Below are positions 1-64,000 of a DNA stretch of 64,000 nucleotides, piece after piece. Under the pieces are notes generated by a model, which saw only the letters and a list, made by a program, of their open reading frames with translations, searched no databases and had not been told where the DNA came from. The stretch comes from Mameliella sp. MMSF_3455 (GTDB taxonomy: Bacteria; Pseudomonadota; Alphaproteobacteria; Rhodobacterales; Rhodobacteraceae): assembly GCF_030733205.1 (NCBI RefSeq), contig NZ_JASHJL010000020.1, positions 1-64,000 on the forward strand, written 5' to 3'. The position numbers were made by a program, and so were the translations under genes. Each line of letters starts with the position of its first letter. The stretch's first letter is position 1.

Positions 1-10
1 TGCCCCCACC

Positions 11-84
11 CCCCGGAGGTATTTTCCGAGAGAAGAAGCCGCAAGCGCGCGCGCCCTGGCTTCTTCTCTCGCAAAATACTCATG
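11..84. repeat. Facing pair of 3'-end repeats (inverted repeat)
   Basis: Two copies of a dispersed element face each other. One is at 11-40 on the plus strand and the other at 58-84 on the minus strand. Each reads roughly GAG(G)TATTTT, then CGAGAGAAGAAGCC. The 21-base arms (20-40 and 58-78) match at 20 positions and are separated by 17 bases. The minus-strand copy lies 3' of the gene ending at 169. The plus-strand copy would lie 3' of a plus-strand gene left of the window. Further copies are at 21061-21081 and 56271-56300. I infer a transcription-termination or mRNA 3'-end element. Confidence 0.6.
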
Positions 85-168
85 ACACCGCCTTCCGCCG
101 GCGCAACGCCGGGCTGGGCATCGAGAGATTACCCCCCTGCGTAGGACGGGGTTTGCCCCGCGGCGCCG

Positions 169-1011
169 TCAGAGGTTGGGCTCTCCCTGCAGGCCCAAGA
201 GCTTGCGGAACCCGGTCCAATACCCGGGCAGCTTGGGCGGCGCCTGCAGCCCGGCCAGCGCCTCTTCGGCCCAGGGCGCCATCGCACGGGTGACGAAGTC
301 TCGACCCCAGTCAAGGTAGGCCTCTGCATCCTCGGGGCGCAAACGGCAAGCGGACCCCACCAGCCCGACCAGCGTTTCGGGCGGAGAGTACCATTCGTCC
401 TGGATCCCGGTCACGCGTCTCTGCATAAGCGGGCCGATGATCCGCATCAGGCGCTTGTCCGAGAAGGTCAGCAGCATCTTGCCCATCTCGTCCCGCGAAT
501 AGTGGATCAGGGGCGGAAAGGTGTCGAAGAACACCGCCTTGCCGTCGATCACCGCGAAATTGCGGATCGAGGGGTGAAAGCCGATCCGCCCCTCCTGCTC
601 CCGCGCCCAGAGCCAGAAGCGCGCGATGACCTGGCCCGCAGCTTCCATCATCTCCAGCGTCGCGGTCAGCGTTTCCTTCTGCATCCGAGGCCGCATCAGG
701 CTGTCGACCGGCAGGGCCTCCTGCACGATCACCGGCACGCGTGTACCGCCCAGTTCGACAAAGTGGAACTCTGTCGCCGGCATTGGCACGCCGCCCGCCA
801 GCAGGGCCCGGACGTAGTCATCGTGGCAGCGCTGCAGCCTGTCCAGCGCCGCCGCGTCCCCCATGCCGCGGTAGACCTTGATCACCCGGTCGGACAGCGG
901 CCCGCTGTCCGGGCGGAACGGCGCGCAGAAATAGCCCAGCCGGGAAATCGTCTGCCCCCGGGATTGGGCATCGGCCCGGATCAGGCGGGCGAGTTCATCG
1001 AGATCGGTCAT
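169..1011 (-). CDS. Kinase-fold-like hypothetical protein (possibly DUF6206-type)
   Basis: A 280-residue protein of unproven function. The start is taken at the ATG beginning MTDLDELARL. The open frame runs further upstream, but that extension is Arg/Pro-rich and overlaps the ParA gene. A segment around residues 165-190 (HPSIRNFAVIDGK, then FFDTFPP) resembles the catalytic Asn and metal-binding Asp region of protein-kinase-like or aminoglycoside-phosphotransferase folds. That is a resemblance, not an identification. It lies about 25 bases downstream of the ParA-like gene on the same strand, so co-transcription is likely. No signal peptide or membrane segment is seen. Confidence 0.75.
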   Translation of the reverse strand: MTDLDELARLIRADAQSRGQTISRLGYFCAPFRPDSGPLSDRVIKVYRGMGDAAALDRLQRCHDDYVRALLAGGVPMPATEFHFVELGGTRVPVIVQEALPVDSLMRPRMQKETLTATLEMMEAAGQVIARFWLWAREQEGRIGFHPSIRNFAVIDGKAVFFDTFPPLIHYSRDEMGKMLLTFSDKRLMRIIGPLMQRRVTGIQDEWYSPPETLVGLVGSACRLRPEDAEAYLDWGRDFVTRAMAPWAEEALAGLQAPPKLPGYWTGFRKLLGLQGEPNL

Positions 1012-1036
1012 CAAGGGGCCTCCTGTGCGCGCCCCC

Positions 1037-1678
1037 TTACCCCGTCTCGAGCCGTTTCGCCACCTCTTGCGCAAGCGCCTCGATCTCGGCCCGGGCCGGG
1101 GTCTTGGCGCCTTCATGCGCCCCGCGCCCCTGTCCCAGCGCCTCGGCATAGCCTACGCGGTTGCCAAGGCTGGCCTGCGCCACGGCCGCCCCAAGCCGGG
1201 TCGCCGCCTCGACCACCTCGGCATTCAGCCGTGTGCCGGCCCGCGTGCGGTTCATGACCAGCAGCGTCGCGCAATTTTCGCGCGCGGCCAGGTCCAGCAC
1301 ACCTTCGGTGGCCCAGAGATCGACATGGCTGACCGCCACCGGCACCACGACAAGGTCCGCCACCCGCAGCGCCGGGCGCAGGTCGCTGTCGGCCTTGGGC
1401 GGAGTGTCGATGATGACAATGTCGTTGACTGCCGAAAGCTTGCGCACCTCGTAGGAGATCCCCCAGGCCGAAGAGGTGGCGAAATCCAGCCCCTCGCAGG
1501 TTTCGGGCTGGCTTTCGACCCGGGTCATGAACCAGCGCCCCAGGCTGCCTTGCGGGTCCAGGTCCACCACGGCCACCCGCTTGCCCTGACCGTGAAAGGC
1601 CAGCGCCAGGTGTGCCGCCAGCGTGGTCTTGCCGCTGCCGCCCTTCTGCTGTGCCACGGTGATCACATGTCCAGCCAT
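1037..1678 (-). CDS. ParA family ATPase (MinD/ParA superfamily)
   Basis: A 213-residue ATPase of the ParA/MinD/Soj superfamily. A deviant Walker A motif, QQKGGSGKTT, lies near residues 9-18. DLDPQGS follows as the Walker A' region, with a DTPP switch motif further on. The start is the ATG of MAGHVITV. An upstream in-frame ATG would add 26 unrelated residues. The short length and lack of an N-terminal DNA-binding domain point to an orphan ParA that positions protein cargo, rather than a plasmid partition ParA. No parB is adjacent. The downstream gene is a kinase-fold-like protein. Confidence 0.9.
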   Translation of the reverse strand: MAGHVITVAQQKGGSGKTTLAAHLALAFHGQGKRVAVVDLDPQGSLGRWFMTRVESQPETCEGLDFATSSAWGISYEVRKLSAVNDIVIIDTPPKADSDLRPALRVADLVVVPVAVSHVDLWATEGVLDLAARENCATLLVMNRTRAGTRLNAEVVEAATRLGAAVAQASLGNRVGYAEALGQGRGAHEGAKTPARAEIEALAQEVAKRLETG

Positions 1679-1828
1679 TCCATCCCCCGAGAAACCTGCC
1701 AGCGACTGTGCACCTGCGGCAAAGGGGAATCCAGCCCCCTGCGTCAATTGCTTCACCTTCCGTTAACCATTGCATCCCTACGGTTCGGAAGGGTTGGTTA
1801 ACGGCCCGACGCTGCCAAGAGTCCCGCC

Positions 1829-2503
1829 ATGCGTCCTCTGGACCTTTTCCTGGCCACCATCCTGGCCACCAGTCTTGCCGCCCCACCTGCCGGGGCGGGT
1901 GCCTGGCCACGCAAGCAGGGCAGCGGCTTTGGCAGCATCGCCGTTCGACTGGGCTGGCCGCAGGACCTGAACACCTGGACGTCGATGGACCCGACGCAGG
2001 ACTATTCGACGCTGTTCTTCGAATACGGCCTGACTGACCGGCTGACGCTGGGTTTCGACATCGGCCATTCGGTCGGCGGCAGCGGGAAATCGGTCCTGTT
2101 CCTGCAATGGCCGATCCTGCAGGCCGAAACGGGCGCGCAGATGACCGCCCAGTTCGGATTGGGCACGATCGCCGGAGACCAGGTCCTGCGGCCCGGGCTT
2201 GCTGTCGGCTGGGGGTTGAAAAACGGTTGGCTGTCCATCGACAGCGTGGCCGAGGCCTATGTCGCCAGCGGCCGGACCGACCTCAAGATCGATGTCACCT
2301 GGGGCCATAACCTGCCCAGGGACCGCAAGCTGATCCTGCAGTTGCAGACCGGCCAGCCTGATGGCTACGACCCCTTCGCACGGGTCGCGCCCTCGTTGGT
2401 CGTGCCGTTGAAGGGCCCGCTCAAGCTGGAAACAGGCGTCACCTGGGGGCTGACCGGCGACACCTCGATGGGCCTGAAGATGGGGCTCTGGACAGAGTTC
2501 TGA
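1829..2503 (+). CDS. Secreted, probably outer-membrane beta-barrel-like protein
   Basis: A 224-residue protein with a signal peptide (MRPLDLFLATILATSLAAPPAGAGA, cleavage near residue 25). The mature part is built of alternating polar and hydrophobic stretches such as YGLTDRLTLGFDIGHSV and GVTWGLTGDTSMGLKMGLW. It ends in an aromatic residue (WTEF), as outer-membrane barrels do. I do not recognise a named family. It is transcribed divergently from the ParA-like gene and convergently with the DUF4864 gene, so it is probably a single-gene unit. Confidence 0.8.
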   Translation: MRPLDLFLATILATSLAAPPAGAGAWPRKQGSGFGSIAVRLGWPQDLNTWTSMDPTQDYSTLFFEYGLTDRLTLGFDIGHSVGGSGKSVLFLQWPILQAETGAQMTAQFGLGTIAGDQVLRPGLAVGWGLKNGWLSIDSVAEAYVASGRTDLKIDVTWGHNLPRDRKLILQLQTGQPDGYDPFARVAPSLVVPLKGPLKLETGVTWGLTGDTSMGLKMGLWTEF

Positions 2504-2515
2504 CCAGCACCCGGG

Positions 2516-2932
2516 TCAGGCGGACACCCCCGGCGCCGGAATGACCCGGACGCCCGAAATGCGCCAATCGCCGTCGACATTCTGCATCCGGTACTCGACG
2601 ATAAAATTCTTGCCCGCCTCGTCCTGGATCAGCACCTGTTGCCAAAGCGCCCCATCCAGCTCGCGCAGCGGGCCGAACTCGACGTCGCTGGGCCGCCAGA
2701 CCATCGGATAGCCCTTTTGCACCATCGCGCCGAAATTCCGAGGCGTGCGAAAGGTGTTGCGGATGCCCGGGCTGGCGAATTCGAAGGCGGCGCCAAAATC
2801 GTCCTGCAGGAAGGCGTCGATCTGGCCCTGGATCGTGCCCTGGATTGCCGGGTTGGGCGCCAGGGCATCCTGTGCCGGCGCCGCCCCCGCCAGGCCGACC
2901 GCAACAGCCAGGCCCATCAACAAAGTGCGCAT
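2516..2932 (-). CDS. DUF4864 domain-containing secreted protein
   Basis: A 138-residue exported protein. It has an N-terminal signal peptide (MRTLLMGLAVAVGLAGAAPA). The body matches the DUF4864 pattern as I remember it: IQGQIDAFLQDDFGAAFEFASPGI near the start of the mature protein, and a conserved WRISGVRVIPAP end. The fold of this family is NTF2/SnoaL-like and its function is unknown. It is convergent with the secreted barrel-like gene, with only 12 bases between the stops. It lies downstream of lysK on the same strand, with a 75-base gap. Confidence 0.88.
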   Translation of the reverse strand: MRTLLMGLAVAVGLAGAAPAQDALAPNPAIQGTIQGQIDAFLQDDFGAAFEFASPGIRNTFRTPRNFGAMVQKGYPMVWRPSDVEFGPLRELDGALWQQVLIQDEAGKNFIVEYRMQNVDGDWRISGVRVIPAPGVSA

Positions 2933-3007
2933 GTCATCTCTCCTCGTGGCTTTCCCATAGGTAAGCCACGAGGAGAGGGCGTCAAAGTTTCAGAGGAACA
3001 GCACGGG

Positions 3008-4585
3008 TCAGCCCAGCTCGCCCGCCAGGCCCTTGTCGATCAGGGCCACGGTCTCATCGACGCCATAAAGCGCAATGAACCCGCCGAACCTCGGGCCCTG
3101 CGACTGACCCAGCAGCACCTCGTAAAGCGCCTTGAACCAGTCGCGCAGGTTTTCGAACTCATGCGCCTTGCCGACGGCAAAGACGAGGCTTTGCAGTGTC
3201 TCGTCGTCGGTTGCCCCGTCATGCGCCCTGAGCTGCGCGGCAAGGTCTTCCATCGCCGCGCGCTCCTTGGTGTCCGGCGCGCGGAAGACCTTGGTCGGCT
3301 TGACGAAATCCTCGTAGTACTTGACCGCGAAACCGGCTGCCGCATCCAGGTCGGGATGCGTTTCGGGCGAGGCATCCGGCGCATAGCGGCGGATGAATCC
3401 CCACATCGCGGCCTTGTCCTCGGCCCCGGCGGCACTGGCAAGGTTCAGCAGCATCGAGAAAGGCACCACCATCTTCGATTCCGGCACGTCGCCGTTGTGA
3501 ATGTGGTAAACCGGGTTGTTGACCTGCGCCTTGAGTTCCTGCCCCGGATAGGCGCGCAGCTGCTGGTGGTATTCGTCCACCGCCTTGGGGATCACGTCAA
3601 AGAACAGCCGCTTGGCGGTCTTGGGCTTCTGGAACATGAAATAGGACAGCGACTCGGTCGAGGCATAGGTCAGCCACTCGTCGATCGAGATGCCGTTGCC
3701 CGAGGACTTGGAGATCTTCTGGCCCTTGTCGTCCAGGAACAGTTCATAGGTGAAATGCTCGGGCGGGCGCACGCCCAGCGTCCGGCAGATGCCGTCATAG
3801 ATCGGCGTGTTGGTGCTGTGGTCCTTGCCGTACATCTCGAAATCGACGCCCAGCGCGGCCCAGCGGGCGCCGAAGTCCGGCTTCCACTGAAGTTTCACGT
3901 TGCCGCCCGTGACCGGCAGCGTCCATTCCCTGCCATCTTCGTCGTCGAAGGTGATCTCGCCCTTGGCCGCATCGACGTTCTTCATCGGAACGTACAGGAC
4001 GCGGCCCGTTTCCGGGTGGATCGGCAAGAAGATCGAATAGGTCTCACGCCGCTCATCGCGCAGCGATTTCAGCATAATGGCCATGAGGTCATCATATTTC
4101 TCGGCGGCGCGCAGCAGGATCTCGTCGAACCGGCCGGACCTGTAGAACTCGGTCGCGCTGATGAACTCGTACTCGAACCCGAAGGTGTCCAGGAACCGCC
4201 GCAGCATGGCGTTGTTGTGATGGCCAAAGCTCTCATGCGTCTCGAACGGGTCGTAGACACTGGTCAGCGGGCGCTGAAGGTCCTCGCGCAGGCGGTCCTG
4301 GTTGGGGACGTTGCCCGGCACCTTGCGCATCCCGTCCATGTCGTCCGAGAAACAGATCAGGCGGGTCGGAATGTCCGAGATCACCTCGAAGGCGCGGCGG
4401 ATCATGGTCGTCCGCGCAACCTCGCCAAAGGTGCCGATATGCGGCAGGCCCGAGGGGCCATAGCCCGTCTCGAAAAGGACGTAACCCTTTTCAGGCGGAG
4501 CCTTTTCATAGCGTTTGAGGATCCGGCGCGCCTCTTCGAAGGGCCAGGCCTTGGCGCTCATCGCCGCGTCGCGCAGATCGGACAT
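3008..4585 (-). CDS. lysK: Lysine--tRNA ligase, class I
   Basis: A 525-residue class I lysyl-tRNA synthetase, which charges tRNA(Lys) with lysine. The HIGH-type signature is HIGT at residues 49-52. The KMSKS-type signature is KISKS at 290-294. [10 protein letters not shown] and the following catalytic-core residues are intact. The class I enzyme is typical of archaea and some alphaproteobacteria, including Rhodobacterales, instead of the class II enzyme. Length is normal for the family. A TerB-like gene starts 102 bases away on the opposite strand. Confidence 0.97.
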
Positions 4586-4687
4586 TTCTCGGTCTCCTTG
4601 GGGGGTGTTGCGGGCGCTTCTCTATTGCCCCCCCGCCTCCGCGTCAATAAATTGCACGGCGACCCCTTTGCAGACCGAGGCCCCCGC

Positions 4688-5110
4688 ATGTCCGACGCCA
4701 CCCAGCCGCTCAACCCGCAGGACTGCCTCGTGGCACTGATGATTGCCGTTTCGGTCTCGGACGAAAGGGTGCGGACCGTCGAACTTGTCAAGATCGACGC
4801 CTCGGTGAAAATGCTGCCGATCTTTTCGGGTTATGACACCGACCGGGTGCGCGCCATGTCGACGCTGGTCTTCGAACTTTTCGAACAGGAAGACGGGCTG
4901 GACGCGCTGTTCGGCCTGATCCGCGACAACTTGCCCGAACGGCTGTTCGAAACCGCCTATGCGCTGGCCTGCGATGTCGCGGCCGCCGATGGCACGCTGC
5001 AGGAAACGGAACTGCGCCTGCTCGAGGAGATTCGCTATGAACTCAACCTCGACCGGCTGCATGCCGCCGCGATCGAACGTGGTGCCCGGGCGCGACACCT
5101 GACGCTGTGA
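4688..5110 (+). CDS. TerB-like tellurite-resistance family protein
   Basis: A 140-residue all-helical cytosolic protein starting MSDATQPLNP. It resembles the TerB/YjfE-like metal-binding helical fold: an early DERVRTVELVKIDASV stretch, and a late conserved ACDVAAADGTLQETELRLLEEI, with acidic residues in the loop as in TerB. Small orphan TerB-like proteins are common in this group and are not by themselves evidence of tellurite resistance. A long open frame extends upstream antisense to lysK. The start here is chosen because similarity and the intergenic gap begin here. Confidence 0.88.
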   Translation: MSDATQPLNPQDCLVALMIAVSVSDERVRTVELVKIDASVKMLPIFSGYDTDRVRAMSTLVFELFEQEDGLDALFGLIRDNLPERLFETAYALACDVAAADGTLQETELRLLEEIRYELNLDRLHAAAIERGARARHLTL

Positions 5111-5292
5111 ATTTGACTTAAAACCACCCGAATCCCGGGCTGGCCTGTTGCAAAAATCCCATAGGTTTTGGCGCTCTGTCCCCTGTACCGGGCCGGGTCG
5201 GGTATACCTGACTGACCGGCGGGTAACCGCGTAGTAACGTCTCTCTAGGCATTTTTTCGCCGAAGCTGCCAAGCTTGTACCTGGAGGGACGA

Positions 5293-5721
5293 ATGAAACG
5301 ATTTTTTGCCGCCGCGCTGGCCGCGGCACTTCTGTGTTTTTCACCGCTCATGGCCGCCGCCGCCCCGCTGGTGGCCAAGGTCGATGTGTCGACCCAGACC
5401 ATGACGGTGATCTACAACGGCAAGGTTGCCTATCGCTGGCCGGTCTCGACCGCGCGCGCGGGCAAGCACACGCCGCGTGGCCAATGGAATGCCTACTGGC
5501 TGTCCAAGTATCACCGGTCCAGCATCTACAACAATGCGCCGATGCCCTACTCGATCTTCTTTAACGGTGACTACGCGATCCACGGCACCGACCAGATCAG
5601 CCGCCTTGGCCGTCCGGCCTCGGCCGGCTGTGTGCGCCTGCACCCGGAACACGCCGCCGTCCTGTTCGAGCTGACAGAACAGGTCGGCAAGAAGAACATG
5701 AAGGTCGTGATCGACAACTGA
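5293..5721 (+). CDS. L,D-transpeptidase (YkuD domain), exported
   Basis: A 142-residue cell-wall enzyme. An N-terminal signal peptide (about residues 1-24, ending MAAAAP) is followed directly by a YkuD domain. The catalytic signature is visible as H97 in HGTD and C113 in SAGCVRL. Members form 3-3 cross-links in peptidoglycan or attach proteins to it. The start ATG at 5293 is preceded by GGAGGGA. An upstream in-frame start would add six residues ahead of the signal peptide. A strong terminator follows the gene. It is probably monocistronic and periplasmic. Confidence 0.93.
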   Translation: MKRFFAAALAAALLCFSPLMAAAAPLVAKVDVSTQTMTVIYNGKVAYRWPVSTARAGKHTPRGQWNAYWLSKYHRSSIYNNAPMPYSIFFNGDYAIHGTDQISRLGRPASAGCVRLHPEHAAVLFELTEQVGKKNMKVVIDN

Positions 5722-5768
5722 GCCGTCAGGCTGGCTGCCACCGGCCCCATTGACGCGCAGACTAGGCA

Positions 5769-5800
5769 ATGGGCCCTGCATCGCAGGGCCCATTTTCTTT
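5769..5800 (+). terminator. Rho-independent terminator of the L,D-transpeptidase gene
   Basis: An 11-bp perfect stem, ATGGGCCCTGC pairing with GCAGGGCCCAT, with a 3-base loop, followed by TTTCTTT. It begins 48 bases after the stop codon. The remaining gap to 5985 shows nothing recognisable. Confidence 0.85.
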
Positions 5801-5985
5801 GACCTCTACCGACCGTCCCGGCACGGCGGATCGGCCCGGCCGCTTCCAGGTTTCGATCGCGTTCGCCGTGCGAGCGTTTCGCTTTGCGGGTTTCCTGTGC
5901 GGATATCCCGGACAGGAAGGCACGCCGCTGTTCCGATTCGATGGTTCCGGGCAACCCGGCGGTCTGCCCGTCGCAAGGCGCGTTG

Positions 5986-7500
5986 TCAGACCGGATCGCT
6001 TTCGTAAAGCACGCCCCAGCGCCCGATCAGCCCCTGTTGCAGTATCTTTGCCCGGCTGTTCCAACTGCGTCCGCCTTCGGGGCGTTCTCGCTGCGCCTTG
6101 GTCAGCGCGTCTCTTCGCGGCATGTCGGCGGCAAAGATCGCAAAGACAAGCTCCGTGCCGTCTGGCAGATCGACGAACCCGGCCAGCCCGCTGACGAAAT
6201 TCAGCGTGCCGGTCTTGGCCCGCACCTTCAGCGGCGCATTCTCGATCACCCGGTACCGGGAATCACGGATCGGCATGTCCTTGAGCAGCGGCTTGATGCC
6301 CATCTTCATGCGCAATCCGCGCAGGCACCCCATCATCTGCATCGCACTGACCCGGCTTTTGTCTCCCAGGCCGGAGTGATCGACCAGCGCCAGCCCCTCG
6401 ACCCCCAGCTTTTCCCGCGCCCAGTCATTCATTTCCGCCGCCGACGCCAGTAGCGAGGCGGGGACAGCCCCGCTGCGCGCCACGCTGGCCGCAAGACCGA
6501 CGACCTCGGCGGTCAAGTTCGTCGACCATTTCAGCATGTCGCGCAGGATCACCCGCAAGGGCTTGCTTTCGTGACGGGCCAGCTCATCGCCGCCGGGCAG
6601 ACCCGCGGCAATCTCGGGCTTGCCGGTCTTGATGCCCTGCGCCGCCAGCAGCGTCTGGAACACCTCGCCCGCGTAGGCCTCGGGCTTCTTGATGGGCAGC
6701 CAGCGCGCGCCGCCGTCACCCAGCGCGCCACGCGCCACGGTCCAGTTGTCGCGGCCAGAGCGGTCTTCGTAGGTGTAGACCGGCATGCGTCGGTCGATCA
6801 GGTCCATACGGGCCACGCGCACGTCGGGCCTGTGCGCGGCGGACCGCGCCTGCATCGTCACCGTGTAGTCACTGCCCGCCTTGCGCCATTCGAAATGCAC
6901 GCGGTTGTAGTTCAGGTTCAGCCCGGAGACCGACGGGTTATAGCCGACGTGGTCCGGCTGGCTGGCGTCGATGCCGGTGAGCGAGGGCAGCGCCCCGCCC
7001 CAGACCTTCAACCCCCCGGTCAGGCCGGTGACACCGGCGGCACTGACCGCGGCGGCCAGCCCGGCCAGCGCATCGGTGTCCAGCGTCGGATCGCCCCCGC
7101 CCGCCAGCACCAGGTCGCCCTGGACAATACCATCCTTGACAGGGCCGGTGGCGATCACGCGGGTCACGAAATGATGCGCCGGACCAAGCATATCCAGCGC
7201 GTAGCCCGCAGTCAGGGCCTTGGCCACGCTGGCCGGGGGCAGGCTCACGTCGGGGGAATGTGTCTCCAGCACCTCGCCGTTGTGCAGGCGCGCGACGGCA
7301 AAGCCGACCTCACCATCCAGCGCCGCGCGTTCGATCAGCGCCTCGGCGGGCGGCTGGATGCGTTTTCGGAATTCGTCGGAACGTGCAACCGGGCGCAAGG
7401 AGGTCTCGGGTGCCCGCGCCCAGCCGGGCAATGCCGCCCCGCCTAGCGCCGTTCCGGCCACTCCGCCCAGGAATGCACGTCTGGAAATGCCATACGTCAT
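5986..7500 (-). CDS. dacB: D-alanyl-D-alanine carboxypeptidase/endopeptidase (PBP4 type)
   Basis: A 504-residue class C penicillin-binding protein that trims and opens peptidoglycan cross-links in the periplasm. The N-terminus (ISRRAFLGGVAGTALGGAAL) is a Tat-type signal with the twin arginine. The active-site SxxK is S91-V-A-K94. An SxN-type motif (STN) and a KTG motif (KTGTLNF) follow in order. It lies 58 bases downstream of nadD on the same strand, a pairing I recall from other Rhodobacterales, so the two are probably co-transcribed. Confidence 0.94.
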   Translation of the reverse strand: MTYGISRRAFLGGVAGTALGGAALPGWARAPETSLRPVARSDEFRKRIQPPAEALIERAALDGEVGFAVARLHNGEVLETHSPDVSLPPASVAKALTAGYALDMLGPAHHFVTRVIATGPVKDGIVQGDLVLAGGGDPTLDTDALAGLAAAVSAAGVTGLTGGLKVWGGALPSLTGIDASQPDHVGYNPSVSGLNLNYNRVHFEWRKAGSDYTVTMQARSAAHRPDVRVARMDLIDRRMPVYTYEDRSGRDNWTVARGALGDGGARWLPIKKPEAYAGEVFQTLLAAQGIKTGKPEIAAGLPGGDELARHESKPLRVILRDMLKWSTNLTAEVVGLAASVARSGAVPASLLASAAEMNDWAREKLGVEGLALVDHSGLGDKSRVSAMQMMGCLRGLRMKMGIKPLLKDMPIRDSRYRVIENAPLKVRAKTGTLNFVSGLAGFVDLPDGTELVFAIFAADMPRRDALTKAQRERPEGGRSWNSRAKILQQGLIGRWGVLYESDPV

Positions 7501-7558
7501 GGGGCTGATCTAAGCGAATCCCGGCACCACGAGCAACCGGCAACTGGGGGCACGCCAT

Positions 7559-8152
7559 TCACGTTTTCAGCCCTGTTGCCCAGTCACCCGCCGCGCGGAT
7601 TGCGGTCGAGCTGAGGTCGGTCATCGGCATGTTCACGAAACACCAGGCCGGGGCGGGTGCACTGGCCAGCCGGGGCGAGGCATACGCCGGAATTTGCGCC
7701 GCGCCAAAGATCCGCGCCGCCGGAGAAAGGCGCGCCGCCATGCGCAGACCGGGCCGCGCCAGCACCCCCACCGGCACGCTGTGCAGGATGCCCTGCCAGT
7801 TGTCCCAGCGATGGAACTGCGCCAGGTTGTCGGCCCCCATCAGCCATGTGAACCGCACCCTTGGAAACAGGTGCCGCAACCGAGCCAGGGTTTCAGCGGT
7901 ATAGCGCGTGCCTGCGCGGGCCTCGAAATCGCTGACGGTGATGCGCGGATGGTCGACGATCGCCCGGGCCGCCGCCATGCGGTCCTCCAGCGACGCGGGA
8001 GGATTGGGCTTCAGCGGGTTGCCGGGGCTCACCAGCCAGACAACGCGATCCAGGCCGAACCGCTTGAGCGCCTCGCGCGACAGGTGCAAATGCCCGGCGT
8101 GCGGTGGGTCAAAGGACCCCCCCAACAATCCGATCCGGGATCCACGCGGCAT
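7559..8152 (-). CDS. nadD: Nicotinate-nucleotide adenylyltransferase
   Basis: A 197-residue NAD biosynthesis enzyme that converts nicotinate mononucleotide plus ATP to deamido-NAD. [11 protein letters not shown] with the HxGH nucleotidyl-transfer motif is at residues 18-21. The C-terminal signature LSSTAIR is present. The start [10 protein letters not shown] is chosen because family similarity begins there. The frame stays open another 105 codons upstream, without recognisable similarity and with no strong ribosome binding site at either point, so the exact start is uncertain. Confidence 0.92.
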
Positions 8153-8665
8153 GGCCCGGCCATCCAGGGCGCCCGCCCCGGCCAGGAAAAGGCCCTGCCC
8201 CTGTCTGCCTGGCTGCGGCACGCCGCGTCCTCCCGCCAAGATACGCCTGCGCGCACCGGGCAACCGGATACGCGGTTGGACGGGCATGTGCAAGAAACCC
8301 ATGCGCGCGCGGGCCTTACCCGACCCGGCGGGCCATGTCGCAGGCGGGCGGCTTGCGGGTCGATAGACCGCACGGCCTGCCCCGCTTTCCGTCTGCTTGC
8401 CCAGGGCACTCACCAGCCGGACGCCGTCCAAGGCACGGTCCCGCGAGGTCGAAAACAGGTCACTCACCCGTTCCGAGCGTTCCGCATCACCCTTGCCTTT
8501 CCCGGTCCCCGGTCCGTGGGCACAGTCTCCTAGATGACCGCGAAGTGTTCAGATCGGTTCAAGGCAAATCTGCCCGGAATTTTCCGCCTCTCCCGCCGCA
8601 GATTGCACCGCCGACGCCAACGCGCTACTCCGTCACGAACAACGCGCAAGCTGCAGGAGCGGATC
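8153..8665. other. 513-base stretch with no confident gene
   Basis: This separates the divergent nadD and ettA genes. On the minus strand nadD's frame stays open to 8467, giving an Arg/Ala/Pro-rich extension beginning [15 protein letters not shown] that I cannot match to any family. On the plus strand the last 130 bases extend the ettA frame without similarity. Promoters for both genes must lie here. I can point to no clear operator. Confidence 0.5.
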
Positions 8666-10321
8666 ATGGCCTCGTATCAGTATGTCTACCACATGGATGG
8701 CGTCTCCAAGACCTATCCCGGCGGCAAGAAATGCTTTGAAAACATCCGCCTGAGCTTTCTGCCCGGGGTCAAGATCGGCGTCGTCGGCGTCAACGGCGCC
8801 GGTAAGTCGACGCTCATGCGGATCATGGCCGGAATCGACAAGGATTTCACCGGCGAGGCCTGGGCCGCAGAGGGCGCCAAGGTCGGCTACCTCCCGCAGG
8901 AGCCCGCGCTGGAAGAAGACATGACCGTGCGCGACAACGTCATGCTGGGCGTCGCCGAGAAGAAGGCCAAGCTGGACCGGTTCAACGAACTGGCCATGAA
9001 CTACAGCGACGAGACCGCCGACGAGATGGCGCAGTTGCAGGACGAGATCGACAGCCAGAACCTCTGGGATCTGGACAGCCAGGTCGATGTCGCGATGGAG
9101 GCCCTGCGCTGCCCCCCCGATGACGCCATGCCGGGCAATCTCTCGGGCGGGGAACGCCGCCGGGTTGCGCTGTGCAAGCTGCTTCTCGAAGCGCCCGACA
9201 TGCTGCTGCTCGACGAACCGACCAACCACCTGGACGCGGAAACCATCGCCTGGTTGCAACAGCACCTGATCGACTACAAGGGCACGATCCTCTGCGTCAC
9301 GCACGACCGTTACTTCCTGGACGACATCACCGGCTGGATCCTCGAACTCGACCGCGGCCGCGGCATCCCCTACGAGGGCAACTATTCCAGCTGGCTGGAG
9401 CAGAAGGCCAAGCGGCTGGAACAGGAAGCGCGCGAGGACAAGGCCAAGCAGAAGACCCTCGAACGCGAGCTGGAATGGATGCGTCAGGGTGCCAAGGCCC
9501 GTCAGGCCAAGTCCAAGGCCCGGATCAGCGCCTACAACGAGATGGCCAACCAGTCAGAGCGCGAAAAGCTCAGCCGCGCCCAGATCATCATCCCCAACGG
9601 CCCGCGCCTGGGCCAGAAGGTGATCGAGGTCGAAGGCCTGAAAAAGGCGATGGGCGACAAGCTCCTGATCGAGGATCTCTCCTTTTCGCTGCCCCCCGGT
9701 GGAATCGTCGGCGTGATCGGCCCCAACGGCGCGGGTAAATCGACGCTGTTCAAGATGCTGACCGGACACGAAAAACCGGACGCCGGCACGCTGGAATACG
9801 GGGATACGGTGCAACTGGCCTATGTCGACCAGTCGCGCGACGATCTTTCGGCCGATGAGACCGTCTGGGAGGCAATTTCCGGTGGCGCCGAGCAGATCAA
9901 GCTGGGCGACGCGGAAATGAACAGCCGCGCCTATTGCTCGGCCTTCAACTTCAAGGGCGGCGATCAGCAGAAAAAGGTCGGCCTGTTGTCAGGTGGTGAG
10001 CGCAACCGCGTGCACATGGCGCGCCTGTTGAAAGAGGGCGGCAACGTCATCCTGCTCGACGAACCGACCAACGACCTCGACGTGGAAACCCTGCGCGCTT
10101 TGGAAGATGCCCTTGTCGATTTCGCCGGTTGCGCCGTCGTGATCTCGCACGACCGTTTCTTCCTCGACCGGATCTGTACCCACATCCTGGCTTTCGAGGG
10201 CGAGGCGCATGTGGAATGGTTCGAGGGCAACTTCGAAGACTACGAAGAGGACAAGAAACGGCGCCTCGGCGCGGATGCACTGGAGCCGAAGCGGCTGAAG
10301 CACAAGAAGTTTTCGCGGTGA
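8666..10321 (+). CDS. ettA: Energy-dependent translational throttle protein EttA (ABC-F ATPase)
   Basis: A 551-residue ABC-F protein with two ATPase domains and no membrane segment. First domain: GVNGAGKST, LSGGERRRVALC, LLLDEPTNHLD. Second domain: GPNGAGKST, LSGGERNRVHMA, LLDEPTNDLD. Between them is the charged linker (about residues 240-300), which in EttA contacts the ribosomal E site and P-site tRNA. EttA gates the first steps of elongation according to the ATP/ADP ratio. The start MASYQYVYHMDGVSKTYPGG follows a GCAGGAGC ribosome binding site. The upstream in-frame extension is Arg-rich and unlikely. Confidence 0.95.
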   Translation: MASYQYVYHMDGVSKTYPGGKKCFENIRLSFLPGVKIGVVGVNGAGKSTLMRIMAGIDKDFTGEAWAAEGAKVGYLPQEPALEEDMTVRDNVMLGVAEKKAKLDRFNELAMNYSDETADEMAQLQDEIDSQNLWDLDSQVDVAMEALRCPPDDAMPGNLSGGERRRVALCKLLLEAPDMLLLDEPTNHLDAETIAWLQQHLIDYKGTILCVTHDRYFLDDITGWILELDRGRGIPYEGNYSSWLEQKAKRLEQEAREDKAKQKTLERELEWMRQGAKARQAKSKARISAYNEMANQSEREKLSRAQIIIPNGPRLGQKVIEVEGLKKAMGDKLLIEDLSFSLPPGGIVGVIGPNGAGKSTLFKMLTGHEKPDAGTLEYGDTVQLAYVDQSRDDLSADETVWEAISGGAEQIKLGDAEMNSRAYCSAFNFKGGDQQKKVGLLSGGERNRVHMARLLKEGGNVILLDEPTNDLDVETLRALEDALVDFAGCAVVISHDRFFLDRICTHILAFEGEAHVEWFEGNFEDYEEDKKRRLGADALEPKRLKHKKFSR

Positions 10322-10371
10322 GCAACCGGGTCGCGTCAACCTTTCGAGATCTCAGGTCTTAGGCAGTTACA

Positions 10372-10644
10372 ATGAAAGCGCGCGATATCTACGAGGCTTT
10401 GGTTTTCCTTGAGTACCACGGAATGCCAGAGACTTGGTTGGTCGAGATCCATCACAAGTCTTCGCCAGAGCGCTACGCGAAGGGCAAACGCTATTGGCTT
10501 GCACAAGCCGAAAAAGGAAGCGAGCTAAAAACGGTAAGCGAGTATTACGGTCATCGCCTCTGTTTCGTGGCAGAGGGTGTGAGGAGCGGCCGAAGAGACT
10601 TTGGAGCACTTGCAAGTGAAGCCAAACAGCGGTGGCCTTATTAA
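10372..10644 (+). CDS. Hypothetical protein, AT-richer than neighbours
   Basis: A 90-residue, basic, soluble protein that I do not recognise. It is rich in aromatic residues (WLVEIHHK, YWLAQAEKG, VSEYYGHRLCFVAEG) and has no signal peptide or membrane segment. The base composition of the gene and of the 150 bases after it is visibly less GC-rich than the flanks. Together with the lack of a strong ribosome binding site, this suggests recent acquisition or an orphan gene. It follows ettA by 50 bases on the same strand. Confidence 0.55.
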   Translation: MKARDIYEALVFLEYHGMPETWLVEIHHKSSPERYAKGKRYWLAQAEKGSELKTVSEYYGHRLCFVAEGVRSGRRDFGALASEAKQRWPY

Positions 10645-10796
10645 CTTTTGGTAACGGAAGGGGTATTTTTCTGCAACCAACTCGAGACAACGCTTGGACA
10701 ATGCACTTGTAGCATGGGTTCGCACCCTGACCTTCGCAGAGCTTGGTACCCAGCGTCAGGGTGATCCCCGCTATTCACGCCACCACCTCCAAGGAA

Positions 10797-10832
10797 AACC
10801 CGCGCGGTAGCCCATTGACCACCGCGCGGGTT
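10797..10832 (-). terminator. Rho-independent terminator of the DUF4168 gene
   Basis: On the minus strand a perfect 12-bp stem, AACCCGCGCGGT pairing with ACCGCGCGGGTT, with a 12-base loop, runs into TTTTCC. It starts 37 bases after the stop of the gene ending at 10869. Confidence 0.85.
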
Positions 10833-10868
10833 CATCTTCTCAAGCGGCCCGACATCCGGGCCGAAGCA

Positions 10869-11294
10869 TCAGCCGTCGTCCGACGGTTGCGCGCCGTCGC
10901 CCGGCATGCGCTCCTGGAACAGCGCGGTGATCCTTTGGTTCAGCGCATCGTCGGCCTGGGCGGCCTCGCCGATGGCGGTATAGGTCGGCACGTCGATACC
11001 ATCAGTCTGGACGATGACCTCTTTCATTTCTTCCTGTGCCTGGCGGACCAGCGCCTGCTGGTCCTCTTCGTTCTCGGCCGCCTGCAGCCGCGCCTGGTAG
11101 GTCTGGCGCAGGGCCATGACCTTCATTGCCGCATCGACGAAGCTGTTGAGGTCGCTGTCGCTGTATTGCGCCTCGGCGGCCTGAGCCGGGATCAGCTCCG
11201 CCTGCGGCCCGGATTGCGCCAGGGCCGGGGTCAGCGGTGCCGCGGCCAATGCCACGAGGGTTGCAGTGCCAAGAAGGGTCTTTCTTACGCTCAT
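10869..11294 (-). CDS. DUF4168 domain-containing exported protein
   Basis: A 141-residue periplasmic protein with a signal peptide (residues 1-27, ending TPALAQ). The mature part is helical and acidic and fits the DUF4168 pattern: YSDSDLNSFVDAAMKVMALRQ early, and a C-terminal block ending DALNQRITALFQERM. The family's function is unknown. A strong terminator follows the gene, so it is probably transcribed alone. Confidence 0.88.
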   Translation of the reverse strand: MSVRKTLLGTATLVALAAAPLTPALAQSGPQAELIPAQAAEAQYSDSDLNSFVDAAMKVMALRQTYQARLQAAENEEDQQALVRQAQEEMKEVIVQTDGIDVPTYTAIGEAAQADDALNQRITALFQERMPGDGAQPSDDG

Positions 11295-11432
11295 GATCGG
11301 TCTCCCGTCAGAGGTGGATTTCGCGGGTCTTACCGCACTCTGACCCTGACCAAATCCCTATGAGCCGATGTTTCAACCGTCCGGGCAAAATTCCTGACGT
11401 GACGGCGGCGGTCCGCCGCCGATGCCATCGCC

Positions 11433-11906
11433 TCAGACGAGCCAGGCCGCGGCCCACATGCCCAGGGCAAAGACCGAATGCGCCACCAGCCCCATGAAGC
11501 GCCCCTTCCAGGGCCGCTCTGTCCGCGACAGGGCCCAGCCCAGCCCCATCCCCGGATGCAGCAGGAACCATCCGCCCGCGATGGTCACGATCCCCCAGAT
11601 CCAGGCCTTCCAGAACACCGGCGCGTCGAACCATGCGCCCCCGACGATCAGTGCAAAGACCACACCGTAGACAACCCCGACAAAGTAGTGGAATGCCCAG
11701 CCGAGCGCGCGCTCACCGTCGACCGGGGCTGCCGCGCCGATGTCATCGTGAAAGACGCGCCCCCGGAACAGCCAGCCGACCCAGCGGCCCACGTTGCCCC
11801 AGTTCGGACGCCCCTGTCCCGTCAGCCGGTCCAGCAGCAGCGCCCAGAGGTCCATCGCCACCGTGCCGCCGATGCCGATTACCACGCCTGCCCAGATCAA
11901 GCCCAT
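11433..11906 (-). CDS. DUF2938 family integral membrane protein
   Basis: A 157-residue membrane protein with four likely transmembrane helices: around residues 2-24, 70-90, 98-118 and 135-155. Family-type motifs are GIGGTVAMDLWALLLDR at the N-terminus and HYFVGVVYG in the middle. Function is unknown. The start MGLIWAGVVIG is preceded by GGGGAGGCGAGCG, a good ribosome binding site. The longer frame starting 22 residues upstream lacks one. Confidence 0.88.
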   Translation of the reverse strand: MGLIWAGVVIGIGGTVAMDLWALLLDRLTGQGRPNWGNVGRWVGWLFRGRVFHDDIGAAAPVDGERALGWAFHYFVGVVYGVVFALIVGGAWFDAPVFWKAWIWGIVTIAGGWFLLHPGMGLGWALSRTERPWKGRFMGLVAHSVFALGMWAAAWLV

Positions 11907-12077
11907 CGCTCGCCTCCCCTTTTTGCGCCACCATGCCCGCGACAGGCGCGATAGACAATCGCTGCCGATCACTCGCCGACCGCGGCCCGCCGCGCCCTGG
12001 GCAACAAACTTGACCGTTGCGCCACGGCCAGCCTAACCTTTCCGTGTACTTGGATTAATTGCTCAAGGAATTGATAC

Positions 12078-12470
12078 ATGCACCGTCTTTTGATGCTGGC
12101 GCTCTGCTTGATGACGGCCTTCAGTGCAGGCCAAAGCCACGCCCAGAACAACCAGTTCACCGTCATCTTCCGGAACGACTGCAACCGGCAGATCCAGACC
12201 GCGATCAACTATCGTGACCTGTCCGGCAACTGGATCACCAACGGCTGGTACCTGCTGGACCCCGGGGAAACCGCCACGGTCGCCTTTACCACCAACCGCA
12301 TCTACTACATGTACGGCGAAAGCATCGCCCCGGTGAACAGCCGCATCTACTGGCGCGGCGCCGTGCGCCACTTCCATATTCGCGGGTCGTCGCACACCTA
12401 CGGATTTCGCCAGCGCACGATGGACATGAACAACTGGGGCCGCTGGACGGAACGCTTTACCTGCAACTAG
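12078..12470 (+). CDS. DUF1036-like secreted protein
   Basis: A 130-residue exported protein. Its signal peptide covers residues 1-23 (ends AGQSHAQ). The mature domain has an early FRNDCNRQIQTAINY, then WITNGWYLLDPGETATV, and ends with a cysteine (RFTCN). That order fits DUF1036, a family of small periplasmic proteins of unknown function that look like a beta sandwich. The two remaining cysteines probably form a disulfide. The gene lies 76 bases before another secreted-protein gene on the same strand. Confidence 0.82.
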   Translation: MHRLLMLALCLMTAFSAGQSHAQNNQFTVIFRNDCNRQIQTAINYRDLSGNWITNGWYLLDPGETATVAFTTNRIYYMYGESIAPVNSRIYWRGAVRHFHIRGSSHTYGFRQRTMDMNNWGRWTERFTCN

Positions 12471-12545
12471 GCCGGCCCGCCTCATACCGTGGTATCCTCG
12501 GAACAGGTCCCGGACCAACCGGGACCGATTCTGGAGGAGAAACTC

Positions 12546-13016
12546 ATGTATTTCATCCGTTTTCCTGCCCTCGCGGCGGCCATTTTTGTGATTGCCACAC
12601 CGACCCTTTCTGAAACCGTGACCGCCGCTGGCGTGGGGCACGGCGCGTCGACCGCCACGCCGATGCCGGTGTCCGATGGCCTGGTCATCGTGCACGCGAC
12701 CTCGATGTATGAAAGTTTCGAGACCGAGGACCCGATGAATCCCTTTGCCAGCGCAAAAGGCCCCTGCTTCGGTGCGATCCTGATCGACAAGGGAGATGTC
12801 TCAGGGGACGGGCTGTGCCACTACACCGACGGCGACGGCGAAGTGGCCGTGGTCAAGTGGATCGCCAAGGCCATCAATGCCGAGGGACGCACCCAGGGCG
12901 ACTGGATGGTCATGGGCGGCACCGGCAAATGGGCCTCGATCACCGGAGCCGGCGAATTTGACGCGGGCGGCGACCCCTATACCAACCGGATCAGCGGTGA
13001 GATGACCCTGAACTGA
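12546..13016 (+). CDS. Secreted hypothetical protein
   Basis: A 156-residue protein with a signal peptide (residues 1-23, ending TPTLSE). The mature domain contains two cysteines (GPCFGAILID and GDGLCHYTDGDGE) and a glycine-rich end (GGTGKWASITGAGEF, then ISGEMTLN). The latter is reminiscent of small allene-oxide-cyclase-like or lipocalin-like barrels. That resemblance is loose. A strong CTGGAGGAGA ribosome binding site precedes the ATG. A hairpin at 13023-13047 follows the gene. Confidence 0.8.
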   Translation: MYFIRFPALAAAIFVIATPTLSETVTAAGVGHGASTATPMPVSDGLVIVHATSMYESFETEDPMNPFASAKGPCFGAILIDKGDVSGDGLCHYTDGDGEVAVVKWIAKAINAEGRTQGDWMVMGGTGKWASITGAGEFDAGGDPYTNRISGEMTLN

Positions 13017-13022
13017 CCGGGC

Positions 13023-13047
13023 CTCCCCGGAGCAATGCCCCGGGGAG
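13023..13047 (+). terminator. GC-rich hairpin after a secreted-protein gene
   Basis: An 8-bp perfect stem, CTCCCCGG pairing with CCGGGGAG, around a 9-base loop. It sits 6 bases after a stop codon but has no T-run, so it could be a weak or Rho-dependent terminator. The following 200 bases form the untranslated leader and promoter region of the cold-shock gene. Confidence 0.45.
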
Positions 13048-13255
13048 CGACTCGTCGCGCGATCTGCCGCAAGCTTCCGGCGAGCGCATTTCAATCTTTC
13101 TTGCTCCGACTCAGCAAACCTGCGATATCCAAGACCGCTACGTTACCACTATCGCCTACCTGTCTCCGTCATACGGCGTCAGCGCAACCGATACTGCTCT
13201 GACATTGCCGGGCCGCAGCACTTCCGCGTGCGGCAAATCTACAGGAGACCACGGA

Positions 13256-13462
13256 ATGGCCACTGGCACCGTGAAATGGTTCAACACCACCAAAGGCTAC
13301 GGCTTCATCGCGCCCGAAGGCGGCGGCAAGGACATCTTCGTCCACATCTCCGCTGTCGAGCGTTCGGGCCTGACCGGCCTGCAGGACAACCAGAAAGTCA
13401 GCTTCGAACTGCGCACCGGCCGTGACGGCCGCGAAAGCGCGTCGGACATCGAACTGCTCTGA
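13256..13462 (+). CDS. Cold-shock protein (CspA family)
   Basis: A 68-residue single cold-shock domain. RNP1-like KGYGFIAPEGG and RNP2-like DIFVHISAVE motifs are present. The start MATGTVKWFNTTKGYG has an AGGAGA ribosome binding site. Such proteins bind single-stranded RNA or DNA and melt RNA structure. The gene is preceded by a 240-base non-coding stretch, long enough for the structured 5' leader seen in cold-shock genes, but I cannot show that it folds. It is convergent with the thioesterase gene. Confidence 0.95.
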   Translation: MATGTVKWFNTTKGYGFIAPEGGGKDIFVHISAVERSGLTGLQDNQKVSFELRTGRDGRESASDIELL

Positions 13463-13481
13463 TCGGCGCCGCCCGGGGTCG

Positions 13482-13868
13482 TCAGGCCTCGGGCGGAACC
13501 ATCCTCTTGTTGCCCTCCTCGTCGAGGGCAACATAGGTAAAAACCGCCTCGGTCACCTTCTCGCGCTTGCCGATCCGGTTGCGGATCACCCAGGCCTCCA
13601 GCCCGATCCCCATCGAGGTCCGGCCCACCCGCGCGACCCGGCCGTAGATTTCCAGCACGTCGCCGATCCGCACCGGGCGGATGAATTTCATCGCGTCCAC
13701 CGCCACCGTGGCCACGCGGCCCTGCGCCCGTTCCCCGGCGATGATGCCGCTGGCCAGGTCCATCTGGCTGAGCACCCAGCCACCAAAAATATCGCCGCTG
13801 ACATTGGCATCCGCCGGCATGGCCAGCGTCCGCAGGGTGGGATCGCCCTTTGGTGCCACCTGCTCCAT
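13482..13868 (-). CDS. Acyl-CoA thioesterase, YciA-like hotdog fold
   Basis: A 128-residue single hotdog domain that hydrolyses acyl-CoA. Family features seen are MPADANVSGDIFGGWVLSQMD near the N-terminus, with the catalytic-type Asp in ANVSGDIFGGW, and a conserved VAVDAMKFIRPV strand. Length matches YciA-type thioesterases. The start codon is 61 bases from the nearest GTAC-repeat palindrome in the divergent spacer it shares with the RbsD/FucU gene, so those sites may control it. Confidence 0.92.
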   Translation of the reverse strand: MEQVAPKGDPTLRTLAMPADANVSGDIFGGWVLSQMDLASGIIAGERAQGRVATVAVDAMKFIRPVRIGDVLEIYGRVARVGRTSMGIGLEAWVIRNRIGKREKVTEAVFTYVALDEEGNKRMVPPEA

Positions 13869-13928
13869 TCCCTGTCTCCTTGCTGTCGCGCGCGGCGCCG
13901 TGCCCCGCCCCTGTCCCGACCATAGCCG

Positions 13929-13976
13929 GTTTTGTACAAAACGTCAGAAACCGCGTACGTTTTGTACGTTTTGTAC
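13929..13976. promoter_or_regulatory. GTAC repeat array between thioesterase and RbsD/FucU genes
   Basis: A 14-base perfect palindrome, GTTTTGTACAAAAC (13929-13942), is followed by three GTAC cores at 13955, 13964 and 13973 joined by GTTTT. They have a strict 9-base period. The distance from the first core to the array is 21 bases. The same arrangement occurs in reverse orientation at 49027-49073. Its place in a divergent promoter region suggests an operator. The regulator is unknown. Confidence 0.6.
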
Positions 13977-14055
13977 AAGCCGTCCCGGGCCAAATGCCCT
14001 CTTGCGCCGGGCCGCCGGGGGCGTTTTCATGGTCAGGAATTCCGGAGGGTCCCCC

Positions 14056-14490
14056 ATGCTGCGCAACATCCCCGCTATCCTCTCGCCCGAGATCCTGTAC
14101 AGCCTTCGGGCGATGGGACACGGCGATGAACTCGTGATCGCGGACTGCAATTTTCCCGCCTATTCAATGGGCTGCAAGGTACACCGGCTGGACGGCCTGT
14201 CCGCCACCCAGGTCTTGCAGGCGGTGCTGACGGTCATGCCTCTGGACAGTTTCGTGAAAGACCCGGCACATACCATGCAGGTGGTTGGCGACGCCGAGGC
14301 AACCCCTGAGATCATCGAGGAATTTCAAACGCTTATCGATGAGTTCGCGGACAACCCGGCGCCGATCGCGACGCTGGAACGCTTTGCTTTCTACGATCGG
14401 GCAAAGACCGGCTTTGCCGTTATTCAGACTGGGGAATCAAGGCTTTACGGCAACATCATCCTCAAGAAAGGCGTCATCCCGCCAAACTGA
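14056..14490 (+). CDS. RbsD/FucU family sugar mutarotase
   Basis: A 144-residue mutarotase-fold protein of the RbsD/FucU family, which interconverts the anomers of fucose or ribose. The characteristic N-terminus (MLRNIPAILSPEILYSLRAM) and GHGDELVIADCNFPA with the catalytic-type His and Asp are present, as is a YGNIILKKGVI end. FucU-type is favoured by the LRNIP start and the overall length. The start has GGAGGG upstream. The long open frame upstream is antisense to the thioesterase and is not coding. No sugar transporter or kinase is adjacent. Confidence 0.9.
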   Translation: MLRNIPAILSPEILYSLRAMGHGDELVIADCNFPAYSMGCKVHRLDGLSATQVLQAVLTVMPLDSFVKDPAHTMQVVGDAEATPEIIEEFQTLIDEFADNPAPIATLERFAFYDRAKTGFAVIQTGESRLYGNIILKKGVIPPN

Positions 14491-14568
14491 ACTGGCCGGT
14501 ATGGTTTTCGTGACTGTCGGAAAAGGGCCCCTTCCCCCATCTTCAGAGACAGAAGAAGGAGCCCCGCC

Positions 14569-14670
14569 ATGACCAAGCACAACCAGCCCCGCCCCGCACA
14601 GCCCACCATTCCCATCCCGGGCCGCACAAAGCCCAAGACCTACCAGTTCACCGACTGGGCCGCATTCTGA
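14569..14670 (+). CDS. Possible 33-residue small protein
   Basis: A short frame starting MTKHNQPRPAQPTIPIP and ending YQFTDWAAF, preceded at ideal distance by AGAAGGAG. It is Pro/Thr-rich and basic, with an aromatic C-terminus. It lies 78 bases after the RbsD/FucU gene on the same strand. The ribosome binding site is the main evidence. I do not recognise a family. Confidence 0.45.
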   Translation: MTKHNQPRPAQPTIPIPGRTKPKTYQFTDWAAF

Positions 14671-14803
14671 GCCGGACACGGCAACCCATTGATCAAAGAT
14701 GTTTTTCCCGGCTCACCCCGGGGCAGATGCAAGACCCGCGGGATTGAGACACCCGCCTCCGGACCTCGGCGAGCGCGCCGCCAGAGGCCACCGAATTACC
14801 CGA

Positions 14804-15415
14804 TCAGAGCCCTGCGATGTCCCGCAGTTGCGTCACGATCCCCTCGACCCCGTCCCCGCCTTTGAGTGCAGAGAACACGAACGGCCGCCCGGCGCGGACC
14901 CGCGTCGCGTCGCGCTCCATCACCTCCAAGGAGGCGCCGACATAGGGCGCAAGATCGGTCTTGTTGATGACCAGCAGATCCGACCGCGTGATCGCCGGCC
15001 CGCCCTTGCGGGGGATCTCTTCTCCGGCAGCAACATCAATGACATAGACCGTCAGGTCCGCCAGTTCCGGGCTGAAGGTGGCCGACAGGTTGTCTCCCCC
15101 GGACTCGATCAGGACGATCTCGACCTCCGGGTGTCGCTGGCGCATCTCGGCCACGGCCGCCAGGTTGATCGAGGCGTCCTCGCGGATTGCCGTGTGCGGA
15201 CATCCCCCGGTTTCCACTCCGATCACCCGATCCGCAGGCAGGATCTGCATCCGCATCAGCGCTTCCGCGTCCTCCTGCGTGTAGATGTCGTTGGTGATCA
15301 CGCCGATGGAAAAATCGTCTTTCAGGCGCTCGGCAAGCCGTGCGGTCAGGGTGGTCTTGCCGGCGCCGACGGGTCCGCCGATGCCGATACGCAAGGGGCC
15401 GTTCATCCGTGTCAT
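14804..15415 (-). CDS. ureG: Urease accessory GTPase UreG
   Basis: A 203-residue GTPase that supplies the energy for nickel insertion into urease, acting with UreE, UreF and UreD. P-loop [10 protein letters not shown], the Cys-Pro-His metal-binding motif ([11 protein letters not shown]), ESGGDN, and NKTD for guanine specificity are all present. The ATG overlaps the ureF stop (ATGA), which supports this start over the internal MNGPL. It is the last gene of the urease operon. Confidence 0.97.
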
Positions 15416-16053
15416 GACTGGAATAGCCTTGGTTCAAGTGTTTCGTGTTTCATGGAAGCGACATCGGACAGAAAGGCACAGGAGGCCATGTCATCCAGTG
15501 TCTGCCCCTCGGTGCCTGCGGCCACCTCGGCACAAAGCGGCGCCAGCCGCGACATCACACCCTGCGCCGCGGTCTGTCCCAGCGGCATCAAACGCTGTGC
15601 CGCGGAAACGAGATTGCCCGCAAAGGACTGAAGGTAAAGCGCGATCACCGGTTCCACGGCCATGTCCAACTGCCGCGCCGCATCGCCAAGTGCCACAGGC
15701 AAGAGCATCGGCGGCAGGTCCAGCCGCCAGACCTCTGCCGTGACCTGGGCAAAGGCCGCGCCCTGCCGCTCTGCCTCGCGCAGGCGTTCGCGTGAAGGCT
15801 GCCAGGCGCGCGCCAGCGCATCAAGTTCCGCCACGGGCCGCCCCCCCTGCCAGGCCAGCCGGACCCAAAGCGCATCGGCCTTGCCGGACCCATCGCGCAG
15901 CACATCTGCCAACCATGCCTGCAGGCTGTCCGCATCCGTCACCCAGCCTTGCCGCACCGCGCTTTCCAGCCCGTGCGACCACGCGAAGGCCCCCACCGGG
16001 TAGGCAGGGGACAGCCATTGCGTCAGTGTCAGCAGGCGCGGATCAATGGGCAT
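15412..16053 (-). CDS. ureF: Urease accessory protein UreF
   Basis: A 213-residue all-helical accessory protein that bridges UreD-urease and UreG during metallocentre assembly. Recognised by [23 protein letters not shown] near the N-terminus and [16 protein letters not shown] later. The start [10 protein letters not shown] is used. It overlaps the 3' end of ureE by 11 bases. A longer frame would run through the ureE His-rich tail and is rejected. Confidence 0.95.
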
Positions 16054-16519
16054 GGGCGCTGTGGCCGTGTTCGTGGCTGTGGGTGCGCCCGTGACCATAG
16101 GCGCCACCCTCTGGGGTGAAGGGATGCATGGCCTCCGTCACCTCGGCCCCGAGATGTTCCAGCATGTGCCGGATCACCGGATCGCGCCGGATCAACAACA
16201 TGCCCTCGGCAATCTGGCAGGGCGTATGCCGATTGCCGATGTGCCAGGCAAGCTGCGGCAGGCTCGGCCCGCGCACTTCAAGGACTTCTTCGCTGGCGGC
16301 CGCCACCTCGATCCGACGTCCGTCAGCCAGCAACAGGGCATCCCCCGCGTCCAGCGAGGTGGTCTGCTCCAGATCGACAACAAAGGCCAGACCCGCCTCT
16401 GTCACCAGGCGCTTGCGCCGCAGGAACCGCGCCTCGTAGTCCAGGACAACCCGGTCCGCTGCCGGGGCCTGCCAGTTGCCCGCCTCTTCAAGGACTTGCG
16501 CAAGGGGGAGTTCGCTCAC
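16043..16519 (-). CDS. ureE: Urease accessory nickel metallochaperone UreE
   Basis: A 158-residue nickel carrier. The peptide-binding N-terminal domain (YEARFLRRKRLVTEAG, TSLDAGDAL) is followed by the metal-binding domain with the conserved AWHIGNRHTPCQI segment. It ends in a His-rich tail ([17 protein letters not shown]). It starts with GTG. The stop of the upstream gene overlaps this start (GTGA), indicating translational coupling. Confidence 0.96.
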   Translation of the reverse strand: MSELPLAQVLEEAGNWQAPAADRVVLDYEARFLRRKRLVTEAGLAFVVDLEQTTSLDAGDALLLADGRRIEVAAASEEVLEVRGPSLPQLAWHIGNRHTPCQIAEGMLLIRRDPVIRHMLEHLGAEVTEAMHPFTPEGGAYGHGRTHSHEHGHSAHAH

Positions 16520-17103
16520 TCGATCACCTCGATGTTGGAATAATTGTAGCGGTCCGACCCGTCCGTGTAGTCGCTGCCCGCGTAGTAGGAAAAGCCGAAG
16601 GCGGGCAGGTAGTACAGCAGATCAACCGTGCCGCTGTCGTCAGGTTCGTAACGGATCTCGATCGGGATCAGATCGTATTCGCAGGCGCCAAAGTTGATCT
16701 TGGACAGCGGTCCGAAATCGTAGATCTGACGTTCCCTGTCGAGATCGCCAAGGTTGTTGATCGCCACGTCATAGGTCACCTGCCCGCCCGGTTCCGGCAC
16801 CGCCAGTTCCTCTGCCCGGCCCGGAAAGGCATAGGTGACACGCGTGTCTTGTTCCGGCACCCCCTCGACCAAATCGACTAGTTCGACGAGGTAGACCCCC
16901 TGCGCCAGCAGGTTGCGTGTGACCAACCCGTCCGAGGCTGTATAGATCGCCTCGATCATGCCCGGCCTCACGCGTCGGTATTCCTCTGTATCGACGTCAT
17001 CGACAGTAAAGCGGATGCCCTTGTCGATGTCCGATCCCACGGGACAACCCCAGGCCACGGGGGCAAGGAAAGCAAGGCCGGCGGCCAGGAACAAGCTGCG
17101 CAT
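16516..17103 (-). CDS. Secreted hypothetical protein within the urease operon
   Basis: A 195-residue exported protein with a signal peptide (MRSLFLAAGLAFLAPVAWGC). The mature chain is acidic and probably beta-rich (GIRFTVDDVDTEEYRRVRPG, YAFPGRAEELAVPEPGG), with cysteines at the mature N-terminus and in FGACEYDLIP. I do not recognise the family. The GC(PVG) at the cleavage site is not a clear lipobox. Tight coupling to ureE and its place between ureC and ureE imply co-expression with urease. There is no evidence that it acts on the enzyme. Confidence 0.8.
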   Translation of the reverse strand: MRSLFLAAGLAFLAPVAWGCPVGSDIDKGIRFTVDDVDTEEYRRVRPGMIEAIYTASDGLVTRNLLAQGVYLVELVDLVEGVPEQDTRVTYAFPGRAEELAVPEPGGQVTYDVAINNLGDLDRERQIYDFGPLSKINFGACEYDLIPIEIRYEPDDSGTVDLLYYLPAFGFSYYAGSDYTDGSDRYNYSNIEVIE

Positions 17104-17223
17104 GTTCAAACTCCAATCCGTTGATCCGCGTCCGGTGACGCCCGGACCAAGATCATGTTGCGGGAGCCTCTGGCGGAGATCAAGCGACGGCCCGCAGGCG
17201 CGGGCACGCCCCTCCACGATGGG

Positions 17224-18936
17224 TCAAAACAGGAAATACCGTTGTGCCATCGGCAATTCGCTGGCCGGCTCGCAGGTCAGCAACTCGCCGTCGGCGCGCA
17301 CCTCGTAGGTTTCCGGATCGACCTCGACCGTAGGTGTCGCATCGTTCAGAAGCAGGTCCTTCTTGCCGATGCCACGCGTGTTCCTGACCGCCACGGTTTC
17401 CTTCGCCAGCCCCAGCCCGGCGCCGATCCCCTCGGCCTGCGCCGCCTCCGAGACGAAGGTGACAGCAGAGTTTTCCACGCTGCGGCCATAAGCGCCGAAC
17501 ATGGGCCGGGTGTAGACCGGCTGCGGCGTGGGGATGGAGGCATTGGGATCACCCATCTGCGCGCAGGCGATGGTGCCGCCGATCAGCACCATCTCGGGTT
17601 TCACGCCGAAAAAGGCCGGGTTCCAAAGCACGAGGTCTGCACGTTTCCCTTCCTCGATGCTGCCGATCTCATGGCCGATGCCATGCGCAATGGCCGGATT
17701 GATCGTGTATTTCGCGATATACCGCCGAACGCGGAAGTTGTCGTTGTCGCCGGTCTCCTCGCTCAGGCGCCCGCGCTGCTTTTTCATCTTGTCAGCGGTC
17801 TGCCAGGTGCGGATCAGCACCTCGCCCACCCGGCCCATGGCCTGGCTGTCGCTGGCGATGATCGAAAAGGCCCCCATGTCGTGCAGGATATCCTCTGCGG
17901 CGATGGTCTCGCGCCGGATGCGGCTTTCGGCAAAGGCCACGTCCTCGGGGATCGCCTTGTCGAGGTGGTGGCAAACCATGAGCATGTCGAGGTGTTCTTC
18001 GAGCGTATTCACGGTAAAGGGGCGGGTCGGGTTGGTGGACGAGGGCAGGACATGCTCTTCGCCACAGATCTTGATGATGTCAGGGGCGTGGCCGCCCCCC
18101 GCACCCTCGGTGTGGAAGGCGTGGATGGTGCGGCCTTTCATGGCCTTCACGGTGTTCTCGACGAAGCCGGATTCATTGAGCGTATCGGTGTGGATCATCA
18201 CCTGCACGTCCATCGCGTCGGCCACGCTCAGGCAGCAGTCGATGGCACCCGGCGTCGTGCCCCAGTCCTCATGCAGCTTCAGCGCGCAGGCGCCGCCCTT
18301 GACCTGCTCCTCCAGGGCTGCGGGCAGCGAGGCATTGCCTTTGCCCGCAAAGGCCAGGTTCATCGGGAAGGCATCCGCCGCCTGCAGCATCCGCCCAATG
18401 TGCCAGGGTCCTGGCGTGCAGGTGGTGGCCAGCGTGCCATGCGCCGGGCCGGTGCCTCCGCCAAGCATGGTGGTCAGGCCGGAATGCAGCGCGTCCTCGA
18501 TCTGTTGCGGACAGATGAAATGGATGTGGCTGTCAAAACCGCCCGCGGTCAGGATGCGCCCCTCTCCGGCAATGGCCTCTGTGCCCGGGCCGACAACGAT
18601 TTCGACGCCGGGCTGGGTGTCCGGATTGCCCGCCTTGCCGATCTTGTGGATACGCCCGTTCTTCAGCCCCACGTCAGCCTTGTAGATACCCGAGTGATCG
18701 ACGATCAGCGCGTTGGTGATGACCGTGTCCACCGCGCCCTCGGCCCGGGTGGTCTGAGCCTGCCCCATGCCGTCACGGATCACCTTGCCGCCGCCGAACT
18801 TCACCTCTTCGCCATAGGGGCCGGTCAGGTCCTTTTCGACCTCGATGATCAGGTCCGTGTCGGCCAGCCGCAGCCGGTCGCCGGTGGTGGGGCCGAACAT
18901 CGCGGCATAGTCGGAGCGTTTGATTGTGGCTGGCAT
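17224..18936 (-). CDS. ureC: Urease subunit alpha
   Basis: The 570-residue catalytic subunit, which hydrolyses urea to ammonia and carbamate at a dinuclear nickel site. The metal-binding HIHF (GGFDSHIHF), the carbamylated lysine K220 in [22 protein letters not shown] and the flap motif [10 protein letters not shown] are all present. Length is normal for a bacterial UreC. It lies 51 bases downstream of the AhpD-like gene and 120 bases upstream of the secreted hypothetical gene. Confidence 0.98.
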
Positions 18937-18987
18937 CCTGTCCTCGTGCTTGTCATCGGCGGGAGCCAGTTGGCTCCGGACCGGGTC

Positions 18988-19383
18988 CTATTCCTTGAAA
19001 ACCTCGTCCACGGGCACCTGCAGGGCGCTCGCCAGGGCGTTGGTATGGTTGGCCATGCCCATCACGGCCAAGAGCTCTCCGTACATCTCGGGCGTCATGC
19101 CCTTGGCGCGGGCCGCCGCGGTGTGAGAGTGGGCGCAATAGTCACAGCCATTGGTGCCGGAAACGGCAACATAGATCATTTCCTTGACCAGCGGATCCAG
19201 CGCGCCGGGCGCCATCACCGCCTTGAGCCGGTCCCATGTCGCCTTCAGCAGCGCCGGGTCATGCGCCAGGGCACGCCAGAAGTTGTTGATGAAATCCGTC
19301 CCGCGCACCGCGCGGATATCGTCGAACACCGCCTTTGCCTCGGCGCTCAACTCCTCGTCGGACAAAAGTTTGACCGTCGCCAT
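18988..19383 (-). CDS. Carboxymuconolactone decarboxylase / AhpD-like protein
   Basis: A 131-residue helical protein of the AhpD-like superfamily. The redox signature CDYCAHSHT (CxxC with a following His) and FINNFWRALAHDPALLKATW are typical. Such proteins act as peroxidase-linked or thiol-dependent reductants. A substrate cannot be inferred here. Its ATG shares a base with the stop of the upstream gene (TAATG), so it is translationally coupled and part of the urease operon. Confidence 0.9.
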   Translation of the reverse strand: MATVKLLSDEELSAEAKAVFDDIRAVRGTDFINNFWRALAHDPALLKATWDRLKAVMAPGALDPLVKEMIYVAVSGTNGCDYCAHSHTAAARAKGMTPEMYGELLAVMGMANHTNALASALQVPVDEVFKE

Positions 19384-19688
19384 TACATCCTCCACCTGGG
19401 TCCGCGCCGGGCCAACCGCAGCGCGTTGGCCCGGGTCTGGCGATGCAGCGGGGCCAGCGCGGCGCCAAGGGGATCTTCCCCTTTCCACGCCGCGCGGGAC
19501 GCCAGTTCCATCGCCAGCGGGAAATTTATCGCCTTTTCGCGCATCATCCGTGTCGTCTCGGACGGGGTCACGGACCATAGCCCGGCCATCCCCAGGACGC
19601 GCATGGTCACCACCGCCTGCGCTTCGGCGGCCATGCAGGCACAGCGCGAGGCGGTGAGCCAGAGATCGAGAGGGGACAGCCGAACCAT
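19383..19688 (-). CDS. Small hypothetical protein (phasin-like composition)
   Basis: A 101-residue protein starting MVRLSPLDLWLTASRCACM. It has a helical, Ala/Met-rich N-terminal half (AAEAQAVVTMRVLGMAG, then TTRMMREKAINFPLAMELASR) and a basic Arg-rich C-terminus. The pattern is reminiscent of short phasin-type or 'antifreeze'-labelled proteins annotated in Rhodobacterales, but I cannot assign a function. It lies between the cyclase and the AhpD-like gene, almost contiguous with both. Confidence 0.7.
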   Translation of the reverse strand: MVRLSPLDLWLTASRCACMAAEAQAVVTMRVLGMAGLWSVTPSETTRMMREKAINFPLAMELASRAAWKGEDPLGAALAPLHRQTRANALRLARRGPRWRM

Positions 19689-19693
19689 ATGCG

Positions 19694-20515
19694 TCACACC
19701 ATCGCAAAGACGCGGGCCGGGCCACCCGTGCCGCGTGCATGTTTCGGCGCGCCGACGATCAGCGTCGCGCCGGAGGCCGGGACATTGCCGAGGTTGGCTA
19801 GGTTCTCGATCCCGTAGCGATTGGTCGGCAACCATGCGTAATGCGCGTCAAAGCTGGCAGAGTTGCCGGGGTCCAGCGACAGCGTGTCCGTCGCAATGGC
19901 CCGCGCGCCCGTTTCCTCGACCAGCATCTGGGCCGCCTCGACGTGGAAACCCGGGAAATGCATGACTCCGTCGTCGTCCGCGTTGCGAAACCCGTCACTG
20001 CCGATCTTGGCGGACCACCCGGAATCCATCGCGACACAGGCCCCCTCGGGGATATCGCCATGTGCAGCGATCCAGGCCTTGAGGTCATCTGGCGTCACCG
20101 TCGTGTCAGCGTCTTCCGCCGCCCGGGCCGCGATATCCACCTTGACCAGCGCACAGACCAGGCTTTCGACCGGAATTTCATCCACCGAGTGGCCGTCAGC
20201 CGAAAAGTGCAAAGGCGCATCCACATGGGTGCCGGTGTGTTCATTGACCGTCAGACTGTACAGGTTGAACCCGTCATTGGCGAAATCGGCCCCCTTGTCG
20301 TAGGAAATCCCCGGCTCGCCGAAATAGGTCGGAAAGCTCTCGTCGTAGGTATGGGTCATGTCGACGACACCGCCACCGTGGCTGGCCGCCATCGCCGGTC
20401 TTGCGAGGCCGGTCCCCAGAACCGCCCCGGCGCCGGCAGCGGCCCCCGCCCTGAAGAACGAACGCCGCGACAGCATCCGGTCCTTGACAGAGTTCATCAC
20501 GCACACATCGCACAT
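19694..20515 (-). CDS. Tat-exported cyclase-family metal hydrolase (isatin hydrolase-like)
   Basis: A 273-residue protein of the cyclase/kynurenine formamidase superfamily. The N-terminus (LSRRSFFRAGAAAGAGAVLG) is a Tat signal, so it acts folded in the periplasm. The metal-binding signature HTGTHVDAPLHF fits HxGTHxDxPxH of the manganese-dependent isatin hydrolases. DTLSLDPG follows near the C-terminus. It hydrolyses a cyclic or linear amide, but which one is not evident. Its position between ureB and ureC is unusual and could indicate release of an amide feeding nitrogen metabolism. Confidence 0.88.
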   Translation of the reverse strand: MCDVCVMNSVKDRMLSRRSFFRAGAAAGAGAVLGTGLARPAMAASHGGGVVDMTHTYDESFPTYFGEPGISYDKGADFANDGFNLYSLTVNEHTGTHVDAPLHFSADGHSVDEIPVESLVCALVKVDIAARAAEDADTTVTPDDLKAWIAAHGDIPEGACVAMDSGWSAKIGSDGFRNADDDGVMHFPGFHVEAAQMLVEETGARAIATDTLSLDPGNSASFDAHYAWLPTNRYGIENLANLGNVPASGATLIVGAPKHARGTGGPARVFAMV

Positions 20516-20574
20516 GGTCTTTCCTTCCCTGGTTGGCTTCTGCAATCCGACCAGTCTGTGCCGACTCGGGCGTG

Positions 20575-20883
20575 TCAGTCCAGCGCGCCCATCACCTGCT
20601 GATTGAATCCGTAGATCTGGCGTGCCCCCGAAATCGGGATCAGGTTGACCTCGCGTGCCTGCCCCGGCTCGAAGCGCACCGCAGTGCCCGCCGCGATATC
20701 CAGCCGGCAACCGCGCGCGGCGCCCCGGTCGAAATCGAGCGCCGGGTTGGCCTCGGCAAAGTGGTAATGAGAGCCCACCTGCACCGGGCGGTCGCCGGTA
20801 TTGGCCACTTGCAGCGTCACCACCTCACGGCCTTCGTTAAGGGTTAGGGTGCCCTCGGCCGGGAACAGCTCTCCGGGGATCAT
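20575..20883 (-). CDS. ureB: Urease subunit beta
   Basis: A 102-residue structural subunit of the urease trimer. The family start [18 protein letters not shown], the core [18 protein letters not shown], and the GGARQ-type [11 protein letters not shown] end are recognisable. The ATG overlaps the stop of the preceding small gene (ATGA). Confidence 0.97.
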
Positions 20884-21044
20884 CTCCGACCCCAGGTGAT
20901 CAGCCCCGCAACCACGATCAGTGCCACGGCGGGCAGCAGGCTCAGCCAGGTTTCGGCGCCATGCGGATGCATGTGCGAGCCGGGATGCGCCAGGGCGGGG
21001 GCGGCGGCCAACATTGCGACGCCGGTTGCGATCAGGTTCTTCAT
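20880..21044 (-). CDS. Small membrane protein between ureA and ureB
   Basis: A 54-residue protein with an N-terminal signal or membrane segment ([19 protein letters not shown]). A short His-rich periplasmic part ([12 protein letters not shown]) and a C-terminal transmembrane helix ending in TWGRR follow. The histidine-rich stretch between two helices could bind nickel, but that is only an inference. It is coupled to ureB by an ATGA overlap. Confidence 0.75.
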
Positions 21045-21060
21045 TCTTGGTCCCTCGTCT

Positions 21061-21081
21061 TTCTTCTCTCTGAAAATACTC
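21061..21081 (-). repeat. Copy of the 3'-end repeat after ureA
   Basis: On the minus strand GAGTATTTTC then AGAGAGAAGAA lies 5 bases after the ureA stop. It matches the elements at 11-84 and 56271-56300 in sequence and in its orientation relative to the gene. Confidence 0.5.
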
Positions 21082-21085
21082 AAAA

Positions 21086-21388
21086 TCACCGGATCGGGTC
21101 GTGGACCGTCACCAGCTTGGTGCCGTCCGGAAAGGTGGCCTCGACCTGCACCTCGTGGATCATCTCGGGCACGCCCTCCATGCATTGTTCGCGCGTGATG
21201 ACCTCGGCGCCCGCCTGCATCATGTCGGCGACGGACCGCCCGTCGCGAGCGCCCTCCACCACCGCATCGGTGATCAGCGCGATCGCCTCGGGATAGTTCA
21301 GTTTCACGCCGCGGCTCAGGCGCTTGCGGGCCACCTCGGCGGCCATCGCGACCAGAAGCTTGTCTTTCTCGCGCGGGGTCAGTTGCAT
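21086..21388 (-). CDS. ureA: Urease subunit gamma
   Basis: The 100-residue smallest urease subunit. It is recognised by its N-terminus ([20 protein letters not shown]), [17 protein letters not shown], and a C-terminal [21 protein letters not shown]. It starts 4 bases after the ureD stop. Confidence 0.97.
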
Positions 21389-21392
21389 GTCG

Positions 21393-22235
21393 TCACAGTC
21401 TCCAGGATGTCGGCAGGGTGTCCCGGCTCAGCCGGTCCAGCACGGGCAGCAGGCTGCGCCGCAAAGTCAGACTATCGCGCGCCAGCATCCGCAGGATCAA
21501 CAGATCCTCGCGCATCAGGGACGCGCCGCAGGTATCGGGCAGCAAAGCCCGCAAAGCCGGCAGATGCGCCTCGGCGTCCGGCGCGACATAAACCAGGCTG
21601 GCCATCGCGCCCGCCCCGCCACCAAGCGCCGGCCCCTGCATCCGCGCCTCCAGGTCACCGTCCAACCGCACAGCGTCAAGGTAGATCGGCGCGCCCTCGC
21701 GCCAGACCTCTATCCGGTCATCGAAGTGCACGTCCTTAAGGCGTTCACCCATCGCGCTGCGGCCAAAGATGACCGGCTCGACCAACAGCAGACGCGCGTC
21801 CGCCGCCAAATCGATACGCAGGCGGCGTCTCAGCCGGGCACCTTCGAACAGGATCAACTCCTGCGGCAGCCAGTGCAGGGTCGCGCCCGTCACGGCCTCG
21901 AGCCGAGTCTCGACACGGGCAATGTCGGAACTGGCCTTGTAGGCCCGTTCCGCCGCCTGGGTCGTCAGGGTCAGGTGCGATCCCTGGCCTGCTGTGGCTG
22001 CAAGGTCCAGACGGTCGCCACCGGTCAACCCGCCCGATGTATTGATGACGATGGCCTCAACCCCAGACCCGCGGCGCGGAAACAGGGATCGCAGGCAACC
22101 GGAGGTGCGCAGCCGGTCGATCGCCGACTTGTCGCCGCGGGACTTGCTCGACAGATCCAGCGTGCCGCGCGCCCGGGGCAATGTTGCCGGCGTGGCAGCC
22201 CCTCCCGCCCGGTCCTTTCGCATGTGCAGTGTCAT
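21393..22235 (-). CDS. ureD: Urease accessory protein UreD
   Basis: A 280-residue accessory protein that binds apo-urease and recruits UreF and UreG for nickel loading. Family features include [45 protein letters not shown] and a late GRSAMGE. It is the first gene of the urease operon, so the operon promoter lies in the spacer shared with urtA. The start [11 protein letters not shown] is chosen, as the frame upstream lacks similarity. Confidence 0.95.
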
Positions 22236-22615
22236 GGTCCCCCCGCGACCTCTTTCGGCACGATAGCGCCACTGGGGATCGCCGAATGCAACATGCTTGG
22301 GCATTTTTCCGGGCGGACAGGCAGAAGTTTCGCACAATAATTGGGCTGCATTGCCAGTTTAAGGTCAATAATTGTGCATTCTTCGCCGCGCACCTGCCAG
22401 TTCCCCGCCTGCGATTGACCGAAAGGCACCTGGACCAGATGACTCGAGGCGCCCAGGCCGCGCTGCTCAGGAGATGGACGGAAAGGGCGTGTGGCGACCG
22501 GTCAAGTTCGCACCTCGGTCAGGCCGCCACACTGGATGCAACAAATGGTTGCGGGGGAGGACCTAGTCGCTCGGAAACGTGGCGACAAGGGCCGCTGGCC
22601 CGCAGGGAGACAGGA
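22236..22615. promoter_or_regulatory. Divergent promoter region of ureD and urtA
   Basis: A 380-base spacer between the urease operon and the urea transporter. Its AT-rich centre holds an imperfect inverted repeat, GCACAATAATTG (22332-22343) and CAATAATTGTGC (22366-22377), matching at 11 of 12 positions with arm starts 34 bases apart. That is close to three helical turns. In related bacteria both units respond to nitrogen limitation through NtrC. I did not find a convincing NtrC or sigma-54 consensus. Confidence 0.5.
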
Positions 22616-23896
22616 ATGAACCGTTTCACGAAACTTCTGTCCGGTGCTGCCGCACTGGCCATCATGGCGGGCGGCGCAAGCGCCCAGGACTGCACCATCA
22701 AGGTCGGCGTCCTGCACTCGCTGTCCGGCACGATGGCGATTTCGGAAACCACCCTGAAAGACACCGTGTTGATGCTGGTGGACGATCAGAACGAACAAGG
22801 TGGGCTGCTGGGCTGCGAGCTGGAGGCCGTCGTGGTCGACCCCGCGTCGGACTGGCCGCTGTTCGCCGAAAAGGCGCGTGAACTGCTGACCGTGCACGAG
22901 GTCGACGTGATCTTCGGCAACTGGACCTCCGTGTCGCGGAAATCCGTTCTGCCGGTGATCGAGGAGCTGAACGGCCTGCTCTTCTACCCGGTGCAGTACG
23001 AAGGCGAGGAATCGTCCAAGAACGTCTTCTACACCGGCGCCGCACCGAACCAGCAGGCGATCCCGGCCGTGGACTACTTCCTCGAGGAACTGGGCGTCGA
23101 GAAATTCGCCCTTCTGGGCACCGACTACGTCTATCCCCGGACCACGAACAACATTCTGGCCAGCTACCTGGCATCGAAGGGCATCGCCGAAGAGGACATC
23201 TTCGTCAACTACACCCCCTTCGGACATTCCGACTGGGGCACCATCGTTGCCGACGTCGTAGCCCTCGGCGAGGACGGCAAGCAGGTCGGCGTGATCTCGA
23301 CCATCAACGGCGACGCCAACATCGGTTTCTACAAGGAACTGGCCGCAGCCGGCATCTCGGCCGACGACATCCCGGTCGTCGCCTTCTCGGTCGGTGAAGA
23401 AGAGCTCTCGGGCCTTGATACCGTGAACCTGGTCGGCCACTTGGCCGCGTGGAACTACTTCCAGTCCGCCGAAACCGAGGCGAACGAGGCATGGGTGGCC
23501 GCATGGAAGGACCGCATGGGCGACGACCGCGTGACCAATGACCCGATGGAAGCGCACTACATCGGCTTCAACATGTGGGTGAACGCCGTCAAGCAGGCCG
23601 GCACGACCGACGTCGACGCCGTCCGCACCGCCATGTACGGGCAGGAATTCCCGAACCTGACCGGCGGCACCGCGGTCATGCTGCCGAACCATCACCTGAC
23701 CAAGCCGGTCCTGATCGGCGAGATCACCGAGGACGGTCAGTTCGACATCATCAGCCAGACCGATCCGGTGCCGGGCGACGCCTGGACCGACTTCCTGCCT
23801 GAATCGGCCGTTCTGAAGTCGGATTGGAAGGACCTCGGCTGCGGTATGTACAACACCGAGACCGAGACCTGCGTCCAGATCAAGTCGAACTACTGA
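22616..23896 (+). CDS. urtA: Urea ABC transporter, substrate-binding protein
   Basis: A 426-residue periplasmic urea-binding protein. A signal peptide (MNRFTKLLSGAAALAIMAGG, cleaved after ASA) is followed by a type I periplasmic-binding fold. UrtA-typical sequences are IKVGVLHSLSGTMAISET, NGLLFYPVQYEGEESS, and a Cys-containing C-terminus (GCGMYNTETETC). The AGGA before the ATG sets the start. An upstream in-frame extension into the promoter region is rejected. It is the first gene of the urt operon. Confidence 0.96.
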   Translation: MNRFTKLLSGAAALAIMAGGASAQDCTIKVGVLHSLSGTMAISETTLKDTVLMLVDDQNEQGGLLGCELEAVVVDPASDWPLFAEKARELLTVHEVDVIFGNWTSVSRKSVLPVIEELNGLLFYPVQYEGEESSKNVFYTGAAPNQQAIPAVDYFLEELGVEKFALLGTDYVYPRTTNNILASYLASKGIAEEDIFVNYTPFGHSDWGTIVADVVALGEDGKQVGVISTINGDANIGFYKELAAAGISADDIPVVAFSVGEEELSGLDTVNLVGHLAAWNYFQSAETEANEAWVAAWKDRMGDDRVTNDPMEAHYIGFNMWVNAVKQAGTTDVDAVRTAMYGQEFPNLTGGTAVMLPNHHLTKPVLIGEITEDGQFDIISQTDPVPGDAWTDFLPESAVLKSDWKDLGCGMYNTETETCVQIKSNY

Positions 23897-23906
23897 CCTG
23901 ATCCCC

Positions 23907-23933
23907 GCCGGAGCGGCCGCCTGCCGCCCCGGC
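23907..23933 (+). terminator. Hairpin between urtA and urtB
   Basis: An 11-bp stem with one mismatch (GCCGGAGCGGC against GCCGCCCCGGC) and a 5-base loop starts 10 bases after the urtA stop. No T-run follows. It probably attenuates read-through or protects the urtA message, giving more binding protein than permease. Confidence 0.5.
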
Positions 23934-24002
23934 GACCAAGGTTCCGATTGGCGGGGCGGCCCGACCGCCCTGCCCACCCCCTCCCAAGACACAGGCTGAC
24001 AC

Positions 24003-25946
24003 ATGCTCCGTGCCCTTCTTGCGGTTCTCCTGATCGCGTGGCTGCCCGCGCCCGGCTTCACCCAGGATCTGCAATCCCTCCTGCAAGAGCACCAGGCGGA
24101 AGTCGCCAAGCCCTCGCGCCGCACCGTCGCGCCTGTGCTCGAGGCGCTCTCTGCCTCCGGCCTGCCCGAGGTCCCGCGCTTCCTGGAACGCTGGCAGGAC
24201 AAGGCCGTCTATGTCCGCGAAGAGGACGGCCTGTTCTTCTATGTCGAGGAAACGGGCGACACGCTGACCCTGCTGGACCTCTCCAGCGGAGATCCTGTTA
24301 CAAGTGGCGTCGATCCGGACACTCTCGACCAGGTCAAACCGAACGGCGGTGTGCGCCGTGCCATCGCCGAGGCGCTGGTTCAGTTCCAGCTGTCCGACCC
24401 CGACATCACCAAGCGCCGTGACGCTGTCGACGCCATCGCGCGCGGGTTGGACCCCAGCCAGATCCCGCCGCTCTCTGCCTCTATCGACGGCGAAGCGGAT
24501 GCCGCGCTGAAGACACGCAAGCAACGCCTGCTGAACTACCTTGTCGCCCGTTTCGGCGACACGCCCGAGGCCCGCATCGAAGCCATCGAGGCGCTGTCCT
24601 CGGACCTCAGTGTCGACGCCCGGGCCGTTCTGTCCCAGATCCTCGCCACCCGGACCGAAATTGCCGAAGACATCCCTGACGGGGCAAACGTCGCGCGTGT
24701 GCTGGAGCCCGGCACCGATCTGCCCGAGGCCGAGGCCTATGCCATGATCGGGGAACAGACCGACCTGCCTGCGCTGGTCGATGCCTCCTCGATCCGCACG
24801 ACGCTGGAACGCCACGTCGAGGACGGCAAGGTCGGCGGCATCGCGGTCGGCCAGCTTGGCACGCCCGACCGGCGCCTGCGTGCCTATGACACCCTGGCCG
24901 AGGCCGGCACGCTGCCCCCCCGCGCCACGCCCGAGATCATCGCCGAAACCCTGGCCGCCTGGACCATCTACGAGGCCTACGAAGAGCCGGACAGCGCCAT
25001 CACCGATGCCGCCGAAAGAACTCAGGACGCGGTCCAGACCCGCGTCGGGATGAGCCAGGCGGGCGATCTTGCGCTGGATGCGATCTCGCTGGCCTCGATC
25101 TATTTCCTTGCCGCCATCGGGCTCGCCATCACCTTTGGCGTCATGGGCGTCATCAACATGGCGCATGGCGAATTCATCATGATGGGCGCCTATACCGGCT
25201 ACGTCGTCCAGCTCTTCATTCCCGACTACACGCTGTCGTTGATCGTCGCCCTGCCGCTGGCTTTTGCCGTGACCTTCGCCGCTGGCGTTGCAATGGAGCG
25301 TTTGGTGATCCGCTGGCTCTACAATCGACCGCTGGAAACCCTGCTGGCCACCTTCGGGGTCTCGATCGCCCTGCAACAGTTGGCCAAGAACATCTTCGGC
25401 ACGCAGGCCCGTCCGTTGACTTCGCCCGAATGGCTGGACGGGGCGCTGGTATTCAACGACGTCATCGCGATCAGCTATATCCGCATCGCCATTTTCGTAC
25501 TGGCGCTGCTCTTCCTGGCCCTTCTCCTTTTCATCCTGAAACGCACGCGGCTCGGGCTTGAGGTGCGCGCCGTGACCCAGAACCCGCGCATGGCCGCCTC
25601 GATGGGCATCAACCCCGACCGCATCAAGATGATGACCTTCGGGCTTGGCTCCGGCATCGCAGGCATCGCCGGCGTGGCCATCGGGCTCTATGCCAAGGTC
25701 ACCTCGGAAATGGGCGCCGACTATATCGTGCAAAGCTTCATGACCGTGGTGGTCGGCGGCGTCGGCAATGTCTGGGGCACGCTCGCCGGTGCCTTCATGA
25801 TCGGCACGCTGCAAAAGGGGATCGAATGGTTCAACCCGTCAAACACGCTGGCGGCACAGACCTACATGATCCTCTTCATCATCCTCTTCATCCAGTTCCG
25901 GCCCAAGGGCATCGTCGCCCTCAAGGGCCGCGCGGCAGGAGACTGA
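24003..25946 (+). CDS. urtB: Urea ABC transporter, permease UrtB
   Basis: A 647-residue protein. It has a signal peptide (MLRALLAVLLIAWLPAPGF) and a long soluble, probably periplasmic domain of about 340 residues. A LivH-type permease domain follows from about residue 355 (LASIYFLAAIGLAITFGVMG, NMAHGEFIMMGAYTGYV). The large N-terminal extension is normal for proteobacterial UrtB. It pairs with UrtC as the membrane channel. Confidence 0.95.
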   Translation: MLRALLAVLLIAWLPAPGFTQDLQSLLQEHQAEVAKPSRRTVAPVLEALSASGLPEVPRFLERWQDKAVYVREEDGLFFYVEETGDTLTLLDLSSGDPVTSGVDPDTLDQVKPNGGVRRAIAEALVQFQLSDPDITKRRDAVDAIARGLDPSQIPPLSASIDGEADAALKTRKQRLLNYLVARFGDTPEARIEAIEALSSDLSVDARAVLSQILATRTEIAEDIPDGANVARVLEPGTDLPEAEAYAMIGEQTDLPALVDASSIRTTLERHVEDGKVGGIAVGQLGTPDRRLRAYDTLAEAGTLPPRATPEIIAETLAAWTIYEAYEEPDSAITDAAERTQDAVQTRVGMSQAGDLALDAISLASIYFLAAIGLAITFGVMGVINMAHGEFIMMGAYTGYVVQLFIPDYTLSLIVALPLAFAVTFAAGVAMERLVIRWLYNRPLETLLATFGVSIALQQLAKNIFGTQARPLTSPEWLDGALVFNDVIAISYIRIAIFVLALLFLALLLFILKRTRLGLEVRAVTQNPRMAASMGINPDRIKMMTFGLGSGIAGIAGVAIGLYAKVTSEMGADYIVQSFMTVVVGGVGNVWGTLAGAFMIGTLQKGIEWFNPSNTLAAQTYMILFIILFIQFRPKGIVALKGRAAGD

Positions 25947-25950
25947 GACC

Positions 25951-26157
25951 ATGCGCACCCTGTTCTGCAGCCACAGCAACGGCGTCCTGATCCCGCCAAC
26001 ACCCAGCGCCACCAGCGGCACGAGCGCGCGCGCCCCTGCATCACTGGGCGCGAAACATGACGGGCAAGGCCACAGGCCGGGGGCAGCACCCGTTGTTCCG
26101 CAACAACGCCCCCCTGCCCCCGACTGGAGCAATCCCAAGAACGGAGCGCCCAAATGA
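25951..26157 (+). CDS. Doubtful small ORF between urtB and urtC
   Basis: A 68-codon frame (MRTLFCSHSNGVLIPPTPSA ...) fills the 207-base gap between urtB and urtC exactly. A GGAGACTGAGACC stretch precedes it, and its stop overlaps the urtC start (ATGA). The predicted product is Ser/Pro/Ala-rich with no recognisable fold, so it may be only an open spacer. Confidence 0.3.
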   Translation: MRTLFCSHSNGVLIPPTPSATSGTSARAPASLGAKHDGQGHRPGAAPVVPQQRPPAPDWSNPKNGAPK

Positions 26158-27317
26158 ACCGCAGCTTCATCGCCCGAAACCCTTCGGTACTCTGGTTCCT
26201 CGCCTTCCTCGGGATCTTCACGCTGGCCGTCACCCTGATGGCCGAGGCGACCGGGACCGGCTTCATCTCGACCAGTTTCGTCAAGACCCTGGGCAAGACG
26301 CTCTGCCTCTGCCTCGTCGCCATCGCGATGGACGTCGTCTGGGGCTATTGCGGCATCCTCAGCCTGGGTCATTTCGCGTTCTTCGGGATCGGCGGCTACG
26401 CCATCGGGATGTGGCTGATGTACGCCCGTACCGAAACCATCGTCACCTACAGCATGGCCGCGCAGGTTGTCCCGCCCAGTCCGCAAGAGGTTTCCGACGC
26501 CATCGCCAGCCAGATCTTCGGCGTTGTCGGGGCCTCCGAGTTTCCGCCGATCTGGGCCTTTGCCCATTCGCTGCCACTGCAACTGCTGATGGTGGTGCTG
26601 GTGCCCGGCCTCTTGGCGCTGGTCTTTGGCTGGCTGGCCTTCCGCTCGCGCGTGACCGGCGTTTACCTGTCGATCCTGACCCAAGCCATGACGCTGGCGC
26701 TGTCGCTGTACCTGTTCCAGAACGACAGCGGGCTGCGCGGCAACAACGGCCTTTCGGGCCTGCAGAATATACCCGGCTTCGAATCGACGCCGCAAAGCAT
26801 GGTCTCGATGGTCTTCTTCTGGGCCTCCGCCCTGGCGCTGGCACTGGGATACATCCTGTTTGCCTGGGTCGTCTCGGGCAAGATGGGCAGCGTGATCCGG
26901 GCCATCCGCGACGATGAAACCCGGGTGCGATTCCTTGGCTACCACGTCGAAAGCTACAAGCTCTTCGTCTTTACCCTGACAGCGGTGATCGCGGGCATCG
27001 CGGGGGCGCTTTATTATCCGCAGGCGGGCATCATCAACCCGGCCGAGATCGCGCCCATCGCCTCAATCTACCTTGCGGTCTGGGTCGCCATCGGCGGGCG
27101 CGGACGGCTTTACGGCGCGGTGCTGGGCACCGTCTTTGTCACCCTCGCGTCCAGCTGGTTCACCGGCGGTGGCGCCCCCGACATCGACCTCGGGTTCTAC
27201 ACGATCCAGTGGACGGACTGGTGGCTGGTGCTCCTCGGCCTCTCCTTCGTCGCCGTCACACTGTTTGCGCCGCAGGGCCTGGGCGGGCTGGTCGACAAGA
27301 TTGCGAGAAAATCATGA
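26154..27317 (+). CDS. urtC: Urea ABC transporter, permease UrtC
   Basis: A 387-residue LivM-type permease with about ten hydrophobic segments. Characteristic stretches are DVVWGYCGILSLGHFAFFG early, a cytoplasmic loop at SGKMGSVIRAIRDDETRVRF, and WVAIGGRGRLYGAVLG. Together with UrtB it forms the channel. Its stop overlaps the urtD start (ATGA). Confidence 0.96.
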   Translation: MNRSFIARNPSVLWFLAFLGIFTLAVTLMAEATGTGFISTSFVKTLGKTLCLCLVAIAMDVVWGYCGILSLGHFAFFGIGGYAIGMWLMYARTETIVTYSMAAQVVPPSPQEVSDAIASQIFGVVGASEFPPIWAFAHSLPLQLLMVVLVPGLLALVFGWLAFRSRVTGVYLSILTQAMTLALSLYLFQNDSGLRGNNGLSGLQNIPGFESTPQSMVSMVFFWASALALALGYILFAWVVSGKMGSVIRAIRDDETRVRFLGYHVESYKLFVFTLTAVIAGIAGALYYPQAGIINPAEIAPIASIYLAVWVAIGGRGRLYGAVLGTVFVTLASSWFTGGGAPDIDLGFYTIQWTDWWLVLLGLSFVAVTLFAPQGLGGLVDKIARKS

Positions 27318-28057
27318 GCAAGACCCTTCTCGAACTGTCCGGCGTCTCGGTCTCCTTCGACGGTTTCAAGGCGATCAACTCGCTGTCCTTCCAGATCGGA
27401 GAGCCCGAACTGCGCGCCATTATCGGCCCGAACGGAGCGGGCAAGACCACCTTCATGGACATCATCACCGGCAAGACCAAGCCGGACGAGGGCCATGTCC
27501 TCTGGGGGGACAAGGGCATTTCCCTGCTGGGCATGTCCGAATCCGCCATCGCCCGCGAGGGTATCGGCCGCAAGTTCCAGAAACCCACCGTCTTCGAGGC
27601 CCAGACCGTCCGAGAGAACCTTGCCATGGCGCTGAAGAACCCGCGTGGCCCCTTCGACGTGCTGCTCTACAAGAAGACGAAGCACGGCGCCGAGCGCATC
27701 GAGGAGATCGCCGAGCAGACCGGCCTCACCGACAGCCTCACCCGCCCCGCCGGAGAGCTCTCGCACGGGCAGAAACAGTGGCTGGAGATCGGCATGCTGC
27801 TGGCACAGGAACCACGGCTCTTGCTGGTCGATGAACCGGCTGCGGGCATGACCCCGGCGGAACGCGAAAAGACCACCGAAATGCTGGTCGAGGCGGCCAA
27901 GACCCGTGCCGTCGTCGTCGTGGAACATGATATGGAATTCGTCCGCCGGCTGAACTGCAAGGTCACCGTGCTGAACGAGGGTTCGGTGCTGGCCGAAGGC
28001 TCTATCGACCATGTCACCAGCAATCCGCAGGTGATCGAAGTCTACCTGGGCCGCTGA
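27314..28057 (+). CDS. urtD: Urea ABC transporter, ATP-binding protein UrtD
   Basis: A 247-residue LivG-type ATPase. The Walker A motif is GPNGAGKTT. The signature region reads LSHGQKQWLEI, the UrtD-type variant of LSGGQ. LLLVDEPAAGM is the Walker B. VVVEHDMEFVRRL contains the switch histidine. It starts within the urtC stop, which excludes the longer upstream frame. Confidence 0.96.
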   Translation: MSKTLLELSGVSVSFDGFKAINSLSFQIGEPELRAIIGPNGAGKTTFMDIITGKTKPDEGHVLWGDKGISLLGMSESAIAREGIGRKFQKPTVFEAQTVRENLAMALKNPRGPFDVLLYKKTKHGAERIEEIAEQTGLTDSLTRPAGELSHGQKQWLEIGMLLAQEPRLLLVDEPAAGMTPAEREKTTEMLVEAAKTRAVVVVEHDMEFVRRLNCKVTVLNEGSVLAEGSIDHVTSNPQVIEVYLGR

Positions 28058-28146
28058 ACGATGCGCGGCCGCTTCTTCTTTGTGAAATTACCCAGATGCG
28101 CCCCAGTCCACCCTCGCGGCGCCGGGACGACAGGAAAGCCCACCCC

Positions 28147-28845
28147 ATGCTGAGCCTCTCCGACCTGACCCTGCACTATGGCCACAGCCAGATCCTCTAC
28201 GACATCTCGATGGAGGCAAAGCCCGGTGCCGTCACATGCCTGATGGGCACCAACGGCGTCGGCAAGACATCCCTGCTCAAGGCGATTTCGGGCACACATG
28301 CACGGTCCGGCGGCGCAATGATGCTGGACGGGGCCGATATCGCCCGCACCACCCCGGCCCATGCGCTGGCGCGCGCCGGTGTCGGCTACGTCCCGCAGGG
28401 TCGCGATATCTTTCCCCTGATGACCGTGAAAGAGAACCTCGAGACCGGATATGCCTGCCTGCCCAAGTCGGAATGGGGCATCCCGGACGAAACATTCGAG
28501 CTTTTCCCGATCCTGAAGCAGTTCCTGGCCCGCCGCGGCGGCGATCTTTCGGGTGGCCAGCAACAGCAACTCGCGATTGCCCGCGCGCTGATCGCGCAGC
28601 CCAAACTGCTGCTGCTGGACGAGCCGACAGAAGGTATCCAGCCGAATATCATCAAGCAGATCGGAGAGGTGATCAAATACCTCCGCCAAAAGGGCGACAT
28701 GGCCATCATCCTGGTCGAGCAGTTCTTCGATTTCGCTTACGATCTTGGCGATCACTTCGTGGCGCTGGAACGCGGCCGCGTGATCCACGATGCGCCCAAG
28801 GCGAACACCCCGCGAGAGGTCCTGCTGAAGAAAGTGTCGGTCTGA
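28147..28845 (+). CDS. urtE: Urea ABC transporter, ATP-binding protein UrtE
   Basis: A 232-residue LivF-type ATPase. Walker A is GTNGVGKTS. The signature is LSGGQQQQLAIARALI. Walker B is LLLLDEPTEGIQPNI. The start MLSLSDLTLHYG is preferred over an upstream ATG that would add 17 Arg/Pro-rich residues. It is the last gene of the urt operon, 89 bases after urtD. Confidence 0.96.
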   Translation: MLSLSDLTLHYGHSQILYDISMEAKPGAVTCLMGTNGVGKTSLLKAISGTHARSGGAMMLDGADIARTTPAHALARAGVGYVPQGRDIFPLMTVKENLETGYACLPKSEWGIPDETFELFPILKQFLARRGGDLSGGQQQQLAIARALIAQPKLLLLDEPTEGIQPNIIKQIGEVIKYLRQKGDMAIILVEQFFDFAYDLGDHFVALERGRVIHDAPKANTPREVLLKKVSV

Positions 28846-29015
28846 TACGGGCATCGACCCGCTTGGGCCGCGAACCGTTTTTCTGCAGCTGCGAACGTGC
28901 GCAAGTTTAAGAAAACAAGGGCCGGGAAGCCCAAACGATGCCGCCGTTCTGGCAGGCTTGTTAACCTCTGGGCGCTTTAATCTGCTGTAACCACCGATCA
29001 TTGACGGAACAGCAG

Positions 29016-30464
29016 ATGACCAAGGACCTTCAACAGAAACTCGCGCATTTCCAGCTGGATGGCGAAAACGCAGATATGCTGCGTGAGGTCGGGGAACTTC
29101 TCAAACCCGAACTCGACGCGGTTCTCGAAGCCTTCTACAGGCGCGCGCAGGCCAATCCCCAAACCGCGGCCTTCTTCGACGGGCCGGAACGGATGGAATA
29201 TGCCCGCAACGCCCAGAAAAAGCACTGGACCCGCCTGCTGTCGGGAGAGTTCGACGCTGAATACATCGCCTCGGTCGACCGGATCGGGCGCACGCACGCC
29301 CGGATCAACCTGCCGCTGGACACCTACATGTCCGCTTACTCGCTGGCCACGACCGACCTTGTCGCGGCCCTGTTCAAACGCATTCCGCGGCGCAAACGCA
29401 GCCGCCTGGCCGTCATGGTCGGCGTTCTGACCCGGGCCTTCGCGCTGGACATCGAACGGGTAGTCGAAACCACGTTCCGCATTCTCGCAGAGGAACAGAC
29501 GGCCGCCTTTGGCCATATCAACACCGCGATCGAGAAACTGGCGCAGGGCGATCTGACCCATGTCATCCCCGGCCCCGAACACAGCGACTATCCAAGGCGT
29601 TTCGACGATGTGCGGACCAAGCTGAACGGCGCCACCGCGAACCTGCGGGAGACCATGACCCAGGTCACGGGTACGATGTCGAACCTGGTCAAGATCATCG
29701 AGGAAGTATCCGCCGCCGCCGACGACCTGTCGGAGCGCACCGCAAACCAGGCCGCATCGCTGGAAGAAACCGCCGCCGCGGTGCATGAACTGACCGAAAA
29801 CGTCGCCAACTCTGCCCAGAACACCCAAGAGGCCAACCAGGTCGCCGCGACGGCCTCGCAGACTGCGCAAGAGGGCGCGCGCACGGTCGAGGAAGCCGCT
29901 GGCGCGATGACACGCATCCAGGCATCCTCGGACCAGATCACGCGGATCATCGGACTGATCGACGACATCGCCTTTCAGACCAACCTGCTGGCCCTGAACG
30001 CGGGCGTCGAGGCGGCGCGGGCCGGCAGTGCCGGCAGCGGCTTTGCCGTGGTGGCCGAAGAGGTGCGGGTGCTGGCCGGCAATGCCTCGGACGCCGCGCG
30101 CCAGATCACCGAGCTGGTCTCGAACAGTTCCAGGGAAGTGACCAGCGGCGTCGACCTGATCGACAATGCCGGACGCAATCTCAAGGCCATCGTCGAAAGC
30201 TTTGAAAAGGTGTCGGGGCTTGCTGCCGCGATCGCCACCGCCTCCAGCGAGCAGTCCACCGCCCTGTCCGAGGTCAACTCGGCGGTCAGCCAGATGGACT
30301 CGGTCACCCAGCAGAATGCGGCGATGGTGGAACAGACAACCGCCGCCGCCTCGATCATGCGCCAGAATGCCAGCGAAGTGGCCGCCGCGCTGGCCGGTCT
30401 CAGGATCGGCGAAACGGTTCTTCAACGCCCGAACCGGCCAACCGCGCAGAGCCAGGCCGCCTGA
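29016..30464 (+). CDS. Globin-coupled methyl-accepting chemotaxis protein (soluble)
   Basis: A 482-residue chemoreceptor with no transmembrane segment. Residues 1-155 form a protoglobin-type sensor domain, with H94 in [10 protein letters not shown] as the probable proximal haem ligand. A short linker follows (about 155-220), then a coiled-coil signalling domain. Its hairpin tip reads [18 protein letters not shown] then [10 protein letters not shown]. By family knowledge it senses oxygen through haem and signals to CheA/CheW in the cytoplasm. The ATG at 29016 is chosen; an in-frame TTG lies 5 codons upstream. No che genes are nearby. Confidence 0.93.
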
Positions 30465-30479
30465 CCGGCGCGCGCGAAC

Positions 30480-32027
30480 TTACTGCAGGCAGGGAAAGGC
30501 GGCGCGGATCGCACTTTCCCGCGCCGCCTCCAGATAGACGGGCCGATGCGTGGCCAGAATTCGCTGCGCCTCGGCCTTTGCCCGCGTGCGCGCATCTTCG
30601 GCCCCGCCCATTTCCCAACTGCGAGGATCGCTGCGGTCTGCCAGGCGCGGATAGAGATAGTCCCGTTCCATTGCTGCGCGGGTCTGGTCGGCCCCCAGGA
30701 AATGCCCTTGGCCAAGGACTGCGTCCCGGATCGCCTCGACACCCAGCGTATCCTCGCTGACCTCGATCCCGCGCAACACCCTTTGAACCGCCCCCAGCAT
30801 CTCGTTGTCCAGGACGAAACCTTCAAAGCTGGCACCCAGCAAAGCGGCGGTCATGCCCGCGCTCTCGTAGACAAGGTTGCCCCCGGCAAGCCCTGCCGCC
30901 AGCGCCGTCATCCCTTTTTCCATGCCGTACTGCGCATCCACCGCCTTGGCATCCGTCATCGAACAGGCCACGCCCGACGGCAGATTCAGCCAGTTCGACA
31001 ATTGCGCCGAGGCCGCGTTCAGCAGGGCGACCTCTCCGCCGCCGCCCGAAAAGGCCCCCGTGCGCAGATCGACGACGAACGGCCAGTTGGAAAAGACCAT
31101 CGGATGCCCCGGGCGGATGGCATGGACCATGACCAGGCTGGCCAGGGTCTCGGCCAATGACTGCGCAAGGAAGCCGGCCAGCGTTGCCGGCGCCGTCGCA
31201 CCGGCCTGTGCCGCGGTGATGCAGGACAGCGGCATGTTGGCCGCGATGCAGGCATAGACCACCTCGACCGCGTCGGCCCCGTACCGCATCGGAGAGATCA
31301 CCGGACTGATATGCGCCTTGAGGAAAGGGCGGGCGGAAAAGGCGCCTTCGCCTCCCAGCGCCATGTCCATCATCGCCACGACGGGCGCCACGTTTTCGGC
31401 CAGGGTAAAGGCGCTGGCCACCGGCTTTGTCGTCCCGGTCAACAGCGCGAAGGCGGTATTCAGGTCGAGGTCACGCGCAGAGGGCACATCGGTGGCGATA
31501 CAGCAACGGGTGAACCAGCTGATGTTTTCCAACGCGTCCTGCAGACGGGTGAAGTCTCGCAGGTCCTGCAGGGTGGCCGCCCTGTAAAGACCGCTGTTCA
31601 GGTCCACGACCTGCACCGCCGCGCCGCCGGTGCCAAAATACACCCGGTCGCCGCCCACCTCGATATCGCGGGCGGGATCGCGGCCATGAAGGACAAAGCG
31701 CTTTGTCGCCCGGTCCACCGCCTCATCGACCAGAGCAGTCGGAAACAGCACCCGTGCGCCGCGCACCTCTGCCCCGGCGGTCAACAGATCGGCGCGCAGC
31801 CGGTCGGGCACCTCGCCCATGCCCAGATCGGCCAGCAGCCGCTTGGCAGCATCGTAGATCGCCGCCATGTCGGCCTCTGCCAGCGGCGCGTATTGCCCGC
31901 CCACCTGGCCCGGCGGTGCGGGACTGGCAGGTCCCTTGGCCCGTGCCGCATGGCGTGCAAGGCGACCGCCGGGCCGCATCCCCTCTCGCACCTGGCGCGG
32001 ACCGCGCTGATCCTTGTCGACATCCAT
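30480..32027 (-). CDS. MttB superfamily methyltransferase, non-pyrrolysine type
   Basis: A 515-residue protein of the trimethylamine methyltransferase (MttB) superfamily, which moves a methyl group from a quaternary or tertiary amine to a corrinoid protein. The frame has no internal TAG, so it belongs to the non-pyrrolysine branch, where betaine-type substrates are known. Family stretches are VYFGTGGAAVQVVDL, LQDLRDFTRLQDAL and PMVFSNWPFVVDLRTGAFSG. The ATG of MDVDKDQ is used. A TTG 12 codons earlier is possible. The corrinoid partner is not in the window. Confidence 0.9.
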   Translation of the reverse strand: MDVDKDQRGPRQVREGMRPGGRLARHAARAKGPASPAPPGQVGGQYAPLAEADMAAIYDAAKRLLADLGMGEVPDRLRADLLTAGAEVRGARVLFPTALVDEAVDRATKRFVLHGRDPARDIEVGGDRVYFGTGGAAVQVVDLNSGLYRAATLQDLRDFTRLQDALENISWFTRCCIATDVPSARDLDLNTAFALLTGTTKPVASAFTLAENVAPVVAMMDMALGGEGAFSARPFLKAHISPVISPMRYGADAVEVVYACIAANMPLSCITAAQAGATAPATLAGFLAQSLAETLASLVMVHAIRPGHPMVFSNWPFVVDLRTGAFSGGGGEVALLNAASAQLSNWLNLPSGVACSMTDAKAVDAQYGMEKGMTALAAGLAGGNLVYESAGMTAALLGASFEGFVLDNEMLGAVQRVLRGIEVSEDTLGVEAIRDAVLGQGHFLGADQTRAAMERDYLYPRLADRSDPRSWEMGGAEDARTRAKAEAQRILATHRPVYLEAARESAIRAAFPCLQ

Positions 32028-32185
32028 GCCACTCACTACGGGCTGCGCCGCGTCCCATGACAAGCCGCCGCGTGCACCTGAAGGCTTTCCAAAACTCCTT
32101 TTTCGAGACGCTTAAGTCACGAAAGCCGCCTTGCCCAAGAGCAGGAGTTTGCCCCCGATTGGCCGCAACAGCAGGAGGCCCGCAC

Positions 32186-34612
32186 ATGAAGACCACCACT
32201 CGCGCCGTCGTCATCGGCGGCGGTATTGCCGGATGTTCGACGCTCTACCACCTGACGCAGGAGGGGTGGACAGATGTCATGCTGCTGGAACGGGATGAGC
32301 TGACCTCGGGCACCACATGGCATTCCGCGGCGCAGGTGACGAATTTCGGCATGACCCAGACCATGGTCGGCCTGAAGAGCCATTCCATCGCGCTGTACAA
32401 GGAACTGGCCGAAGACCCCGACTATCCGATCACCTACCACCATGCCGACGGCGGCATCCGCCTTGCCAACACGGAGGCGCATATGGACGGCTACCGCCAT
32501 TTTGCCAGCATGGCGCGGGGCATGGGAGTCGAGTTCGAAGTAATCGACGCCGCCGAATGCGCCCGCCGCCACCCGCTGATTTCCACCGACAACTTGATCG
32601 GCGGCCTCTGGGATCCGCTGGACGGCGACATCGACCCGGCGCAGCTGTGTCAGGCGCTCGCACGCCGGGCGCGCAAGGCGGGGGCAGAGGTTCACCGCAA
32701 CACCCCCGTCACCGCCCTGCGCCAACTGCCCGATGACACCTGGGTCGTCACCACCCCAAAGGGCGAGATCCACGCAGAGGTGGTCATCAATGCCTGCGGC
32801 TACCGCGTGAACGAGGTCGGCGCCATGATGGGCGTGCACCACCCGGTCATGTCGATGGAACACCAGTATTTCGTGACCGAGGAAATCCCCGCCATCAAGG
32901 AAGCGGGCCACCGGATGCCACTGCTGCGCTGCCCGATCTCGGACTACTATTCGCGGCAGGAAAAGAACGGGTTGCTGGTCGGTTTCTACGAACAGGACTG
33001 CAAGACATGGGGCATGGACGGGATCGACCCGAACTTTGTCAACGCGCTCTGCCCCGATGATCTGGACCGCGTGATGGACGTGCTTGAGGGGGCCTTTGCC
33101 CGTATGCCCGCCCTGACAGAGGTTGGCATCACCACGGTCGTCAACGGCCCCATCACCTATACCATCGACGGCGCGCCGTTGGTCGGCCCGATCCCGGGCA
33201 AGCGCAACGCCTATTGCATCATCGGGCTGCGCGCCGGTCTGGGCGAGGGCGGCGGCCACGGCTGGCTGCTGGCGCAGCAGATCGTGCATGGCGAGGCTTG
33301 TTACGACACATGGGTCATCGACCCGCGCCGCTTTGCCGGCCACGCCAATGTCGAACTTTGCGCGCGCTACGCCGTGCAGGACTACCAGAACGAATTCCGC
33401 TTCCACTTCCCCAATGAACACCGCCCGGCGGGCCGGATGGCAAAGACCACGCCCCTGACGCCGATCCTGCAGGCCGAAGGCGCGCATTTCGGCCCCGTCA
33501 ACGGCTGGGAACGGGCAGAGGTCTTTGCCCCCGGCATCCACATCACCCCCAGCTTCCGCTTTGACGAGGCGCATGACGCCGTGGCCGCCGAGGTGGGTGC
33601 CGTCCACACCGCTGTCGGTCTGTGTGAGGTCAACGGCTTTAACCGGCTGGAAATCACCGGCACCGACCGCCACGCCTTCCTTGACCGGCTCTGCTGTGGC
33701 CGGGTGACAAATAGGGACGGCCGCGTTGGCCTCGGCTACCTGTTGAACGACCACGGAATGATCAAGGCCGAGGCGACTTTCGCCAACCTGCCCGCCTCTG
33801 ACCGGGGGCCTGCCCGCGTCTGGTACGGCTCTGCCGCCGCGTCCGAATTCCACGACATGGACTGGCTGAGGACACACAAGCGCGCCGATGAGGACGTGCA
33901 GATCCGCAGCCTGACCAACGATCAGACCATCCTCGTCCTCGCCGGGCCAAAGGCGCGCGACGTGCTCGCCGCCACCTCTCGCGGCGACTGGTCGGCCGCC
34001 GGTTTCCCCTGGCTCTCCGCCCGCGAATGTTTCATCGGCTATGCCCCGGCGACCGTTCTGTCCGTCAGCTTTTCCGGCGAACTCGCCTATGAAATCCACG
34101 TCCCCAACGCCTCGCTCTTTGCCGCCTACACCGCCCTGCGTGAGGCTGGCGACAAGCACGGCCTACGCCTTTTTGGCAGCCAGGCGGTCGACTCCATGCG
34201 GCTCGAAAAGGGCTTCCTGCACTGGAAAGCCGACCTGCTGACCGAATTCACCCCGTTCGAGACCGGGCTGGACCGCTTCGTGAAACTCGACAAGGAGTTC
34301 ATCGGCAAGGAGGCCCTGCTGAAACGGCAAGCCGACGGCCCGCGCAAATGCCTTGTCACCCTCAGCCACACCGCCACCGACCGCCGCGCCGCGCCCGGTG
34401 CCTCGATGATGATGGGCGACAAGGTTGTCGGCACCGTGACCTCGGGCGCCTACGGTTTTCGCACCGGGCTGAACCTTGCGCTCGGCTTCGTCGACCCGGA
34501 CCTGGCCACGCACGGCACAAAGATGGAGCTTGACCTGCTGGGAGAGCGTTTCACCGCAGAGGTCATCACGCCCAGCCCCTACGATCCCGCGATGACGTTG
34601 CCGCGAGGATAG
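32186..34612 (+). CDS. FAD-dependent oxidoreductase with GcvT domain (dimethylglycine dehydrogenase-like)
   Basis: An 808-residue two-domain enzyme. Residues 1-410 form a D-amino-acid-oxidase-type FAD domain (AVVIGGGIAGCSTLYHL; TSGTTWHSAAQ, where the His is typical of covalent flavin attachment in this family). Residues 430-808 form a GcvT-like folate-binding aminomethyltransferase domain (GFNRLEITGTDR, EIHVPNASLF, GAYGFRTGLNLALGFV). It oxidatively demethylates an N-methyl amine and passes the one-carbon unit to tetrahydrofolate. It has a GCAGGAGG ribosome binding site and is divergent from the MttB gene, 158 bases apart. Confidence 0.94.
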   Translation: MKTTTRAVVIGGGIAGCSTLYHLTQEGWTDVMLLERDELTSGTTWHSAAQVTNFGMTQTMVGLKSHSIALYKELAEDPDYPITYHHADGGIRLANTEAHMDGYRHFASMARGMGVEFEVIDAAECARRHPLISTDNLIGGLWDPLDGDIDPAQLCQALARRARKAGAEVHRNTPVTALRQLPDDTWVVTTPKGEIHAEVVINACGYRVNEVGAMMGVHHPVMSMEHQYFVTEEIPAIKEAGHRMPLLRCPISDYYSRQEKNGLLVGFYEQDCKTWGMDGIDPNFVNALCPDDLDRVMDVLEGAFARMPALTEVGITTVVNGPITYTIDGAPLVGPIPGKRNAYCIIGLRAGLGEGGGHGWLLAQQIVHGEACYDTWVIDPRRFAGHANVELCARYAVQDYQNEFRFHFPNEHRPAGRMAKTTPLTPILQAEGAHFGPVNGWERAEVFAPGIHITPSFRFDEAHDAVAAEVGAVHTAVGLCEVNGFNRLEITGTDRHAFLDRLCCGRVTNRDGRVGLGYLLNDHGMIKAEATFANLPASDRGPARVWYGSAAASEFHDMDWLRTHKRADEDVQIRSLTNDQTILVLAGPKARDVLAATSRGDWSAAGFPWLSARECFIGYAPATVLSVSFSGELAYEIHVPNASLFAAYTALREAGDKHGLRLFGSQAVDSMRLEKGFLHWKADLLTEFTPFETGLDRFVKLDKEFIGKEALLKRQADGPRKCLVTLSHTATDRRAAPGASMMMGDKVVGTVTSGAYGFRTGLNLALGFVDPDLATHGTKMELDLLGERFTAEVITPSPYDPAMTLPRG

Positions 34613-34694
34613 GCCACCGGTCTTGACCTTCCCCCAACCGGAACCTCTATCTCGACCGCCAGAACCGGAAGGAACCACAAAGGGAATGCGCGTC

Positions 34695-35162
34695 ATGACC
34701 AATACTGTCCACCGCCGGGGCCTCCTCTTGGGGGCTTTGGCCATGATCCCCCTACCCGCCGCGCTGCGCGCCGCTGCACCGGAAATTCATGTGCTAAAGG
34801 ACCGCAACTGTGGTTGCTGCAGCGCTTGGGTCAAGATCCTGCGCCAGGAGGGGTTTTTCGTCACGACAGAGGACACGCACAACGCCGCCCTGATCCGCTA
34901 CAAGATGGACAACGGCATCCCGCCCGCGATGACCTCTTGCCACACGGCGCGCATCGACGGCTACCTGATCGAGGGCCACGTCCCCGCCGCCGACATCCGC
35001 CGCCTGCTGGCCCAACGCCCCGACGCGCGCGGACTTGCCGTCCCCGGCATGCCCTACGGCTCCCCCGGGATGGGCCCAGAGTCACAACGCGAGGCCTACG
35101 ACGTCCACCTCATCCGCCGCAACGGCACGACAGAGGTCTTCACCCACTACGAGGGGGCTTGA
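34695..35162 (+). CDS. DUF411 metal-binding protein, exported
   Basis: A 155-residue protein with a Tat-like leader (HRRGLLLGALAMIPLPAAL) and a DUF411 domain. The domain's VLKDRNCGCCSAWVKILRQ motif carries the vicinal cysteines. TSCHTARIDGYLIEGHVPA and YGSPGMG follow. DUF411 proteins are periplasmic and commonly found with copper or silver handling genes. None are adjacent here. The start at 34695 is chosen because AGGGA lies 9 bases upstream. The ATG 9 bases earlier is too close to it. Confidence 0.9.
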   Translation: MTNTVHRRGLLLGALAMIPLPAALRAAAPEIHVLKDRNCGCCSAWVKILRQEGFFVTTEDTHNAALIRYKMDNGIPPAMTSCHTARIDGYLIEGHVPAADIRRLLAQRPDARGLAVPGMPYGSPGMGPESQREAYDVHLIRRNGTTEVFTHYEGA

Positions 35163-35393
35163 TCCCGTCCGGCGAGATACGTCACCTCGGCGATGCATGT
35201 GCCTCCAAACATTACTGGCAGTCTCGGTTTCGTCTTGTGGCGTGTCACGCACACCGCAGAATATGGGCAGAACCCCGTCGAGCTTGCGAAAAAACACAAT
35301 CGCCTAAAGTGGACCATGTAAGACATGTAAGAACTGCATGCCCGGCACTGGCTGGCTCAGCAGTGAGCATGCGCGCATCGTATAGATTCAATT

Positions 35394-36335
35394 TCAATTG
35401 CCACTACCGGTTTTTGCATACGCATACCAATCATCAAGTTTTTGGAACGGCGAATTTTGGACATAGTCACCCGGCCAAAGCCCGTATGTTCTTATCGCCG
35501 CCAAACCCTTGTTTGCGTCAACACGCACCACGCATTGGGCCATAGCTTCGGCTTCGTAACCCTGTACCCGGTACTCGATGACGCCACCCGAAAGAACACG
35601 GGTCTGGACTCGCTCGCAGGCATTCGGATACCGCGACATTTCGAACCAATGGTCGCAAGCGGTGCAAACTTGGGCTTGCGTCCATTCCGGGGCCTGAAAT
35701 CCAAAGACTTTGATACCCAATGCCTTTGCGCGCTCAGGCCTGTCGATTTCATAGAACTCGCCAGGACCTTTCTCTAGAATTTGGATCAGCATGTCATTCG
35801 GGAAAACACCTTGGTAGCCAAAGCGCCCCTCTACAGTGCCCAGCCGCATCATCAGGGCGACGGCCTCGGTGCCTACCCTGAAAGCTTCTGCAATAGACTG
35901 CTCAGTGTATTGTCCTCTGGGCGGCAACGCATAGGGCGCATGAAATCCCAAACGCGCCTTCTGGTGCTTCGACCGAATGGGAACATGGATTTCTTCAAAT
36001 TGACTGGCTGCCACGAAGATCAAGGCACAGGCGGACAAGCATTCTGCGCCCTCTTCAAGTCGGGTTCCGATCCATCCGCCGTCAAGACGCTCAGCAATAC
36101 TGATTGCCTCGGAAAAGCTCCCGCCTTGTGAGTCCAGGCAAAGTATGTCGGTATGATCCGGGGCAAGGTTCCATAGCCTTTGAGCATCCCCGTACACAAT
36201 CTCCCCCTTGAAAAGAATCGTGCACACCCGGTCGTCTATTCTCTTGATTTCAGCAGCTTGCGCTATTCCCGAGATCATCACAATCAGTGCAATTAAGAAA
36301 ATGTTTCCGGCGACTTGCTTCAAACAGCGTGCCAA
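35394..36335 (-). CDS. Secreted ClpP-fold hypothetical protein (COG3904-like)
   Basis: A 313-residue exported protein. I place the start at a TTG, because GAGGGA lies 9 bases upstream and it gives a clean signal peptide (KQVAGNIFLIALIVMISGI, then AQA). The mature N-terminal half has a ClpP/crotonase-like core, LCLDSQGGSFSEAISIAERL, with ECLSACALIFVAAS following. These resemble the oxyanion glycines and nucleophile region of periplasmic ClpP-like proteins. The C-terminal part has four cysteines (VCTACDHWF, NACERV). The gene is noticeably AT-richer than its neighbours, suggesting horizontal transfer. Confidence 0.75.
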   Translation of the reverse strand: MARCLKQVAGNIFLIALIVMISGIAQAAEIKRIDDRVCTILFKGEIVYGDAQRLWNLAPDHTDILCLDSQGGSFSEAISIAERLDGGWIGTRLEEGAECLSACALIFVAASQFEEIHVPIRSKHQKARLGFHAPYALPPRGQYTEQSIAEAFRVGTEAVALMMRLGTVEGRFGYQGVFPNDMLIQILEKGPGEFYEIDRPERAKALGIKVFGFQAPEWTQAQVCTACDHWFEMSRYPNACERVQTRVLSGGVIEYRVQGYEAEAMAQCVVRVDANKGLAAIRTYGLWPGDYVQNSPFQKLDDWYAYAKTGSGN

Positions 36336-36612
36336 TCCTTTGACTCCCTCGACATGAACCGAAAAAACGAATGCACCAGTTTCGGGCAGGAGACCAGAGT
36401 CAAATAGGAACAGAATGAACGAGAGATTTGGCCACAAGCCGCACGTGGGCGCCAAACCGTACATTTGCTGACGAATGGTATAACCGCCTCTGCCCCCCTT
36501 GCTTCCGCATTCCCCCTTACCTGCCCACGCGTGCACACCCGAACGCCCCCCTTGCCACACGGGCCCGATCCGGTCACAAATCGCCAAAACCCCGGACACT
36601 CAGGAGGCCCCT

Positions 36613-37575
36613 ATGGCCCGCTACGCCCTCGGCAAGACCGATCTCGAAGTCACAGAGCTTTGCTTCGGTGCCTCCGCCCTTGGCGACATGCCCGACACCT
36701 ACGGCTATTCCGTGAGCGAAGAGCGCGCCCGCGCAACGGTCGAAGCCTTCTTTGACGGGCCGGTAAATTTCCTCGACACGTCGCGCAATTACGGGTTCGG
36801 TCGGTCAGAGGAACGCATCGGCGCGGTCATCAAGGAGCGCGGCGGCCTGCCCGAGGGCTTTGTCCTGTCGACCAAGCTGGACCGCGACATGGAAACCGGC
36901 CGCTTCGACGCCGCCCGTGTGCGCCAATCGCTGGAGGAAAGTCTGGCGGCCCTGAACCTGGACAGCATCCCGCTTTTGCATCTGCACGACCCGGAACATG
37001 CCCGCGACCTGGGCGAGATCACCGGTGAGGGCGGTGCTTTGGACGAATTGTTCAAGCTCAAGGAAGAGGGGCTGGCGGAGGCCGTCGGCCTTGCGGCGGG
37101 CCGGCTTGACGTGATGGACCCGATCTTGCGGGCCTACCCTTTCGACGCGCTGATCTCGCACAACCGGTTTACGCTGCTGAACCGCTCGGCGGATGCGATG
37201 TTCGACTATGCCTATGACAATGACATCGCCGTGCTGAACGCCGCGCCCTTTGCCAGCGGCGTCCTGGCCAAAGGCAGTGCCGCCATGCCGCGTATCACAT
37301 ACCAAAAGGCCGACGAGGCGGCCCTAGCCCCGGTCCGCGCCATCGAGGAGGTCTGTGCCCGCCACGGCGTACCCACCGGGCCGGCGGCGCTACAGTTCTC
37401 GCTGCGCGATCCGCGCATCACCTGCACCGTGGTTGGCGTGTCAAAGCCCGAACGCGTGCAGCAAACGATCGACTGGGCCGCGATGAAACTGCCAGAGGCA
37501 CTTTGGGACGATCTGTCGAAACTGCCTTTCTCGGACGAGGATCCCGAAGCGAACCGCGACTACAAGCCGGGCTGA
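36613..37575 (+). CDS. Aldo/keto reductase
   Basis: A 320-residue NAD(P)-dependent TIM-barrel oxidoreductase. The catalytic set is visible: Asp and Tyr in FLDTSRNYGFGRSE, Lys in LSTKLDRD, and His in LHLHDPEHA. The C-terminal VVGVSKPERVQQTID is the cofactor-binding segment. Overall it resembles the fucose/galactose dehydrogenase (D-threo-aldose dehydrogenase) branch, but the substrate is not certain. CAGGAGG precedes the start. It appears monocistronic. Confidence 0.92.
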   Translation: MARYALGKTDLEVTELCFGASALGDMPDTYGYSVSEERARATVEAFFDGPVNFLDTSRNYGFGRSEERIGAVIKERGGLPEGFVLSTKLDRDMETGRFDAARVRQSLEESLAALNLDSIPLLHLHDPEHARDLGEITGEGGALDELFKLKEEGLAEAVGLAAGRLDVMDPILRAYPFDALISHNRFTLLNRSADAMFDYAYDNDIAVLNAAPFASGVLAKGSAAMPRITYQKADEAALAPVRAIEEVCARHGVPTGPAALQFSLRDPRITCTVVGVSKPERVQQTIDWAAMKLPEALWDDLSKLPFSDEDPEANRDYKPG

Positions 37576-37617
37576 GATCGCCGAGAACCGTCGGGCGGAT
37601 TTGCCCGACGCCCTCGA

Positions 37618-38436
37618 TCAGGCCTCCCTAGCCCAGTCTTCCCAGTCGTTGCCGTGCCAGATCACCTCGCCGTCCCAGGCAAAGGGGATCTGGTGCACCA
37701 CCACGTCCTCGCCCCGCATGAGCACGACGCGATAGGATGGCTCCAACGGCCCCATGCCTGAGAGCTTCGAGGGCGACAGGTTCGGGATCACCTGGTGCAC
37801 GGTCGAGGCAACGCCGGAAAAGGGAATGCCCGCCAGCGTGCCGGACAGGGGCTCATGCACATGTCCAAAGAAGATGTGCACGATCTTGTCGCGGTGGGCT
37901 TTCAGCAAGGTCCGTAACCCGGCCTGGTCGCGATCGTTCAGCGACAGCATGTCCGAGGACGGATCGCCCAGATGCAGCGGGTTGTGGTGAAAGAACAGGA
38001 ACGCGCGGTCGCATCCTTCCAGCCGCGCCGCAAGCCAGTCCTGCCGCGCCTTGCAGAAATGGCCGGCATGGCTCTGCCGCTGGACGGTGTCGCAATAGAT
38101 GAAACGCCCTTCGCGCAGGTCCTCGGCATGGTTGATAAAGCCAGCCTCGTCGCGCGGATGATCGGGGAACTGGTCCAGGAAGACTGCCCTGTCGTCGTGG
38201 TTCCCCACCATCAGGCGCACCGGGATCGGCAGCACCCGCAGCGCCTGTTTCAGCGCCGCATAGGCCTCGGGATCGGCCCAATGCGTCAGGTCTCCGGTGA
38301 TCACCAGCCGCACCGCATCCGAATGATGCTCGGCGATATGACCAAAGGCGCGCGCCAGACGTTCGTGCGGATCGATCCCTTCGATCAGCATGCCCGGCAC
38401 GCCCAGGTGAATATCCGACATATGGATGAATTTCAT
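37618..38436 (-). CDS. Metallophosphoesterase (CpdA-like)
   Basis: A 272-residue calcineurin-like phosphoesterase. All five metal-binding blocks are present in order: MSDIHLG, GDLTHW, VGNHDDR, FFHHNPLH and FGHVHEP. This matches class III cyclic-nucleotide phosphodiesterases (CpdA) and related enzymes, but cyclic AMP hydrolysis is not shown by sequence alone. The start MKFIHMSDIHLG is the natural domain start. It is convergent with the aldo/keto reductase gene and divergent from an amino acid transporter operon. Confidence 0.92.
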   Translation of the reverse strand: MKFIHMSDIHLGVPGMLIEGIDPHERLARAFGHIAEHHSDAVRLVITGDLTHWADPEAYAALKQALRVLPIPVRLMVGNHDDRAVFLDQFPDHPRDEAGFINHAEDLREGRFIYCDTVQRQSHAGHFCKARQDWLAARLEGCDRAFLFFHHNPLHLGDPSSDMLSLNDRDQAGLRTLLKAHRDKIVHIFFGHVHEPLSGTLAGIPFSGVASTVHQVIPNLSPSKLSGMGPLEPSYRVVLMRGEDVVVHQIPFAWDGEVIWHGNDWEDWAREA

Positions 38437-38629
38437 GACACGCCCCCGCACGATTCGGCACGACCCTATGACAGGCGGATCACAGGATCACGACAGGCGC
38501 GGCATCAGCGGACGGCGGGCATCTACGGCTTGCATGTCATCCGCACACAGGCCAATGACACCGGCAAATTGACAAGCGGCGCGGGTGCGGCAACTGTGCC
38601 ACCAGCCAAAACCGACAGGGGGATTTCCG

Positions 38630-39445
38630 ATGAAACTCATGACATTCACCGCGCTGGCCTGCGGCCTTGCGGGTGCCGCGCTGGCCCAGGACGACTGTGC
38701 CGCCGGCAAGACCCTGACAGACGGCGTGCTGACCATCGCCACCGGCAATCCCGCCTATTATCCTTGGGTGCTGGATGACGCCCCCGAAAGCGGCAAGGGC
38801 TTCGAGGCGGCGGTGGCCTATGCGCTGGCCGAGGAAATGGGATTTACCGCCGACCAGGTCACCTGGGTGCGCACGTCCTTTGACCAGTCGATCCAACCCG
38901 GCGCCAAGAATTTCGACGTCAACCTGCAACAGTTCTCGATCACCGAGGAACGCGAGAAGATCGTCGATTTCTCCGATCCCTACTACAGTTCCGCGATGGC
39001 GGTCCTGACCACGCAATCCGTGGTCGATGGCGGGGCGCAACCGACCGTGGCCAGCCTGAAAACCCTGCTCTGGGGGGCTGATGCCAACACCACCGCCGTA
39101 CCGATGCTGATGGATCTGATCGGCCCGGACAAGCAGCCGATGCTTTACGACGACAACGTCGACGTCACCGCCGCCATGCAGGCTGGCCAGATCGACGCCG
39201 CGCTCTTTGACCTGCCGACCGCGCTTTATCTCTCTGCCGTGGTGGTGGAAAACGGCACGATCCTCGGCCAGTTCCCGCCGGAACGCAGCGACAACCCGGA
39301 CCAGTTCGGCCTGTTGATGGAAGAAGGCAGCCCGCTCAAGACCTGCGTCAACGAGGCCCTGGCCGCGCTTAAGGACAGCGGCAAGCTGGCCGAGATCGAG
39401 GCGGAGTGGCTGCAGGACGCCACCGGCGTTCCGGTCATCGAGTAA
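38630..39445 (+). CDS. Polar amino acid ABC transporter, substrate-binding protein
   Basis: A 271-residue periplasmic binding protein with a signal peptide (MKLMTFTALACGLAGAALA) and a type II binding fold. Typical motifs are GKGFEAAVAYALAEEMGF, DFSDPYYSSAMAV, and an aspartate in DAALFDLPTALYL. Cysteines near residues 23 and 245 may pair. It feeds the permease and ATPase encoded next. A 17-bp hairpin separates it from the permease gene. Confidence 0.94.
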   Translation: MKLMTFTALACGLAGAALAQDDCAAGKTLTDGVLTIATGNPAYYPWVLDDAPESGKGFEAAVAYALAEEMGFTADQVTWVRTSFDQSIQPGAKNFDVNLQQFSITEEREKIVDFSDPYYSSAMAVLTTQSVVDGGAQPTVASLKTLLWGADANTTAVPMLMDLIGPDKQPMLYDDNVDVTAAMQAGQIDAALFDLPTALYLSAVVVENGTILGQFPPERSDNPDQFGLLMEEGSPLKTCVNEALAALKDSGKLAEIEAEWLQDATGVPVIE

Positions 39446-39487
39446 TCGCCAGACGCCCCCCGGCGTTCTTGGCTTTCCAAGTACCTC

Positions 39488-39523
39488 GGGGGAGCGGGGC
39501 AGAGCCCTCTGCCCCGCTCCCCC
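39488..39523. terminator. Perfect 17-bp hairpin between binding-protein and permease genes
   Basis: A perfect inverted repeat, GGGGGAGCGGGGCAGAG followed by its complement, with almost no loop. Just upstream (39466-39487) is a degenerate form of the window's 3'-end repeat (TTCTTGGCTTTCC, then AAGTACCTC). In a plus-strand operon it probably causes partial termination or 3'-end protection of the binding-protein message. Confidence 0.65.
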
Positions 39524-39541
39524 TCGCCTGACGGACAATTG

Positions 39542-40354
39542 ATGCCCACCCGCAGACAGATCTTCGAGACCCGCCAGCGCAGACGCGCAAACCTGATCGC
39601 CGCCGGTTCGACCCTGGCGGTTGTCTTGGCCATCGTCCTCCTGGTGCCGCTCGCGCCCGGCTGGGACCGCGTCCAGCGCAGCTTTTTCAACGGTGAGGTC
39701 TTTGCCAAGACCTTTCCGGGCCTGCTCGAGGCCTTCCTGCTGGACATCGCGATCTTTGCCTGGTGCGCCCCTCTGATCGCGGCACTCGGTCTTGCGGTGG
39801 CTATTGCGCGTGACCTGCGTACGCCCGCGCTCTACCCGGTGAAACTGGCGGCAATCCTCTACACGGACATCTTTCGCGGGTTGCCGGTGATCCTGGTCAT
39901 CTACCTGATCGGCTTCGGCATTCCCGGGCTTGGCCTGCCGCGCCCGTGGAATTCACCGTATATCTGGGGGTCGCTGGCACTGATCCTCGTCTACGCAGCC
40001 TATGTCGCCGAGGTCATCCGTTCGGGCATCGAGTCGATCCACGAGAGCCAGCGCGCGGCGGCGCTGTCGCTGGGCCTGTCCACGTCCGACAGCATGCGGT
40101 TCGTGATCCTGCCGCAGGCGATCCGCCGCGTGGTGCCCGCCAACATGAACCTTTTCATCGCGCTGCAAAAGGACGTGGCGCTGCTCAGCTTCATCGGCCC
40201 GGTCGAAATCTTCCGACAGGCGGGCGTCTACAAATCGCTGCTGGCGAATTTCACGCCCTACGTCGGCGCCGCGCTGATTTTCTTGGCGATCACGATCCCC
40301 GCGACCCGCTATGCCGACCACCTCATGAACCGCCAGCGCAAGGCCCGCAGCTGA
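39542..40354 (+). CDS. Amino acid ABC transporter permease
   Basis: A 270-residue HisM/GlnP-type permease. One N-terminal membrane helix is followed by the conserved permease domain. The cytoplasmic EAA-type loop is seen as [20 protein letters not shown], followed by [17 protein letters not shown]. Only one permease gene is present, so it probably acts as a homodimer. Its stop overlaps the next start (TGATG). The ATG rather than an adjacent TTG is used. Confidence 0.94.
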
Positions 40355-41082
40355 TGACGACACTGTCCCTGAAAAACGTCCGCAAGAGCTTTGGCGGCAA
40401 CGACGTCCTGCGCGGCATCGACCTGGACATCACCACGGGTCAGATGATCTGCCTGATCGGCGCATCCGGGTCCGGCAAGTCCACGCTGCTGCGCTGTCTG
40501 AACCTGCTGGAACCGATCGACGACGGCACCATCACGCTCGACGGCACGGACATCTCCGAGCCCGGCTTCAACCCGCAGCCGGTGCGCCAGCGCATCGGCA
40601 TGGTCTTCCAGAGCTACAACCTGTTCCCCCACATGACGGCGATGGACAACGCCATGCTGGCACCGCGCCGCATCCACGGCCTCGGCCGGGCCGAACTGGA
40701 ACCGCGAATTGCCGAGCTTTTCACCCGTTTCGGCCTGGGCGAACGGATGCAGCACTATCCCGACCAGTTGTCCGGCGGGCAGCAACAGCGGGTCGCCATC
40801 GTGCGGGCACTGGCCATGCGGCCAGAAATCATGCTGTTCGACGAAATCACATCGGCGCTGGACCCCGAACTGGTGGGCGAGGTGCTGGACGTTCTGCGGC
40901 AACTCAGGACCGAAGGCATGACGATGGTCCTTGCAACGCACGAGATGGGTTTTGCGCGCGAATTGGCGGACACGGTCTGCTTTCTCGACCAGGGCCGCAT
41001 TCTCGAATCCGGCCCGCCCTCACAGGTCTTCGGTGCGCCGCAAGAGGCCCGCACGCGGGCCTTCCTGTCCCGCGTCTTGTAG
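40354..41082 (+). CDS. Amino acid ABC transporter ATP-binding protein
   Basis: A 242-residue GlnQ/HisP-type ATPase. Walker A is GASGSGKST. The signature is [15 protein letters not shown]. Walker B is [28 protein letters not shown] carries the switch histidine. It completes the three-gene importer and is coupled to the permease by overlapping codons. A long upstream frame overlapping the permease is not coding. Confidence 0.95.
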
Positions 41083-41235
41083 GCCTCGGGCACGCCTACC
41101 CCGCCTGCACCCTCTCAAATGCCCGAATTTGCCCGACTTTTTGCAGGGTCGGGTTTTCCTTCGTTGACGCAACGGCCCCTTCTGAACAAACTGAAATCAT
41201 CTTGTTGATGAACCTTTTTTCGAAGGACTGATACC

Positions 41236-43116
41236 GTGCGTACCGCCGCTGCATTGTCCACACTGATCACCGCGCTGGGGCTGGCTGCCTTTGCGCCCGT
41301 TCAGACCCGGGCGCAGGAGTTCGTCGGCTTCGACCGGACGAGCTTTGGCAGTGTCGTTCTGCGCCGCAACCAGGCGGCTGGCGGCGGCAGTGACATCAAC
41401 TTCGAACTGGCGGTCGGCGCATACAACAACGAGCCGATCCTGAACTACTCGCCCAACAGCGTTTTTTCCAAGATGGGGCTGGCCGTGGGCCGCCTGGACA
41501 TCCTGACGGATACCGGCGTCTATCCCTGCACCGCCTTCATCGTGGACGACAAGCACATCCTGACCAATCACCACTGCGTGCCCGGCATCCTCGACAATGA
41601 ACGCGCCGGCGCCACACGGATCGACTCGATCCTCTTCGTGGCCGGCTACCGCCAGCCCGGCGTCGACGAAGGCACACGGCGCTATACCGTCGTGCCGACG
41701 CCGGTCGAAACCTCCAAGGAACTCGATTACGCCGTGCTCGAGGTGATCGGTGATCCTTCGGCCGATTACGGCACGCTGGACCTGGCCGCCGTCACCCCGC
41801 AGGACAACGATCCCTACTGGGTCATCGGCCACCCGATGGGTGAGGCCCAACGCATCAGCCGCGAGAAATGCCGCGCCAATTCGCCGGCCCTGTCGAACCG
41901 CCAGTTGCTGCACACCTGCGACACGCTGCCGGGCAACTCAGGCTCACCGGTGATCGACGCCTCCCTGCAAAAGGTTGTCGGCCTGCATCATGCCGGGTCG
42001 AACCGCGACGCGGTCAACTATGCCATACCGATGGCCGATATCCTGGCCCAGTCACAGGTGCTCAAGGCTGCCGTCGTGCCCGGTGCCCCCGATCCGGTCA
42101 CGCCGCCGGCACCGGCGCCCAGCGACGAAGACAGCAGCCGGCCGCTGCCCCCGGAGGAAGTCGCACCAGAGCTCGCCCTTTGCGACGCGCTCTATGCCGA
42201 GGCCAAGGAATTCGGCGAATGCTTTGCCTACGAGGCCTACCTGCAGGTCTGCGGCGACCATAATTATTCGATCCTGGCCAAGTCCTTCGTCGCGCGTCAG
42301 TGCACCGTTGCCGACACGCCCAAGGAGCCGGTGCCCCCGGTGGTCGATACCCGTCCCGACGAGCCGCTGCTGTGGTGGTGCACCTCGCCCAACCTCAACA
42401 CCACCGAACGCACGATCTGCGGCGACCGCTATCTTGCCGGCCTCGACGAGGAAATGGAGCGCGCCTACAAGAATCCCGCTCGCCCGGTGAGCGCCTCGGA
42501 CCAGCAGACCTGGCGCATCAACACCCGCGACCGCTGTGGCGCAAACACCGACTGCATCTCGCGCGTGGTGATCGACCGGATCACCTACCTCAAGACGCCG
42601 GAAAAGGTGGTGACACCGCCGCCCAGCCGCACCGTCCCGATGTACGTCACCGGGACCGACAACCTGAACGTTCGCTCCGGACCGGGCACGCAATACGGCG
42701 TCATCAACCGGATCGACTTTGGCGACAAGGTGACCGTGCTGGACCGGAACGGCGGCTGGAGCAACGTGCGCCTTTCCAACGGTCAGGACGGCTGGGTCTC
42801 GAACCGCTACCTCGCCTCGGACAAGCCGCGCCAGCGTCCGGTAACGCAATGCACCGCCACGGTGGTGAACCTGAACCACTACAACAGCCGGACCCGCCGC
42901 GACGGCAGCGGCTTCCTGAACATCCGGACACAAGCCAGTACCCGCGGCCGGATCATCTCCGAGACTTATCTTGGCGACACTCTCAGAGTGCTGAACCACA
43001 GCGGCAACTGGGCCCAGGTCCGCTGCCTGTCGGGACAGTGCCGCAATCCCCATCGGGGCAGTGGCGGAGTGACCGGCTGGGCCTCGAAGAAGTACCTCTC
43101 GATCCGGTGCCAATAG
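41236..43116 (+). CDS. Secreted trypsin-like serine protease with LprI-like and two SH3 domains
   Basis: A 626-residue exported protein. A signal peptide (about 1-26) is followed by a trypsin-fold protease domain to about residue 285. The triad H113 (NHHC), D164 (ELDYAVL) and S235 (GNSGSPV) is intact. A Pro-rich linker follows. Next comes a Cys-rich LprI/DUF1311-like region at about 385-460 (WCTSPNLNTTERTICGDRYL). Two bacterial SH3 domains complete the protein (about 475-530 and 540-620; DNLNVRSGPGTQYGVI, FLNIRTQASTRGRI). SH3 domains of this type often bind cell wall. It is the first gene of a three-gene operon. Confidence 0.88.
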   Translation: MRTAAALSTLITALGLAAFAPVQTRAQEFVGFDRTSFGSVVLRRNQAAGGGSDINFELAVGAYNNEPILNYSPNSVFSKMGLAVGRLDILTDTGVYPCTAFIVDDKHILTNHHCVPGILDNERAGATRIDSILFVAGYRQPGVDEGTRRYTVVPTPVETSKELDYAVLEVIGDPSADYGTLDLAAVTPQDNDPYWVIGHPMGEAQRISREKCRANSPALSNRQLLHTCDTLPGNSGSPVIDASLQKVVGLHHAGSNRDAVNYAIPMADILAQSQVLKAAVVPGAPDPVTPPAPAPSDEDSSRPLPPEEVAPELALCDALYAEAKEFGECFAYEAYLQVCGDHNYSILAKSFVARQCTVADTPKEPVPPVVDTRPDEPLLWWCTSPNLNTTERTICGDRYLAGLDEEMERAYKNPARPVSASDQQTWRINTRDRCGANTDCISRVVIDRITYLKTPEKVVTPPPSRTVPMYVTGTDNLNVRSGPGTQYGVINRIDFGDKVTVLDRNGGWSNVRLSNGQDGWVSNRYLASDKPRQRPVTQCTATVVNLNHYNSRTRRDGSGFLNIRTQASTRGRIISETYLGDTLRVLNHSGNWAQVRCLSGQCRNPHRGSGGVTGWASKKYLSIRCQ

Positions 43117-43159
43117 TTCGAATTTCACCCCAATCCCTCTTTGAACAGGAGAAGATGTT

Positions 43160-45664
43160 ATGCAACCCAACGACCTGATGAAGGTGAGCGTCATCGCCCT
43201 GACCGCTGCCTTCGCCCTGCCCGCTTCGGCGCAGGATCAGACCAAGCTGATCGATCCTGAAGACGTCGATTACGCCCTGCCGGCGGACGCGACCGCCCAG
43301 GAAAAGGCCGCATACGCGGTCCTGGACAAATACTGTGCCGACTGCCACCAGCAGGGCGCACTTGGCGACGGGCTGACCACGCCGAAGGCGGGCTTCGGCC
43401 ACGTCCTCGACCTGCGCCGCCTGTCCAACGACCCCAAGTTCGTGGCCGTGGGCGAACCGTCCAAGTCCAAGCTGTACCAGGTCATCACCGGCGGCGCGCC
43501 GGCGATGCCGGACAACTGCTGGGACCCCAGCTGCGTGCCGAACGAGGCCGAGCTGCAACAGCTTCAGGACTGGATCGTCGCGCTGGGTGACCTGGCCCCC
43601 GAGCCGCGCACCTACATTTCGCTGGCCGAGATGTATGCGATGGCCCATGCCGACATGCAGAGCCTGCCGACCAACCGTCGCGACCGCGTCCGCTATATCT
43701 CGATGCGGCCGATGTGGAACGACCCGGATGTCACAGACGAAAACTACACCGCCTACCTGGCTGCAACCGTCAAGCTGCTGAACGCGCTGAGCTGGAACCC
43801 CAACGTCTACAAGTTCGAAAAGGTCGACGATCACGGCATTCTGCTGCGCGTCTTCCTGCCCGATCTCGACTGGACGCACGAAACCTGGGGCTACCTCGAA
43901 GCCAAGTATCCCTACGGCATGGAAAGCGACACCGACCCTTACCTGGGTTCACTGCAGCACCTGGCCGGAACCAAGATCCCGGTCATCCGCGCCGATTGGT
44001 TCGCCGCGACCGCGTCGGTCTCGCCCCTGTACTATGACATGCTGGGCCTGCCGGATACCGTGGCCGGGCTGGAAAAGCTGCTGAACCTCGACATGAAGAA
44101 GAACATCCTGAACGAGCAGGTCGTCCGCGCCGGCTTCCAGGACTCGGGCGTGTCGACACACAACCGCCTGATCGAACGGCACCCGATGGGCACCGGTTTC
44201 TTCTGGACCTCCTATGACTTTGCCGGATCGGCCAAACGCCAGAGCTTCTTCGAGTTCCCGCTGGGTCCGACAGAGGCCTACGGCCCCGATCTTGCCTTCC
44301 TGCATGACGGCGGCGAGTCGATCTTCACCCTGCCCAACGGCTTTCACGCCTACTACCTCAACACCGCCGAAGGTGATCGTCTGAACGTCGGCCCGACCTC
44401 GATCGTGCGCGACACCGATTATCCCGACGGCACCGGCGAGGTGGTCAACGGCATCTCGTGCATTTCGTGCCACTCCAAGGGCATGCGGTTCAACGACGAC
44501 ACCGTGCGTGACGTCGCCCTGAACAACCTGTCCCTGTCGGCCTCGGCGCGTCAGACCATCGACGCGATCTATCCGGGCAAGGACGTGGTGAACGAGTATT
44601 TCCAGCGTGACATGGAGGCCTTCCTGGCCACCCTGGAGAGCGCCGGGATCGAACCGGACACCAAGGCCGCCGGACTGGAACCGGTGCGCGGCCTCTTTGT
44701 CTATCACGTCGACTACTTCATCGACTTCGACCAGGCGGCCAACGAACTGGGCCTGACCTCGGATGCGCTGCGCAGCCGCATGGCCTTTGCCGGACACGAG
44801 ATGGCCAGCTTGCTGACCCGTCTCGACACCTCGCCGATCGCGCGGGATGAATGGACGGCGGCCTACCCGGTCCTGCTTGAGAAACTGACGGACTACTACC
44901 CGTACAAGACCGACCATGTCGTGACGGCGGACCTGTCCTACTCGGTCAAGCAGGTGGTCAAGGACACCGACTACGAGCCGCCGGCCAAGAAGGTGAAGGT
45001 GGTCAAGGACGATGGCTATGTCGACACCAAGGTCGTCAAGAAGGACGCCGACTACACGCCCACGGACAAGGACTACGTCGTGACCGGCAAGGAACCGATC
45101 AAGACGCATGACGACGCCAAGAAGTACGGCGCCGATTATGACCCGGTCCAGCACTCGGCCGCGGCCCAGAGCCACCTGACCGTCTACACGGACAAGCCCA
45201 CCTACAAGGTCGGAGACGAGTTGAAGGTCTTCATCGAACCGCGCCACGACTGCCGTCTGACGCTGATCTCGATCGACGACGACCACGACAGCTGCGTGCT
45301 GTACCCCTTCCCGGGCCTCGATGACATCGTCATCCCGGGCGGCACCCAGTACGTCTTCCCGCCGAAGGGCGCGCTGCGCACCTCGGAACCCGGGCTCGAG
45401 ACCATCCTGGCGATCTGCAACGGTGGCGACGCGGCCATCAAGAAGGCGACCCGCGATACCTCCAAGGTGTCCTGCGCAGCCGGTCACAAGACCGTCTCCA
45501 AGGATCACTACGAAGGCATCGTCAAGGAGACCCTTGTTCTTGACCTCGACACAGGCGCCAAGGACAAGAAACACACCGCCAGCGGCGTCGACTACCGCGC
45601 CGTTTCCAAACACAACCCGGACGTGACCAAGGCCCAGATCTCGGTCGTGGTCCGCGAATACTGA
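43160..45664 (+). CDS. Di-haem c-type cytochrome with C-terminal DUF4384 domain
   Basis: An 834-residue exported protein with a signal peptide ending near residue 25 (PASAQ). There are two haem c attachment sites, C59-A-D-C-H63 and C434-I-S-C-H438. The region between them has no family I recognise. Residues 597-650 are a Lys/Asp/Tyr/Val-rich linker with about four units resembling VVKxDxDY. Residues about 670-755 (YTDKPTYKVGDELKVFIEP, YPFPGLDDIVIPGG) match DUF4384, usually found attached to caspase-like or kinase modules. The CAGGAGAAG ribosome binding site fits the ATG at 43160. Confidence 0.85.
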   Translation: MQPNDLMKVSVIALTAAFALPASAQDQTKLIDPEDVDYALPADATAQEKAAYAVLDKYCADCHQQGALGDGLTTPKAGFGHVLDLRRLSNDPKFVAVGEPSKSKLYQVITGGAPAMPDNCWDPSCVPNEAELQQLQDWIVALGDLAPEPRTYISLAEMYAMAHADMQSLPTNRRDRVRYISMRPMWNDPDVTDENYTAYLAATVKLLNALSWNPNVYKFEKVDDHGILLRVFLPDLDWTHETWGYLEAKYPYGMESDTDPYLGSLQHLAGTKIPVIRADWFAATASVSPLYYDMLGLPDTVAGLEKLLNLDMKKNILNEQVVRAGFQDSGVSTHNRLIERHPMGTGFFWTSYDFAGSAKRQSFFEFPLGPTEAYGPDLAFLHDGGESIFTLPNGFHAYYLNTAEGDRLNVGPTSIVRDTDYPDGTGEVVNGISCISCHSKGMRFNDDTVRDVALNNLSLSASARQTIDAIYPGKDVVNEYFQRDMEAFLATLESAGIEPDTKAAGLEPVRGLFVYHVDYFIDFDQAANELGLTSDALRSRMAFAGHEMASLLTRLDTSPIARDEWTAAYPVLLEKLTDYYPYKTDHVVTADLSYSVKQVVKDTDYEPPAKKVKVVKDDGYVDTKVVKKDADYTPTDKDYVVTGKEPIKTHDDAKKYGADYDPVQHSAAAQSHLTVYTDKPTYKVGDELKVFIEPRHDCRLTLISIDDDHDSCVLYPFPGLDDIVIPGGTQYVFPPKGALRTSEPGLETILAICNGGDAAIKKATRDTSKVSCAAGHKTVSKDHYEGIVKETLVLDLDTGAKDKKHTASGVDYRAVSKHNPDVTKAQISVVVREY

Positions 45665-45677
45665 GGAGATGAGAGCG

Positions 45678-46475
45678 ATGCGAAAGCTTTTCCTGAGCGT
45701 CGCTCTCTGCCTTGGCCTGCCCCCTGCGGCAGGCCTTGCGCAGCAGGGCGAGATCTTCATCCAGGGTGACGACCCGATCATGTCGTTCAAACCCGAACCG
45801 CAAAGCGCGATGGCGCGGTGCCTTCTGAACTCGAACGCCGGCAATTGTGCCGGTGTGGACATCGACCCGGACGGAATCGCGCTGGAAAGCGCGGGACCCG
45901 GCGTGGAGTTCGAAACGCTGGTGCTGGACCTCGACAACAAGAAAGTCACTGTCAGCAAGGCTCCCCCGCCGACCCCGACCTACACCGACACGGCGAAACC
46001 CAAGCCGCAGGAACCCGTGACGGCACGCTACGACGAGCCGAAGCCGCTGGACTATGACGCGCCCGCGCCGCCCAAGACGGGCAAGGTTGTCATTCCGTCG
46101 GTCGCGATCACGATCGAGTTCGATTACGACAGCGACAATGTGCGGGCCGACCAGAGCGGCAAGATCGACACGTTGATCGCCGCGTTGAGCGATCCGGCGC
46201 TGAAGGGCACCTCCTACGCGGTCGTGGGGCATACCGATGCCGTCGGTTCGGCTGGGTACAATTGCGACCTCAGCCTGCGCCGCGCGGCCTCGGTCACGCG
46301 GATCCTCGAAGGGGCCTATGTCGGTGTGCCGCTCTACCCGGTCGGCTGGGGAGAGCACGTTCTCAAGAACGAGGCCTATCCGGATGCACCGGAGAACCGC
46401 CGCGTCACCTTCCTGCGCCTGCCCAACACGCCGGGCGCGGTGTTGCAGACCGCGACAAAGGTCTGCGAGTATTAA
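45678..46475 (+). CDS. OmpA-like outer-membrane/peptidoglycan-binding protein
   Basis: A 265-residue exported protein. A signal peptide (MRKLFLSVALCLGLPPAAGL) is followed by an acidic region, then a Pro/Thr/Lys-rich linker (about residues 95-135). The C-terminal OmpA domain follows (IEFDYDSDNVRADQSGKID, VVGHTDAVGSAGYNCDLSLR). The conserved peptidoglycan-binding Asp and Arg positions appear present, but a cysteine replaces part of the usual N-L-LS stretch. It lies 13 bases after the cytochrome-DUF4384 gene and is followed by a terminator. Confidence 0.9.
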   Translation: MRKLFLSVALCLGLPPAAGLAQQGEIFIQGDDPIMSFKPEPQSAMARCLLNSNAGNCAGVDIDPDGIALESAGPGVEFETLVLDLDNKKVTVSKAPPPTPTYTDTAKPKPQEPVTARYDEPKPLDYDAPAPPKTGKVVIPSVAITIEFDYDSDNVRADQSGKIDTLIAALSDPALKGTSYAVVGHTDAVGSAGYNCDLSLRRAASVTRILEGAYVGVPLYPVGWGEHVLKNEAYPDAPENRRVTFLRLPNTPGAVLQTATKVCEY

Positions 46476-46481
46476 AATTCA

Positions 46482-46509
46482 GCGCCTCGCCCGTCGCCGG
46501 GCGGGGCGC
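46482..46509 (+). terminator. Terminator hairpin of the protease-cytochrome-OmpA operon
   Basis: GCGCC(T)CGCCCG pairs with CGGGCG(G)GGCGC around a 4-base loop, with one mismatch in 12. It starts 6 bases after the last stop. The T-run is poor (ATTATC), so efficiency is uncertain. Confidence 0.6.
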
Positions 46510-46550
46510 ATTATCTCCCCCGCTCCGGCCAGGGGCCGCAGGGCGCACGG

Positions 46551-46700
46551 TCTGCCCCTTGCCTGCCCCGGAACGCCCAGTCGCAGAAGATCAAAGGCTA
46601 CCTTGGCGTAACCTGCGACCACGCCGCCAACCGGGCGCACCACCTCGACGACAGCCAGATCGACCTGCCGGAAATCGCCACGGAGCCTCCGAGCGTCTGA
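46551..46700 (+). pseudogene. Possible gene remnant (C-terminal fragment)
   Basis: One plus-strand frame ending in TGA at 46698 reads like a protein tail: RNAQSQKIKGYLGVTCDH followed by AANRAHHLDDSQIDLPEIA. It has no in-frame ATG before it, and its upstream frame runs through the terminator. I do not recognise the family. It may be a decayed gene or chance. Confidence 0.25.
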
Positions 46701-46709
46701 ACCCGGCCC

Positions 46710-47834
46710 CTAGAGGGTCACCCGGGCACAGCCCTCCCGGGCACTGTCTGCGATGGCGTGGATGACACGCTCGAAGGTCAGCGCGTCCTGCATCGACGGA
46801 TAGGCCTGCCCGCCGTCGCGGATGGCCGCCAGCAGGTCCCCTGCCTCGATTGTCTTGAGGTCACCAAAGCCCAACTGGTGCCCTGGGGCCGGGACGAATG
46901 CGCCGAACGGCGGATGGTCTGGCCCGGTCAGGATCGTGCGGAACCCTTGTTCCGCCTTCGGGCCCTCGTTCAGGTAGACCTGCAATTCGTTCATCCGCTC
47001 CTGCGCAAAACAGATCATGCCCTTTGTGCCGTGGATCTCCCAGTCAAGCTTGTTCTTGCGCCCCCAGGCTGACCGCGAACTGGAAATCGACCCGTGCGCG
47101 CCATTGGCAAAGCGCAAGAGCGCCGTCGCCGTATCCTCGTTTTCGACCGCGGCCCGGCCCGACCCGTCGGGCAAGGGCCGCGTTTCGTGGATGATCTGCG
47201 TATCGGCCACGAGGCTCTCGATCGGTCCGGCAAGCCCCACGACCATCGACACCAGGTGACAGCCAAGGTCGCCCAGCGTGCCAAGGCCCGCATCCTGCAG
47301 CCGAGCTCGCCAGGTCCAGGGCAGGTGGGGATCGGCCTGATAGTCCTCATCCACCCAGCCGCGCACATGCACGACACGTCCGATGCGCCCCTCGTCGATC
47401 AGCTTTTTCGCGTGCAGAAAGGCCGGATTCCGTATGTAGTTGTAGCCCACCATCGTGACGGTCCCGGCCTCTTGCGCCGCCCGGGCCATTTCTTCGGCCT
47501 CGGCCAGAGTCAGCGCCATCGGCTTTTCGCACCAGACGTGCTTTCCCGCCCGCAGCGCGGCGCAGGCCATCTCATGATGCAGGTTGTTGGGTGTGGTGAT
47601 CGAGACCACGTCGACCGCCGGATCGGTGACAAGCGCGCGCCAATCGCCTGTCGCACGGGCAAAACCGAACTGGTCGGCCATCCCCGCTGCGCGGTCATCG
47701 GGCGTATCACAAAGCATCTCCAGCCGCACTTCGGGCAGGTCGCGTCCAAGAACCGCCCGCGCGGCGCCCCAGGCCAACGCATGGGTTTTTCCCATGAAGC
47801 CCGTCCCGATCAGCCCGATTCCCAGTCCTGCCAT
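46710..47834 (-). CDS. Gfo/Idh/MocA family oxidoreductase (putative inositol-type dehydrogenase)
   Basis: A 374-residue NAD(P)-dependent sugar or cyclitol dehydrogenase. The N-terminal Rossmann motif is GLIGTGFMGKTH. CEKPMALT carries the catalytic-type lysine (EKP). GTLGDLGCHLVSMVVG carries the conserved Asp/His pair. It lies beside the iol genes, divergent from the LacI regulator, and no other iolG candidate is in the window. A role in oxidising myo- or scyllo-inositol is therefore plausible but unproven. Confidence 0.9.
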   Translation of the reverse strand: MAGLGIGLIGTGFMGKTHALAWGAARAVLGRDLPEVRLEMLCDTPDDRAAGMADQFGFARATGDWRALVTDPAVDVVSITTPNNLHHEMACAALRAGKHVWCEKPMALTLAEAEEMARAAQEAGTVTMVGYNYIRNPAFLHAKKLIDEGRIGRVVHVRGWVDEDYQADPHLPWTWRARLQDAGLGTLGDLGCHLVSMVVGLAGPIESLVADTQIIHETRPLPDGSGRAAVENEDTATALLRFANGAHGSISSSRSAWGRKNKLDWEIHGTKGMICFAQERMNELQVYLNEGPKAEQGFRTILTGPDHPPFGAFVPAPGHQLGFGDLKTIEAGDLLAAIRDGGQAYPSMQDALTFERVIHAIADSAREGCARVTL

Positions 47835-47968
47835 CTTGCCCTCCCGCTTCGTGCAACAGACCTAGCCGCGTGACCCGATTCTTCCCAGCCGTATTGCAAG
47901 CGGGGGATTGGATTTCTTTCAAAAACCCTCATGATGCGTGCGCAACTCATCAACCTTCGGGACATGAC

Positions 47969-49000
47969 ATGGCCAAACGTCCGACCATCACCGACCTGGC
48001 CCGCGAGGCGGGGGTCAGCGTCGCCACCGTGGACCGCGTATTGAACGGGCGCGCCAAGGTGCGCGAGGAAACCGCAAGACGCGTCTACGAGGCCGCCCAG
48101 CGGATCGGCTACCATGCCGCAGCATTGATCGGGCAACGGATGTTCGCGGATCTGCCGGAAGTGCGTTTCGGCTTTGTCTTTCCCAAGGCGCGGCAGCCGT
48201 TCTGGCAGAACGTCGCCCGCGAGATGGAGGCGGCGGTGGCGCGGGCCCCGGGCATTCGCGGCTCGATCGCGGTGGAGTTCTCACCGTCGCAAAGCCCGGG
48301 TGACATCGCGGGCCTGCTGACCGGGCTGGCGGACCGTTGTGATGCGCTGGCGGCCTCGGCGGTCAACCACGTCCAGATCACCGATACCGTCGCCCAGCTG
48401 CAGGCGCAGGGGGTGCCTTGTTTTGCCATGCTCAACGATTTCGCGCAGGGCGTGCGACATGGTTACATCGGCCTGAACAACATGAAGGCCGGGCGCATCG
48501 CCGCCCACATGATGTTCCGCACGGTCGCCAACCCCGGCAAGCTGGCGGTCTTTGTCGGCGGTTATCGCTGGCATGGGCACGAGCTGCGCGAGACAGGTTT
48601 CAGGAGCTATTTCAGGGAGTTCGCCCCCGAATTCCGAATCCTCGACACGATGGTCAACCTGGAGACACGGCAACTGACCTACGAAACCACGCTTGAGCTT
48701 TTGCAGCGGCATCCGGATCTCAAGGGACTTTATTGTTCAGGCGGCGGTATGGAGGGCGCGATTGCGGCCCTGCGCGAGGCGCGCGCGCCGGGGCAGGTCA
48801 CGCTGATCCTGCACGAGTTGATCCCCGAGTCGCGCGCGGCGCTGGCGGATCGTTATGCGGAAATGTCGATTGCGACGCCCCTGGAACAGCTGTGCAATGA
48901 CACCGTGGCATTGATGATTTCCGCCGTGCAGCAACAGGAAAGCGCCACCCCCGGACAGCATTTCATGCGCCCCGATCTCTACCTGCCGGAGTCGGTCTGA
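47969..49000 (+). CDS. LacI family transcriptional regulator
   Basis: A 343-residue repressor-type regulator. The N-terminal helix-turn-helix and hinge helix read TITDLAREAGVSVATVDRVL and NGRAKVREETARRV. A periplasmic-binding-fold effector domain follows (FVGGYRWHGHELRETGF, LKGLYCSGGGMEGAI). By position it probably controls the iol operon and/or the divergent dehydrogenase, with a sugar or cyclitol as effector. The ATG at 47969 begins the helix-turn-helix. The upstream frame is promoter DNA. Confidence 0.93.
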   Translation: MAKRPTITDLAREAGVSVATVDRVLNGRAKVREETARRVYEAAQRIGYHAAALIGQRMFADLPEVRFGFVFPKARQPFWQNVAREMEAAVARAPGIRGSIAVEFSPSQSPGDIAGLLTGLADRCDALAASAVNHVQITDTVAQLQAQGVPCFAMLNDFAQGVRHGYIGLNNMKAGRIAAHMMFRTVANPGKLAVFVGGYRWHGHELRETGFRSYFREFAPEFRILDTMVNLETRQLTYETTLELLQRHPDLKGLYCSGGGMEGAIAALREARAPGQVTLILHELIPESRAALADRYAEMSIATPLEQLCNDTVALMISAVQQQESATPGQHFMRPDLYLPESV

Positions 49001-49363
49001 CCGCGCCGGACGGGCCGGCGGCGCTTGTACGTTTTGTACAAAACGTACGGCGTTTTCTGAATTTTGTACAAAACCCGCAGACCCTTGGACTCACCCCGTC
49101 AGCGCGCGCTGCCACTGTGCAGCCGAGACGTCCAGACGCGCCGGGACCGCAGGATCAGGACGGGCCGCCCGGCCACGGCTGATACGTTTTACATCATTTG
49201 GAAGAAAACCATCCCGACACCCCCATCGCGGTCCATCATGAATGAGAGGTTCCGGGAGGCGAGGAATTGACCGGGGGCCTCGCCCGGCTCAGGTTGACGC
49301 AAGGACGCGGCGCGCTGAGGAGAGCGGCGCGGATGCTTCGATGATCCGGAAAGGCAGATTGGC
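49001..49363. promoter_or_regulatory. Regulatory spacer upstream of iolC with GTAC array
   Basis: A 363-base non-coding stretch. At 49027-49048 three GTAC cores at 9-base period form a perfect 22-base palindrome. A further palindrome, TTTTGTACAAAA, lies at 49062-49073, 21 bases from core to core. This is the mirror image of the element at 13929-13976. Nothing else is recognised except a GGAAAGG ribosome binding site just before iolC. A 68-codon open frame here (from 49064) looks like chance. Confidence 0.65.
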
Positions 49364-51262
49364 ATGGGCAAGACCCTGGATGTGATCACCATTGGCCGGT
49401 CCTCTGTGGACCTCTATGGCGCGCAGATCGGTGGGCGGCTCGAGGACATGGCGAGCTTCAACAAGTACCTCGGCGGCTCGCCCACCAACATCGCCGCCGG
49501 GACCGCGCGGCTGGGGCTGAAATCGGCACTGATCACCCGTGTCGGGGATGAACACATGGGCCGTTTCATCACCGAGGAGCTGAAAAGGGAGGGCGTCGAC
49601 ACGCGCGGTGTCGTCACCGACCCGGAGCGCCTGACCGCGCTGGTGCTTCTGGGCATCCGCGACCAGGAACAGTTCCCGCTGATCTTCTACCGCGACAACT
49701 GCGCCGACATGGCGCTGTGCGAGGACGACATCGACGAGGGGTTCATCACGCAGGCACGGTCGGTTGTTGCCACGGGCACGCATCTCAGCCATCCGCACAC
49801 CGAGGCGGCGGTGCTCAAGGCGCTGAGGATCGCGCGCGGGAACGGGATGCAGACGGCGCTGGACATCGACTACCGCCCGAACCTCTGGGGGTTGTCCGGG
49901 CATGGTGACGGTGAAAACCGGTTCATCGCCTCGGACGCGGTCACGGCGAAGCTGCAAAGCACGCTGCATCTGTTCGACTTGATCGTCGGCACCGAGGAGG
50001 AATTCCATATCGCCGGCGGCACCACGGACACGATCCAGGCGCTGCGCAATGTCCGCAAGGTCTCGGGCGCGACACTGGTCTGCAAGCGCGGCCCGATGGG
50101 CGCCGTCGCCTTTACCGGAGAGATCGCGGACACGCTGGACGACGGCCAGAGCGGTCCCGGCTTTCCCATCGAGGTCTTCAACGTGCTGGGCGCCGGCGAC
50201 GGTTTCATGTCCGGCCTGCTGAAAGGCTGGCTGACCGACCAGGACTGGCCCACCTCCCTGACCTATGCCAACGCATGCGGCGCCTTCGCCGTCTCGCGCC
50301 ACGGCTGCACCCCCGCCTATCCGTCATGGGCCGAGCTGGAGTTCTTCCTGCAGCGCGGCGTCAAGGAAAAGGCGCTGCGCAAGGACGATGTGCTGGAGCA
50401 GGTGCACTGGGCCACCAACCGCAAGGGCGACTGGTCGACCATGCGGGTCTTTGCCTTTGACCACCGGATGCAACTGGAAGAGCTGGACGGCGCCACCCCG
50501 GAAAAGATTGGCGCCTTCAAGGCGCTTTGCCTGGAGGCCTGCGCACAGGTGGCTGGCGGGCAACCCGGCTACGGACTGCTCTGTGACAGCCGCCTGGGGC
50601 GCGACGCGCTTTACCAGGCTGCCGGAACCGGCCTGTGGATCGGACGGCCGGTGGAGTGGCCGGGCTCTCGTCCACTGAGACTGGAACCGGAGATCGGCCC
50701 GGACTTTGGCGGGCTGAACGAATGGCCGCTGGAACATGTGGTCAAGGTGCTTTGTTTCTACCACCCCGACGATACACCCGAGATGCGCGCCGATCACGAG
50801 GCGACCGTGACGCGCCTGTTCCACGCCGCGCGGCGCAACCGGCTGGAATTCCTGCTGGAGGTGATCCCGTCCAAGGCCGGGCCGGTCGATGAGGATACCA
50901 CGGCGAATGTGATCCGGCGGTTCTACGAACTGGGGGTCTATCCCGACTGGTGGAAGCTGGAACCGATGACATCGGATGCCGCCTGGCAAAAAACCGTGCA
51001 GGCAATCGAGGAGAACGATCCCAACACCCGTGGTATCGTGGTGCTGGGCCTGGGGGCCGAAGAGGCGGCGCTGAAGCAAAGTTTCGAGGTCGCGGCACGT
51101 TTCCCCATGGTCAAGGGCTTTGCCGTGGGCCGCACGATCTTTGCCGATGCGGCGCAGGCCTGGATGACGGGCGCCATGACCGACGCGGAAGCGGTGGCGC
51201 AAATGAAGGACAATTTCGCACGCCTCTGCGGCTACTGGGATGCCGCACGCGGGGAGGACTGA
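49364..51262 (+). CDS. iolC: Bifunctional 5-dehydro-2-deoxygluconokinase / DUF2090 aldolase-like protein
   Basis: A 632-residue fusion. Residues 1-330 are a PfkB-type kinase: N-terminal ITIGRSSVDLYGAQIGGRL, with D279 in GAGDGF as the catalytic base. It phosphorylates 5-dehydro-2-deoxygluconate in myo-inositol breakdown. Residues 335-632 are a DUF2090 domain, which is TIM-barrel-like and proposed to act as the following aldolase. This fused form is common in alphaproteobacterial iol loci. It is the first gene of the iol operon, and iolD follows after 3 bases. Confidence 0.95.
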   Translation: MGKTLDVITIGRSSVDLYGAQIGGRLEDMASFNKYLGGSPTNIAAGTARLGLKSALITRVGDEHMGRFITEELKREGVDTRGVVTDPERLTALVLLGIRDQEQFPLIFYRDNCADMALCEDDIDEGFITQARSVVATGTHLSHPHTEAAVLKALRIARGNGMQTALDIDYRPNLWGLSGHGDGENRFIASDAVTAKLQSTLHLFDLIVGTEEEFHIAGGTTDTIQALRNVRKVSGATLVCKRGPMGAVAFTGEIADTLDDGQSGPGFPIEVFNVLGAGDGFMSGLLKGWLTDQDWPTSLTYANACGAFAVSRHGCTPAYPSWAELEFFLQRGVKEKALRKDDVLEQVHWATNRKGDWSTMRVFAFDHRMQLEELDGATPEKIGAFKALCLEACAQVAGGQPGYGLLCDSRLGRDALYQAAGTGLWIGRPVEWPGSRPLRLEPEIGPDFGGLNEWPLEHVVKVLCFYHPDDTPEMRADHEATVTRLFHAARRNRLEFLLEVIPSKAGPVDEDTTANVIRRFYELGVYPDWWKLEPMTSDAAWQKTVQAIEENDPNTRGIVVLGLGAEEAALKQSFEVAARFPMVKGFAVGRTIFADAAQAWMTGAMTDAEAVAQMKDNFARLCGYWDAARGED

Positions 51263-51265
51263 ACC

Positions 51266-53086
51266 ATGACGACGATCCGACTGACCGCCGCGCAGGCGAT
51301 GGTGCGCTATCTTTCGGCGCAGATGAACGAGGATGGAGAGAGGTTCCTGGCGGGCTGCTGGGGCATCTTCGGCCACGGCAACGTCGCCGGGCTGGGCGAG
51401 GCGCTGTACCAGGCGCAGGAGGAGCTGCCCACCTTTCGCGGTCACAACGAACAGACGATGGCGCATAGCGCGATTGCCTTTGCCAAGCAGAGCGGGCGGC
51501 AACGGGCGATGATGGTGACCTCCTCGATCGGGCCGGGGGCGACCAACATGGTCACCGCCGCCGCGCTGGCGCATGTGAACCGCCTGCCGGTGCTGCTGGT
51601 GCCCGGTGACGTCTTTGCCAACCGCAGGCCGGACCCGGTGCTGCAACAGATCGAGGATTTCGAGGACGGCACCGTCTCTGCCAATGACTGTTTCCGCCCC
51701 GTCTCGCGCTATTTCGACAGGATCACCCGGCCCGAGCAGCTGCTGACCGCCCTGCCCCGCGCGATGGCCACCCTGACGGACCCGGCGCAATGCGGGCCGG
51801 TCACGCTGGCCTTTTGCCAGGACGTGCAGGCCGAGGCCTACGACTATCCGGCCAGCTTCTTTGAGCCGCACGTCTGGTATCGCCGCCGCATCCGCCCCGA
51901 TCACCACGAACTGCACCGCGTGGTGGAAAAGATCCGCGCCGCCAAGCGCCCGGTGATCGTCGCCGGGGGCGGTGTGCACTACGCGGATGCCTGCGGCGAC
52001 CTGCAGGGCTTTGCAGAGGCGCACAACATCCCCGTGGTCGAGACGCAGGCGGGCAAGTCGGCGCTGGCCTGGGATCACCCGCTGAACCTGGGTCCCGTGG
52101 GCGTGACCGGCGCGTCGTCGGCCAATGCGGTCTGCGGCGAGGCGGATCTTGTGCTGGGCGTGGGCACCCGGTTTCAGGATTTCACCACCGGGTCCTGGAC
52201 GGTGTTCAAGAATCCGGCCGCCACGTTGGTGAGCCTGAACGTCAACGCCTATGACGCGGTCAAACATGGCGCGCTGCCCCTGCAGTCGGACGCGAAGACC
52301 GGGCTGACCGAACTGGCGCTGGAGCTGACCTCGTACCGGGCCGAGGATGTCCCGGCGCAGCTGAAACAGGACTGGTTCGCCGCCGTCGATCCGCTGACCG
52401 ATGCGCCCGCCGACGGCAACCAGCTGCCCACCGACCAGCAGGTGATCGGCGCGATGCAACGTGCGAGCGGGCCGGACACCGTGGTGATGTGCGCCGCCGG
52501 CACCATGCCGGGCGAATTGCACAAGCTGTGGAAGGCCCCGCGCCCGGGCGCCTATCACATGGAATACGGCTTTTCCTGCATGGGCTACGAGATCGCCGGC
52601 GCCATGGGCATCAAGATGGCCCAACCGGGGCGCGACGTCGTCTGCATGCTGGGCGACGGCAGCTACATGATGGCCAATTCCGAGCTGGCGACAGCGGTCG
52701 CGATGGGCACCAAGATCACGCTCGTGATCACCGACAACCGCGGCTTTGGCTGCATCAACCGGTTGCAGATGGGCACCGGCGGGGCCGAGTTCAACAATCT
52801 CCTCGACCACTCCAGCGCGGCGCAGAGCAATATCGATTTCGCCGCCCATGCCGCCAGCATGGGGGCGGCGGCCATCCACGTCCAGACCATCGCCGAACTG
52901 GAAGAGGCGATGAAACGCGCCGCCGATGCCGCAGGCCCGTTTGTCGTGGTGATCGACACGGACCCCTACCCCAGCACGCCGCACGGCGGTCACTGGTGGG
53001 ACGTGGCCGTGCCCGAGGTCTCGCCCCGCGAGGAGGTGACCGAGGCCCGCAAGGGATATGAGGCCCAGCTCAAGGAACGCATCTGA
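51266..53086 (+). CDS. iolD: 3D-(3,5/4)-trihydroxycyclohexane-1,2-dione hydrolase
   Basis: A 606-residue thiamine-diphosphate enzyme that opens the cyclitol ring in myo-inositol catabolism. The N-terminal activating glutamate lies in FRGHNEQTMAHSA. A central domain has GGGVHYADACGD. The C-terminal ThDP-Mg motif GDGSYMMANSELAT carries the Asp and Asn ligands. Length matches IolD. Confidence 0.96.
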   Translation: MTTIRLTAAQAMVRYLSAQMNEDGERFLAGCWGIFGHGNVAGLGEALYQAQEELPTFRGHNEQTMAHSAIAFAKQSGRQRAMMVTSSIGPGATNMVTAAALAHVNRLPVLLVPGDVFANRRPDPVLQQIEDFEDGTVSANDCFRPVSRYFDRITRPEQLLTALPRAMATLTDPAQCGPVTLAFCQDVQAEAYDYPASFFEPHVWYRRRIRPDHHELHRVVEKIRAAKRPVIVAGGGVHYADACGDLQGFAEAHNIPVVETQAGKSALAWDHPLNLGPVGVTGASSANAVCGEADLVLGVGTRFQDFTTGSWTVFKNPAATLVSLNVNAYDAVKHGALPLQSDAKTGLTELALELTSYRAEDVPAQLKQDWFAAVDPLTDAPADGNQLPTDQQVIGAMQRASGPDTVVMCAAGTMPGELHKLWKAPRPGAYHMEYGFSCMGYEIAGAMGIKMAQPGRDVVCMLGDGSYMMANSELATAVAMGTKITLVITDNRGFGCINRLQMGTGGAEFNNLLDHSSAAQSNIDFAAHAASMGAAAIHVQTIAELEEAMKRAADAAGPFVVVIDTDPYPSTPHGGHWWDVAVPEVSPREEVTEARKGYEAQLKERI

Positions 53087-53131
53087 CAGGACCGGCCCGC
53101 ACGGCCCCTGCCCCAAAGGAAAGACACGCCA

Positions 53132-54031
53132 ATGATCCGCTACGGCACCAACCCCATCGCCTGGGCCAACGACGACGACCAGACGCTGGGCGCCCATATC
53201 CCGACCGACCAGATCCTGTCACAGGCCGCCTCGATCGGCTTTGAGGGGATCGAGGGCGGCCACCGCTGGCCCGCCGATCCGCAGGCGCTCAAGGACCTGC
53301 TGGGCAGCCACGGGCTTGTCCTGCCATCGGCCTGGTATTCGCTCGAGCTTTGCGCCCGTTCCGTCGAGGACGAGAAGACGGCGATCCAGCCGCACCTGGA
53401 CATGTTGAAGACCAACGGCTGTTCGGTCTGCATCGCTGCCGAATGTTCCAACACGGTGCACGGCTCGAAGGAGACACCCGTGTCGCAGCGCCCCCGGCTC
53501 TCTGCGGACGAGATGGCCAGCTATGGCGCCAAGCTGGAGGAGATAGCGCAGTTCTGCGCCGACCAGGGGCTGACGCTGGTCTATCACCACCACATGGGCA
53601 CCATCATCGAAAGCCCCGAGGACATCGACGGGCTGATGGCCGCCACCGGCCCCGCGACGCACCTGCTGTTCGACACCGGACATTGCCATTTCGGCGGCGG
53701 AGACCCGGCAGCGGTTCTGGCCCGCCACGCCCCCCGCGTGCGCCATTTCCACGCCAAGAACGTGCGTCAGGACATCATGAACCAGGTCCGGGGCGAGGAC
53801 CTGACCTTTCTCGAAGGCGTGCGCAGGGGCGTCTTCACCGTGCCCGGCGATGCCGAGGGCGCGATCGACTTTGCCCCCTGCCTGCAGATCCTGTCCGACA
53901 CCGGATACGAGGGCTGGCTGGTGATCGAGGCCGAACAGGACCCCGATCTGCGTGACCCGATGAAATACCAGACCCTTGGCCTGACCACGCTGCGGGAGAC
54001 AGCGCGCGCCACTGGGTTGGACAGGGGCTGA
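53132..54031 (+). CDS. iolE: Myo-inosose-2 dehydratase
   Basis: A 299-residue xylose-isomerase-like TIM barrel that dehydrates scyllo-inosose to the diketone used by IolD. The family start IRYGTNPIAWANDDDQTLG is present. Metal ligands are plausible in EGIEGGHRWP, LVYHHHMGTI, HLLFDTGHCHFGGGDP and LVIEAEQDP. It lies 45 bases after iolD in the same operon. Confidence 0.96.
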   Translation: MIRYGTNPIAWANDDDQTLGAHIPTDQILSQAASIGFEGIEGGHRWPADPQALKDLLGSHGLVLPSAWYSLELCARSVEDEKTAIQPHLDMLKTNGCSVCIAAECSNTVHGSKETPVSQRPRLSADEMASYGAKLEEIAQFCADQGLTLVYHHHMGTIIESPEDIDGLMAATGPATHLLFDTGHCHFGGGDPAAVLARHAPRVRHFHAKNVRQDIMNQVRGEDLTFLEGVRRGVFTVPGDAEGAIDFAPCLQILSDTGYEGWLVIEAEQDPDLRDPMKYQTLGLTTLRETARATGLDRG

Positions 54032-54034
54032 CCC

Positions 54035-54253
54035 ATGTTCGACGTCCAGCATCCCTTCTTCATCCCGCTCTGGCGCCGCATCTTTGTGGTGGCCGCCTGC
54101 CTGGGCTGGGCGCTGCTGGAACTCAGCTGGGGCAACCCCGGCTGGTCGATCCTGTTCGGCGCCATCGGGGTCTATTGCGCGCACCAGTTCTTTGTCGCCT
54201 TCGACGCCGAGGCGATCCGGAAGAAGTACACCGACGAAGGAGGATCGTCATGA
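54035..54253 (+). CDS. Small two-helix membrane protein in the iol operon
   Basis: A 72-residue protein with two transmembrane helices (about residues 14-34 and 38-57). A short charged cytoplasmic tail follows (FDAEAIRKKYTDEGG). No family is recognised. It starts 3 bases after iolE, and its stop overlaps the dioxygenase start (ATGA), so it is expressed with the iol enzymes. Confidence 0.8.
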   Translation: MFDVQHPFFIPLWRRIFVVAACLGWALLELSWGNPGWSILFGAIGVYCAHQFFVAFDAEAIRKKYTDEGGSS

Positions 54254-55416
54254 AAGACACGGCTTATTTCGACGTCACGTCCTGTGACCTTGCTGAATTT
54301 GCCCGGCTGACCGGACAGAGCCTCTCTGCCGCGGACCTTCGATTTGCCTCGGCGGTGGAAAAGAACGTGCCGGTCTATGACGTGGCCTCGCTGCAGGCGA
54401 CACTGGGCGATCCCGCCCAGCGCGCCGAGTTGCTGGCCGAATGGGGCTTTGTCCTGGGCCGATCCGCCGGCGTCCTGGCGCTGAAAGGCGCCTATGCGGA
54501 CACTGCCCCCGTCGACGCGGCCACCGCCGTCTTCAACCGGATCATCGCCCGCGAGAGCGAGGCCGGACTGGGCGCAGGCGACCATTTCGCCAAGGCCGGG
54601 TCGAACGCCCGCATCTGGAATTCGCTGCAGAAACACTGTCTCGAAGATCCCGAGGGCTTTGCGCTCTACTATGGCAACCCGGCGATCGCGGCGGTCTGCG
54701 AGGCCTGGCTTGGGCCTTTCTACCAGATGACCGCGCAGGTGAACCTCGTGCGCCCCGGCGGGCAGGCCCAATCGGCGCACCGCGACTATCACCTTGGCTT
54801 TCAGACCGCCGAGGTGGCCGCGCGATTCCCGGCCCATGTGCATGACCTTTCGGCGGTGATGACCCTGCAGGGCGCCGTGGCCCATTGCGACATGCCCATC
54901 GAAAGCGGCCCGACGAAACTGCTGCCCTTCTCGCAATTGTTCCGCCCCGGCTACATGGCCTACCGGCGCGAGGATTTCCGAGAGTTCTTCGAGGAGAAAC
55001 ATATCCAGTTGCCCTTGGCCAAGGGCGACGCGGTTTTCTTCAATCCGGCCCTGTTTCATGCGGCGGGCGAGAACCGCAGCACCGACATCGAACGCATGGC
55101 AAACCTGCTGCAGGTGTCCTCGGCGTTTGGCCGTGCGATGGAGACGGTGGACCGGACGGCCATGAGCCGCACGCTTTACCCCGCGATCCAGACGTTGCGC
55201 GCCGCCGGGCGCCTCGGGGACGAAGCGCTGGCCGCCGCCGTGGGCGCCGCCGCCGAGGGCTATTCCTTTCCCACCAACCTCGACAGCGACCCGCCGCTGG
55301 GCGGCCTGGCCCCGGAAACCCAGAGCGCCCTGTTCCACCGGGCCCTGTCCGAAGACCTTACTCCCGCGGAATTCGCACAGGCGCTTGCAGAGCAGGACGC
55401 GCGCCGCCAACCCTGA
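54250..55416 (+). CDS. Phytanoyl-CoA dioxygenase (PhyH) family protein
   Basis: A 388-residue putative Fe(II)/2-oxoglutarate dioxygenase. The iron-binding facial triad is visible as H177-x-D179 (AHRDYH) and H270 (LFHAAGENRS). An Arg at the start of ERMANLLQVS is a candidate 2-oxoglutarate anchor. It hydroxylates some small molecule, and being inside the iol operon suggests an inositol derivative or related compound. That is inference. The start is fixed by the ATGA overlap with the preceding gene. Confidence 0.87.
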   Translation: MKDTAYFDVTSCDLAEFARLTGQSLSAADLRFASAVEKNVPVYDVASLQATLGDPAQRAELLAEWGFVLGRSAGVLALKGAYADTAPVDAATAVFNRIIARESEAGLGAGDHFAKAGSNARIWNSLQKHCLEDPEGFALYYGNPAIAAVCEAWLGPFYQMTAQVNLVRPGGQAQSAHRDYHLGFQTAEVAARFPAHVHDLSAVMTLQGAVAHCDMPIESGPTKLLPFSQLFRPGYMAYRREDFREFFEEKHIQLPLAKGDAVFFNPALFHAAGENRSTDIERMANLLQVSSAFGRAMETVDRTAMSRTLYPAIQTLRAAGRLGDEALAAAVGAAAEGYSFPTNLDSDPPLGGLAPETQSALFHRALSEDLTPAEFAQALAEQDARRQP

Positions 55417-55432
55417 TCCAAGGAAGACCAGC

Positions 55433-56257
55433 ATGACCCAACTGCTCCGCAAACCCGCCGGGACAACCGGCAAGGTCCATCAGATCACCGTGGACAATGC
55501 CCGCACGTCGGAAAGCCCCGACTGGGGCTATGTCGGCTTTGACCTCTGGCGGCTGCATATCGACGACCACGCCGAGGGCCGAACCGGCGACCGCGAGGTG
55601 ATCCTCGTGCTGGTCGAGGGCAAGGCACACATCAGCGGCGGCGGCCGGGATTTCGGCGAACTGGGCGAACGCATGGATGTCTTTGACCGCATCGCGCCGC
55701 ACGCGGTCTACCTGCCCGCCGGAGCGGACTGGACCGCGACGGCCACCACGGAGTGCACCCTGGCGGTCTGCTCGGCCCCGGCGATCGCCGACTACCCCGC
55801 CGCCCGGATCGGTCCCGAGGGCATCGACCTGGTGGACCGCGGCAAGGGCACCAACACGCGCCACATCCACCCCATCGCGATGGAGGAACGCGACGTGGCC
55901 TCCTCGCTGCTGGTGACAGAGGTCTACACGCCTTCGGGACACTGGTCGTCCTATCCGCCGCACCGTCACGACGAGGACAATTTCCCCGAGATGACCTACC
56001 TCGAAGAGACCTACTACCACCGGCTGAACCCGGCGCAGGGCTACGGGCACCAACGGGTCTTTACCGAGGACGGGTCGCTGGATGTCACCATGTCGGTCAG
56101 TGACCATGACGTGGTGCTGGTGCCCAAGGGCCACCACCCCTGCGGCGCGCCCTACGGCTACGAGATGTATTACCTGAACGTCATGGCCGGCCCGATGCGC
56201 AAGTGGCGCTTCCGGAACCACCCCGATCACGACTGGATCGCCCAGCGCGACGCCTGA
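55433..56257 (+). CDS. iolB: 5-deoxy-glucuronate isomerase
   Basis: A 274-residue bicupin isomerase converting 5-deoxyglucuronate to 5-dehydro-2-deoxygluconate, the substrate of IolC. The metal-binding block is PPHRHDEDNFPEMTYLEETY. YHRLNPAQGYGHQRV and VLVPKGHHPCGAPYGYEMYY are family-typical. The AAGGAAG site upstream supports the ATG at 55433. It is the last gene of the iol operon. Confidence 0.96.
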   Translation: MTQLLRKPAGTTGKVHQITVDNARTSESPDWGYVGFDLWRLHIDDHAEGRTGDREVILVLVEGKAHISGGGRDFGELGERMDVFDRIAPHAVYLPAGADWTATATTECTLAVCSAPAIADYPAARIGPEGIDLVDRGKGTNTRHIHPIAMEERDVASSLLVTEVYTPSGHWSSYPPHRHDEDNFPEMTYLEETYYHRLNPAQGYGHQRVFTEDGSLDVTMSVSDHDVVLVPKGHHPCGAPYGYEMYYLNVMAGPMRKWRFRNHPDHDWIAQRDA

Positions 56258-56270
56258 GGCGCGCGCTGCT

Positions 56271-56322
56271 GGCTTCTTCTCTGCAAAAATACTCCGGGGG
56301 TCAGAGGGGGCAGCGCCCCCTC
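56271..56322 (-). terminator. 3'-end repeat with GC hairpin downstream of the FAD-oxidase gene
   Basis: Read on the minus strand: a hairpin GAGGGGG/CCCCCTC with one more closing pair (56304-56322), then CCCCCGGAGTATTTTTGC, then AGAGAAGAAGCC. The T-run after the hairpin suits a factor-independent terminator. It sits between the convergent iolB and FAD-oxidase genes and matches the elements at 11-84 and 21061-21081. Confidence 0.65.
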
Positions 56323-56379
56323 GTCCGACATCGGTGACAGAGCTGGTCTTGGGCAAGGGCACCGGGCGGCGCCCGGGGC

Positions 56380-57780
56380 TCAGGGCAGCAGCTTGCCCGG
56401 GTTCAATATCCCCTGCGGATCAAGCGCCTGCTTGATCGCCCGCATCACATCCAGCGCCACGGCATCCTTGCGCCGCGCCATCGAGGGACGCTTGGCCAGG
56501 CCGATGCCGTGTTCGGCGGAAAACGAGCCGCCGAGCCCCAGCACCACGTCCTCGACCGCCTGCATCACCGCGTCCTTCCGGCCCGCGTCGCCGATCCAGA
56601 CCGGGTAGTGCACGTTGCCGTCGCCCAGGTGAGAGACGACGACGGGCTGCGCGTCGGGGTCGATGTCCGCCAGCCGCGCGCCCGCCTGTTCAAGGAAGGT
56701 CTCGACCTTGTCCAGCGGCACCGAGACGTCGTTGTTGACCAGCGGCACATGCGACAGCGAAACCTCGGCCGCCGCCTCGCGCAGGGCCCACATGGCCTCG
56801 CGCTGGGCGTCGCTTTGGGCGACCGCGGCATCCAACACGGCGCCCTCTTCCAGCATGTCGCCCAGCACCTCTTCGAGGTAGGCCGCGATCGGCACCTGCC
56901 CGTCAGGCCCCGGCTCGGCGTCGCGCGGGGCGGTGGCACCCAGTTCGACAAGGATGGTCACGTCGTAATCACCGTCGAGGACCGGCCGGGCCTCGGGGTG
57001 CATCCGCGCGTATTGCTGGACATAGAAACGCGACATGAACTCGAAGGCCTCGACCGCGCCGCCGGTCACGTCCCTGAGCCGGTTCAGCACCTCCAGCGCA
57101 CCCGACAGCGTTTCGGTTGCCACCATCGCGGCGGCAAAGGCACGCGGCTGCGGCACCAGTTTCAGCACCGCGCGCGTGATCACCCCCAGCGTGCCCTCCG
57201 ATCCGATCAGCAGGTGACGCAGATCGTAGCCGGTGTTGTTCTTGTGCAGTTCCGACATCAAGTCCACGACCCGGCCATCGGCCAGCACCGCCTCCAGCCC
57301 CAGCACCAAGTCACGGGTGTTGCCATAGCGCAGGACGTTGGAGCCGCCCGCGTTGGTGGCGAGAATGCCGCCAATCCGGGCGGAGCCCTTGGCGCCGAAG
57401 GTCATCGGGAAGCTCAAGCCTTGCGCCGCGGCGGCGGCGTGGAGGTCGCTGAGGATCACGCCCGCCTCGACCACCGCCAGCCGGGCGGGCCCCCGGATTT
57501 CCTCGATCCGGGTCATCCGGTCGAGCGAGAGCATCACCGCCCCTTCGCCCGAAGTGCCGCCAGCAAGACCGGTGTGCCCGGAGACCGGCACTACCGGGAC
57601 CCGTTCCGCATGGGCCGCGCGCAGCACGGCGGACACCTCGGCGGTGGATCGCGGCCGCGCCACGCAGAGCGGCGTCCAACTGTATTGCCCGGTCCAGTCC
57701 CGCGACCAGGCGGCCACGTCCTCGCCAGTCAGGAGGCCGGGCTCGTCCAGCGCGGCGCGCAGTTGCTGAACAAGGCTCAT
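56380..57780 (-). CDS. FAD-linked oxidase (GlcD / D-lactate dehydrogenase-like)
   Basis: A 466-residue flavoprotein of the GlcD/D-lactate dehydrogenase family. An FAD-binding type 4 (PCMH) domain comes first (VVPVSGHTGLAGGT, GGILATNAGGSNVLRYGN, IGSEGTLGVI). The C-terminal oxidase domain has the conserved VSHLGDGNVHY and EHGIGLAKRPSM. It oxidises a 2-hydroxy acid such as D-lactate or glycolate. The exact acid is unknown. Its ATG overlaps the stop of the DUF4198 gene (ATGA), so the longer upstream frame is not coding. Confidence 0.94.
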   Translation of the reverse strand: MSLVQQLRAALDEPGLLTGEDVAAWSRDWTGQYSWTPLCVARPRSTAEVSAVLRAAHAERVPVVPVSGHTGLAGGTSGEGAVMLSLDRMTRIEEIRGPARLAVVEAGVILSDLHAAAAAQGLSFPMTFGAKGSARIGGILATNAGGSNVLRYGNTRDLVLGLEAVLADGRVVDLMSELHKNNTGYDLRHLLIGSEGTLGVITRAVLKLVPQPRAFAAAMVATETLSGALEVLNRLRDVTGGAVEAFEFMSRFYVQQYARMHPEARPVLDGDYDVTILVELGATAPRDAEPGPDGQVPIAAYLEEVLGDMLEEGAVLDAAVAQSDAQREAMWALREAAAEVSLSHVPLVNNDVSVPLDKVETFLEQAGARLADIDPDAQPVVVSHLGDGNVHYPVWIGDAGRKDAVMQAVEDVVLGLGGSFSAEHGIGLAKRPSMARRKDAVALDVMRAIKQALDPQGILNPGKLLP

Positions 57781-58571
57781 TGCGGAACCTCGAAAGTCAG
57801 CGAGGCCCAGAGGCTTTCCCAGGCCGGATCGGAGTCTTTCTCGATCTCCAGTTCCCGCATGACCACGGCGTCGACCAGGTAGAAATGCCCCGGCTTCACC
57901 TCGAGCCGTGCGCGCCCCTCTTGGTCGGTACGGTAAAGGCGGATCGTCACCTCGCCCTGAGGGTCGCGTTCGAACAGTTCCACCTGCACCTCCACGCGCG
58001 GTTCGCCCTGGTAGAGCACGCGCACCGGAAAGCCGTCCGACAGGTCGTCGGTATAGGGGTTCGCCTCGGCCACGATCTCGGTCACAAGGCCCACTTCGCG
58101 GTCGGCGCCCGCGGCATCGCCCAGCGCCACAAGGCTCTTGGCGTGGCGGGAATAGCGTTCGCGCACGCGATCCTGCCCCAGTCCGCGGTCCAGATGACGG
58201 TCCAGCGCCCAGGCGAAATCCTTGTGCTCGACGAAGGTGACGAATTTTTCCCACTCGGTATAGGTCAGGCTGTAGTCGCGGGTGACATGCACGATGGTCG
58301 CCAGCCCCGTGCCCTCGGGCACCATGTTCAGCGCCGGCTTGTCACCCAGCCGTCCTTCGACGGGTTCGACCCCTTCGGAGGTAACGATGTCGAACCGGGT
58401 GAAGTTGCGGGGGTTGTAGCTGTAGGTCGCGCCCTTCAGCTCGGTCCCGACGAGGGTCTGCGCCAGCACCGGCGCCTCGTCGGGGATCACGAAACCCTCG
58501 GGCTCGATCCAGAATTCATGAGCCGAGAGCGGCCCGGCCAGCAGGGCCAGGACCCAGGTCAATCGCAACAT
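57777..58571 (-). CDS. DUF4198 domain-containing exported protein
   Basis: A 264-residue periplasmic protein. Its signal peptide is MLRLTWVLALLAGPLSA. HEFWIEPEGFVIPDEAPV is the hallmark start of DUF4198, a family often placed near metal (nickel, cobalt, copper) uptake genes and predicted to bind metal through the N-terminal His. No metal transporter is adjacent. AAGGAG lies 6 bases before the chosen ATG. An ATG overlapping that site is rejected. Confidence 0.9.
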   Translation of the reverse strand: MLRLTWVLALLAGPLSAHEFWIEPEGFVIPDEAPVLAQTLVGTELKGATYSYNPRNFTRFDIVTSEGVEPVEGRLGDKPALNMVPEGTGLATIVHVTRDYSLTYTEWEKFVTFVEHKDFAWALDRHLDRGLGQDRVRERYSRHAKSLVALGDAAGADREVGLVTEIVAEANPYTDDLSDGFPVRVLYQGEPRVEVQVELFERDPQGEVTIRLYRTDQEGRARLEVKPGHFYLVDAVVMRELEIEKDSDPAWESLWASLTFEVPQ

Positions 58572-58631
58572 TCGGCGCTCCTTCATGCCTTTTGCGGCAA
58601 TCTAGCGCCCTGTCCCCTCAGCGCAACGGGA

Positions 58632-59093
58632 TCAGGCCGCGCCGCGCAGCCGGGTTTCCATTTCCCCGGCCAGTTCGGCCACCCGCTTGCGGAACCGCTT
58701 GTCCATGCCGCCCCGGGCCAGTTTCATCGACTGCAGGAACAGCCGGGCCGACAGCGTGCGCGCCGCCATCACGGTGGTGACATTGATCCGCGAGCGCGCG
58801 GGAGACAGCGCCACGACATCCAGCGTCAGCGTAATGTCCAGCCCGCCCGACACGGTGTCAAAGACCATCCGCTCTGGCGGCTGATAATCGGTCAGGGTGA
58901 TCGCGGCCTCGCGCCGCTTGCCGCGAAACCTGAATGCCACGTCCCAGGCCATGCCCGCGCCCGGGCCATCCCCGGTCCGGGTCACCTCCAGGCCGCGGCG
59001 CATCGCCTGGCGCTCGATGCTGTCGAAATCCGCCATCATGGCAAAAACCCGGTCCTGCGGGGCCTCGATATCTTCGCGTGCCGTGAGTTCCAT
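58632..59093 (-). CDS. SRPBCC family protein
   Basis: A 153-residue START/Bet v1-like (polyketide cyclase or coenzyme Q-binding type) protein. It is recognised by MELTAREDIEAPQDRVFAMM, then ADFDSIERQAMRRG, and DYQPPERMVFDTVSGGLD. It probably binds a hydrophobic ligand in the cytoplasm. The C-terminus is basic. It is located between the DUF4198 and nudC genes on the same strand. Confidence 0.88.
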   Translation of the reverse strand: MELTAREDIEAPQDRVFAMMADFDSIERQAMRRGLEVTRTGDGPGAGMAWDVAFRFRGKRREAAITLTDYQPPERMVFDTVSGGLDITLTLDVVALSPARSRINVTTVMAARTLSARLFLQSMKLARGGMDKRFRKRVAELAGEMETRLRGAA

Positions 59094-59153
59094 CCGCCTG
59101 CTTTCGCCTCATCTTGTCCGGCTTGTTTCCGGGACCCTACCGCAACCCGCGTC

Positions 59154-60119
59154 TCAGTCCAGCCTATCCGCCATCCAGTTAAGCAACATGAAATGCGCGA
59201 TGGCGCCCTTTCGCGCGGGCAGCAACCCCTCGCGTAGGCCCGCCGCCGCCTCGGCCACCTCTTCGCGCGTGACCCAGATCGCGTCTTCCAGTTCGGCCGG
59301 GTCCACCGTGATCTCGTCGCTTTGGGCCTCGCCGTGACAGCCGAACATCAGCGAGGCGGGAAAGGCCCAGGGCTGGCTGGCCAGGTAGCGGACCGGGCCG
59401 ACGCGGATGCCCGCCTCTTCCCAGGTCTCGCGCCGCACGGCGGCCTCGATCGTCTCGCCCGGTTCGACGAAACCGGCAAGGCAGGAATACATCCCCTCGG
59501 GCCAACCCGGCGAGCGGCCCAGCAGGCAGCGGTTGCCCCGGGTGATCAGCATGATCACCACCGGGTCGGTGCGCGGGAAATGCTGCCCGCCGCAGGCCGG
59601 GCAGATGCGGGTCCAGCCGGCCTGGTGCATCTCGGATTCGGCGCCGCAACGCGAGCAGAACCGGTGACTTCCGTGCCAGCCGTGCACCGCCTTGGCCGTC
59701 GCCGCCAGTTCCGCGTCGCGGGGCGTCAGCCGGGTCATGATGCGGCGCAACTCGGCAAAGCGGGCTTCCGGGCAACTTGGGTGGCTGTATTCGCTGGGGT
59801 CGAGAAAGCTGGCCTGCGCCTCGGCGTCGAAATCCGGCGGCGTCCAGCCCGAGATGTCGTGCGAAAAGACCGCTGCGCCCTCCTCGCGGCCCAGCAGGAT
59901 CGGCGGGCCGTCTGCCTCCGCCAGGATCGGGTGATCCAGTGGCAGGCGCACGGCCTCCATCATGCCTTCGCCCGCCACCAGCGGCTTGCCGCGCCAGATC
60001 GGGATCGTGCGCGCCCGCGCGTCCTGCATGGCGGCGGCCAATGCGCCGATGTCGCCCCGGATCTCGGCTGCGCGATCCAGCCCCGATCCCCCGAATGTCA
60101 CCTCTTCCGCGTGCCGCAT
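59154..60119 (-). CDS. nudC: NAD+ diphosphatase (Nudix)
   Basis: A 321-residue Nudix hydrolase that cleaves NAD(H), and in E. coli also removes NAD caps from RNA. The zinc ribbon has four cysteines (CSRCGAES and ICPACGGQH). The Nudix box is GFVEPGETIEAAVRRETWEE followed by AGI. The SQPWAFPASLM motif specific to NudC-type enzymes follows it. Length is normal. Confidence 0.95.
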   Translation of the reverse strand: MRHAEEVTFGGSGLDRAAEIRGDIGALAAAMQDARARTIPIWRGKPLVAGEGMMEAVRLPLDHPILAEADGPPILLGREEGAAVFSHDISGWTPPDFDAEAQASFLDPSEYSHPSCPEARFAELRRIMTRLTPRDAELAATAKAVHGWHGSHRFCSRCGAESEMHQAGWTRICPACGGQHFPRTDPVVIMLITRGNRCLLGRSPGWPEGMYSCLAGFVEPGETIEAAVRRETWEEAGIRVGPVRYLASQPWAFPASLMFGCHGEAQSDEITVDPAELEDAIWVTREEVAEAAAGLREGLLPARKGAIAHFMLLNWMADRLD

Positions 60120-60296
60120 CCTGCCCCCTTTGCCTGCGACCGCACATTTGCCCGCCGGGGACCGGGATGCAAACCCAAAGCCCGCGCGATTTCCCCAAGG
60201 TCAACCCGCCACGACACGCGGGAATCGTGTTAGCGTCACACCACTGTTGGAATTTCCGGGTCAATACCGTCACGCAGCCAAACTTTGGGGAAAACC

Positions 60297-62276
60297 ATGT
60301 CACAGTCCTTCGATGCACGTCTCTCGCGGCGCCAGTTCCTTGCCGGAACCACAGCCGGAGCCGCCCTGATCACCTTGCACCCCTATTCGGCCCGTGCGGC
60401 GGCCAACCAGGCGCATCTGCGGATCATGGAAACGACGGACATTCACGTCCACGTCCATCCCTACGACTATTACGCCGACCGTCCGCGCGACACCGTCGGC
60501 CTGTCGCGCACCGCTTCGATCATCGAGGGCATCCGCGCCGAGGCGACCAACACCATGCTGCTGGACAACGGCGATTTCCTGCAAGGCAACCCGATGGGCG
60601 ATTACATCGCCTACGAACGCGGCATGAAAGAGGGGGACATGCATCCCATCGTGACCGCGATGAACACGCTGGGCTTTGACGCGGCCACCATCGGCAACCA
60701 CGAGTTCAACTACGGCCTCGATTTCCTGATGAAATCGATGGCGGGTGCCGATTTCCCGGTGGTCCTTGCCAACGTTGCCAAGACCGAGGGCGCGACCCCG
60801 CGCGAGGACGAGACGCTGTTCAAGCCCTACGTCATCCTTGACCGGATGCTGACCGACGGCGCGGGCAACACGCACCCGATCAAGGTGGGTGTCATCGGCT
60901 TTACGCCGCCGCAGGTCATGAACTGGGACCGCAAGCATCTTGAGGGCAACGTCACCGCCCGCGACATCGTGGAGACGGCGAAATCCTACGTCCCTGAGAT
61001 GCTGGAACAGGGGGCAGAGATCATCGTGGCGCTGTCGCACTCCGGCATCGGATCCGCCGACCACACGGACGGCATGGAAAACGCCAGCGTGCCGCTGGCC
61101 GGGGTCGAGGGCATCGGCGCGGTGATGACCGGGCATTCGCACCTCGTCTTCCCCTCGCCGACCTATGCCGACTATGCCGCGGTGGACGTGGACAAGGGCA
61201 CGATCCACGGCAAGCCCGCCGTCATGGGCGGCTTCTGGGGCTCGCACATGGGTCTGATCGATCTGCTGCTGGAGCGTGACGGAAACAGCTGGCGCGTGGT
61301 CTCCACCACCTCCGAGGCGCGCCCGATCGCCAAGCGCAACGAGGACCGGTCCGTCACCGCGTTGGTCGAGGATTACCAGCCTGTGATCGACGCGACGCAA
61401 GAGGACCACGAGGAAACCCTGGCCTATGTCCGCCGCGCGGTGGGCCAGACCTCGGCGCCGCTGCACAGCTATTTTGCGCTGGTGGCCGATGATCCCTCGG
61501 TCCAGATCGTGTCGATCGCGCAGAAGTGGTACATTGAACAGATGCTGGCCGGCACCGAATACGCGGGCCTGCCGATCCTGTCCGCCGCCGCGCCCTTCAA
61601 GGCCGGTGGCCGTGGCGGGCCGGATTATTACACCGATGTCGCCCCCGGCGCGGTGGCGATCAAGAACGTGGCGGACCTGTACCTTTACCCCAACACCGTG
61701 CGCGCGGTGAAAGTGACGGGCGCGCAGGTCAAGGACTGGCTGGAACGCTCGGCGGGCATGTTCAACCAGGTCGATCCGGGCGCGCAGGATGCGCCGCTGC
61801 TGAACCCCGCCTTCCCGTCGTACAATTTCGACGTGATCGACGGGGTGACTTACCAGATCGACCTCAGCCAGCCGTCCAAGTACGGCCCGAAGGGCGAGCT
61901 GGAGAACCCCGACGCGAACCGTATCGCCGATCTGCGCTTCAACGGCGAACCGGTGACGGCGGACATGGAGTTCGTCATCGCCACCAACAACTATCGCGCC
62001 TCGGGCGGCGGCGATTTCCCGGGCGCCAAGGGCGATACGGTGATCTTCGAGGCGCCGGACACCAACCGCGACGTGATCGTGCGCTACATCGTCGAACAGG
62101 GCACCATCAACCCCTCCGCCGATGCCAACTGGTCGTTCAAACCGATGGAAGGCACCACTGTCCTGTTCGAAACCGGCCCCAAGGCGCGCGACTACGCCGA
62201 TGACGTAAAGGGCGTCACCATCGAGGACGCGGGCGAAGGCGCCGACGGTTTCGCGCTTTTCCGCATCTCGCTGTAG
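60297..62276 (+). CDS. Tat-exported bifunctional nucleotidase (CpdB/5'-nucleotidase family)
   Basis: A 659-residue periplasmic phosphoesterase, probably a 2',3'-cyclic-nucleotide 2'-phosphodiesterase/3'-nucleotidase. The Tat signal reads LSRRQFLAGTTAGAALI. The metallophosphatase domain follows (METTDIHVHV, LDNGDFLQGNPMG, IGNHEFNYG, ALSHSGIG, MTGHSHLVFP). The C-terminal nucleotide-binding domain comes last (NTVRAVKVTGAQVKDWLE, TNNYRASGGGDFPG). It salvages phosphate and nucleosides. The ATG at 60297 is chosen over a TTG four codons earlier. Confidence 0.93.
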   Translation: MSQSFDARLSRRQFLAGTTAGAALITLHPYSARAAANQAHLRIMETTDIHVHVHPYDYYADRPRDTVGLSRTASIIEGIRAEATNTMLLDNGDFLQGNPMGDYIAYERGMKEGDMHPIVTAMNTLGFDAATIGNHEFNYGLDFLMKSMAGADFPVVLANVAKTEGATPREDETLFKPYVILDRMLTDGAGNTHPIKVGVIGFTPPQVMNWDRKHLEGNVTARDIVETAKSYVPEMLEQGAEIIVALSHSGIGSADHTDGMENASVPLAGVEGIGAVMTGHSHLVFPSPTYADYAAVDVDKGTIHGKPAVMGGFWGSHMGLIDLLLERDGNSWRVVSTTSEARPIAKRNEDRSVTALVEDYQPVIDATQEDHEETLAYVRRAVGQTSAPLHSYFALVADDPSVQIVSIAQKWYIEQMLAGTEYAGLPILSAAAPFKAGGRGGPDYYTDVAPGAVAIKNVADLYLYPNTVRAVKVTGAQVKDWLERSAGMFNQVDPGAQDAPLLNPAFPSYNFDVIDGVTYQIDLSQPSKYGPKGELENPDANRIADLRFNGEPVTADMEFVIATNNYRASGGGDFPGAKGDTVIFEAPDTNRDVIVRYIVEQGTINPSADANWSFKPMEGTTVLFETGPKARDYADDVKGVTIEDAGEGADGFALFRISL

Positions 62277-62365
62277 GACCGCGACACGAAACTTTGTGGC
62301 GGGCGGCTTTCGGGCCGCCCGTTTTCCGTCTAGGCCTTGGCCGAACGCTGCGAACCGGAAAACCG

Positions 62366-63004
62366 ATGCCCTATGATGCCGTGATCTTCGATCTGGACGG
62401 AACGCTGGTCGACACCGAAAGCCTTGCCTTCGTCACCGGGCGCCGGGTGCTGGCCCGTCACGGCGCCGACCTGACAGAGGCGATTTTCCTGCAGCTGGTC
62501 GGCACCGCCAGCGACACCGGACGCACGATCCTAGAACAGCACTTCGGCGCGCTGGATTTCGACGCGATCCATGCCGACTGGCTGGAAGAGGACCGCCGCC
62601 AGACCGCGCAGGGCATCCCGCTGAAACCCGGTGCGATCGACCTGCTGGACCACCTCGCGGGGCGGGCGGTGCCCGTGGCCATCGCCACCTCGTCGCGGCG
62701 TACCTCTGCCCTGCACAAGCTGGCGCGGTCGGACCTCGCGCGGCGCTTTGACGTCGTCGTGACGCGCGATTGCGTGACCCGGGCCAAACCGGCCCCAGAC
62801 CCCTACCTGCTGGCCGCCAGCCGGCTGGGGGCAGAACCGGGCCGCTGCCTTGTCTTCGAGGACAGCAACACCGGCGCCGAGGCCGGCTTTGCCGCGGGGA
62901 TGACCGTCGTGCAGGTGCCCGACCTCGTGCCGCCCTCGGGCCGGCACGCGCATCATCTGGCAGACGACCTGCTGCAGGGGGCTGGACTGGCAGGCCTCAT
63001 CTGA
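62366..63004 (+). CDS. HAD family hydrolase (beta-phosphoglucomutase-like phosphatase)
   Basis: A 212-residue HAD-superfamily subfamily IA enzyme. Motif I is FDLDGTLVDTE. Motif II is ATSSRRTSA. Motif III is AKPAPDPYL. Motif IV is FEDSNTGAEAG. A helical cap follows motif I. It resembles sugar-phosphate phosphatases and beta-phosphoglucomutases, with the substrate unknown. It starts 89 bases after the nucleotidase gene. Confidence 0.93.
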   Translation: MPYDAVIFDLDGTLVDTESLAFVTGRRVLARHGADLTEAIFLQLVGTASDTGRTILEQHFGALDFDAIHADWLEEDRRQTAQGIPLKPGAIDLLDHLAGRAVPVAIATSSRRTSALHKLARSDLARRFDVVVTRDCVTRAKPAPDPYLLAASRLGAEPGRCLVFEDSNTGAEAGFAAGMTVVQVPDLVPPSGRHAHHLADDLLQGAGLAGLI

Positions 63005-63069
63005 CGCGCTTGCGCAGGGCCGCGCGCTCGCCTACTCCATCAGGGAAGAGGTCAGTCAGGGGCTTTGCC

Positions 63070-63408
63070 ATGTATCGTTTTCTTCTCGGCATGATCGTCA
63101 TGGCGCTGATCGGCGCCCTTGTCACCAAGCCCGGCCCCGAGGCCGCGGAGGCGGAAGTGCGCCGCCAGATACAGCTGACCGTCGCGAACGAGGGTCTCGA
63201 CGGCAAGTCCGGCCTGGACGCGGCGGCGCTGCTGCTGTGCCGCGCCGACAACCGCGCCTGCACCGATCTGCTGATGTCCGGCATCGACCTGACCTACGAG
63301 GACCGCTACGTCTACGCGCGGATCGACCTGCACGGCTACCGGATGACGGCCACCTGCTACGGCCTCTATACCCGGTTCTTCTGTCCCGGCGGGCTGGTTC
63401 GGGACTAG
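63070..63408 (+). CDS. Small exported or membrane-anchored hypothetical protein
   Basis: A 112-residue protein with one N-terminal hydrophobic helix (YRFLLGMIVMALIGALVTK). A small soluble domain follows, with four cysteines (LLLCRADNRACTDLL, TATCYGLYTRFFCPGG) that may form two disulfides outside the cytoplasm. I do not recognise a family. It is convergent with the methyltransferase gene. Confidence 0.75.
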   Translation: MYRFLLGMIVMALIGALVTKPGPEAAEAEVRRQIQLTVANEGLDGKSGLDAAALLLCRADNRACTDLLMSGIDLTYEDRYVYARIDLHGYRMTATCYGLYTRFFCPGGLVRD

Positions 63409-63430
63409 GCGCAGGGCCGCAATCGACCGC

Positions 63431-64000
63431 TCACAGACGGGCCTGGTAGAGCTTGACCTTGAGCCCGCCGAAACTCACCGGCGGGCCGGCTGTCAGGTCC
63501 AGCCCCGTGGCCTTGGCCAGCCCCCCGTCAGACGTGACCATGCCCAACCGCCAGCCCGCAAAGCGGTCCTGCAACACGGCGCCAAGGGTGCCATACAGCG
63601 CGAACAGCAGCTTGCGGTTGCCGATCCGCGCGCCATAGGGCGGGTTCACCATGACAAGCCCGGGTGCCCCCTCGGGCCGCTGCAGATCGCTGATTGCCGC
63701 GCGGGTGAAGGAACAGAGCTCCGCGACCCCGGCCCGTTCGGCATTGGCCTGGCTCATCCGGATCGCCCCGTCATCCCGGTCGGCCCCGTGGAACCGCACG
63801 CAGACCTCGCGGCGCACCTTCTGCGGCGCCGCCGGAACCTCCACCGCCAACCGGTCCAGCGCAAAGCCCCGTGCCCGGCCAGGTGCCAGCCCGGCGGCGA
63901 TCTCTGCCGCCTCGATGACAAAGGTGCCGGACCCGCACATCGGGTCCACCAACGGTTCGGACCCGTCATAGCCACAGGCCCGCAGGAAGAGCGCCGCCAG
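63431..64000 (-). CDS. RNA methyltransferase, RlmL/THUMP-type (3' part only)
   Basis: The C-terminal 189 residues of a class I SAM-dependent RNA methyltransferase. The start lies beyond the right edge of the window. The SAM-binding motif is DPMCGSGTFVIEAAEIA. The catalytic motif is VMVNPPYGARIG, the N/DPPY type used by 23S rRNA guanine-N2 methyltransferases such as RlmL. An N-terminal THUMP domain would be expected in the missing part. Confidence 0.9.
   Translation of the reverse strand: MAALFLRACGYDGSEPLVDPMCGSGTFVIEAAEIAAGLAPGRARGFALDRLAVEVPAAPQKVRREVCVRFHGADRDDGAIRMSQANAERAGVAELCSFTRAAISDLQRPEGAPGLVMVNPPYGARIGNRKLLFALYGTLGAVLQDRFAGWRLGMVTSDGGLAKATGLDLTAGPPVSFGGLKVKLYQARL

Follow-up and report, generated by a model that had tools for sequence, protein, structure and literature searches.

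Some marine bacteria carry an exported-looking gene trio with a trypsin-type protease where related sets have a caspase. In the window (the whole stretch of 64,000 nucleotides that was analysed) the trio consists of three open reading frames on the + strand at 41236–46475, on contig C25 of a 5.7-Mb genome, encoding a trypsin-like protease, a two-haem cytochrome with a DUF4384 domain and an OmpA-domain protein. The three genes belong together as a conserved unit, and the comparison of cytochrome loci described below supports a reading in which the trypsin stands in for the caspase, with a single division of the cytochrome tree, and not repeated events, behind it. We call the window type form A (20 loci, eight of them close relatives of the window) and the caspase type form B (15 loci, seven of them from one genus, that of genome G932, and one on the Neorhizobium plasmid NZ_CP123001).

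The three genes and their products

The genes and the hairpin that follows them are laid out as follows.

41236..43116, + strand: gene 1, trypsin-like protease, signal-peptide-like N-terminus, 626 residues, GTG start (open reading frame list and Pfam)
43160..45664, + strand: gene 2, two-haem cytochrome with DUF4384, signal-peptide-like N-terminus, 834 residues (open reading frame list and Pfam)
45669..46475, + strand: gene 3, OmpA-domain protein, signal-peptide-like N-terminus, 268 residues from the first ATG (open reading frame list and Pfam)
46482..46509, + strand: 12-pair hairpin 3' of gene 3, T run absent (-27.8 kcal/mol, z -4.5)

A preliminary description of this DNA had reported three same-strand genes with gaps of 43 and 13 bases, and the open reading frames bear this out: 43 bases separate genes 1 and 2, and from gene 2 to gene 3 there are 4 bases to the first ATG or 13 to the next, at 45678. 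The start of gene 3 is more likely at 45678 than at 45669, because the first start codon of its frame sits at the later position in loci L016, L017 and L018; it sits at the earlier one in L019 and L020. The gap of 13 bases stands by way of this later start. All three N-termini in the window resemble cleavable signal peptides, as had been claimed, with a best 15-residue hydropathy of 1.9–2.1 and cleavage sites judged by eye (window proteins only), and the three proteins are probably exported. The terminator placed after the last gene held up in part: a strong 12-pair hairpin is present, but since it has no T run and does not appear in the list of the terminator scan, it is terminator-like only. 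Pfam on the window assigns the upstream neighbours to an amino-acid ABC transporter and the downstream neighbour, on the opposite strand, to the GFO/IDH/MocA oxidoreductases. The domains first read from the three proteins (Trypsin_2, SH3_3, two CxxCH sites, DUF4384 and OmpA) were all recovered, either above the Pfam cut-off or by motif search.

The protease contains these segments.

41527..41985, + strand: Trypsin_2 domain, residues 98–250, with His113, Asp164 and Ser235 (Pfam 4.1e-19)
42367..42600, + strand: LprI-like segment, residues 378–455 (alignment to the caspases in L066 and L064)
42658..42813, + strand: first SH3_3 domain, residues 475–526 (Pfam 2.2e-29 across two stretches)
42841..43113, + strand: second SH3-like region, about residues 536–626, limits approximate (second SH3_3 stretch, Pfam)

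With a Trypsin_2 (PF13365) score of 70.2 bits against a curated cut-off of 27.6, and a His/Asp/Ser triad that is kept in 20/20 aligned trypsin domains (read by eye), the gene 1 product is predicted to be a trypsin-like serine peptidase. Its LprI-like segment aligns with the caspase tail of L066 and with caspase stretches of L064 that Pfam calls LprI; Pfam makes no LprI call at residues 378–455 of the window protease. SH3 and SPOR domains are modules of the wall-binding type, and OmpA is a wall anchor. The SH3 domains of the window protease, and the SPOR domain that Pfam finds in the protease of L060 (among four form A proteases scanned: window, L021, L059 and L060), fit wall binding.

The features of the other two proteins are the following.

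43334..43348, + strand: haem c site 1, CADCH, residues 59–63, within a Cytochrome_CBB3 domain (Pfam 1.1e-6, above cut-off)
43607..44959, + strand: conserved core of the cytochrome, residues 150–600 (Pfam and PDB searches)
44459..44473, + strand: haem c site 2, CISCH, residues 434–438 (motif)
45200..45418, + strand: DUF4384 domain, residues 681–753 (Pfam 1.3e-7)
46119..46355, + strand: OmpA domain, gene 3 residues 151–229 (Pfam 1.3e-10)

Two CxxCH sites and a signal-like N-terminus mark the gene 2 product as a predicted c-type cytochrome. Invariant in 27/27 aligned rows are Cys59, Cys62 and His63 of the first site, many core residues (among them Cys434, Cys437, His438, Asp383, Glu386, Tyr398 and Tyr399), and Cys698 and Cys753 of DUF4384. 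Family scores place the DUF4384 domain in PF14326 (32.0 bits, curated cut-off 27) and the OmpA domain in PF00691 (41.9 bits, curated cut-off 27.2). The core, residues 150–600, matched no Pfam family above cut-off. When the PDB was searched with the cytochrome sequence alone, nothing scored better than E 1.5; a profile of 25 rows spanning haem domain and core gave FoxE as the best match (0.0032, confined to the N-terminal haem domain), the next match at 0.11 and no solved relative of the core, and the DUF4384 region had no match. AlphaFold2 models reached a mean pLDDT of 29.9 for the whole cytochrome and 31.6 for the core alone, in each case from 7 rows that were too alike, and these values are too low for a usable fold.

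Linkage, distribution and promoter side of the trio

The preliminary description had proposed a search for the three genes in other genomes and named their independent occurrence in relatives as the outcome that would count against a unit. The cytochrome was found in 9 of a first sample of 61 genomes (own included), with the three genes adjacent in 9/9, and the trio is kept together in 20/20 form A loci. Larger samples, which overlap and in which the best few candidates were scored per genome so that the counts are lower bounds, placed the cytochrome in at least 23/394 genomes of the family (16 genomes with form A and 7 with form B, a single cytochrome match apiece), at least 8/235 of the order, at least 2/385 of the class and at least 4/398 of the phylum, the own genome being counted in each; one of the phylum matches, G751, is a short partial relative. 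The named genera nearest by trio are Mameliella, Maliponia and Antarctobacter, and the trio is present in Mameliella alba CGMCC 1.7290 and Antarctobacter heliothermus DSM 11445.

Independent occurrence is opposed by the distribution of the protease. When the three top candidates were scored in each of the 394 family genomes, its profile reached E <= 1e-80 in 15, all among the 16 with a window-type cytochrome, and in 0/378 genomes without one. The hypergeometric chance of this overlap of 15 is 3e-26, a value to be read with the genomes being related and not independent draws. In the sixteenth form A genome, G925, the protease ends in a SPOR domain and matches at 9.7e-34; five other family genomes reach only 5.9e-24 to 1.2e-44, and none of the seven form B genomes reaches 1e-20. 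Of the 16 form A genomes, 15 yield two matches when searched with the protease profile: in G896 it is a tandem copy inside the set itself, in G1061 the protease gene of the set is split and yields two matches, and in G925 and G961 the second match is weak (about 1e-21). The own genome holds one copy elsewhere with Sel1 repeats and a below-cut-off PG_binding_1 match, and another with a below-cut-off PG_binding_1 match.

ABC genes (family-3 solute-binding protein and permease) lie upstream in 13/19 form A loci; in the other 6/19 ABC-transporter genes were not found upstream, and the trio is kept. Close to the protease start lies one further conserved feature.

41152..41168, + strand: promoter-like element GGTTTTCCTTCGTTGAC, holding a TTGAC -35-like box, 67 bases 5' of the protease start codon

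At 0–1 mismatch the element at 41152–41168 (GGTTTTCCnnCGTTGAC) is the sole match in the 5.7-Mb own genome. It recurs near the protease start with at most one mismatch in 14/19 form A loci (12 exact, two with one), including L049 and L055, both of which lack the ABC transporter; L056 and L058 have it with three mismatches, and it is absent from L051, L059 and L060 (best 4 to 6 mismatches). This conservation fits a transcription unit that would start at gene 1. A regulon via the element was rejected, as it has no other occurrence in the own genome. We also set aside a terminator listed by the scan at 41131–41154, the left half of which is unconserved in L019, L021 and L022 and the right half of which overlaps the promoter-like element.

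Two protease forms around one cytochrome family

Six-frame translations of regions of about 15–23 kb around the cytochromes were searched with profiles derived here from the cytochrome's family. In form A, 20/20 cytochromes are found together with a trypsin-type protease and a gene for an OmpA domain; the protease lies upstream in the same orientation at 19 of these loci (about 0.7 kb off in L060) and converges from downstream in L059. Caspase and ferric-reductase profiles had no match in any of the 20 regions, and with no Peptidase_C14 gene in the unit by the caspase profile, form A lies outside the known metacaspase/OmpA operons. Form B is the reverse: at least one caspase gene stands in the cluster in 15/15 loci by the profile built here, and trypsin-profile matches were found in 0/15. 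Pfam confirmed Peptidase_C14 in the six form B loci examined (L023 and L062–L066). The caspase His and Cys are kept in 25/25 form B caspase domains, after 4 of 29 caspase-profile frames (one truncated at a region edge, three weak) had been dropped from the alignment. As in metacaspase/OmpA operons, a homologous partner is found near the caspase in relatives, here in all 15 form B loci. An OmpA domain adjoins the caspase-type set in 6/15 loci, a count that excludes one at the edge of the L063 region on the other strand. The cytochromes differ as well, with exactly two CxxCH sites in 20/20 form A proteins and exactly four in 15/15 form B proteins, the two extra ones being N-terminal Cytochrom_C domains in the three proteins scanned.

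The set on the Neorhizobium petrolearium plasmid NZ_CP123001 (L023) is an example of form B. Its cytochrome is homologous to that of the window (30% identity, 85% of the query covered), and a DUF4384 region (below the Pfam cut-off there) and OmpA and protease genes nearby are further likenesses; unlike the window set, it has a caspase and not a trypsin, four haem sites and a ferric-reductase-like gene. A second comparison concerns the proteases themselves. The C-terminal 249 residues of the window protease are identical to the tail of a form B caspase in L066 in 78 of 270 columns (29%; E 8e-19 in one pairwise comparison), profile-profile comparison of the two tails gave a probability of 98.9, and protease-tail profiles also match caspases in L106 and L107. 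In L064, one caspase bears LprI stretches and a second one two SH3_3 stretches. The two forms therefore have related tails and related cytochromes but different protease heads. Since SH3 and LprI modules are common, such modules could also have been re-used independently in the shared tail.

The tree of 25 cytochrome cores separates forms A and B at one branch with support 100/99; L066 sits on a very long branch, and the tree was rooted at its midpoint for display only. Repeated independent protease swaps were rejected in view of this single split. It also governs how the sorting of genomes is to be read: the 16:7 division by form is perfect, with a chance of 4e-6 if genomes were independent, and on a single split it represents one event and not 23. 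The early guess that a trypsin had taken the place of the caspase is supported, as a single event, by the caspases in 15/15 form B loci, one of them with a window-like tail.

The caspase form comes with a ferric-reductase-like gene and with two additional haem domains, neither of which could be seen from the window. The reductase-like gene is present in 15/15 form B regions (Pfam Ferric_reduct confirmed for L023, the other loci by the profile built here) and directly adjoins the cytochrome in eight. In the remaining seven, all from the genus of G932, it lies 4–6.5 kb off on the other strand, and its link to those sets is therefore weaker. At genome level, with the ferric-reductase-like protein of L063 as query, the best match reached E <= 2.1e-60 in 7/7 form B genomes, directly adjoining the cytochrome in six and about 6 kb away in G932. 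A relative elsewhere in the genome was found in 6/16 form A genomes (E <= 3.3e-50); the other ten, own included, gave nothing better than 1.2e-18, and the own genome has only a partial match (4.3e-10). The association with the form B cytochrome suggests that electron supply to the cytochrome may matter there. As no reductase gene was found in 20/20 form A regions and no relative at E <= 1e-49 in 10/16 genomes, dedicated electron flow appears unneeded in form A; this weakens a simple electron-flow mechanism there, and form A may have a sensor role.

Possible roles and known systems

Two parts of this picture have precedents. Asplund-Samuelsson 2012 (PMC3501461) described caspase operons with OmpA, the domain occurring in 14 of 217 predicted operons; that paper reports caspase homologues as abundant in Alphaproteobacteria and leaves the function of many of their operons open. 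The window trio resembles them in that a protease gene shares a predicted operon with OmpA; the differences are the trypsin-like head of the window protease and its partner, a two-haem DUF4384 protein, and the words "cytochrome" and "trypsin" are absent from the text of that paper. The operons pictured there may be close to the present sets. DUF4384 itself is described on cyanobacterial orthocaspases in PMC7475262. The second precedent is the intracellular VMAP/MoxR-vWA ternary conflict systems, where, according to Kaur 2020 (PMC7159879), trypsin- and caspase-type peptidases exclude each other and swap at the same position. MoxR and vWA components form the basis of those systems; in the window set Pfam matched neither of them in six proteins (the trio and three neighbours), and the proteins of the trio look exported. 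What appears new is the variant that combines trypsin with a two-haem DUF4384 protein. No paper was recognised as describing the combination among titles and the starts of abstracts, in a search outside which most subscription journals lay. A natural pair with homologous cytochromes provides a clean comparison in which the redox part is constant and the protease changes, and with such paired systems, ordinary marine strains can be used to test what controls these bacterial caspases.

In envelope stress-sensing proteases of the DegS type, activity is controlled by a stress signal. Our leading guess for the trio, a tentative one that may well prove wrong, is an extracytoplasmic protease unit that is tethered to the wall, has a haem-redox partner and responds to stress or damage. 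Beyond the genes, their domains and linkage, the triad, the haem motifs and the differing protease heads, we infer that the proteins are exported, that they form a complex and that redox state gates the protease, as well as what it cuts and to what end. The protease would be kept close to peptidoglycan by its SH3 domains (SPOR in one relative), and the OmpA-domain protein would pin the set to the wall. The N-terminal haem of the cytochrome might hand electrons to the core haem or sense its redox state, with DUF4384 linking the cytochrome to its partners. A shift in haem redox or ligand state would then alter the protease, which would cut envelope proteins in answer to stress or damage. The cytochrome would share an ancestor with the version that uses caspases as its protease, and in form B the ferric-reductase-like membrane protein may feed electrons via the two more haem domains. 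The linkage of the trio, the absence of the protease at E <= 1e-80 from genomes without a form A cytochrome, the unique promoter-like element and the intact active sites speak for such a unit; the lack of a reductase in form A, the unrecognised core fold and the presence of OmpA beside only 6/15 caspase sets speak against it. A bolder version, which we regard as rather unlikely, would be a protease machine anchored to the wall and wired through haem, its catalytic head being exchangeable: an electron-driven death or stress switch outside the cytoplasm in which one cytochrome family of unrecognised fold commands reductase-supplied caspases in one lineage and a reductase-free trypsin in another.

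An envelope conflict or cell-death device, in which the protease is an effector freed on attack by phage, predator or neighbour and the cytochrome is the trigger, draws on the mutual exclusion of peptidases described for the ternary conflict systems and on the patchy distribution in family and class; death at the cell surface or fratricide has also been proposed for bacterial caspases (PMC3501461). We nevertheless consider this device improbable. PADLOC-DB 2.0.0 returned general domain matches only (the trypsin domain to RT-Protease_XI at 1.1e-11 and LmuA at 1.6e-5, the OmpA domain to ZorB at 4e-6, and nothing for the cytochrome), which place the set in no defence system; the ABC genes upstream in 13 of the 19 loci point to vertical inheritance rather than to a mobile island, and Pfam finds a nucleotide-binding domain in none of the three proteins.

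Equally doubtful is an enzymatic role of the cytochrome, such as that of a peroxidase or a reductase, with the protease as its processing or quality-control partner. Two haem sites, a strongly conserved core and a ferric-reductase-like gene directly beside the cytochrome in 8/15 form B loci would suit such an enzyme, as would a resemblance to the di-haem cytochrome c peroxidase/MauG family, which shares the two c-type haem sites and is the best Pfam match of the core (CCP_MauG, PF03150, E 0.004, residues 430–603). That local match is weak, however; at 18.2 bits it lies below the curated cut-off of 25.6, and the window protein carries DUF4384 in addition. The protease fold differs between forms A and B, and protease relatives occur elsewhere in the same genomes, neither of which favours a dedicated processing partner. 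Nutrient scavenging, with the protease feeding the adjoining amino-acid ABC transporter, draws on the family-3 solute-binding protein and permease upstream in most loci, but is very unlikely, as six of the 19 loci keep the trio without these neighbours and the cytochrome, the wall modules and the caspase form are left unexplained.

Apart from the trio, the own genome has Peptidase_C14 matches elsewhere. It also carries a second set (L083) that combines, on one strand, a trypsin, an OmpA domain, WD40 repeats and a below-cut-off DUF4384; the WD40 protein of this set has a caspase-like region by the profile built here (2e-11).

Further protease genes in the Mameliella genome

A further protease set, with all of its genes co-oriented, is found on contig C57 of the same genome (region L083), and comprises the following members:

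L083:6162-11196 (within), same strand as the other members: 338-aa trypsin
L083:6162-11196 (within), same strand as the other members: OmpA domain
L083:6162-11196 (within), same strand as the other members: WD40 repeats and a caspase-like region
L083:6162-11196 (within), same strand as the other members: 482-aa protein with a DUF4384 match below the cut-off

The trypsin and caspase-like kinds adjoin each other in this set. On contig C47, two frames lie side by side (L081:1760-6757): one of 1125 aa, with a caspase domain at its C-terminus, and one of 540 aa, with an OmpA domain.

On contig C48, a 278-aa trypsin-like protein (L079:9420-10256) is encoded immediately 3' of an active-looking relative. 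Inspection by eye revealed that its triad is altered at all three positions (His to Asn, Asp to Asn and Ser to Gln), and because every triad residue is replaced, its sequence looks like that of a dead protease next to a live one.

Variation among window-type loci and partial relatives

The window carries, 5' of the trio:

38585-41082: family-3 amino-acid ABC transporter

The binding protein and permease of this transporter are found 5' of the trio in 13 of the 19 window-type loci. One window-type locus possesses a tandem pair of protease genes 5' of the cytochrome (L058:2350-6816); the LprI-like and SH3 tail profiles match the second copy only. Another (L021) is titled Enemella evansiae, by name a member of the Actinomycetota; this title is probably wrong, as its trio occupies a contig position identical to that in the genome G007, which belongs to the same family as the window.

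A 542-aa relative (L050:7437-9062) has the N-terminal haem region and DUF4384, with the core nearly missing. The protease profile gave no match near it; two genes close by were identified by eye as those of a probable sensor kinase and a probable response regulator.

Caspases of the sister form

Two caspases near the homologous four-haem cytochrome (L063:4020-5591 and L065:9454-11025) each carry an NADase_transloc domain (F5/8 type C) at the C-terminus.
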